Shown one piece after another: positions 1-33,860 of a DNA stretch of 33,860 nt. The stretch covers positions 1-33,860 of the forward strand of contig JAPKDW010000016.1 of the NCBI GenBank assembly GCA_028822375.1, written 5' to 3'. The number at the start of each line of letters is the position of its first letter. The stretch's first letter is position 1. The position numbers were made by a program, and so were the translations under genes. The notes beneath the pieces are model-generated. The model did no database searches. It saw only the letters and a list, made by a program, of their open reading frames with translations, and was not told where the DNA came from. The DNA is from Opitutaceae bacterium (GTDB lineage: Bacteria > Verrucomicrobiota > Verrucomicrobiia > Opitutales > Opitutaceae).

Positions 1-55
1 AAGCTCCCTTTGTTCGGGAGCGATTTTAATCAGTAGTGGCGGAGAGAGCGGGATT
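1..55 (-). repeat. Partial duplicate of tRNA-Ser 3' end plus terminator
   Basis: Positions 1-55 are identical to 176-230, an offset of 175 bp. The copied part contains the Rho-independent terminator (1-21) and the tRNA 3' segment covering CCA, the acceptor 3' strand and the start of the T arm. Identity stops at 55/230, inside the T arm, so copy 1 cannot fold as a tRNA. The 120 bp between the copies holds small hairpins (GAACCC-TGC-GGGTTC; CATGC-TTC-GCATG) and no gene. The window begins inside the repeat, so more units may lie upstream. It resembles the residue left by tandem duplication or by integration at a tRNA 3' end. Confidence 0.85.
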
Positions 56-171
56 GGTTGGGCGCTGCCCAAGTCCTGCAGACTCATGCTTCGCATGCCC
101 CATCTCCAGTCGCTGCGCTCCTTACGTCGAACCCTGCGGGTTCTTCATCCCGTATGGAGACTTCCGAACGC

Positions 172-196
172 AAAAAAGCTCCCTTTGTTCGGGAGC
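172..196 (-). terminator. Rho-independent terminator of tRNA-Ser
   Basis: Read on the minus strand, GCTCCC-GAACAAA-GGGAGC forms a 6-bp stem followed directly by six T residues. It lies 16 bases beyond the 3' end of the tRNA gene. The stem-loop is repeated at 1-21. Confidence 0.85.
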
Positions 197-211
197 GATT
201 TTAATCAGTAG

Positions 212-303
212 TGGCGGAGAGAGCGGGATTCGAACCCGCGGTAGAGTTTAACCCCTACGACGATTTAGCAAACCGTTGCTTTCGACCACTCAGCCATCTC
301 TCC
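212..303 (-). tRNA. tRNA-Ser (anticodon GCU)
   Basis: The minus strand from 303 to 212 folds as a class II tRNA of 92 nt including an encoded 3' CCA. The acceptor strands are GGAGAGA and TCTCTCC with discriminator G. The anticodon stem-loop is ACGGT-TTGCTAA-ATCGT with anticodon GCT at 269-267, reading AGC and AGU serine codons. A long variable arm precedes the T arm GCGGG-TTCGAAT-CCCGC. A terminator follows. The encoded CCA is intact. Confidence 0.97.
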
Positions 304-467
304 GGTAAACTGAGTGGGAACAGTGGTTAACTAAAAACGGAGATCAAGAACTAAAATCCACTTATTTTCGAAGCGCGCAAATCCGTTTTTTTCGTTTAGG
401 ATCTTTACGTCCTTCAACAAGATCCCTAATAAACATAGAAACATCAAAATCGCTACTCTTCTTCGCA

Positions 468-1151
468 ATGGAAAATAAAAAACCTCTAATCATCGTTCTA
501 ATCCTCGCCCTTCTCTTAACAGGGTTCTTTGCCTTCAAGTACGTTAACGCGAACAAGGCAGCCGAAGCCGACGCAGCTAGAGTCGAGGAACTCGAATTGG
601 CCCTTCAAGAAAAAGACCGCCTGGCTCAGCAAGAAGCAAGTAAAGCCGCCCGGGCCGAGGAAGCGCGCCGCTTAGCCGAAGCAAAAGCCGCTAAAGATGC
701 TCTGAGCGATAAAGCTCGCCTAGCCGAAATCGACGCTCTTAAGACTAGAGAAAATCAAGCTCGTATAGCCGCTCAGGAAGCCAGAGCCGCAGCGGAAAAG
801 GAAACCGCTCGCCTTACGGCTGAAGGCCAAAGACTTGAAGCCGAAAGCAATCGCCTCCAAGCGCTGCGCAAATCGGAAAATGCCGGAGCAGCCGCGAAAC
901 TCAAAGCTGCCGAAGACGCTCTCGCAAAAGCAAAAGTTCAAAATCGCCGCGACATCGTAGCCGCTCGCGATGAAGCTAGAAAACAAGCCATCAAAGAAAT
1001 GGAAGCCCGGGCCGCCGCGAAAGGACAAATGGCTATGACCGAGGTCGTTTCTAAAGAACGTGCCGAGAACAAATCCTCTACTCCTAAAATCTTCATTCAG
1101 AAAACAAATACGAATCGACTCCAACCGTCGTATATTCTGCGTTCCAACTAG
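468..1151 (+). CDS. Single-pass membrane protein with long Ala-rich coiled coil
   Basis: A 227-residue protein of unknown function. Residues about 7-24 form one hydrophobic membrane segment or uncleaved signal anchor after MENKKP. Residues about 30-190 are an Ala/Glu/Lys/Arg-rich heptad-like stretch typical of a continuous coiled coil, with repeated AEA, ARAAAE and RLEAE units. The final 35 residues are polar and end in a basic tail. The topology (short cytoplasmic N-terminus, membrane segment, long coil) would suit an envelope scaffold or periplasmic spacer, as in TolA domain II, but no C-terminal TolA/TonB domain is visible. No Shine-Dalgarno precedes the ATG (TTCTTCGCA). Its own terminator follows at 1197-1223. 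Low-complexity composition makes homology assignment unsafe. Confidence 0.75.
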   Translation: MENKKPLIIVLILALLLTGFFAFKYVNANKAAEADAARVEELELALQEKDRLAQQEASKAARAEEARRLAEAKAAKDALSDKARLAEIDALKTRENQARIAAQEARAAAEKETARLTAEGQRLEAESNRLQALRKSENAGAAAKLKAAEDALAKAKVQNRRDIVAARDEARKQAIKEMEARAAAKGQMAMTEVVSKERAENKSSTPKIFIQKTNTNRLQPSYILRSN

Positions 1152-1196
1152 GCTTAAAACTAGTTTTTAAAAAAACGCATTCGCAAATTTTTCGAA

Positions 1197-1223
1197 AGCC
1201 GACGTTACGACGTCGGCTTTTTT
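1197..1223 (+). terminator. Rho-independent terminator, convergent gene pair
   Basis: A perfect 9-bp stem (AGCCGACGT / ACGTCGGCT) with TACG loop is followed by six T residues on the plus strand, ending transcription of the coiled-coil gene. The stem also encodes the last codons and stop of the opposing methyltransferase gene, so the structure sits inside both transcripts. The minus strand shows only a short T run after the stem, so termination in that direction would be weaker. Confidence 0.88.
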
Positions 1224-1960
1224 GCTATCCAGAACCGACAGTCTTCCGAAAATTCCAATACATCGGCAGATTCGCTGGCTACTTCGCTTCGCATATGATC
1301 CTCCTCCCAGATCCATCCAGTCGTTTCTAAGTCGGCAAGCACTTCGTTACGACGTGGAACATGCATGAAGGTCATCCCGTGTTTCGTTTTGAAATGGCGA
1401 TCCCCTTCTTCTAATACATTCGGGTTTTTAACGGGATCATGATTAAAGTCCGATGAATCTCTGAAAACTGCTTCGTACAAACGATTTTCCCGATCCAAGG
1501 TCGTGAAAATAAAAACGCCCCCTGGATTCGTTATACGCAAAATCTCCTTCAACGCCTTTCGGCGATTCTCTCTGAGCGGAATTTGCATCAAGCCATTAAA
1601 TCCGAAAATCACCGATTTGAAAAAATCCGTTTCGAAGCTCATTTTCGTCGCGTCTTCCCGCTGATAAGCGATCTCCGCCCCTAGGCATTCCGAAATCCCT
1701 CGAGCCTCCCTCACCATTTCTTCCGACAAGTCAGCTCCCCAAAGCCTGCGAAATCCCATTTTCCATAGGCCAAGACCGACCCGTCCAGCGCCGCATCCGA
1801 GATCGAGAATCAAACCATCCTGACGGAACCACTTCTCCATCAATAGACGCTCCGATTCCCACAGACCGACATTTGCCACTGCTCTCACATAATGATCGAC
1901 CGTTTTAGGATCGTTAAAATAACTTCGAATCTGCTCGATATCCATGGATCGACCCACCAT
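1205..1960 (-). CDS. Class I SAM-dependent methyltransferase
   Basis: A soluble methyltransferase of 251 residues, or 246 if translation starts at Met6 (ATG at 1945). Motif I is ILDLGCGAGRVGLGL (about residues 51-65), the SAM-binding glycine loop. An acidic residue follows at the end of the next strand (GADLS), then QREDATKM as motif II/III, and a post-motif strand in GGVFIFTTLDRE. This is the Methyltransf_11/25 type fold; the substrate cannot be read from sequence. The last codons lie inside the convergent terminator hairpin. The gene is a single unit, divergent from rplU with about 100 bp between them. Neither candidate start has a clear Shine-Dalgarno. Confidence 0.85.
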   Translation of the reverse strand: MVGRSMDIEQIRSYFNDPKTVDHYVRAVANVGLWESERLLMEKWFRQDGLILDLGCGAGRVGLGLWKMGFRRLWGADLSEEMVREARGISECLGAEIAYQREDATKMSFETDFFKSVIFGFNGLMQIPLRENRRKALKEILRITNPGGVFIFTTLDRENRLYEAVFRDSSDFNHDPVKNPNVLEEGDRHFKTKHGMTFMHVPRRNEVLADLETTGWIWEEDHMRSEVASESADVLEFSEDCRFWIAKKPTS

Positions 1961-2064
1961 AGGAAGCGTTAAGATTCTGTCTAGTAAAGAGACTAGGCGA
2001 AGTTTTTAACAAAAAAGATTGATTCCCTGAGAAGAAGCTCCCTTATTACGCCGTTTTATTTCAC

Positions 2065-2379
2065 ATGAAAGCAACCATCCAAACCCAGGGCAAACAGTTC
2101 ACAGTACAAGAGGGCGACGTTCTCATACTGAACCGCTATCCCGAAACCGAAGCAGGCGCAAAGCTCGACATCAGCGAAGTCCTCACTCTAGGTGAAGGCG
2201 AAGGCTTTCAATTGGGCAATCCATTCGTCGAAGGCGCCATGGTCAAAGCGACCATCCTTGAAAACAAACGCGGCCGCAAGGTTATCATCTTCAAGAAGAA
2301 GAAGCGCAAAGGCTACGAACGCCGTCGCGGTCATCGCCAAGAGCTTTCCGTTATCAAAATCGACTCGATCGAGTCTTAA
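2065..2379 (+). CDS. rplU: 50S ribosomal protein bL21
   Basis: bL21 of the large ribosomal subunit, 104 residues, the normal length. It begins with the family's [12 protein letters not shown](T)V, has the conserved central [16 protein letters not shown] region, and ends with the basic RNA-binding segment [21 protein letters not shown] and the terminal IKID. It is the first gene of the usual rplU-rpmA pair, with 21 bp to rpmA. The region before the start (TTTTATTTCAC) has no Shine-Dalgarno. A weak promoter-like pair, TTGATT at 2019 and TTATTA at 2043 (18-bp spacer), lies upstream but would leave a very short leader. Confidence 0.97.
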
Positions 2380-2400
2380 TTTCAATAGAGACACTGAACA

Positions 2401-2643
2401 ATGGCGCATAAAAAAGGACAAGGTACCAGTAAGAACGGACGCGATAGCGCATCCCAACGTCTTGGAGTCAAGAAATTCGGCGGTCAGCAAGTAATCGCTG
2501 GCAACATCATCGTTCGCCAACGTGGCACTCGCTTCCATCCCGGCTTGAACGTCGGCATTGGCCGCGACCACACGCTCTTCGCTCTCAGCGACGGCACCGT
2601 AAAGTTCGACAAAGAACACCGCAAGGTGGCTGTCGAAGTATAA
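2401..2643 (+). CDS. rpmA: 50S ribosomal protein bL27
   Basis: bL27, 80 residues. The N-terminus [16 protein letters not shown] is the flexible arm that reaches the peptidyl-transferase centre; most homologues have KGGG or KAGGS where this one has KGQG. The core [24 protein letters not shown] and [12 protein letters not shown] is fully conserved. There is no Firmicutes-type cleavable N-terminal extension. It is co-transcribed with rplU and ends in a strong terminator. As is common, obgE might be expected next, but it is not in this window. Confidence 0.97.
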
Positions 2644-2667
2644 CCTGCTTCGCAAAACGATTTCCCC

Positions 2668-2701
2668 AAGCCCTTTCCTCTTCGTAGGAAAGGGCTTTTT
2701 C
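2668..2701 (+). terminator. Rho-independent terminator of rplU-rpmA
   Basis: AAGCCCTTTCCT and AGGAAAGGGCTT form a 12-bp perfect stem around a CTTCGT loop containing the stabilising TTCG tetraloop. A run of T residues follows. It starts 24 bp after the rpmA stop. Confidence 0.95.
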
Positions 2702-2756
2702 GTGTATTCGCTTAAGGCGCGTCGCCCTGAAGCGATAGCAATAGAGTCAGTTCAAA

Positions 2757-3137
2757 ATGGCCAACGATCGACTCATTCAACTCCTAAAGCAAAGGGCTCT
2801 CATAGAAGAGCACCTCAGTTGGCTGGAATCTGAAATAAGCTCCCTCCAAAGCGCGACCATCGAAACGCCCGAAAACGATCCAATCGATAATCCTATTCCC
2901 GCCAATCGCCTTAAAAGTGGCGAAGCTCTAGGGTATGTCGATTTTTCAAGCGAAACCCCAAGTAAACGCTTAACAGACGAACCCGATCCCAAAGCGGTCC
3001 TTTCAGATATTTATGACAAGCTCGGTCCCGAAACGCAGGATTCGGTCAAAGACGCTCGAAAAGGTTGCGCTATGATTTTTGGATGCGCCTTCCTCGTCCT
3101 AGCGGCAATCGCAACCTGGGTTTCCTGGAAATATTAG
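2757..3137 (+). CDS. Hypothetical tail-anchored membrane protein
   Basis: A 126-residue protein not recognised as any family. Residues 1-33 form an amphipathic, probably coiled helix (LIQLLKQRALIEEHLSWLESEISSLQ). Residues about 34-95 are polar, acidic and proline-containing, hence likely disordered. A single hydrophobic helix at about 103-122 (CAMIFGCAFLVLAAIATWV) is followed by only SWKY, so the protein would be tail-anchored with the bulk in the cytoplasm. It starts about 55 bp after the rpmA terminator. The ATG has no Shine-Dalgarno. The reading frame shows sensible composition and a clear membrane anchor, supporting a real gene; function unknown. Confidence 0.6.
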   Translation: MANDRLIQLLKQRALIEEHLSWLESEISSLQSATIETPENDPIDNPIPANRLKSGEALGYVDFSSETPSKRLTDEPDPKAVLSDIYDKLGPETQDSVKDARKGCAMIFGCAFLVLAAIATWVSWKY

Positions 3138-3224
3138 ACGTAAAGTCTCTTTCAGGGATAAAAAACTCCCGGAAGAAGCCCTTCAACTTTCGGTCAACTA
3201 CCACCCCACGCCAGCAAGACAGCT

Positions 3225-3258
3225 CGGAGATCGGCCGCTACCAAAATCGAAGCAAGCT
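3225..3258. repeat. Intergenic repeat box GGTAGCGGCCGATCTCCG (copy 1)
   Basis: The 18-bp box at 3225-3242 (read on the minus strand as GGTAGCGGCCGATCTCCG) recurs at 15040-15057 and, with one change, inverted at 15242-15259. After the box, CAAAAT and a GCAA/GAAGCAA-like stretch are also shared with the 15.2 kb copy. It lies in the 153-bp gap between the tail-anchored hypothetical gene and the flavin oxidoreductase. This copy appears to be a half-site with no inverted partner nearby. Confidence 0.75.
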
Positions 3259-3290
3259 TCGGGGCATTAGACACAAAGGAAACAAATTCC

Positions 3291-4691
3291 CTAACGCAAA
3301 GCATGGGTATTCGCCATTGCTATCCCGCTCAACATGCTGCCAACAATTCCGAGAAAACCTTGGTCCGTTCCGCAAATGAAGAGATTAGAAATCGGTGTCG
3401 TCCCGTCCTTCGTTTTTTGTGGAGCCCCATAGATAGCCCCTTGCTTTCGCCACGTGTAACGCTCCACCGTGGTAGGCGTGAACATATCATGAGCGATGCA
3501 CGCCTGGTCATAGTCTAAAGCCGTCGGCGGCATAAATACTTTCGCCGCCTCCCAAATCCGAGGCCGCCACTGCTCTTTGCTTTCCGCGTATTCCTCTTCG
3601 CCGTAGCCTTTCCACTTGGCATAATTTGAAAGACAGGTAACCCGAACGACACCCTCGGGCATTTGCTCGTCGCCAAACTGAAAATTATTGGGGATGCAAA
3701 TAACCCCACTTGTCAAATCAACCGGGTCGCTCGCTTCGCGATATGAAAACCGCTCGCGGGAATTAAAGAAGACGATCGTGTCGTCGCCCCACCCGAATGA
3801 CTCGGGTTGATCCTTGAAAATCGAGATTGTCTCCGTAAACGCCAGCCGACCCGGCGACACTGGGGTTTCCAGCTCTGGCTGCGGTTCGCACAGCGCGTAT
3901 GTTTCCGGTAATCCAGCTGAAGAGAGCACGACATCGGCCTGGACTTCCTCGCCGTTGTCGAGAATCAGGCGATCGACTTGGTTATCCACGGCCACGATCT
4001 TGGCAACGCCTGTATTCATCTTTCGAATCCCTCCGGATTCACGATAGCGTTTTAAGAGCAAGCGGATGATATTCCGGATTCCTTCAAGCGGACGAGCGAA
4101 GCCTTCGAAGAAAATGGATTTAAACATAATCACGAACTGACCGAAATCCATGTCCTCCTCAGTCGAGCTTCCATAATACATCAATGGACAAAAGATCATG
4201 TCCTCCAGGACCGGATCGTTCACACAAGACCGCACCACTTCGCGAGCAGAGCGATAAACGTAGTTGAACTCATTGTCGTCGAACGAACGAATTGCCGCAA
4301 CGAGCTTTTGAAAGCCGTCGATTTGCTTCGGAAAAACGCTCTCAATCTCCGATTCGAAATACGCGAAATCGTTATTGAAGCGAAGATTCGCTCCCGGAAA
4401 CGCTACTCGCGAGCCATTTTGTTCGCACAGTTTAAGATCTTCCCGCGATATTCTCAATTGACGGATGATCCGATTCAACGGAGCCCGCCGATCGCCAGGC
4501 CCAGTAAAGTTCGTCATCGCATGCAGACCGACATCGTACTTGCGACCATCCTTCGCATAGAAGCTATTCAAGCCTCCCGAAGCATAATGACGCTCGAATA
4601 TGCACACTTTTTTCCCAAAGTGAGCCAAGCGAATCCCTGCCGCAATCCCCGACATGCCCGCTCCAATTATCGCTACATCGTATCGTTCCAT
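3291..4691 (-). CDS. CrtI/phytoene-desaturase-like FAD oxidoreductase
   Basis: A 466-residue flavoprotein of the amine-oxidase/CrtI/RetSat superfamily. The N-terminus holds the dinucleotide-binding GAGMSG (residues 10-15), with the acidic residue binding the FAD ribose in CIFERH, then the GGLNSF and YDVGLHAMTNF segments typical of CrtI-type enzymes. The C-terminal FAD-binding motif is LFICGTDQGFLGIVGSMLSG near residues 435-455. Such enzymes desaturate, saturate or isomerise polyene or polyprenyl chains. Here the gene follows a ketoacyl synthase and an ACP, so its substrate may be an ACP-bound or released acyl chain rather than a carotenoid; no crtB or crtE is nearby. A terminator-like hairpin separates it from acpP. 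Confidence 0.85.
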   Translation of the reverse strand: MERYDVAIIGAGMSGIAAGIRLAHFGKKVCIFERHYASGGLNSFYAKDGRKYDVGLHAMTNFTGPGDRRAPLNRIIRQLRISREDLKLCEQNGSRVAFPGANLRFNNDFAYFESEIESVFPKQIDGFQKLVAAIRSFDDNEFNYVYRSAREVVRSCVNDPVLEDMIFCPLMYYGSSTEEDMDFGQFVIMFKSIFFEGFARPLEGIRNIIRLLLKRYRESGGIRKMNTGVAKIVAVDNQVDRLILDNGEEVQADVVLSSAGLPETYALCEPQPELETPVSPGRLAFTETISIFKDQPESFGWGDDTIVFFNSRERFSYREASDPVDLTSGVICIPNNFQFGDEQMPEGVVRVTCLSNYAKWKGYGEEEYAESKEQWRPRIWEAAKVFMPPTALDYDQACIAHDMFTPTTVERYTWRKQGAIYGAPQKTKDGTTPISNLFICGTDQGFLGIVGSMLSGIAMANTHALR

Positions 4692-4717
4692 CTTAAAGGT
4701 AGCGCTTCATTGAATAC

Positions 4718-4747
4718 AAAAAAATGGCCCGACGCAATTGTCGGACC
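4718..4747 (-). terminator. Terminator or attenuator between ACP and oxidoreductase genes
   Basis: On the minus strand GGTCCGAC-AATTGC-GTCGGGCC (8-bp stem with one G-U pair) is followed by A and seven T residues, the layout of an intrinsic terminator. It lies 25 bp past the ACP stop codon and only 26 bp before the ATG of the downstream oxidoreductase. That leaves no room for a separate promoter after it, so the oxidoreductase is probably expressed by read-through. Confidence 0.8.
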
Positions 4748-4772
4748 GAAATTGATTGGCAATTGAGAACGC

Positions 4773-5027
4773 CTATACCAAGGCGTTGAACTTTGGAGTA
4801 AGGTACTCCGCGCAACGATCAAGCGATACCAATTGTCCGTACTCGGACTCAGGTACTTCGATGTCGTGCTTCTTGCGAAGCTCCATAACTATATCAAGGA
4901 AATCCATCGAATCAAGATCCAGCTGTTCTCTCAACGCCACATCTGGCTTTACATCGCTAAGCTCCTCGTCGGGAGCGATCTCGGCGATGATGTCGAGAAC
5001 TACTTGTTTGCATTCGTCTTTACTCAT
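4773..5027 (-). CDS. Acyl carrier protein
   Basis: An 84-residue ACP. The phosphopantetheine attachment serine is Ser40 in LDLDSMDFLDI, matching the D-S-(L/M)-(D/E) motif. Helix 1 is KQVVLDIIAEIAP and the acidic helix 2 follows the serine; the C-terminal helix is LVSLDRCAEYL. It differs from a typical housekeeping AcpP (no GADSLD motif), which points to a dedicated pathway carrier. It lies 17 bp downstream of a ketoacyl synthase gene and upstream of a CrtI-like oxidoreductase, so the synthase and ACP are almost certainly co-transcribed and act together. A rather distant GGAA is the only Shine-Dalgarno-like element. Confidence 0.93.
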   Translation of the reverse strand: MSKDECKQVVLDIIAEIAPDEELSDVKPDVALREQLDLDSMDFLDIVMELRKKHDIEVPESEYGQLVSLDRCAEYLTPKFNALV

Positions 5028-5044
5028 AAAAATACGTTCCGTGT

Positions 5045-6280
5045 CTAGTCAGAAAAGCGCCGAATTATCAGCGCTGAATTAATACCGAGCATACCAAAGG
5101 AGTTATTAAGTATAGCGTCAACTCGTTTTGCTTTAATAGGGTTGTTCAAAACTAAATTGGGAATAGCGCAGTCCGGATCGAGCTTGTCGACGTTGATCGA
5201 AGGGTGTACCATACCGTCATCAAACGAAGGTAAATTGCCCGCGAGTTCCAATGCTCCCGCCGCTCCCATGGAATGTCCGATAAATCCTTTCGTGTTATTG
5301 ACATAGGTGTCCGGACAATCGGCAAACACTTCGCGAATCGCTCGACATTCCTGCACGTCGCCCATCGGGGTGGCAGTCGCGTGAGTATTGACGATGTGGA
5401 TGTCGCTCGCAGCCATCTTAGCTTTCTTCAAAGCCGCTCGCATGCACTGCGCTTGACGCTCCGGATTCGGCAAAACGTAATCGGTAGCATCCGAATTGAC
5501 ATGATAACCGGCAATCTCGCCGTAAATCTTCGCTCCCCGCGCTTGGGCATCCTCCAGACGTTCAAGCGTATACAACGCCCCTCCTTCACTCACGACGATG
5601 CCGTTGCGATCAAGATCAAATGGACGCGACGCTTTGTTCGGATCTTCATGTTCGGCCAACGCGCCCTGGCTTTTGAAGCCCGCAAAGATGCCAAACGATC
5701 GAATACTCTCCGACACTCCTCCGGCAATCGCCACATCGACCTCGCCCAACCGCAACATTTGCAAGGCATGAACGAGTCCCATGTTCCCCGCCGCGCAAGC
5801 CGCCCCGATTGTGTACGACGGTCCGGTAATCTTCAGATTGAGCGACGTTTCGCCCGCTGGATTGTTAGCAACCGTTCGCGGATTGTGGTGGTGCGTCCAA
5901 TACTTCGTGTCGTAATCGAATTTGGAAATATTGTAGATTTCGTTCTCAGTCTCGACATTGCCATGTTCGGTGATCCCTACATAAATGCCTACGCGGTCTT
6001 TGGACATGTTTTCGAAATCAAGTCCGCTATCCTTCACGGCCTCCTGAGCGCAATAAATCGAAATACTGCCCGCCCGCGTTCCCACGCGAACTTCCTTTTT
6101 CTTTTGGTAACGGAGCGGATCGAAATCGCATACGCCCGCAAGGACCTCCCCCATGTAACGCATTTCGATGCGACTGATCCCAGCCACTCCGTCGAGCAGG
6201 TTTTGCCTGAACTCCGAGAGACTATTTCCATTGGGCGACGTCAACCCCACCCCAGTTATAACGATTCTGCTAAGCTCCAT
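5045..6280 (-). CDS. Beta-ketoacyl-ACP synthase, FabF-like (KAS II type)
   Basis: A condensing enzyme of 411 residues, the normal FabF length. The catalytic set is complete: Cys162 in GAACAAGN, His300 in VNTHATATPMGD, Lys331 and His335 in NTKGFIGHSMGAAGALE, and the C-terminal NNSFGMLGINSAL glycine loop. It should carry out decarboxylative Claisen condensation of malonyl-ACP with an acyl-ACP. The residues before the active-site Cys (a His-rich WTHHHNP stretch and ANNPAGETSL) differ from standard FabF, as in KAS enzymes of secondary pathways. No fabD, fabG or fabZ adjoins it, so it relies on the general fatty acid machinery or a distant locus. It is divergent from galE, with 84 bp between the starts. 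Confidence 0.92.
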   Translation of the reverse strand: MELSRIVITGVGLTSPNGNSLSEFRQNLLDGVAGISRIEMRYMGEVLAGVCDFDPLRYQKKKEVRVGTRAGSISIYCAQEAVKDSGLDFENMSKDRVGIYVGITEHGNVETENEIYNISKFDYDTKYWTHHHNPRTVANNPAGETSLNLKITGPSYTIGAACAAGNMGLVHALQMLRLGEVDVAIAGGVSESIRSFGIFAGFKSQGALAEHEDPNKASRPFDLDRNGIVVSEGGALYTLERLEDAQARGAKIYGEIAGYHVNSDATDYVLPNPERQAQCMRAALKKAKMAASDIHIVNTHATATPMGDVQECRAIREVFADCPDTYVNNTKGFIGHSMGAAGALELAGNLPSFDDGMVHPSINVDKLDPDCAIPNLVLNNPIKAKRVDAILNNSFGMLGINSALIIRRFSD

Positions 6281-6364
6281 TTCGAAGAAAGAATAATTTG
6301 CTTTCCAATTGAGAAGCTCTTTCCGTAGTTAAAAAGTCCCCCTTATCAATACTAAAGCAGCATT

Positions 6365-7354
6365 ATGAAGATACTCGTCGTCGGAGGAGCAGGATATATC
6401 GGCAGCCATTGCGTCCGCCAATTGCAAGCAAGTGGTCACGAACCAGTGATTCTAGACAATTTTTCATTCGGTCATCACGACACGATTCCAGAGGGTGTCA
6501 CCCTCTACGAAGGCGACATGGGCAACCAAGAATTCGTACAGCCAATCTTGGAAAATGAAGGCATCGACATCGTCATGCACTTCGCTGCCCTCATCAATGT
6601 TGGGGAATCCGCGACCAATCCGCTAAAATATTACGACAACAATGTCGCGAAGACCGTTCGCTTACTCCAAGCGATGCAAGCCGCCGGCGTTCGAAAATTC
6701 GTCTTCAGCTCATCGTGCACCGTTTTCGGCGATGCTGCAGAAATGCCCCTTCACGAAGATTTGCCCCTCCAATCCTTCAGCGCCTACGGCCAGACCAAAC
6801 AAGATGTCGAAGTCCTCTTAGGTTACTGCGCGAAAGCCTATGGCCTCTCCTACGCTTGCTTTCGCTACTTTAACGCTTCAGGTGCGGCTCCCGACGGTTC
6901 TATCGGCGAAGACCATGATCCCGAAACTCATTTAATTCCGCTAGCCATTCAAGCAGCTCGCGGACAACGCGACAAACTCATCGTTTTCGGAACCGACTAC
7001 CCGACTCCCGACGGGACCTGCCAACGCGACTACGTGCACGTTAACGACCTCAGCCGCGCCCACATCGCAGCCTTCGACAAACTCGAACAACTCGGAACAG
7101 AACTGCATTACAATCTAGGCACCGGCACTCCTGCTAGCGTGCTCGAAGTCATTCAAGTAGTTCAAGAAGTGACCGGCCTTGAGGTACCGCACGAATTCGG
7201 TCCTCGCCGCGATGGCGACGTACCCGCCGCCTACGCCTATCCGGCCAAAGCGATCGCAGAGCTCGTGTGGAAGATCGAATTTCCCGATATCAAATCAATC
7301 GTGGAAACCGCTTGGAAATGGCACGAATCGCATCCCGACGGATTCGAAAATTAG
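6365..7354 (+). CDS. galE: UDP-glucose 4-epimerase
   Basis: An extended short-chain dehydrogenase of 329 residues interconverting UDP-glucose and UDP-galactose. The NAD-binding GGAGYIG is at residues 7-13, with LDNFSFGH following strand 2. The catalytic set is SSSCTVFG and Tyr141-x3-Lys145 (YGQTK). The substrate-binding segments RYFNASGA, HLIPLAIQAA and GTDYPTPDGTCQRDYVHV are all canonical for GalE. It is a single gene with no Shine-Dalgarno. It would supply UDP-galactose for cell-surface polysaccharide; a relaxed UDP-GlcNAc/GalNAc specificity cannot be excluded. Confidence 0.95.
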   Translation: MKILVVGGAGYIGSHCVRQLQASGHEPVILDNFSFGHHDTIPEGVTLYEGDMGNQEFVQPILENEGIDIVMHFAALINVGESATNPLKYYDNNVAKTVRLLQAMQAAGVRKFVFSSSCTVFGDAAEMPLHEDLPLQSFSAYGQTKQDVEVLLGYCAKAYGLSYACFRYFNASGAAPDGSIGEDHDPETHLIPLAIQAARGQRDKLIVFGTDYPTPDGTCQRDYVHVNDLSRAHIAAFDKLEQLGTELHYNLGTGTPASVLEVIQVVQEVTGLEVPHEFGPRRDGDVPAAYAYPAKAIAELVWKIEFPDIKSIVETAWKWHESHPDGFEN

Positions 7355-7630
7355 AATTGCAGAAGTTCATTGCAAAGTTCGTGCCCCTTGAGTCTTGTAA
7401 GGTTAAAATTCGAATAACGGTACAATTGAGAAAACGAGCGATTCCTGTCCAAAATAAATTCATTCAACACTCTTCTCCAATTATATTAATTTTTCCTGGA
7501 CGCCGGCACCGGGAAAAACCAGTTTCACTTAACTCCAACTCGTATTTGTCGGTATAAATCCTTAAAGTGTTACAATAATAGACTCCACGAGCAAACTCAT
7601 CCCCTGAATTCTGCTAAACCATACAACAGT
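7355..7630. other. Intergenic region between galE and the response regulator
   Basis: A 276-bp AT-rich gap without a gene. It holds a symmetric palindrome TTTTTCCTGG ... CCGGGAAAAA around 7489-7517, which has the T run on the wrong side for a galE terminator. TACAAT at 7571-7576 could be a -10 box for the downstream regulator, but no well-spaced -35 was found. Confidence 0.4.
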
Positions 7631-8266
7631 ATGAACGTTATAATCATCGAGGACCAAATACTCTTCCGAGAACTGACTGTTTCAATTTTAACCAATGATT
7701 TTGGTTTAAATGTGAGCGGCCAATACGAAGATGGCGAATCCGGACTCGAAGCGTGTTTAGAGCAACGTCCAGATTTGGTCATCTTGGATATTAAAATCAA
7801 GAAACTCGGAGGACTAACGGTTTTCAATCGACTAAAAGACCGTGCCCCAGACATAAAAGTCATTCTCGTCTCGGCTCACTTCACACGCGAGATAGTAAAA
7901 GCAACTGTCGAACGCGGAGTAAACGGTCTCGTAACCAAGAACAGCACAATCGAGAGTCTCAAGGACGCAATCGCCCAGATCCTCAAGGGAGCGGTCTACT
8001 ACTCTCCAGAAGCTTACAAATTACTACGCCAGCCGATTACGAGCAAAGACTACAACGATAGTCTAAAAATGCTCACACCTCGCGAAACTGACGTTTTGCA
8101 AATGGTAGGCGAAGGATACAGTTCGAAGGAAATCGCAAAGTCTTTTGGCTTAAGCGTTCGTACGATCGATGCTCATCGCAGCAACATCATGCGAAAACTC
8201 AAACTTCGCGGAGCAACGGATATGACTCGCCTAGCAGTCAAGCTCAAGCTTGTCAGCGAAGACTAG
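7631..8266 (+). CDS. NarL/FixJ-type response regulator (REC-LuxR HTH)
   Basis: A 211-residue two-domain transcriptional regulator. The receiver domain covers about residues 1-118: acidic pair Glu7-Asp8 in IIIEDQ, phosphoacceptor Asp53 in LVILDIKI, Ser81 in ILVSAH and Lys103 in LVTKNS. The LuxR-type DNA-binding domain covers about 148-205 (LTPRETDVLQMVGEGYSSKEIA, SVRTIDAHRSNIMRKL). It should bind DNA as a dimer after phosphorylation. No histidine kinase is adjacent. The convergent gene 37 bp downstream encodes a free-standing HPt protein, a possible phosphodonor in a multistep relay. The start ATG follows ACAACAGT with no Shine-Dalgarno. Confidence 0.93.
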   Translation: MNVIIIEDQILFRELTVSILTNDFGLNVSGQYEDGESGLEACLEQRPDLVILDIKIKKLGGLTVFNRLKDRAPDIKVILVSAHFTREIVKATVERGVNGLVTKNSTIESLKDAIAQILKGAVYYSPEAYKLLRQPITSKDYNDSLKMLTPRETDVLQMVGEGYSSKEIAKSFGLSVRTIDAHRSNIMRKLKLRGATDMTRLAVKLKLVSED

Positions 8267-8302
8267 TTCGAGCTTGGTCAAAACGGGTATCCCCGCTCCT
8301 AC

Positions 8303-8680
8303 CTACCTCTGTCCCAAGTACTGCTTCGCTTCCTGACAATAGGAAGCGTACTCGGTTTCCAGCAAAGTCGGTAATTCGGTTAAGTCCCCAATATCTCCGT
8401 CGTTGCGGCAAATTCCAATCGCCGTGCTGGACAATTCATAAATGCGAGACGCTCCCATCGCTGCCGAAGACCCTTTCACCTTATGAATTGCATCGTGAAG
8501 CGCTGAACGGTCATTCGCCTCTAATCCCTCAACGATATCCTTGATCAGCGTCTGCCCCTCATCTTTGAAGAGAGAATACAATCTAGCGAATAGCGAACTA
8601 TCGTGCGCAGTTTGCTCAATCAGCTCTGCGACGCGTTCTTTGTCCAACGAAGGATGGTTCGAAATATCAGGGAGTGGCAT
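8303..8680 (-). CDS. Free-standing HPt phosphotransfer protein
   Basis: A 125-residue histidine phosphotransfer protein. The motif AIHKVKGSSAAMGA (about residues 65-78) is the HPt signature H-x-(L/V)-K-G-(S/A)-(S/A), with His66 as the phosphorylatable residue, on a four-helix bundle. HPt proteins relay phosphate between receiver domains of hybrid kinases and response regulators. It begins 2 bp after the recR stop codon, so it is co-transcribed and probably translationally coupled with ybaB-recR. It converges on the response regulator at 7631-8266. The operon position next to a repair gene is unusual and may be chance linkage. Confidence 0.9.
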   Translation of the reverse strand: MPLPDISNHPSLDKERVAELIEQTAHDSSLFARLYSLFKDEGQTLIKDIVEGLEANDRSALHDAIHKVKGSSAAMGASRIYELSSTAIGICRNDGDIGDLTELPTLLETEYASYCQEAKQYLGQR

Positions 8681-8682
8681 AA

Positions 8683-9276
8683 CTAGAATTTTTGACGAGC
8701 AGAGAGAGCGCTTTGCAAGGTTACCGCATCGGCATACAAAACGGATCCTCCACTAGGCAGTCCAAATCCAATCCGCGAAACGCTAACGGGAAACGCATCC
8801 AATAGATCGATCAAATAATGGCAAGTCGCCTCCCCTTCAATATCATTCGGCAAGGCAAGGATAAGTTCCGAAATCGAATTAGACTTTATGCGTTTCATCA
8901 GACTATCGAAATTCAATTCATCAGGTCCAACACCATTGATGGGTGAAAGCTTCCCATGCAGAACATGATAAGCTCCATTATAAGCTCCCGATTTTTCGAG
9001 CGATAGCAGATCGCTCACATGCTCCACCACGCAAACCTGTCCGGACTCCGATCGGCGGGTATTCTCGCAAATCACGCACTGCTCTGATTCGCAAATATTG
9101 CCGCACACGGGACAACTCGAAACACGGTCAAGCGCCGATTCAAGTGCCGCAACCAATGCCAGACTGCTTTCCGGTTTCTCCAACAAAAGGTGAATAGCCA
9201 TTCGCTCCGAAGAACGATACCCCACTCCTGGCAGTTTTTTTAACTGTTTCTGAAGCGCTTCAAACGAGGGAGTCAT
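8683..9276 (-). CDS. recR: Recombination mediator protein RecR
   Basis: RecR of the RecFOR pathway, 197 residues, normal length. The N-terminal helix-hairpin-helix contains LKKLPGVGYRSSERMAIHLL. The zinc finger has two Cys pairs (CPVCGN and CVIC). A Toprim domain follows, from VCVVEHVSDLL through LILALPNDIEGEAT, and the C-terminal Walker-B-like segment GFGLPSGGSVLYAD (usual form LPVGGELEYAD). It forms rings that help load RecA at gaps. It follows ybaB, the classical partner; dnaX, which usually leads this operon, is absent. An HPt gene follows after 2 bp. Confidence 0.95.
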   Translation of the reverse strand: MTPSFEALQKQLKKLPGVGYRSSERMAIHLLLEKPESSLALVAALESALDRVSSCPVCGNICESEQCVICENTRRSESGQVCVVEHVSDLLSLEKSGAYNGAYHVLHGKLSPINGVGPDELNFDSLMKRIKSNSISELILALPNDIEGEATCHYLIDLLDAFPVSVSRIGFGLPSGGSVLYADAVTLQSALSARQKF

Positions 9277-9346
9277 CTTTAATAATTGGGAAGGAAAAAT
9301 TATGAGTTATGAAATTGTCGGCCCAACGGAGCTTTATACTTCATAC

Positions 9347-9655
9347 TTACATAAGCCCCGGCAACGACATGCCCTCGGTCGCCTTGCCCATTTCTTCCTC
9401 ATGTATCGTCTTAGCTTGGGTACTCGCTTCCTTTACTGCCTGAAGAACCGATTCTTCAATCAAAGAGCTTTCCTCCTTCAGCAAATCCGGATCGAGGGAA
9501 ATCGAAAGAAAATCTCCCGATGCCGTGATCTTAATCGTCACAGCGCCTCCTCCGCTAGAAACCTCCAATTCACGTTCTGCAAGCTCCGTTTGCAAAGCCT
9601 CGATTTTACGCTGCATTTTCTGAGCTTGCTTAAGCAATTTTCCTACGCCTGCCAT
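9347..9655 (-). CDS. ybaB: YbaB/EbfC family nucleoid-associated protein
   Basis: A small DNA-binding protein of 102 residues. MAGVGKLLKQAQKMQRKIEALQTELAERELEVSSGGGAV is diagnostic: a long amphipathic helix, then the beta region with ASGDFLSISLDPDLL, and a C-terminal helix with QAVKEASTQAK. It dimerises and bends DNA. The gene lies 70 bp upstream of recR on the same strand, the conserved ybaB-recR arrangement. No Shine-Dalgarno precedes the ATG. Confidence 0.93.
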   Translation of the reverse strand: MAGVGKLLKQAQKMQRKIEALQTELAERELEVSSGGGAVTIKITASGDFLSISLDPDLLKEESSLIEESVLQAVKEASTQAKTIHEEEMGKATEGMSLPGLM

Positions 9656-9747
9656 AATTCTGAATCTAAAGGGTTAACGTGTTAAGTTTTTCTCGAAACC
9701 TCATCGGTGACGGACCTTTCGCAAGCTTTCCTGGACTTCCCCAAGCG

Positions 9748-10632
9748 TCAATCCGAAAGCAAGTCTCCCATTCCCTCGCGAGCATTTGGGAAACGAGGGA
9801 CCCACCCAAATTGCTCCCTTAACAAACGGTTCGAGATACGTCGATTAGCCGGGCGTCCTTTCTCCCACCTACGAGACGTTGCACCCTCTCCTATCTTCTC
9901 ATCAAAGACCGGTCGCGACACTCCAAGTTTTTCCGCCAAACCAGCAACCAAGTCAGCTTTTAGCAAAGGATCGTCATCTACCAGGTTGAACACCGACTTG
10001 CCGCTACCTTCGCCTGAGAAGACTCGTTCAATTGCCGAAACGATATCCTCAAGCCGAATCAAATTCAAATAGTAGTCGCCAAAGCCCGGCAACGAGCCCT
10101 GCGACTGCTTGACGCGTTCCGCTAAAAACGAACGGCCCGGACCATAGATCCCCCCAAGCCGCAATACCGTCGCTTGAACCGATCGAGCGCCTTCCAAAAA
10201 AACCGACTCCGATTCGAGCATCAAACGGGCCCGTTCCGAATCAGCTCCAGAATCCTCTTCCGAAATCCAGTCGCCTCCGCTGTCTGGATATACCGAGACA
10301 CTGGACGTATAGATCGCCTTCCCTTCAAAACCGGTTTTCGCCATCCAATCCACCAGGGAACGGTTCCCATCAAGGTATGACGCCTGATAACCTGCGATCC
10401 CTGGCTTCGCCGCGCTCACGCAATTGAGAACCCAATCGACATCTTTTCCAGCGAACGCATGCCATTCCAAAGCATCCACCCGCCCCTCAAAGGCCCTCAC
10501 TCCATTCGCCTCCAACCAATCGACCTTCTCCCGATTTCGAGTAACTGCTCGAACTGCATGTCCCCGAGCCTTCGCCGCAATCGCAAACGCGCTTCCAACG
10601 TAACCACAACCAAGTATCAGAATCTGCTTCAT
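9748..10632 (-). CDS. NAD-binding epimerase-like protein (YeeZ/atypical extended SDR)
   Basis: A 294-residue Rossmann protein. The start is placed at the ATG at 10632 (MKQILILGCGYVG), because the family begins at this strand and the extra upstream in-frame residues would run into the divergent gene's promoter. The nucleotide motif is GCGYVG (residues 8-13). YTSSVSVYPDSGG is the Ser/Tyr region but without a classic Tyr-x3-Lys, as in atypical SDRs related to YeeZ. VLRLGGIYGPGRS and LIRLEDIVSAI are typical of extended SDRs. The substrate is unknown; a nucleotide-sugar-like ligand is possible. It is divergent from the disulfide oxidoreductase with 69 bp between starts. Confidence 0.82.
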   Translation of the reverse strand: MKQILILGCGYVGSAFAIAAKARGHAVRAVTRNREKVDWLEANGVRAFEGRVDALEWHAFAGKDVDWVLNCVSAAKPGIAGYQASYLDGNRSLVDWMAKTGFEGKAIYTSSVSVYPDSGGDWISEEDSGADSERARLMLESESVFLEGARSVQATVLRLGGIYGPGRSFLAERVKQSQGSLPGFGDYYLNLIRLEDIVSAIERVFSGEGSGKSVFNLVDDDPLLKADLVAGLAEKLGVSRPVFDEKIGEGATSRRWEKGRPANRRISNRLLREQFGWVPRFPNAREGMGDLLSD

Positions 10633-10701
10633 AAACAATCTACCCAATAAATGTTTGCCTGTATCGGACAATTGCCAGAAAGAAATCTTCACAGATCAAC
10701 A

Positions 10702-12087
10702 ATGACTAAAGAATACGATTTCATCGCCATCGGCGGCGGCAGCGGCGGTTTCAATGCCGCACGAGTCGCTCGCGGCTATACTGACAGCGTTGCCGTTATC
10801 GACGGAGCTCAAGAACTAGGCGGACTTTGCATCCTCCGCGGGTGCATGCCTTCGAAGACGCTCATTTATTCAGCCGAAGTGCTCCACCTCGCCCAACACG
10901 CAAAACAGTTCGGACTTTCTATTTCCGACGCCAAGGTCGACATGAAAGCGCTCCACCAGCGCAAGGTCGATACGATCAAGGAATTCTCGGAATACCGCGT
11001 CGAATCGATGCAAAGCGACAAGTATAACCTCTACCGAAACTTTGCGAAATTCGTAAGCGAAGACACGGTCGAACTTGACGACGGCACGCGCCTCAAAGGG
11101 AAACACTTCATCATCGCTACCGGCTCACACATATCGAAACCCTCAATACCCGGGATCGATCATCCGGATCTCTGGACAAGCGACGAAGTACTCGATCTCG
11201 ATTTCCTCCCCGAATCGGTCATCGTTCTCGGAGGCGGAGTAGTCGCCTGCGAACTAGCTCAATTCCTAAATCGCATAGGCTCCAAGACGACTCAGATCCA
11301 ACGAAGTCGGCATATCCTAAAAGATCAGGCAGCCGACGTCTCCGAAGTCGTCGAAACCGCATTTCGCGACGAAGGCATAGAGCTTTACACGGGCACAAAC
11401 CTAAAGCGTATCGAAAAAAGCGACACCGGTTTCACGGTTGTATTCGATCATGGAGGAACTGAGATCTCCTGCGATTCAAACTACGTAGTCAATGCAATGG
11501 GTCGCATTCCAACCACCGCTTCCCTCGGTCTCGAAGCCGCAGGAATCGAACTAAAGCCAAACGGCCAGATCAAAACCGACGAATTTCAGCGGTCCACCAA
11601 TTCCCGTATTTACGCGGCAGGCGATTGCGCAGGCCCCTTCGAAATCGTGCACACCGCTGTTATGCAAGGAGAACTGGCAGCCTATCATGCTTCCGGCGTA
11701 ACGAAGACCCCGCTGAACTACGATCACATGCTCGACGTCACCTTCACAGATCCGCAAGTCGCTCGCGTCGGACTGACTGCTCAAGCTCTTGCAGAACGAG
11801 GAATCGAATATGTGGTGGCAGACTACCCTTTCGACGATCACGGCAAATCAATTCTCATGGAAGCGAAATACGGATTCGTCCGCATCTTCGGCGAAAAACC
11901 GACAGGTCGCATTCTGGGAGCCGAAATAGTATCCAAAGATGCAGGCGAGCTCATTCACACGCTCTCCGTCGCCGTTTCGCACGGCCTAACCGCCGCCTCC
12001 CTCATGCAAACCCATTGGTATCATCCCACTCTCTCGGAAATCCTCACTTATCCACTTGAGGATATCGTCGATGAACTAGCAGGATAG
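10702..12087 (+). CDS. Pyridine nucleotide-disulfide oxidoreductase (Lpd/MerA-like)
   Basis: A 461-residue FAD-disulfide oxidoreductase. The start is set at ATG 10702 (MTKEYDFIAIGGGSGG); the longer in-frame reading begins before the fold. FAD motif GGGSGG is at residues 11-16, the redox-active disulfide is Cys43/Cys48 in GGLCILRGCMPSK, the NAD(P) motif is VIVLGGGVVACELA near residue 174, and the second FAD motif is IYAAGDCAG. The C-terminus has His441-Pro-Thr-x-Ser-Glu446, the His-Glu dyad of dihydrolipoyl dehydrogenase. It is not next to 2-oxoacid dehydrogenase genes and has no extra MerA Cys pair, so it may be a stand-alone dihydrolipoamide dehydrogenase paralogue or a related reductase. 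Confidence 0.88.
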   Translation: MTKEYDFIAIGGGSGGFNAARVARGYTDSVAVIDGAQELGGLCILRGCMPSKTLIYSAEVLHLAQHAKQFGLSISDAKVDMKALHQRKVDTIKEFSEYRVESMQSDKYNLYRNFAKFVSEDTVELDDGTRLKGKHFIIATGSHISKPSIPGIDHPDLWTSDEVLDLDFLPESVIVLGGGVVACELAQFLNRIGSKTTQIQRSRHILKDQAADVSEVVETAFRDEGIELYTGTNLKRIEKSDTGFTVVFDHGGTEISCDSNYVVNAMGRIPTTASLGLEAAGIELKPNGQIKTDEFQRSTNSRIYAAGDCAGPFEIVHTAVMQGELAAYHASGVTKTPLNYDHMLDVTFTDPQVARVGLTAQALAERGIEYVVADYPFDDHGKSILMEAKYGFVRIFGEKPTGRILGAEIVSKDAGELIHTLSVAVSHGLTAASLMQTHWYHPTLSEILTYPLEDIVDELAG

Positions 12088-12125
12088 CTCACTCGTTAGA
12101 TCCTTCCTAAAAAAAACCAACACAC

Positions 12126-13190
12126 ATGTCCTACACGCCTCCCGAATTTCTCGTCGACCTTCTTAAAGCCAAAAGCCCTTCCGGGGCCGAAGGACAAGCC
12201 CAGGCGGTTTTCGACAACTACGTCGAAAACGTCGCCGACCAGTACCAACGCGACGCATTGGGAAATCGCATCGCTAGTCTCAATGGCGACGGAGGCCCGA
12301 CCGTCATGTTCTCTGGCCACCTCGACGAACTCGGATTTATCATCACTTACATAGACGATAAAGGCTTCCTCTATTTTGGAACCATTGGCGGACACGATCG
12401 CGTCATCATCCCTGGCCGCCGCGTCATTATTCAAACCGAAAACGGTTCCGTCAAAGGCGTTACCGGCAAGCGAGCCATTCATTTAATGAATGTCAAAGAC
12501 CGCGAAAAGGTCCCGCAAATCAATGAAATGTGGATCGATATCGCAGCGACGAACAAAGAGGATGCCCTCGCCCGCGTTCAGGTCGGCGACGTAGCTACCT
12601 ACGATCACGAATTCGAACTCATCCACGGATCCGTCGGAGCTGCTCGAGCTTTCGACAATAAATGCGGCGCGTACATTGTTGGTGAGACCCTTCGTCGTCT
12701 CGCCGAAGATCGCAGCTCTTTTTGCGCTAAAGTCGTTTCCGTCGGTACTTCGCAAGAAGAAATTGGCGTTCGCGGGGCCACCACTTCCAGCTACGGCGTC
12801 AATCCCGATTTTGCCGTTGCCGTCGACGTTGGCCACAGCACGGATCACCCTGACTGCGACAAACGCAAATTCGGCGCCACGAAACTGGGCGGCGGCCCCA
12901 TCATTACACGCGGGCCCAACATCAATCCTATTGTCTACAAAAAGCTAATACAGGCAGCCAAGGAAATCGACATTCCCATTCAGCTCGAAGGCGAGCCAAG
13001 ACCAACCGGCACCGATGCTCGGGCAATTCAAATGGCTCGAGATGGCGTAGCGACAGGGTTAATCTCAGTGCCATTGCGCTACATGCACACGCCTAGCGAA
13101 ATGGTCGACCTCGAAGATGTCGAACGCTGCGTGTTATTGCTCGTCGCTTTTTCCCAAAATCTCCAAGTGGGTGAAAACGGCAATTGGTAA
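12126..13190 (+). CDS. M42 family metallopeptidase (glutamyl aminopeptidase-like)
   Basis: A cytoplasmic dinuclear metal aminopeptidase of 354 residues that would form dodecameric tetrahedral shells. The metal and catalytic residues are visible: His65 and Asp67 in SGHLDELG, Asp177 in RAFDNKCG, Glu211 and Glu212 in TSQEEIGVRGA, Asp234 in AVDVGHSTD and His321 in MHTPSEM. The PTGTDA segment completes the M42 pattern. It was often misannotated as endoglucanase. It lies 38 bp after the oxidoreductase gene on the same strand and may share its transcript. It ends 7 bp from the convergent TonB-like gene, with the palindrome ACTATCGATAGT between them. Confidence 0.94.
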   Translation: MSYTPPEFLVDLLKAKSPSGAEGQAQAVFDNYVENVADQYQRDALGNRIASLNGDGGPTVMFSGHLDELGFIITYIDDKGFLYFGTIGGHDRVIIPGRRVIIQTENGSVKGVTGKRAIHLMNVKDREKVPQINEMWIDIAATNKEDALARVQVGDVATYDHEFELIHGSVGAARAFDNKCGAYIVGETLRRLAEDRSSFCAKVVSVGTSQEEIGVRGATTSSYGVNPDFAVAVDVGHSTDHPDCDKRKFGATKLGGGPIITRGPNINPIVYKKLIQAAKEIDIPIQLEGEPRPTGTDARAIQMARDGVATGLISVPLRYMHTPSEMVDLEDVERCVLLLVAFSQNLQVGENGNW

Positions 13191-13197
13191 GCATCGA

Positions 13198-14370
13198 CTA
13201 TCGATAGTGAAATGAAAATGTGACTTCTTCGGAATCTCCGAAGACTTCAACCATCTCTGCCGTCCAGGGACCGTACGGAGCTCCGTTTTCCAGTGCGGTT
13301 CTGCTAATGTAGATACCAATCACTTTCGAAGTAGAGCCCGGCCGCGTATCCAAATTCGAGATATAACCGTTCTTATCCAAAGTAAAACGCAACACCACCT
13401 TACTGTTGTTTTCCTTGCCTGCCGCCTCGTCCGCCAGCGAATTCCATCGAACGCTCACAACTTCGATAAAGCGCTCCATATACTCCCCAAACTCGCTAAA
13501 CTTCGCATCCATAGCGATCGTTCCGGTTCTAGAAACCCCAGGATCTCGATTTCTCACAGGACCAGGAGCGACTTTCGGCAAACGCGGACGTGGTCGCGGC
13601 GAGGGCTCCGAAGCTTCGGCCGTCACCTGGGCGTTTTGCGGGATTAGAAATGGCTGAGGCGACGCAGCAACTTGCTCCTCTTCTTCGCCCTCTTCCGCCT
13701 CGCCCTTTATGTATTCGTTCACATTCGTCGGCGCTTCCGCCTCATCGTATTCCACTTCGAGGATCCCCGTGTCATCCGGATCCTCTTCTTCCTGAGTCCC
13801 GGGAATGGGAATCGACTTGATCAAAGGCTGACTCTCGAACTGCGGGATCAACAACGGCACATCCTGTGCTTCCTCCTGCTCCTCTTGAGCTTCGCTTTGC
13901 CTAGATGGAGGCGGAGCAAAGTCCGGCGGCGTAAGGTCGCCCGTTATGAATTGGTTGGTCTCAATATCATCATCACTCTCCGACGACGGCCGATTCTCAT
14001 CGTCGATCTCCTCAGGCGCCTCCTCTTGAGCCGCTTGCTGGCTCCGAGCGGCGAAATTGTTCGTCTGATCCGGCTCATTCTCCGGAGCATCAGGATTCGT
14101 CTGCGTATAAACTTGCTCCGGCTCTTCCTCCGCCATCGCTAGCTCGACCTCGAATTCGCGAAAACGATCCTTATAATCCGTTTTCTCAACGGTAAACACG
14201 TCCGACGGCAAACCAAACAGTCCGATCAAATGAAAGAAAATCGTGCCGAGAATTCCGGCAATCAACGAATTCCGCGATAAACCGCGACCCTTGAGCAAGA
14301 CATCGAGAAGCGGCTTCTCACGCTCCGCTCTATTCCCTTCTTCCTCGATCGCTTTGCCTTTTCCGCTCAT
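13198..14370 (-). CDS. TonB/TolA-like energy transducer with acidic linker
   Basis: A 390-residue envelope protein. Cytoplasmic residues 1-35 are followed by one membrane helix at about 36-54 (LIAGILGTIFFHLIGLFGL). A long disordered periplasmic linker covers about 70-285, rich in Glu, Asp, Gln and Pro (runs such as EEPEQ, EEIDDENR, EEGEEEEQ), then a Pro/Arg-rich PRPRPRLPK. The C-terminal domain (about 290-390) follows the TonB/TolA pattern: YMERFIEVVSVRWNSL, then VVLRFTLDKNGYISNL, ending in EEVTFSFHYR. The linker is strongly acidic, whereas TonB linkers usually alternate Pro-Glu and Pro-Lys. No exbB or exbD is nearby. The gene starts 9 bp after maf, in one operon. Confidence 0.75.
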   Translation of the reverse strand: MSGKGKAIEEEGNRAEREKPLLDVLLKGRGLSRNSLIAGILGTIFFHLIGLFGLPSDVFTVEKTDYKDRFREFEVELAMAEEEPEQVYTQTNPDAPENEPDQTNNFAARSQQAAQEEAPEEIDDENRPSSESDDDIETNQFITGDLTPPDFAPPPSRQSEAQEEQEEAQDVPLLIPQFESQPLIKSIPIPGTQEEEDPDDTGILEVEYDEAEAPTNVNEYIKGEAEEGEEEEQVAASPQPFLIPQNAQVTAEASEPSPRPRPRLPKVAPGPVRNRDPGVSRTGTIAMDAKFSEFGEYMERFIEVVSVRWNSLADEAAGKENNSKVVLRFTLDKNGYISNLDTRPGSTSKVIGIYISRTALENGAPYGPWTAEMVEVFGDSEEVTFSFHYR

Positions 14371-14379
14371 TTCAACCCG

Positions 14380-14964
14380 TCAAGCTAACCTATGACGCGC
14401 TAACATCGTCTTTGTTTCATCGATTGGCAATCCCATGATATTCGAGTGAGAACCGACATATGATTCGATTATGATCTCGGTTCCTTCCTGAATTCCATAC
14501 GCGCCAGCCTTATCAAGCGGATTCACGATGTCGAAGTAACGATCGATCGCCTCATCATCAAGCTCCTTGAACGTAACCTCGCTCCGAACGCCAAAGGTCT
14601 CGATGACGCCATTTGAGACATTTTGAAGCGAAACCCCCGTATAAACGACGTGAGTACGCCCCGACAAACGCCGCAGCATAGACTTCGCATCCTCCCAATC
14701 AGTTGGCTTATTCAAAACTCGTCCATCCAAGTGCACCGTCGTATCCGAACCCAAAACGAAGCGATCCTCATGGCGCACCGCCACCCAGCGAGCTTTAAGC
14801 TCCGCGTTCGCCCTCACCATTGCCTCCGGGTCGGAATCTCCCTCATTATCCTCTTCGACATCCGCAGGAACGATATCGAAATCAACGCCGACACTCTCCA
14901 GCAATTCCTTACGCCGCGGCGAAGCCGAAGCCAGTATCAATCTCGTCTGTAAATTAGCGCTCAT
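14380..14964 (-). CDS. maf: Maf-like nucleotide pyrophosphatase
   Basis: A house-cleaning NTP pyrophosphatase, 194 residues from the ATG at 14964 (MSANLQTRLILASASPRR); the longer in-frame reading adds 14 residues absent from the family. The signature SASPRRKELL is at about residues 13-22. Further motifs are LGSDTTVHLDG (catalytic Asp), LSGRTHVVYTGV and DKAGAYGIQEG with the terminal SNIMGLP. It hydrolyses dTTP/UTP or modified nucleotides depending on subfamily; the GSDTTV form and the DKAGAY segment point to the dTTP/UTP (YhdE) type. It is translated just ahead of the TonB-like gene. Confidence 0.93.
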   Translation of the reverse strand: MSANLQTRLILASASPRRKELLESVGVDFDIVPADVEEDNEGDSDPEAMVRANAELKARWVAVRHEDRFVLGSDTTVHLDGRVLNKPTDWEDAKSMLRRLSGRTHVVYTGVSLQNVSNGVIETFGVRSEVTFKELDDEAIDRYFDIVNPLDKAGAYGIQEGTEIIIESYVGSHSNIMGLPIDETKTMLARHRLA

Positions 14965-15039
14965 TGTCAGCCACGATAATTGCTTCGCATACCAGTCGCC
15001 TAGCAAGCCGCAAATACGGGAATTCGAATGCTACTCAAA

Positions 15040-15259
15040 GGTAGCGGCCGATCTCCGAGCGGCCATTATTGGTAAAGTAGCTGATCCCGCTCAAAGCATA
15101 AGCGTCAGCTTAACTGAAATTCGACTAAAACCACGCCGCGCTGCGACGTAGCTACGCGAGGAACCCGCGTGGAACCGGCAATGAAACCAATCGTTTGGGC
15201 TTAAGTTGACGCGTAAGTGCTCAGCGGGATCAGTGATCGCCCGGAGGTCGGCCGCTACC
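15040..15259. repeat. Imperfect inverted repeat with GGTAGCGGCCGA boxes and a nested element
   Basis: Arms GGTAGCGGCCGATCTCCG (15040-15057) and its inverse (15242-15259) match at 17 of 18 positions. Further inward, CTGATCCCGCT (15081) pairs with AGCGGGATCAG (15221-15231). The arms enclose the MITE-like element at about 15097-15218. The same box occurs once at 3225-3242. Flanking sequence out to the maf start on one side, and from 15260 to 15420 on the other, shows no gene. Confidence 0.8.
15097..15218. mobile_element. MITE-like element, family GCGTCA(A/G)CTTAA (copy 1)
   Basis: The terminal inverted repeats are GCGTCAGCTTAACT (15102-15115) and, inverted, GCGTCAACTTAAGC (15199-15212), matching at 11 of 14. 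The element is about 122 bp, non-coding and GC-rich in the middle. It sits in the loop of a GATCCCGCT/AGCGGGATC hairpin. The same family occurs at 31440-31586 with perfect ends. Target duplication here is degenerate (GCTCA on both sides), suggesting an older insertion. Confidence 0.7.
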
Positions 15260-15420
15260 AAAATTAGCAACGAAGCAACAGTCTTCGCCCACAAGGGGCT
15301 ACGCCCGTCAAGAGCTTCGAGGTATTTACCCGAAGGGAATAAACGCTTTTGGGGAAGCGGCGGATGAACGACTAAACCTTGCCCTTTGAGAGTCCCCTTG
15401 TTCTTTTCGTCTCTTTCCGC

Positions 15421-17058
15421 ATGAAAATCGGCTTAGCCCAGATCAATACGACAGTCGGCGACCTTCAAGGCAACGAAGCGCGCATCATCGATGCCTACCG
15501 AACCTTGACCGCCCAGGGAGCCGATTACGTCGTATTTCCCGAGCTTGTCGTCACCGGCTATCCACCCAGAGACTTGCTCTTCAAGCGCAGTTTCGCGCCC
15601 GACAATGTCGCGACAGCCCAACGAATCGCGGCCCAATCTGGCGAGGTCCCTATGATATTCGGTTTCGTCGAACCCAACCCAAAGGATTTCGGCCGACAGT
15701 TTTTCAATTCAGCCGCAGTCTGCTTCGATGGAAAGATCCAGCATATCGGCCAAAAATGCCTACTACCCACCTACGACGTATTCGACGAAGATCGCTATTT
15801 CGAAGCAGCCTCATTGCCCTTAGTATTCGAATACAAAGGCAACAAAGTCGGCATCACCATCTGCGAAGACATTTGGACCACTCCGGACGTTGCGTCTCGC
15901 CCCCGCTACCGGTCCTCGCCAATCGAATACCTCAAAGAGCAAGCGCTCGATTTTCACGTCAATCTCTCGGCAAGCCCTTGGCACGTCGAAAAAACCGGAA
16001 CGCGGCGTAAACTGATTTCCGACATATCCGCTTCGCTTAATTGCCCAAGCGCTTACATAAACGCCGTCGGCGGAAACGATGAACTCATTTTCGACGGACG
16101 TAGTATGGTCGCCGATTCCCAAGGAAATATCCTGACCGGACTCGCTGGCTTCGCCGAGGAATGCCGCGTAGTCGATCTCGAATCCAAGACCGAACGTTCG
16201 CCCAGCTACGATCAATCCCAGATGCAGGATATCGAAGACGCTCTGGCGCTCGGACTTCGAGATTACGTTCACAAGAGCGGATTCAAAAAAGCTCTGATCG
16301 GCCTGAGCGGCGGTATCGATTCCGCGGTTACCGCAGCAATCGCGGTCAAAGCGCTCGGCAAAGAAAATGTGACCGGCATTGGTCTGCCTTCTGCCATCTC
16401 TTCCGATCACAGCAAAAACGACGCCGAAGATCTTGCGGCAAAGCTGGAAATCGCATTCCACATGATTCCCATTGCAGGAGTCGTCGAAGCTTCCGAAACC
16501 GCTCTCGCCCCCCTTTTCAAAGGCCTCCCCCTCGATGTCACCGAAGAGAACATACAAGCTCGATCCCGTGGTCTATTGCTCATGGCTCTCTCCAACAAAT
16601 TTGGCGCTCTCTTGCTCACTACCGGAAACAAAAGCGAACTATCCGTAGGCTACTGCACGCTCTACGGCGACATGTGCGGCGGGCTCGCCGTTATTTCCGA
16701 TCTTCCCAAAGTGATGGTTTTCGACTTGGCCCGACATATGAACCGCGACAGCGAGATCATTCCAGTCAACACCATCGAAAAACCTCCATCGGCGGAACTT
16801 CGTCCCGATCAAAAAGACGAGGATAGTCTCCCTCCTTACTATATTCTAGATGCCATATTAAAAGGCTATGTCGAAGAAGGTCTATCCACTCGGGAGATCA
16901 TAGCCCAAGGCTTCGATGCCGACGTAGTTAAAGACATAATACGTAAAGTAGATCTGAACGAATACAAACGCAAGCAAGCCGCCCCCGGTCTTAAACTCAC
17001 TCCCCTCGCCTTCGGCGTCGGCCGCCGCATTCCAATCGTACAAAAATACGTTTCGTAG
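15421..17058 (+). CDS. nadE: Glutamine-dependent NAD+ synthetase
   Basis: A two-domain enzyme of 545 residues that amidates nicotinate adenine dinucleotide, the last step of NAD synthesis. The start is set at ATG 15421 ([14 protein letters not shown]), the first strand of the nitrilase fold; the preceding in-frame residues have no counterpart. The glutaminase domain carries the triad Glu41 ([13 protein letters not shown]), Lys112 ([14 protein letters not shown]) and Cys148 (GITICEDIW). The synthetase domain has the ATP-pyrophosphatase P-loop LSGGIDS (residues 295-301), [19 protein letters not shown] and the C-terminal [14 protein letters not shown] hairpin with GGCGC-AAA-GCGCC just after the stop is followed by no strong T run. 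Confidence 0.96.
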
Positions 17059-17076
17059 GCGCAAAGCGCCGACGAA

Positions 17077-17171
17077 GGGATTTAGGTGTTTAGTTATTTA
17101 GAGGATTAGGAATTGCCAAAAATCCAGTATCCTAAAGACCTTCTCCCCTACAACCTAAAAACCTTCTCCCA
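17077..17171 (+). repeat. Leader repeat ending at the hemL start codon
   Basis: This ~95-bp AT-rich stretch resembles 23239-23333 before hflX. Both have a left part with TTAGG-TGT-TTAG, a central CCAAAAAT or CAAAAAT, CCTAAA-CC-CTT, ACA(A/G)CCTAA, then (A)CTTC(T)CCC and a few bases before ATG. Each ends exactly at its start codon. The halves are weak inverted repeats of each other. The alignment was made by eye. Confidence 0.5.
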
Positions 17172-18449
17172 ATGACCACATCATCCGAACTTTTTCAACG
17201 TGCCCAGAAACTCATGCCCGGCGGCGTGAATTCACCCGTCCGAGCTTTTCGCTCAGTAGGTGGCGCTCCATTCTTCACGAAGAGCGCCAAGGGCGCCACG
17301 CTCACTACTGTAGACGATCAAGAGCTGATCGATTTCGTCTGTACCTGGGGTCCCGCGATTCACGGGCACAATAACGAGACTATCCGAGCAGCAATCGCCG
17401 AAGCCCTCGACAAAGGCACCAGTTTCGGAACGCCCAATCCTTACGAGATCGAGATGGCAGAGCTCATTATCGAGCTCGTCCCGTCCGTCGAAAAAGTCCG
17501 CATGGTCAATAGTGGTACGGAAGCTACCATGACGGCAATTCGACTTGCCCGCGGCTACACGAAGCGAGACAAAATCATCAAATTCGCCGGCTGTTATCAC
17601 GGCCACGTCGATTCCCTACTCATCAAAGCCGGCTCTGGGGCCCTCACCCTCGGCAACCCCGACAGCGCAGGTATTCCAGAAAGCTTCGCCGCAGAGACGA
17701 TCGTTCTTCCATTCAACGACATCGAAGCCCTTGAAAACGCTTTCGCCACTTATAGCGATGAACTCGCCAGCGTCATCCTCGAACCCTACCCCGCCAATGT
17801 TGGCCTTATTTTCCCGAAAGCAGGCTACTTACAACAGTTACGAGAGCTTTGTACCAAACACGGAACAGTCCTGATCTTCGACGAAGTCATGACCGGATTC
17901 CGCGTCACCGCTGGCGGCGTCCAGCAACGTGAACGAATCACTCCGGATTTAACCGCGCTCGGAAAGATCATCGGTGGCGGACTACCCGTCGGAGCCCTTG
18001 GCGGCAAAGCCGAAATAATGGACTACCTGGCGCCACTCGGCCCCGTCTATCAAGCAGGTACGCTAAGCGGCAATCCACTCGCGATGGCGGCAGGAATCGC
18101 TTCCTTAAAAATGCTCAGAGACGGCGACGTCTACCAACGTTTGGAACGCATGGGCGAACAGGTTCGCAAAGCGATTCAAACGGCATCCAACGAAAGCGGC
18201 ATTCCGCTTCAGATCCCGCAAGTCGCCTCTATGTTTTGCATCTACTTCAGCGAGAAGCCCGTCGAGAATCTCGACGACGCCATCGCCACGAACACCGATC
18301 GCTTCAGCCAGTTTTTCCACACCTGCCTAGAAAACGGAGTCTACATTCCGCCGTCGAAATACGAAGCCAACTTCATTTCCACCGCTCACGAGCAAGGCGC
18401 CATTGATCAAGCCTGCGACGTGATGGTTAAAGCGATACACTCGCTCTAA
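17172..18449 (+). CDS. hemL: Glutamate-1-semialdehyde 2,1-aminomutase
   Basis: A PLP enzyme of 425 residues making 5-aminolevulinate in the C5 route to tetrapyrroles. The Schiff-base lysine is Lys265 in [13 protein letters not shown]. Asp237 in [11 protein letters not shown] contacts the PLP ring. [42 protein letters not shown] and QAGTLSGNP are standard HemL motifs. The usual EPVAGNMG segment is EPYPANVG here, a conservative variant. The stop codon TAA lies inside the boundary sequence CTCTAAGAGA of the repeat element that follows, so the element abuts or defines the gene's end. A similar leader repeat precedes this gene and hflX. Confidence 0.96.
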
Positions 18450-18628
18450 GAGACTGTTTAATAAGTCGAATGAACACTACAATTGAAACGCAATACGGTA
18501 AATTCTGATAGTTCGGTTTTGTAGGTCGTCTCGCTGAGGCGACACGCTTGCAGGGCTGGCGGGTCAGCGACCCGCCCTACAATTAATCTGCTCGAAGAAA
18601 CACTGACTTATTTACCAATCTCTAAGAG
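18444..18628. mobile_element. MITE-like palindromic element, unit 1
   Basis: The left boundary CTCTAAGAGA at 18444-18453 runs into AGAGACTGTTTAATAAGTCGAATG (18449-18472). The right end CACTGACTTATT ... CTCTAAGAG is at 18601-18628. The interior has a REP-type double hairpin at 18519-18583: GTCGTCTC/GAGGCGAC, then GGCGGGTC-AGC-GACCCGCC, bracketed by GTAGG/CCTAC. No coding potential. It shares the boundary CTCTAAGAG with unit 2. Confidence 0.75.
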
Positions 18629-18771
18629 CCTGTTTAATAAGTCAGTGTAGGAGCGGGTTTATCCCGCGATTTTTCATTTTTATTGCATAGACGCGGATTA
18701 TCGCGGGGTAAACCCGCTCCTACAATTAGGCAGCGGAGAAACATTCGACTTATTAAACAGTCTCTAAGAGA
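18620..18771. mobile_element. MITE-like palindromic element, unit 2
   Basis: The element runs from CTCTAAGAG (18620-18628) to CTCTAAGAGA (18762-18771). The right terminal repeat at 18742-18765 is a perfect 24-bp inverse of the left end of unit 1 (18449-18472). The interior is one long hairpin: 18647-18670 pairs with 18700-18723 over 24 positions with one mismatch, its arm beginning GTAGGAGCGGGTTTATCCCG. The loop contains TTTTTCATTTTTAT. The flank TCCTACAATTAGGCAGCGG is shared with 31.65 kb. Confidence 0.8.
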
Positions 18772-18854
18772 ATCTTCAACTTGCGACCCGTGCGAGAGTC
18801 GCAAGGCATTTCATGCCGCGTTCGAATCAGTTCCGAACAACGGCACTCCTAGAA

Positions 18855-19688
18855 TCAGTCGTCGTCTAGGCGTTGCGCTTTACTGTCATGCTTCTTTTTC
18901 AAGAAGGCTGATACGACAATCGCCACCTCGTACAAGATCCACAGCGGCCCCGCCAAGGCAATCTGAGTTACCGGCTCAGGCGGCGTCAATATCGCCGCCA
19001 AAACCACGATGCTCAGAACGATGTAGCGGCGATACTGCCGCAACTGATCAGGTGTCACCACGCCGATCTGCACGAGCACGATAATTGCTAAAGGCATCTG
19101 AAAAGCGATGCCGAGGCCCAATATCGTGAAAGTGAGAAAGCTGAAGTAGTTGCTCGTCGTCCACAGCATCTGAAACCCGAGCAACTGATTGAACCAGATG
19201 ACCGCCGTTATCGTACGAGGGAGCAAAATGTAATACCCGAATGAACATCCCAACAAAAAGAGAAACAGCACAGCGAACGACCCGGGAATCAAAATCTTCT
19301 TCTCCCGCTTGGTCAAAGCTGGCGCAAGGAACTTGCCAACGTAGTATACAATAAATGGCGACGCCACCATCAGCCCAATAATCACGCCAATCAACAGCAT
19401 CGCCATGAAAACGCCGGTGATATTGTAGGTAACCAATCCTCCGAAGACCCTCATCTGCTCAGCCTCGGTCAGGTGGGAATAATTCGCCTTAAGCGGAGCC
19501 AGCAACAGGTCCTTCACCTCGACGATAAAAACCATCGACGTTATGAATGCTGTTAAAAAAATGGCCAGCGGCTTGATGATTGACCAACGCAATTCCTCCA
19601 AGTGGTCCAGAAATCCCATTTGCTTTGGATCACTCGCCCATTCTGGCTCGTCGTCATCATCTTCGTTGTATGGCTCTATATCGCTCAT
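18855..19688 (-). CDS. tatC: Sec-independent translocase subunit TatC
   Basis: The multi-spanning TatC core of the twin-arginine translocon, 277 residues. The family signature MGFLDHLEELRWSIIKP is at about residues 24-40, with the conserved Glu pair in HLEELR that helps bind the signal peptide. Six membrane helices can be read: LAIFLTAFITSMVF; VFMAMLLIGVIIGLMVASPFIVYYV; FAVLFLFLLGCSFGYYI; FLTFTILGLGIAF; IIVLVQIGVV; YIVLSIVVLAAIL. An acidic extension (EDDDDEPE) precedes the core, and the tail is charged. No tatA or tatB adjoins it. Two Tat substrates are encoded further along the window. Confidence 0.96.
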   Translation of the reverse strand: MSDIEPYNEDDDDEPEWASDPKQMGFLDHLEELRWSIIKPLAIFLTAFITSMVFIVEVKDLLLAPLKANYSHLTEAEQMRVFGGLVTYNITGVFMAMLLIGVIIGLMVASPFIVYYVGKFLAPALTKREKKILIPGSFAVLFLFLLGCSFGYYILLPRTITAVIWFNQLLGFQMLWTTSNYFSFLTFTILGLGIAFQMPLAIIVLVQIGVVTPDQLRQYRRYIVLSIVVLAAILTPPEPVTQIALAGPLWILYEVAIVVSAFLKKKHDSKAQRLDDD

Positions 19689-19828
19689 TCGGAATTCGAA
19701 AAACTGTTACATGAACAAGTGATCAGGATCCCGCAATACCAATTTGCACCTCTATCGAGAAGCTTGCTTACTCTTATTACAGAGCGCGATTAAGCCTTCT
19801 CTTCCCTGTTTTCATTTTATCATTCCCG

Positions 19829-19856
19829 TTGACAGACGCCCATCTCTTCTTATGAG
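19829..19856 (+). promoter_or_regulatory. Probable sigma-70 type promoter of ppdK
   Basis: A consensus -35 TTGACA (19829-19834) and a -10-like TATGAG (19851-19856) are separated by 16 bp. They would start transcription near 19863, giving a leader of about 70 nt. The -10 region lies in a partial dyad: CTTAT and ATAAG flank AGGAA-CCCT-TTTCCT, a possible operator or leader hairpin. Inferred from sequence only. Confidence 0.55.
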
Positions 19857-19932
19857 GAACCCTTTTCCTGGGGGAATAAGAGAATTTTTCGACGCCCCTA
19901 ATACATCGCAAATCCATATTAGCTAATTAAGG

Positions 19933-22692
19933 ATGCCATCAAAAACAACTGCGAAGAAAGCAAAGAAGGTCGCAAATAAACGCGCCCCCAAGGCAATTAA
20001 ATACGTTTACTCGTTCGGTAAGAAAACCGACGGTGACTCGAAAATGAAAAACTTGCTTGGCGGCAAGGGAGCTAATCTCGCGGAGATGGCCAGAATTGGT
20101 CTTCCCGTTCCTGGTGGCTTCACAATCACGACAGACGTCTGCGTAGAATACTACGACAACGGACGCGTTTACCCAGCTGCCCTCAAGGGTCAGGTCGCTG
20201 ACGCGATCAAGATCTGCGAAAAGGAAAGCGGCAAAAAATTCGGCAACCAAAAGAACCCACTTCTTTTCTCGGTTCGCTCAGGCGCTCGCGAGTCGATGCC
20301 AGGCATGATGGATACCATCCTCAACCTCGGCCTTAACGACAAGACCGTCGAAGCTCTCAAGGCTCAATCCGGCAACGGCCGTTTCGCTTACGATTGCTAC
20401 CGTCGCTTCGTTCAAATGTACGGAGACGTCGTAATGGGCGTTCAAGCTCGCACTGAAAACGAGTCTTGCCCATTCGAACTCGCGCTTCACGACGTGAAGG
20501 TAGAAGTTGGCGTCACAGTCGACTCCGACCTCACTGAAGAAAACAACAGGGAAGTCATCAAACGCTTCCAAGCTCTCATCAAAGATCGTACCGGCGGAGC
20601 ATTCCCTCAGGACGTGAACGAGCAGCTCGACGGCGCAGTTAGCGCGGTTTTCAATTCATGGCAGAACGAGCGCGCGACACTCTACCGCCAGAAGTACGGC
20701 ATCCCTGCAGCATGGGGTACAGCGGTAAATGTTCAGTTGATGGTTTTCGGTAACCTAGGCGACACTTCCGGAACGGGCGTTGCATTCACTCGCGACCCTG
20801 CAAACGGCGAAAACGTATTCTACGGCGAATACCTCATCAACGCTCAGGGCGAAGATGTGGTAGCGGGCGTTCGTACTCCTTTCCCGATCGCGAATCTCGC
20901 AAACGATATGCCTAAGTCTTTTAAGGAGCTTTGCGTTGTTCGCAAGAAGCTCGAGAAGCACTTCGGCGATGTACAGGATTTCGAATTCACCATCGAAGAC
21001 GGAACGCTTTACATGCTTCAAACTCGCAACGGTAAGCGTACCGGCCTCGCGGCTGTTCGTATCGCTGTTGAAATGACGAAGCAGAAATTGATGACGCAGA
21101 AGGTTGCGGTTACGAAGATTCCTGCGGATCAGATCTCCAGCCTCCTCGTTCCTATTTTCGACACGAAGGCAATTAAGAGGGCAACGCTCATGGCAGTCGG
21201 TCTCCCTGCGGGTCCTGGCGCTGCATCCGGCAAGATCGTATTCAACGCTGTTGATGCGGAAGCCGAAGTAGCTAAGGGCAACTCAGTTGTCCTTTGCCGT
21301 GAAGAAACGTCTCCTGAAGATCTTCGTGGAATGATCGCTTCTGACGGTATCCTCACATCGCGTGGTGGTGTTTCGTCTCACGCAGCTCTCGTTGCTCGCC
21401 AAATGGGCAAAGTTTGTATCTGTGGCGCATCAGACATCCATATCGACTACGCTGCCGCTACGATCAGTGCCGGCAAAACTGTCCTGAAGGAAGGCGATTT
21501 CATCTCTATCGACGGAACGACTGGCGAAATCTTCGCAGGTAGTGTTGCGACAGCTCCTTCGGAAGTCTCTCAAGTCCTCGCGGGCAAGATGAAGCCTGAA
21601 AAGAGCTACACCTACCAAATGTTCGATCAGGTCATGAAGTGGTCTGACAAGTTCCGCACAATGGGTGTCCGCACAAACGCTGACTCTCCTGAGCAATCCA
21701 GGGCAGCTGTTGCTATGGGCGCGGAAGGTATCGGTCTTTGCCGCACGGAGCACATGTTCTTCGAAGGCGATCGTATCACCTACATGCGTGAAATGATCCT
21801 CGCTCCGACGGAAGCCGCTCGTAAAGCAGCTCTCAAGAAGCTTCTCCCATTCCAACGCAAGGACTTCAATGGTCTCTTCAAAGCAATGGAAGGCCGTCCG
21901 GTTACGATCCGCTTCCTCGATCCCCCATTGCATGAGTTTTTGCCTCACGACGACGCATCCCGTCGCAGTTTGGCAGAACACTTGAATGTGGCTCCTGAAG
22001 TTATCAGCGAACGCGTTCACGCTCTCCACGAAGAGAACCCAATGTTGGGTCACCGTGGTTGCCGTCTCGGAATTTCGTATCCAGAAATCACCGAAATGCA
22101 GGCTCGCGCAGTCTTCGAAGCCGCCGCTCAAGTGCTCAAACTTAAGTCTAAGATCAAGGTTAAGCCAGAGATCATGATTCCTCTCGTAGGATTCAAGGAC
22201 GAGCTCGACAACCAAGTGGCAATCGTTCACCGCGTTGCAGAAGAAGTTCAATCAGCCAAGGGCGTTAAGATTGACTACCTCGTAGGTACGATGCTCGAAG
22301 TGCCTCGCGCTTGCGTGACTTCTGCCGAAATCGCAAAGACCGCTCAGTTCTTCAGCTTCGGCACCAACGACTTGACCCAAACGACAATGGGAATGAGCCG
22401 TGATGACGCCGGCAGCTTCCTCGGCAAGTACAAGGATCTCGACATCCTCCCGCAAAATCCATTCGCAACGCTCGATCAAGAAGGCGTTGGCGCATTGCTT
22501 AAGATGGGCGTAAACGGTGGTCGCTCGACTAACCCGAACATCAAGCTTGGCATCTGTGGCGAACACGGTGGTGACCCGGCTTCTATTAAGTTCTGCCACG
22601 ATGCTGGCCTTTCTTACGTGAGCTGCTCGCCAAACCGCGTTCCCGTCGCTCGCCTGTCCGCTGCTCAAGCAGCGATCGCAGCCGGCGCGTAA
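19933..22692 (+). CDS. ppdK: Pyruvate, phosphate dikinase
   Basis: A 919-residue enzyme interconverting pyruvate + ATP + Pi with PEP + AMP + PPi. The N-terminal nucleotide-grasp domain contains [22 protein letters not shown] and [21 protein letters not shown]. The swivelling phosphohistidine domain has catalytic His483 in [12 protein letters not shown]. The C-terminal PEP/pyruvate barrel has [26 protein letters not shown] and the acid-base Cys875 in [10 protein letters not shown]. Residues 1-22 are an unusual Lys/Ala-rich extension before KYVYSFG, where most homologues begin. Codon choice differs from neighbours (Lys mostly AAG, Arg CGC/CGT, Pro CCT/CCA), as expected for a highly expressed gene. 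A strong promoter-like sequence and terminator flank it as a single unit. Confidence 0.97.
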
Positions 22693-22725
22693 ACAATGCG
22701 TATCCGAAAAAGCCTTTAGCTAACC

Positions 22726-22760
22726 AGCCCTGCTCCCTTCATGGGAGCAGGGCTTTTTTT
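22726..22760 (+). terminator. Rho-independent terminator of ppdK
   Basis: AGCCCTGCTCCC and GGGAGCAGGGCT form a perfect 12-bp stem with loop TTCAT, followed by seven T residues. It lies 33 bp after the stop codon. Confidence 0.96.
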
Positions 22761-22835
22761 GCCAAGCTTGTTTCCAGGTAGCATCGAAAACCATATCCAA
22801 CGCAATAATCGTCAACCCAAATAACAACCCTCGGC

Positions 22836-23159
22836 TTGTCGGCGCTCCAAACGTCAATTGATCGCCAAGAAACGAGACAAACGATAACGGTCGTATTCTC
22901 ACGGTCGCCGATCGAAATCACACTCGAATCTAGCCCTGATATGCTCAAGTGGAAACCTGTCGCAGGATTGGAACCAATCGATACTGAAGGCAATCGGTAC
23001 ACGTACCCGCTCCCCAATACGGGTGCGATTATTTCTGTCACCTCATATTCCACAACGGTAACTTGGTATGGTTGCTCGTCCCTACCAGGTGACAGAAATA
23101 ATAGCACCCTCCCCAACACGCAAAACTGCTTCTTTCGCATCGTAGGAATATTCCACTAG
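22836..23159 (+). pseudogene. Fragment of secreted-protein C-terminus, interrupted in frame by a palindromic element
   Basis: An open frame of about 107 codons beginning at a TTG, with no convincing start; the frame is open only from 22809. It contains IEITLESSPDMLKWKPVAG and, 40 residues later, CFFRIVG. This resembles the short C-terminal motif (ESS-x-D-L/M-x-x-W ... FFR) that ends many large Verrucomicrobiota surface proteins. The intervening 33 codons are a palindromic element bounded by a 12-bp direct repeat (separate entry). Removing it would join TYPLPNT directly to QNCFFRI. With no start, signal peptide or upstream domain, it is most likely the remnant 3' end of a larger gene. The opposite-strand frame overlaps the ppdK terminator and is less likely. 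Confidence 0.5.
23010..23120. repeat. In-frame palindromic element with flanking direct repeat
   Basis: The inverted repeat arms 23021-23043 (GGGTGCGATTATTTCTGTCACCT in sense, split here as GGGTGCGATTATT-TCTGTCACCT) and 23087-23109 match at 22 of 23 positions around a 43-bp spacer. The pair is enclosed by a direct repeat, CTCCCCAATACG (23010-23021) and CTCCCCAACACG (23109-23120), 11 of 12 identical with a period of 99 bp, exactly 33 codons. This is the structure of a small palindromic or MITE-like insertion of about 87 bp with a 12-bp target duplication. Confidence 0.85.
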
Positions 23160-23238
23160 AGAGCAATTGTGACTACTCTCCACCGATTCTTGAAATCACT
23201 TTCTATTTGCCATTCTGGCACACGGAGCTTCGCTCGGC

Positions 23239-23333
23239 GCTTAGGCTGTAGGCGTTTAGGAATTTTGATTTCGAAGAGTCTCAAAAATATCCCTAAATCC
23301 CTTAACACCCACAGCCTAACAATCTTCCCAAAA
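23239..23333 (+). repeat. Leader repeat ending at the hflX start codon
   Basis: The inverted repeat arms TTAGGCTGTAGGCGTTTAGG (23241-23260) and the inverse at 23300-23319 match at 17 of 20 positions, separated by 39 bp. The second arm is followed by CAATCTTCCCAAAA and the ATG. The whole stretch resembles, by eye, the equal-length leader of hemL at 17077-17171. Confidence 0.55.
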
Positions 23334-24614
23334 ATGTTCGACCTCGAAGAAAACCGAAAGAAAGTTCAAAACGCCCTCCTCGTTGGCATTCAACAGCCGA
23401 GGATGACGCGCCAGGAATCCGAATACCTTCTAGAGGAACTCACCGAGCTCACGCGCAATCTCGACATTCCCATCGCAGAGCGGATGATCGTGAACCTGAG
23501 AAAGCCAACGCCTGCCTTCTTGGTCGGCAAAGGCAAACTCGAGGAAATCATAGATCTCGTCCACGAGAAAAACATCGACGTTATTATCTTCGATGAAGAG
23601 CTCTCGCCCGCCCAACAACGCAACTGGGAGCGTGAATCGAAAATCTGCGTCATCGACCGACAAGAGATCATTATCGATATCTTTTCCGAACGAGCTCATA
23701 CCAAAGAAGCCTCGCTTCAAGTTTCCTTGGCGCGGATGGAATACTCCCTGCCCCGCCTTACCCGAGCATGGACCCATCTAAGCCGCCAACGCGGTGGAGG
23801 AACCGGAGCGCGTGGCCAAGGCGAAACACAGCTCGAGGCCGATCGTCGAATGATCAACGACCGCATTTCCAATGTAAAAAAGGAACTCAAAGAGGTCATT
23901 AAACACCGGCTTGTCCAACGAGCCAAGCGTCTCCGAAAACCCGTTCCAACTGTATCCATTGTAGGATATACAAACGCCGGAAAGTCATCGCTTCTCAACG
24001 CGCTGACCCATTCAGACGCGCTTGCGGCCGACAAGCTTTTCGCGACACTCGACCCTACCACTCGTCGACTCGATCTTGACAAAAGCCAACACGTTTTACT
24101 CACCGACACCGTAGGGTTCGTTCGCCGCCTCCCCCACAGACTGGTTGACGCATTCAAAGCCACTCTAGAAGAAGCGGTCGTCGCCGATCTTTTGATACAT
24201 TTGATCGACGTTTCCAATCCGGAATTCGAAACTCACTTCGAGACCACAAAAAAAGTCCTCGAAGAAATCGGAGCCAACGAAAACCCAACCCTAATCGTTT
24301 TCAACAAAGTCGATCTCCTGGAAGATACCGAGATAATCGAGCGCCTAAGCCTGCTCCACGAAGACGCGCTCTTCATTAGCGCAGAAAGCGGCGATGGACT
24401 CCAGGCTCTCAAAGATATTATCTCGGATCGGCTCAATGCCCAACTCCGTTCTACCAAACTGGTAATTCCCCACGATCGCTACGACATCATCTCAAAACTC
24501 CACACAAGCGGCGGAATTCGTCATCAAACAACGGAAGACGACGGAGTCCACATCGAAGGCCTATTCTCCGAAAGCCTCAAAGGAATCCTAACACCATTCA
24601 TCATAGAGGTTTAG
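23334..24614 (+). CDS. hflX: Ribosome-associated GTPase HflX
   Basis: A 426-residue GTPase that splits or rescues stalled ribosomes and associates with the 50S subunit. The start is set at ATG 23334 (MFDLEENRKKVQNALLVGIQ); the longer in-frame reading would translate the palindromic leader. The N-terminal HflX domain contains TPAFLVGKGKLEEI and IIFDEELSPAQQRNWE. The linker has the diagnostic SRQRGGGTGARGQGETQLE. The G domain has G1 GYTNAGKSSLLNAL (about residues 210-223), the G3 DTVGFVRRLPHRL and G4 FNKVDLL. The C-terminal region is intact. A small-domain variant or paralogue is unlikely given full-length conservation. Confidence 0.95.
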   Translation: MFDLEENRKKVQNALLVGIQQPRMTRQESEYLLEELTELTRNLDIPIAERMIVNLRKPTPAFLVGKGKLEEIIDLVHEKNIDVIIFDEELSPAQQRNWERESKICVIDRQEIIIDIFSERAHTKEASLQVSLARMEYSLPRLTRAWTHLSRQRGGGTGARGQGETQLEADRRMINDRISNVKKELKEVIKHRLVQRAKRLRKPVPTVSIVGYTNAGKSSLLNALTHSDALAADKLFATLDPTTRRLDLDKSQHVLLTDTVGFVRRLPHRLVDAFKATLEEAVVADLLIHLIDVSNPEFETHFETTKKVLEEIGANENPTLIVFNKVDLLEDTEIIERLSLLHEDALFISAESGDGLQALKDIISDRLNAQLRSTKLVIPHDRYDIISKLHTSGGIRHQTTEDDGVHIEGLFSESLKGILTPFIIEV

Positions 24615-24669
24615 AAACGTAAACATTGCAGCATCATCAATTTCAATCGAACGAAACCTTTAGCTCACC

Positions 24670-26088
24670 ATGAAAAACCCATCTCGACGCGATTTCGTCA
24701 AAAGCTCTTTTTTTTCAGCTGGATTCCTCGGACTCAGCGCCTGCTCTGCCAACCAATCGCTCAGCAAATCTCCGAGCAAAGCTGGTCCCACCAATACTGT
24801 CGCCGAAGGTTATGGTCCCCTTTTCCCTGACGCCAAAGGCGCATTGAGATTGCCCAAAGGATTTTCCTATCAAGTCATCTCCAAAGCAGGTGAATTGATG
24901 GACGACGGGTTCTACGTCCCAGGAGCCCATGACGGCATGGGGGCATTTCCCGGTCCCAACGGACTCACCATCCTCATCCGTAATCACGAGATGAGCCCCG
25001 GAAGCAAAAAGGAAGATGCCTTCGCCAAGGAAAGCATAAAACAATCCTTCGACGACAGCCAGATGTACGATGCCGGCAACAACGATACGCTCTGTACGGG
25101 CGGAACGTCTACGCTTGTATTCGACACTCGAACGCACTCTCTCAAACGGCATTACTTATCTCTTTCCGGAACGATCCGCAATTGCTCCGGCGGTCCAACG
25201 CCCTGGGGTTCATGGGTAACGTGCGAAGAGACCACTGCCAAAGCAGACGAGAACCTGCAGAAGGACCACGGATACAATTTCGAAGTTCCCGCCAATGCCG
25301 AAATGGGACTCGCCACGCCAACGCCTCTCACGGAAATGGGTCGCTTCAATCACGAAGCTATCGCAGTCGACCCAGCGAGCGGGATTGTTTATCAAACGGA
25401 AGACCGCCCAGACGGACTCATCTACCGCTACATACCCAAGGTTCGCGGTCAGCTCTCCAAAGGAGGTCGCCTCCAAGCGCTCGTAATCAAGGGAGCTCCT
25501 TCCAGCGACACCCGCAACTGGGACGAGATAGATCTAGCCGACTTCCCCGTCAACCAACCAGTCGACGTCGAATGGATCGACGTGCAGGATCCTACCGCTC
25601 CAAATGATGACCTTCGCTACTCAGCTTTCAAGAATGGCGCAGCCCGTTTTGCGAGAGGCGAAGGCATGTTCTACGGAAACGGTGAAATCTACTTCGCCTG
25701 CACGAATGGCGGAGCCAAGAAACTCGGCCAAATTTTCCGCTACCGCCCCAGCTTCAGCGAAGGCATGGCAGGCGAATCAAGCGTGCCAGGAAAGCTCGAA
25801 CTCTTTATCGAAAGCTACGACCTAGAGCTTCTCAAAGCTTGCGACAATCTCACAGTGGCTCCTTGGGGCGATATCGTCATTTGCGAAGATGACGGAGACA
25901 GCAGCGCGATTGTCGGCATCACTCCCGAAGGAGCGATGTACAAAATCGGCCACCTCGATATGGAAGGCGGTAGTGAATTCGCCGGAGCTTGTTTCTCGCC
26001 AGACGGCACTACGCTTTTCGTCAACATCCAAAAGAACCCGGGTCAAACGCTAGTCATCACCGGCCCCTGGCGCGACCGTATCGGATAA
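24670..26088 (+). CDS. PhoX-like (DUF839) Tat-exported lipoprotein phosphatase
   Basis: A 472-residue protein of the PhoX/DUF839 family. The N-terminus has a twin-arginine motif, SRRDFVK (residues 5-11), a hydrophobic stretch and a lipobox-like LSAC with Cys25, so it may be exported folded by Tat and then lipidated. Family landmarks are LIRNHEMSPG, the TPWGSWVTCEET segment, GRFNHEAIAVDPASG, YQTEDRPDGLIYRY and FAGACFSPDGTTLFVNIQ. PhoX enzymes are Ca/Fe-dependent six-bladed propeller phosphatases; whether this branch is an active alkaline phosphatase cannot be settled. It is a single gene convergent with the NHL/SMP-30 gene. No Shine-Dalgarno precedes the ATG. Confidence 0.85.
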   Translation: MKNPSRRDFVKSSFFSAGFLGLSACSANQSLSKSPSKAGPTNTVAEGYGPLFPDAKGALRLPKGFSYQVISKAGELMDDGFYVPGAHDGMGAFPGPNGLTILIRNHEMSPGSKKEDAFAKESIKQSFDDSQMYDAGNNDTLCTGGTSTLVFDTRTHSLKRHYLSLSGTIRNCSGGPTPWGSWVTCEETTAKADENLQKDHGYNFEVPANAEMGLATPTPLTEMGRFNHEAIAVDPASGIVYQTEDRPDGLIYRYIPKVRGQLSKGGRLQALVIKGAPSSDTRNWDEIDLADFPVNQPVDVEWIDVQDPTAPNDDLRYSAFKNGAARFARGEGMFYGNGEIYFACTNGGAKKLGQIFRYRPSFSEGMAGESSVPGKLELFIESYDLELLKACDNLTVAPWGDIVICEDDGDSSAIVGITPEGAMYKIGHLDMEGGSEFAGACFSPDGTTLFVNIQKNPGQTLVITGPWRDRIG

Positions 26089-26117
26089 TTCGTTACAATC
26101 GAGTTCCCACGAAATAA

Positions 26118-27044
26118 TTAATATTTCGCGACATTGACAGTGCCGGCTAACATATCCGGCACTAGCAATCGACTATTAGCCTCATCCAGATAAAAGTCAG
26201 CCGCAGAGAGCAGCCCATCAATCACAACTTGGGACGATTTTCCATCCGCGGCCACTTTCCAAGCGCGTCCTTGTTTCCAGCTGGAAACGAAATAATTGCC
26301 TTCGCTATCTTGTTCAACCGCGTCCGCGCCACGGAAGCTGTCCGCTACGACGATTAATTCGCCATCGCGCAACTCCAAGAGATTTCCGGTGAAAAACGCG
26401 CCTACCATAAGCTGCCCATCCTTGCCGACACCCACGCCATTCGGGCATGGCATCAAAGGATTTGCATCAATCGCTATGCTTACCTTTCCGTCTAGGCCAA
26501 TACGGTAAACGCGTCCAATGCTTGGAAACGCGCGAGCTTCCTCGCTTCCGAATGGCCACAATTTGCCGTTCGGCCCATGCATCTTCGTATTCGCTCCCAT
26601 ATCGGTAATGTATATGCTTTTGCCATCCGAACCAGCGGCAGCATCGTTCAAATAAGAAACCACCTTGGGGAAATCGTTTCCCTCAGCCAAAATGGTGACC
26701 TTCCCCTTTTTATCGATTCTCCGAACCTTGTTCAGGTCAGTAGCGAACAGAAATCCGCCAACGAAACAAATTCCTTTCGGCTCGTCAAAACCGCGAGCAA
26801 ACACGGTCACCTCGGAACCGTGAATACGCTTGATCACTCCATCGCCTGCTTCCTTGCCATTCATCACGGTTACGAAAAAATCGCCGTCGAACCCTTTCGT
26901 AATACTCTCAGGACGTTGCCCCACTTCAATCACATCAGGCAGAACTGACTTATGATGATCGGCAACCAAAACGGCCGCTGATGCAAACGCTGAAAAAACA
27001 GCCGCCGATGCGAACTGAAGAAATCGATTATTAGTAGCACTCAT
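26118..27044 (-). CDS. Exported SMP-30/NHL-type beta-propeller protein
   Basis: A 308-residue protein. The start is set at ATG 27044 because residues 1-25 then form a signal peptide (NNRFLQFASAAVFSAFASAAVLVA); a longer in-frame reading lacks one. Repeated blades carry patterns such as GFDGDFFVT, FDEPKGICFVGG, GSDGKSIYITD, CPNGVGVGKDGQLMVG, VEQDSEGNYFVSSW, typical of SMP-30/gluconolactonase and NHL propellers. Possible metal ligands are Glu in the first blade and Asn/Asp in later ones, so a lactonase role is possible but not shown. It is convergent with the PhoX-like gene and separated by 29 bp. Confidence 0.82.
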   Translation of the reverse strand: MSATNNRFLQFASAAVFSAFASAAVLVADHHKSVLPDVIEVGQRPESITKGFDGDFFVTVMNGKEAGDGVIKRIHGSEVTVFARGFDEPKGICFVGGFLFATDLNKVRRIDKKGKVTILAEGNDFPKVVSYLNDAAAGSDGKSIYITDMGANTKMHGPNGKLWPFGSEEARAFPSIGRVYRIGLDGKVSIAIDANPLMPCPNGVGVGKDGQLMVGAFFTGNLLELRDGELIVVADSFRGADAVEQDSEGNYFVSSWKQGRAWKVAADGKSSQVVIDGLLSAADFYLDEANSRLLVPDMLAGTVNVAKY

Positions 27045-27250
27045 ATGGATACATAGATTAGCATGAAAAAACGCCAATACCACTATTTCAAAACGACCGC
27101 TCTGTCTATACCAATTCGCCGAAATGGCAGCAGTGACAATTCCTCTCAATTCTAGTCTCACACCCTTTCTATAGGGGAAACCAGCACACTAAACCGTCTC
27201 GAATCCCGCTTGACCCAACAAGCCGCCTACCTAAGGTCCTGCATCTTCCT

Positions 27251-28876
27251 ATGATCAATCTAGTCGACGTCTCTCTCCGCTATGGCGAAAAGGTAATCTA
27301 CACCAAGATTTCCACAACAATCGGCGCCCGCGACCGCATCGGTCTCGTCGGCTCCAACGGCTCCGGCAAGTCTACGCTCGTAAAGCTACTGCTAGACGAA
27401 ATGGAAATCGATTCCGGCACCGTCGAACGCCCCAGCTACGTCACTCTCGGCTATCTCCCACAAGATGGCATTGAAGTGAAAGGCAAGACGCTCATCGAGG
27501 AAGTAGCGACTGCATTCGAAGATGCCCTCGAACTCCAAAAGAACATCGACGAAGCCGACGAGAAAATGATGGAGATGGATACCTCCTCGGAAGAATACTA
27601 CGATTTACTCGATCAGATCGGCGCTTGGGAGCAAAAGCTCGAAACCCACGAACCGGCGAAAATGAAGTCGCGAATCGAGAAAACCCTCATGGGACTAGGC
27701 TTTGCCGTTTCCGACTTCGGACGCGACACTGGTGAATTCTCTGGTGGCTGGCAAATGCGCATGGCTCTTGCCAAACTGCTGCTCAGAGAGCCTTCCCTAT
27801 TGCTACTCGACGAGCCTACCAATCACTTGGACATCATTTCTCAACAGTGGCTCGAAGACTACCTGACCCGCTACGAAGGCTCACTCGTAATCATCTCTCA
27901 TGACCGTGCCTTTCTAGATGTCGTAACCAACCGCACCATTCACCTTTCCATGGGAGCGCTAAGATCCTATAGCGGAAACTACTCCTTCTACGTCAAAGAA
28001 TCCGAAGCTAATATTGAAGTCCTGCGCAAAAAAGCGAAAAACCAACAAGTTGAAATCCAACGCCAAAAAGACTTCATCAATCGCTTTCGCGGCAATGTAA
28101 AAAAAGCCTCTCTCGTCCAAAGCCGCATCAAGGAATTGGCCAAAATGGAGATCGTCCAACTCCCTCCTCAGGAAAAAAAGATGTTCTTCCGTTTCCCGCC
28201 GCCACCTCCAGCGAGCGCCAAGGTAATCGAGCTCAAGAACATGTCCAAGTCCTACGGAGATCTCGAGGTTTTCAAAGGCCTAGATTTTCACATCGAAAAA
28301 GGCGATCGACTTGCCGTCGTTGGGGTCAACGGCGCCGGTAAATCAACGCTTGCCCGCATTCTAGCGGGCATCGAACCTTTTCAAGAAGGCGAACGCACAC
28401 TCGGCATCAACACCGTGCTCGCCTACTTCGCTCAATCACAAGCCGAAGAACTCGACCCTAACAAAACCGTTCTCGAAGAAGTCGAACAAGCCTCTGCCGA
28501 CGCCGGGCGCGAAGAATCCAATCCGCGAGCCATACTCGGCGCTTTGCTCTTTCGCAAAGACGATGTTTTCAAAAAAACCAGCGTCCTTTCCGGCGGCGAA
28601 CGCAACCGGCTCGCTTTGGCAAAGATGCTCATGCAGGAAGCCAACGCTATTATTCTCGATGAGCCTACTAATCACTTGGACATCAAGAGCAAAGAAATCC
28701 TCCAAGAAGCAGTACGCGCTTTCAATGGCACCGTTATACTCGTCAGCCACGATCGCGATTTCCTCGACCCGATCGTCAACAAGATCCTGGAAGTTAGCAA
28801 AACGGGCACGCGCTTGCTCACAAGCAACGTAAGCGAATACATCGAGCGTATCAAAAAAGAGAACGCTGAGCGTTAA
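27251..28876 (+). CDS. ABC-F family ATPase
   Basis: A soluble tandem-ATPase protein of 541 residues without membrane domains, acting on the ribosome. Domain 1: Walker A GSNGSGKST (about 34-42), signature FSGGWQMRMALAKLLL, Walker B LLLLDEPTNHLD. Domain 2: Walker A VNGAGKST (about 358), signature LSGGERNRLALAKML, Walker B AIILDEPTNHLD. Between them is the ABC-F linker (P-site tRNA interaction motif), about residues 240-320, rich in Lys/Arg with RFRGNVKKASLVQSRIKELAKME, split around its middle, and a PPPPPAS hinge. There is no long C-terminal extension as in Uup. Most likely a translation factor; an antibiotic resistance role is not indicated. Confidence 0.93.
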   Translation: MINLVDVSLRYGEKVIYTKISTTIGARDRIGLVGSNGSGKSTLVKLLLDEMEIDSGTVERPSYVTLGYLPQDGIEVKGKTLIEEVATAFEDALELQKNIDEADEKMMEMDTSSEEYYDLLDQIGAWEQKLETHEPAKMKSRIEKTLMGLGFAVSDFGRDTGEFSGGWQMRMALAKLLLREPSLLLLDEPTNHLDIISQQWLEDYLTRYEGSLVIISHDRAFLDVVTNRTIHLSMGALRSYSGNYSFYVKESEANIEVLRKKAKNQQVEIQRQKDFINRFRGNVKKASLVQSRIKELAKMEIVQLPPQEKKMFFRFPPPPPASAKVIELKNMSKSYGDLEVFKGLDFHIEKGDRLAVVGVNGAGKSTLARILAGIEPFQEGERTLGINTVLAYFAQSQAEELDPNKTVLEEVEQASADAGREESNPRAILGALLFRKDDVFKKTSVLSGGERNRLALAKMLMQEANAIILDEPTNHLDIKSKEILQEAVRAFNGTVILVSHDRDFLDPIVNKILEVSKTGTRLLTSNVSEYIERIKKENAER

Positions 28877-28890
28877 AGCGCAGCGTTCCC
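28857..28890 (+). terminator. Possible terminator hairpin after the ABC-F gene
   Basis: GAACGCTG and CAGCGTTC pair around a 12-base loop that contains the stop codon. Only a short AAATTTT follows, so intrinsic termination would be weak. Confidence 0.35.
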
Positions 28891-28934
28891 AAATTTTCCA
28901 ATCGACGTGGAATTAGGATCCTTTTCTAAAGGGC

Positions 28935-30215
28935 CTATACGCGTCGGCGAATATCTGCGCCGTCGCCAGGAACCGGAACGACGTTCTCAGGCGGCAAGAC
29001 GACCACGCCCTTTTCAAAGTGCTCTGGCTGAACGCTACCCTTCAAGTTGTAGAACTCCGATTTCGGATTTTCCATTAGATCGCTGAACCGAACGTATTTT
29101 CCAGTGTACGCAGCGTATCGACCCATAATCGAAGTCGCCGTTGACTCAGCAATCTGACGGGCTTCGTTAATTGGATTTCCACTCCGAGCGCTTTGTATCC
29201 AATTTATCAATCCCTGGACGTTCCCATCCTTGTCCATGACATCGAACTTAGGAATTGATACGTCCACGCCTTTAAGTTTTCCGCCTCCTTGGACATCCCC
29301 CTTCGTACCCCGGAAAAACTCTCCGACGCGTGGATAGGTTCCGCTGATCTGACGGCACTGACTATGAATGTGCACGCCGTCTCCATAGTCCAAGTCCAAG
29401 CTAAAGAAATCGTAATTGTTACCCGACTCTCGGCGGGCGCGGCCCCCAAAACCAATTGCCGATTCAGGCGTCCGGCCTAAATACCAGTTGGCCACATCAA
29501 TATTGTGAACATGCTGTTCGCCAAGGTGATCCCCCGACATCTGGTGCCAGTTTAACCAATTACGCGCAAGGTAGTCAGCATCGCTCCAACCTTTTTGGCG
29601 TTCCCAAATCCATGGCACAGTACCATTCCAACTAACCGTTCCACCCAAAATTTCGCCAATAGCTCCTGCTTCGATTTTCGCGGCATTTTCCATGTAGCCT
29701 ACCGTATGGCGACGTTGTGTTCCCGCCAAAATAGCCAAGCCCTTTTTCTTCGCGCGCTCGCCCGCTGCAATAACTTTCCGACAGCCAGGAGCATCCACCG
29801 CAACCGGCTTTTGCATCAAAACGTGTTTCCCCGCTTCGACCAACATTTCCAAGTGGTGAGGCCTGAAAACCGGCGGCGTGATCAACATCACAAAATCCGC
29901 GTCCGACTCCGCTACCTTCTGGTAAGCATCCCAACCAACGATGCAGCGACTACGGTCGACGCCATATTTGTCCGCCTGCTCAAACGCCTTATCTTCAAAG
30001 GCATCAGCCAAAGCGACAAAGTCCGCTTCCAAGCCTAACATTTCGCAGGCCTTGATGAAATTCGGGATATCCCGATTCGATCGACCGCCGCAACCAATGG
30101 TGGCCACTTTGATTTTGTTACTCTTCGAGGCCGCTACGCCGGTTGTTGAGAGCAGCGAAGCAGCGGCCAATGAAGTAGCCGCCGTTTGTACGAATTTACG
30201 TCTAGAAACTGTCAT
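28935..30215 (-). CDS. Tat-exported Gfo/Idh/MocA family oxidoreductase
   Basis: A 426-residue NAD(P)-dependent oxidoreductase. The N-terminus has the twin-arginine motif SRRKFVQ (residues 4-10) and a hydrophobic stretch ending near AAS, so export through Tat with bound cofactor is expected. The Rossmann motif is IGCGGRSN (40-47). The usual EKP catalytic segment reads MQKPVAVDAPG: the lysine is kept and the Glu is Gln. The C-terminal sheet domain includes QMSGDHLGEQHVHNIDVANW with the catalytic HxxD-like His/Asp. Such enzymes act on sugars, inositols or glycosidic bonds. Verrucomicrobia and Planctomycetes encode many paralogues of this exported type. It stands alone; the substrate is unknown. 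Confidence 0.9.
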   Translation of the reverse strand: MTVSRRKFVQTAATSLAAASLLSTTGVAASKSNKIKVATIGCGGRSNRDIPNFIKACEMLGLEADFVALADAFEDKAFEQADKYGVDRSRCIVGWDAYQKVAESDADFVMLITPPVFRPHHLEMLVEAGKHVLMQKPVAVDAPGCRKVIAAGERAKKKGLAILAGTQRRHTVGYMENAAKIEAGAIGEILGGTVSWNGTVPWIWERQKGWSDADYLARNWLNWHQMSGDHLGEQHVHNIDVANWYLGRTPESAIGFGGRARRESGNNYDFFSLDLDYGDGVHIHSQCRQISGTYPRVGEFFRGTKGDVQGGGKLKGVDVSIPKFDVMDKDGNVQGLINWIQSARSGNPINEARQIAESTATSIMGRYAAYTGKYVRFSDLMENPKSEFYNLKGSVQPEHFEKGVVVLPPENVVPVPGDGADIRRRV

Positions 30216-30473
30216 GAGAATTTCGATTATCAGGGGGTTAAGGTTCGATCATGAACGCTACAAAAAGCACGTTCCATGATGAGATTCGAAGCGCGAAGAA
30301 AATCCGAAACACAGTCAATTGTCCAGTCAGGATCGCGAATCCCGCACGTATCAGACGCAAATACTTCCTTAACGGCTACGATTCGAAAAATGGCAGACCT
30401 ACTTGACCCAAGTAGCCGTGGAGGCCACATAAATAGATACGGTTGCCTAGGGACAGCCAACCCTACCAGGCGT
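30216..30473. other. Intergenic region upstream of Gfo/Idh/MocA gene
   Basis: A 258-bp stretch without a convincing gene. It holds the small hairpins CTACTTG-ACC-CAAGTAG (about 30398-30414) and GGTTG...CCAACC (about 30441-30462). Overlapping short frames on both strands lack family features. Confidence 0.4.
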
Positions 30474-31289
30474 CTAAGCGCTAAAGCAATTCATGCTCTT
30501 CTCTTGCTCTACGGTCGTCAGAGGACCGTGTCCCGAGGCTATAATCGTATCATCTTGAAGACTTAGAATTCTCTTCACGCTTTCCATTCCTTGTTCATAA
30601 GACACATTCGCCCCTCCCATTGAACCGGCGAAAATCGCATCGCCTGGAATAGCGAAAGAACGACCCAATCCCGTTACAACAAAGGTTGCTCCTCCAGGCG
30701 TGTGCCCAGGCGTGTTGAACATTTCGATGCGCATTCGGCCAATGTTCTCTACAAAACCTTCATCGATTTTCTCCGTCTCGAAAGCCACATCCGGCTCCAA
30801 TCGACTCATTACTGCACTGACTCCTGTCGCATTCAAAACCGCACTCGCGCCTTCGATATGATCTCCGTGGGAATGCGTGAGATACAAGCGTTTCAGTTTC
30901 AATCCGAGTAGATCGATTCGTTGTAACATTGGCGTCGCATCGGTTCCCGTGTCGAACGCTATCGCTTCGCGCGTAGCCTCATCCCAAAGCAAATAAGCAT
31001 TCACATACATACTATAAAATGGCGTCGCGATGAGTTCGAACCCAATCACCGATTCCGGTTGGCTCGGATACCATTCGTTTTTCCCAATCGCAATCAAAGC
31101 AGGAACGTTCAATCCAAGCGCCTTTCCCAATTCGACAACAGTCGCTTCACTAAAATCTCCTCGACGCGCCTTGCGAATCGCTTCCTCCGTCACTCCAGTT
31201 CGATCCGATAACGTTTCGGTCGTAATGCCTTGGCCCTTCTGAGCCTTCCCAATCACATCGTTAAAATCATCCTCTACCGGCAATTTCAT
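30474..31289 (-). CDS. HTH-metallo-beta-lactamase fold hydrolase fusion
   Basis: A 271-residue protein starting at ATG 31289. Residues about 8-72 resemble an XRE/lambda-repressor-like helix-turn-helix (ITTETLSDRTGVTEEAIRKARRG, ELGKALGLNVPAL). Residues 80-271 form a metallo-beta-lactamase domain with the full binuclear metal set: His139-x-His141-x-Asp143-His144 (THSHGDH), His196 in PGHTPGG, Asp217 in IPGDAIFAG and His254 in SGHGPLT. The layout is that of glyoxalase II-like thiolester hydrolases. The fusion could regulate its own expression by substrate, or the helical part may only be structural. It ends about 258 bp before the Gfo/Idh start on the same strand. Confidence 0.85.
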   Translation of the reverse strand: MKLPVEDDFNDVIGKAQKGQGITTETLSDRTGVTEEAIRKARRGDFSEATVVELGKALGLNVPALIAIGKNEWYPSQPESVIGFELIATPFYSMYVNAYLLWDEATREAIAFDTGTDATPMLQRIDLLGLKLKRLYLTHSHGDHIEGASAVLNATGVSAVMSRLEPDVAFETEKIDEGFVENIGRMRIEMFNTPGHTPGGATFVVTGLGRSFAIPGDAIFAGSMGGANVSYEQGMESVKRILSLQDDTIIASGHGPLTTVEQEKSMNCFSA

Positions 31290-31396
31290 TCGCCACCCGT
31301 TGTCTGGATTCTTCCGAAAGAAGCGAATCAAATCGCCCTTTTCGGAGAAGATCGACTAACTATTTCCATCGCAAAAAATCAAAATAGGCTAACTTC

Positions 31397-31703
31397 GAGA
31401 CTGTTTAATAAATCAGTGTAGGAGCGGTCCCGCTAAGCGCATTGGCGTCAACTTAACTCTATTTGAAGGAATTATTGCAGATCCCACGCCGAAGTCTCGG
31501 CGTAGCTACCCCGACACGTCGGGGTGGTTTTGCTTCGCCATCTGCGCTCCACTCCGTCAGACGATTTCAGTTAAGTTGACGCGTATCCGCTAAGCGTGGA
31601 CCGCGATTTTTCATTTTTATGGTCTCGACACGAATTATCGCGGGGTAAACCCCCTCCTACAATTAGGCAGCGGAGAAATCCCCGACTCACTAAACAGCCC
31701 CTT
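31397..31703. mobile_element. MITE-like palindromic element, degenerate third copy with nested insertion
   Basis: The left end GAGACTGTTTAATAAATCAGTG (read as GAGACTGTTTAAT-AAATCAGTG, 31397-31418) and the right end GACTCACTAAACAGCCCCTTA resemble the 18.4-18.8 kb units. GTAGGAGCGG at 31418, CCGCGATTTTTCATTTTTAT and ATCGCGGGGTAAACC near 31640 are the same internal hairpin. The hairpin loop is interrupted by the second element at 31440-31586. The right end contains the stop codon of the PQQ dehydrogenase gene. Confidence 0.75.
31430..31596. mobile_element. MITE-like element GCGTCAACTTAACT with 10-bp target duplication (copy 2)
   Basis: A perfect 14-bp terminal inverted repeat, GCGTCAACTTAACT at 31445-31458 and inverted at 31569-31582, lies between two identical 10-bp direct repeats CCGCTAAGCG (31430-31439 and 31587-31596). 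The element itself is 147 bp (31440-31586) and non-coding, with an inner hairpin CCCCGACACGTCGGGG. Removing it with one repeat restores a REP-type hairpin GGTCCCGCTAAGCGTGGACC. The same family is at about 15097-15218. Confidence 0.9.
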
Positions 31704-33860
31704 ACCACTTGGGCAGCGCAAAACAATAGTAGCTATCGCCGGATCGCGTTTGCAGCTTGCCGCCTCCTCCGCCTGCGATGACGACGTATTGGCGACCATC
31801 TATTTCAAAGGTTGCGGGTGTGGCGTATCCAGCGCCTTCCATCTGATACTGCCAAAGCTGCTCTCCTGTCATCTTGTCGAAAGCCCGAAAACGTTCGTCT
31901 TTAGTTGCCCCAATAAAGACAAGTCCACCTGCAGTGACAACGGGGCCTCCGATATTGAATGTCCCCGTAGTCTCGAATCCTTGCGCTTCCAATTCTGGAT
32001 ACGTTCCCAAGGGAACCTGCCAGCGAATCTCTCCTTGATTCAAATCGATTGCATTAAGCGTTCCCCATGGACGTTTATTAATCGGATAACCATCCGAATC
32101 GTGAAAATCATGATGCCCAGTACTCACCCAAGGAATATCTCCAGACCAAGTGAAATCCACATTCTCCGTTGCCACTCGTTCTTTGCTATCTCGGTCGAAT
32201 AAAAACGTAATTATCGCTCGTTTCTCGATTTCGGAAAACGTGGCAAATGATGGCATCTGGCCCTTACCTGTATTTAGGATCTCCAAAACGCTCTCGCGCG
32301 TTGAACGCGAAGCAACCGTTAATAGATCCGGCAGAGCCTGACCCACAACTGCAACGCTAGCCTTCTGTCCATGGCAAGTAGAACAAATCGCCTGATAGAT
32401 CCGCTCTCCTAAATCCGACAAACGAATATAATCCTCTACCTTCGTTTCTCTCATCGATATCCACTCAGCTTCATTGCTCGCATTGATGTACAACAAATTG
32501 CTTTCAGGATCGAACGCAGCCCCCGGCCATTCCGATCCACCGTTGAACTGCGGTAACATAACCAACTTTTCAACTCCCGGCGGCGTAAACAGTTCACCCA
32601 GCTTCATGCCCTTCAGTTGCTCCAAAACAACCGACCGCGACTCATCCGAGAGATCCGTAACATCATCCAATGAAAAGCCCTGCAAGGCGTACGCAGGTGG
32701 TTTCAAAGGGAACGGCTGAGTCGGCGAACTCGCTTCGCCGGGGATCGAAGACTGAGGAACCGGTCGCTCTTCAACGCCGAATATCGGCTCACCGGTCTCG
32801 CGATCCAAAACGAATAAATGTCCCATCTTCGTCGGCTGGGCAACCGCGTCAATTTGGCGTCCATCCTTTTCGAGCGTGACCAAGGTTGGAGCCGTTGGCA
32901 GATCGAAATCCCATACGTCGTGATGCACCGTTTGAAAATGCCAAACCCGCTCGCCTGTAGCCGCATCCAAGGCGAGTACGCTATTGGCAAAAAGATTGTT
33001 CCCTACTCGATTGCCACCCCAGTGATCGTAAGACGCGGAACCCGTACCCATAAAGACAATGCCGCGTTCCAAGTCCAAGGTCAGCCCACCCCAGGCATTC
33101 GCCCCGCCAACGACTTTATACGAATCAGGCGACCACGTTTCATAACCAACTTCGCCAGGATGCGGTACCGTATGAAAAATCCACCGACGCTCGCCAGTAC
33201 GAACATCGAATGCACGCAAATGCCCCGGCGCTCCTTGATTCGGCCCCTCGCCAACGCTCGTCCCCAATATAATCAGATCCTGATAGACTATTCCTGGCGC
33301 CCGAGAGGAAACCGTGCGCAAAATGCCGTCGCTATCTAAGCCAACGCGCAAATCCATTTTCCCTCCAGCGCCAAACGACTCGACTAGTTTGCCATTCTTC
33401 GCGTTCAAGCAATAGTAGTAATTTCCAGCGCCATAATAGATTCGTTTATCGTCGCCATCCTTCCAATACAGAAAACCACGTGTATTACCCGATCCAGATT
33501 GCCCTTCCCACGGATCGAATGTCCAAATCGGCTTGCCTGTGGTCGCTTCCAAGGCAATCGCCTTTTGCCCGGGTGTCGCCACAAACATAATCCCATCCGC
33601 AATGATCGGGTTGAATTGCATCGTGGAACGCTTCCCCTCTTTCATGTCAGGAACTCGAAAACGCCAGACCAACTCCAGCGCTTGCACATTCGAACGATTA
33701 ATTTGGTCCAAGCTCGAATACTTCGTGCTGCCTAGGTCACCACCGTAAACCTGCCATTCTCGATCGCTGGATCGCGGATCTTCTTCGGCCATGAGAGAAC
33801 TCAGAAACGCCGTTGCCAGCCATAATACAGCAAATCTAAACCGAAGCTCGAAGGGTCTCT
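31702..33860 (-). CDS. PQQ-dependent dehydrogenase with inserted cytochrome c domain (5' end outside the window)
   Basis: An exported quinoprotein, partial. The frame stays open to 33860 without a start codon; before the internal Met at 33792 it encodes RFRFAVLWLATAFLSSLMA, a signal peptide with cleavage near LMA/EEDP, so the true start lies beyond the window. At least 718 residues. Propeller blades show the PQQ tryptophan-docking pattern (AIALEATTGKPIWTFDP, LRAFDVRTGERRWIFHT, VLALDAATGERVWHFQT, NAIDLNQGEIRWQVPLG, FRAFDKMTGEQLWQYQ). A class I cytochrome c is inserted between late blades: heme motif CSTCH at 32371-32385, distal Met probably in GQMPSF. Probably oxidises a sugar or alcohol in the periplasm. 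Confidence 0.9.
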   Translation of the reverse strand, partial: RPFELRFRFAVLWLATAFLSSLMAEEDPRSSDREWQVYGGDLGSTKYSSLDQINRSNVQALELVWRFRVPDMKEGKRSTMQFNPIIADGIMFVATPGQKAIALEATTGKPIWTFDPWEGQSGSGNTRGFLYWKDGDDKRIYYGAGNYYYCLNAKNGKLVESFGAGGKMDLRVGLDSDGILRTVSSRAPGIVYQDLIILGTSVGEGPNQGAPGHLRAFDVRTGERRWIFHTVPHPGEVGYETWSPDSYKVVGGANAWGGLTLDLERGIVFMGTGSASYDHWGGNRVGNNLFANSVLALDAATGERVWHFQTVHHDVWDFDLPTAPTLVTLEKDGRQIDAVAQPTKMGHLFVLDRETGEPIFGVEERPVPQSSIPGEASSPTQPFPLKPPAYALQGFSLDDVTDLSDESRSVVLEQLKGMKLGELFTPPGVEKLVMLPQFNGGSEWPGAAFDPESNLLYINASNEAEWISMRETKVEDYIRLSDLGERIYQAICSTCHGQKASVAVVGQALPDLLTVASRSTRESVLEILNTGKGQMPSFATFSEIEKRAIITFLFDRDSKERVATENVDFTWSGDIPWVSTGHHDFHDSDGYPINKRPWGTLNAIDLNQGEIRWQVPLGTYPELEAQGFETTGTFNIGGPVVTAGGLVFIGATKDERFRAFDKMTGEQLWQYQMEGAGYATPATFEIDGRQYVVIAGGGGGKLQTRSGDSYYCFALPKW

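Follow-up and report, generated by a model that had tools for sequence, protein, structure and literature searches.

A palindromic insertion in an Opitutaceae reading frame as a probable copy of a dispersed MITE family

Could a palindrome that sits inside a reading frame, and leaves that frame open, belong to a class of elements that is favoured in genes, in the manner of the Rickettsia palindromic elements (RPEs)? RPEs encode a conserved peptide in frame, and nearly half of the first-reported ones lie in genes (PMC10969869). The question is raised by an 89-bp palindromic element in a 33,860-nucleotide stretch of DNA from an Opitutaceae bacterium (the window, taken at its full length), which is contig C375 of the bacterium's own genome (G000; 4.56 Mb in 457 contigs). 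The copies of the element point to another answer. In all likelihood, it is a non-autonomous copy of a dispersed MITE family, lying in a probable gene remnant whose frame has stayed open by chance. The locus is laid out as follows:

19933-22692, plus strand: ppdK, pyruvate phosphate dikinase, the upstream neighbour
22726-22754, plus strand: terminator-like hairpin 3′ of ppdK, followed by a T run
22836-23159, plus strand: host ORF of 107 codons with a TTG start, C-terminal-domain-like, split by the element
22875-22976, plus strand: section of the host ORF to which positions 2-35 (of 67) of profile A1 align, E 1.3e-4
23011-23020, plus strand: left copy of the target duplication, TCCCCAATAC
23021-23109, plus strand: MITE copy of 89 bp, from an inverted-repeat search and family matches elsewhere
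23021-23043, plus strand: left terminal inverted repeat with a T-type core (ATTTCT)
23065-23086, plus strand: shortened remainder of a GTAG-type inner palindrome (GGTATGGTTGCTCGTCCCTACC), as judged from its sequence
23087-23109, minus strand: right terminal inverted repeat, also with a T-type core
23110-23119, plus strand: right copy of the target duplication, TCCCCAACAC
23334-24614, plus strand: hflX, GTPase, the downstream neighbour, its ATG start set by comparison with relatives

The palindrome and its dispersed copies

The initial annotation described a near-perfect 23-bp inverted repeat around a 43-bp spacer, a period of 99 bp and frames open on both strands. All of this is present in the window: the arms are complementary at 22 of 23 positions (96%), and both the plus-strand ORF (22836-23159) and a minus-strand ORF (22739-23140) run across the element. 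The 12-bp duplication that it also described holds in part. The flanking words CTCCCCAATACG (23010-23021) and CTCCCCAACACG (23109-23120) are identical at 11 of 12 positions with a period of 99, but these 12 bp count one base of each arm, and the repeat directly next to GGGTGC...GCACCC spans 10 bp (23011-23020 and 23110-23119, identical at 9 of 10 positions). The period is thus made up of the 89-bp element and the 10-bp duplication.

The search for further copies that had been proposed found the element repeated in its own genome and in two relatives (G002 and G006). A 111-bp query gave 11 DNA matches at 10 places of its own genome (E up to 0.001), the window among them, and element DNA was matched only in G000, G002 and G006 (38 relatives searched, E up to 0.01). 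The ends of the family are about 23 bp long and have the pattern GGGTGCGATTA-n5-GTCACCT. When the end pattern was searched for as GGTGCGATTANNNNNGTCACCT, with up to 2 mismatches and the reversed pattern as the control, 25 end sites were found in G000 compared with 0 for the reversed pattern, 9 compared with 0 in G006 and 3 compared with 2 in G002; the other eight genomes of the genus have 0–4 sites each. The window has 2 matches compared with a mean of 0.07 in 100 shuffles, for a pattern that was itself derived from the window copy and the other copies. Eight end sites in G001, G003, G005, G008 and G010 (L121-L124, L128, L129, L133 and L137) had no facing partner at up to 5 mismatches; at the homologous L122 and L137, there is a partner end at 6 mismatches, 120 bp off, in coding-like sequence. 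Further afield, the exact end pattern (with a WWWSN middle) had 0 matches in genome_contigs, a collection of 84,980 species in which the own and near genomes are perhaps left out, and its N5 form had 0 matches in viral contigs, where the same genomes may likewise be left out. Across the 11 genomes of the genus, the assemblies of which are fragmented, the end sites included no pair with IS-like spacing.

Sixteen complete copies were delimited, eight as end pairs in the own genome, six as further pairs and two by eye (G006 C421 and C24). Cores printed for 15 of them (the 38-bp C24 copy was left out) were read by eye, and in 13 of the 15 copies a T-rich end (mostly ATTTCT) is paired with an A-rich one (mostly AAAAGT); the assignment is less clear for C117, C544 and C421 of G006. 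The window copy and C445 are T-type at both ends, and it is because both of its ends are of this type that the window palindrome is nearly perfect. Unlike ends suit the two termini of an insertion sequence, left and right, better than they suit a stem kept for RNA structure.

Bacterial MITEs are short, gene-less elements with terminal inverted repeats of 15–30 bp (PMC3733652). The terminal inverted repeats here, which are conserved across copies, are 23 nt long and lie within that range, and 15 of the 16 complete copies measure 85–258 bp and one 38 bp, compared with 70–300 bp for MITEs. The family belongs to this known kind. As in NEMIS, RUP, ERIC, Nezha and other bacterial MITEs, the form is short and gene-less with terminal inverted repeats, there are target duplications, and the sites are mostly intergenic; on the other hand, the end sequence is the family's own, and its interior varies between species. 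None of the papers seen describes this family, the repeat sequence itself not being searchable as text, and a literature search for repetitive extragenic palindromes in Opitut* found none. A MITE family is described here from a little-studied phylum, and the tempting RPE reading is corrected.

Target duplications and interior palindromes

We compared 9-bp words beside both ends of each complete copy at offsets of 0–3, with flanks paired across different copies as the control. At least 8 of 9 positions matched in 6 of the 16 copies, compared with 0 of 240 mismatched flank pairs, 3 of which reached 7 matches. The six copies, at 8 or 9 matches, are those of the window, C94, G002 C186, G002 C225, G006 C33 and G006 C88, the last with just 8 left-flank bases up to the contig start. 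Ten copies fell below the mark; two of these have 8-bp repeats that were seen by eye (G006 C544, exact, and C24, with one mismatch), and the remaining 8 of the 16 have no duplication. These results indicate that the 8–10 bp target duplications are real. A clean empty site was not found; at the place of the C94 copy, the G002 spacer is without the element, and its sequence has diverged too far for an alignment.

We propose that a DDE-type transposase acting in trans would bind the 23-bp ends, and that insertion at a staggered cut would leave the 8–10 bp duplications that are observed. In the window, the target would have been what was left of the 3′ part of a decayed gene in the ppdK–hflX spacer. 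The 99 bp gained (89 + 10) are divisible by three and contain no stop in the host frame, which we attribute to chance. Inside the element lies a shortened GTAG-type (REP-like) palindrome, the long form of which also occurs elsewhere in the genome without these ends.

What do the ends enclose? Of the 10 complete copies above 38 bp in G000 and G002, 8 have a GGTAGGG...-like palindrome inside; the exceptions are C445, with another GTAG palindrome, and G002 C225, with something else. The C210 copy, used as a query, gave at least 35 matches, several of them partial, at no fewer than 30 distinct places of the own genome, and these figures are lower bounds, with 40 of 53 candidates scored. At seven of these places, an end site (up to 3 mismatches) lies no more than 200 bp away. 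The other 23 lack one; C11, which is among them, is close to an end with 5 mismatches. Eleven of the 23 lone palindromes start at query position 19 or 20, which is the border between end and palindrome. In G006, a GACGAAGAC-type hairpin lies inside four complete copies and a different one inside one. The interiors thus differ between the G000/G002 copies and the G006 copies, and what the copies have in common is their ends, not their contents.

This could come about by insertion of palindromes into existing elements or by an exchange of contents between elements. A tentative extension, which we consider possible but rather doubtful, is a cargo-swapping MITE system in which unrelated palindromes in different species of the genus are moved by a single pair of 23-bp ends, the left and the right one being of distinct types; the cargoes would be GTAG palindromes in G000 and G002 and GACGAAGAC-type hairpins in G006. 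If that were true, REP-like repeats would travel inside MITEs and owe their spread to a foreign transposase. The same ends with species-varying interiors suggest a possible route by which palindromic repeats spread without their own transposase, and this combination of constant ends and changing palindromic contents is the more unusual part of the family.

In named genomes, the HflX proteins closest to that of the window come from Opitutales/Opitutaceae metagenome-assembled genomes and from Pelagicoccus, which makes an Opitutales host probable. Opitutus terrae belongs to the same order. It has GTAG REPs and REP dimers, many of which are reported inside genes (PMC3733652). The inner palindrome of our family is similar (GGTAGGG..., shortened in the window copy), but here it is enclosed by 23-bp ends with an 8–10 bp duplication, and these outer ends are of another kind. 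Could the element, then, be a REP pair (REPIN) that depends on a RAYT tyrosine transposase for its movement and has TIRYT-type ends in its outer arms? The inner palindrome is GTAG-tagged and has its 30 or more matched places; however, the copies have target duplications, which, to our knowledge, are not expected from tyrosine (HUH) transposition. Tyrosine transposase genes with long flanking TIRs, and families of TIR repeats, are described by Di Nocera et al. (PMC3733652), yet the outer ends here carry neither the GTAG tag nor the GGGGWSAS motif that they give for some TIRYT ends. We therefore consider a REPIN of this kind improbable and retain the MITE reading.

Location of the copies and the open frame

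Members of an RPE-like class would be palindromes with a preference for in-frame sites in protein genes, where translation would turn them into a harmless loop. Some of the window agrees with this: the frame is open on both strands, and codon use in the host frame is coding-like (0.65 before the element, compared with an off-frame 95% point of 0.61 and an in-frame range of 0.62–0.83 in three window genes). Furthermore, palindromic repeats inside genes had already been reported for Opitutus terrae (PMC3733652).

The other copies argue against it. We read the ORFs around 14 copies viewed with their neighbours (a set that excludes G006 C421 and G002 C225) and found 12 of them between genes, the other two being C252 and G002 C186. 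Contrary to the proposed preference for in-frame genic sites, 13 of the 14 are intergenic or at a gene edge, and one truncates a DUF429 gene. At G002 C186 (L115:1412-1420), a fumarylacetoacetate hydrolase family gene takes its stop codon from the element end. The C252 copy, which has an unclear right end and stands outside the 16 complete copies, lies at the break point of the DUF429 gene, which has 151 codons, about the last 12 of them encoded by the element. The corresponding frames have 251–268 codons in G002, G003, G005 and G010, and the 3′ half of the gene was absent from the rest of the C252 locus by blastn. The broken gene (L015:1486-1938, minus strand) is near tRNA-Lys and tRNA-Thr genes.

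Nor does the reading frame appear to be kept. The initial annotation had proposed to count copies in genes and in frame; the copies are not repeatedly in frame, and the lengths of the 16 complete ones occupy all three classes modulo 3. Only 8 of 90 frames are stop-free in the 15 copies that exceed 38 bp; the window copy contributes two of them, and if it is set aside the count is 6 of 84. In each of the five other own-genome matches, the frame used in the window is interrupted by stops, and these stops, together with the differing interiors, speak against a conserved peptide encoded by the element. The likeness to RPEs is that a palindromic insertion leaves the frame of an ORF open; in contrast to RPEs, the copies examined show neither a conserved peptide nor a gene preference. 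RPE-like coding selection is largely refuted by the lengths, the stops and the locations of the copies, and we regard it as very improbable. The open frame in the window is most likely due to chance and not a trait of the family.

A hairpin RNA element (a terminator, mRNA end or attenuator) that is kept for its structure and is not mobile is equally improbable: 23010-23121 has a folding energy of −43 kcal/mol, compared with a mean of −21.7 kcal/mol in 200 shuffles, none of which was as good (z −7.7), and some copies lie directly 3′ of genes, but the arms are unlike, with mid-arm mismatches in 13 of 15 copies, where stem selection should keep pairing, the 8–10 bp duplications indicate insertion, and the interior differs between the G000 and G006 copies. 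The unlike arms and the target duplications make an element of RNA structure only unlikely. Known RNA families had four matches in 22600-23400, all under their gathering scores and none on the element.

The interrupted reading frame

What did the MITE copy enter? The host ORF, with its TTG start, stands alone directly 3′ of the ppdK terminator. An uninterrupted orthologue, which the initial annotation had proposed to look for, was not found; the ORF is similar to a domain at the C terminus of larger proteins. The part of the ORF before the insert matched nothing below E 0.03 in 149 further genomes of the family, an even sample of a larger group. Pfam gave a single weak match to the ORF (E 0.1, below the cut-off), and NCBIfam gave none up to E 10. 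When 23 weak matches were read out, 6 of them ended in a common C-terminal pattern, for example, the 717-codon frame of G146. The pattern of this domain is SSxDLxxWxPV...FxR; a regular expression for the domain gave 0 matches in the loci searched with it, and in the window the insert made a match impossible.

Profile A1, built from the six tails with the window excluded, finds the first half of the window ORF, with an E-value that is partly circular because the six members were picked among weak matches to that first half; the second half played no part in choosing them. Elsewhere, many full-length matches to this profile are found among the matches listed. At E up to 1, at least 31 of the 38 genomes searched (the own genome included) have a match.

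The spacing from W to FxR is 24–44 residues in the six tails; the window has 59 residues there, or 26 once the insert is taken out. Six further tails have spacings of 13–33 but do not test the spacing, because their search pattern allowed at most 45. The YPLPNT-QNCFFRI junction that excision was claimed to restore is plausible: with an eleven-tail profile, the joined ORF scores 29.1 bits, compared with 26.7 for the intact ORF and 27.0 for the first part alone, and 3 of 1000 shuffled tails reach 29.1. The gain is small, however, and when 33-residue deletions were slid along the ORF, at least 8 of 75 beat the true excision, the best at 30.2. With a first, poorer profile, 9 of 500 shuffled tails equalled the joined ORF. 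The excision result agrees modestly with an in-frame insertion junction.

The domain closes its reading frame in all 12 tails read, and 10 of these frames have at least 235 codons. The two short frames have 129 codons, near a contig end (L176), and 73 codons (L218), and because 2 of the 12 tails lie in short frames, the host ORF could also be a short working gene. We compared the region between ppdK and hflX in relatives: 43 hflX loci, the window's own excluded, include 21 with ppdK on the same strand, which represent 15 distinct places. None of the 15 has a match to the host ORF between the two genes at E up to 1e-3. The spacer measures about 64–187 bp in 13 of the 15 (148 bp in G002), compared with 641 bp in the window; the longer spacers are 1828 bp (L159) and, in G006, 2356 bp (L162), with a 763-codon frame on the opposite strand. 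A blastn search of the window for a remnant of this extra G006 gene gave just a 34-bp match right after ppdK. Since the domain that resembles the host ORF occurs in larger proteins and the ORF is absent from all 15 loci, it is probably the remnant 3′ end of a decayed gene and not a working small gene, as far as sequence comparison can tell.

An imperfect 25-nt hairpin lies just upstream of hflX (23241-23319), and the same place in other species has GTAG-type palindromes (L155 and L158) and another palindrome (L156). Elsewhere in the window, a second inverted-repeat family, with ends like AGTTAAGTTGACGC, has copies at 15081-15233 and 31431-31596 that enclose different palindromes, and a related stretch is also present in L030. 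A third inverted repeat (TCTCTAAGAGCCTGTTTAATAAGTC), at 18619-18771, encloses a pair of GTAG-type palindromes (18646-18724), to which there are dozens of matches in the own genome and relatives among the matches listed.
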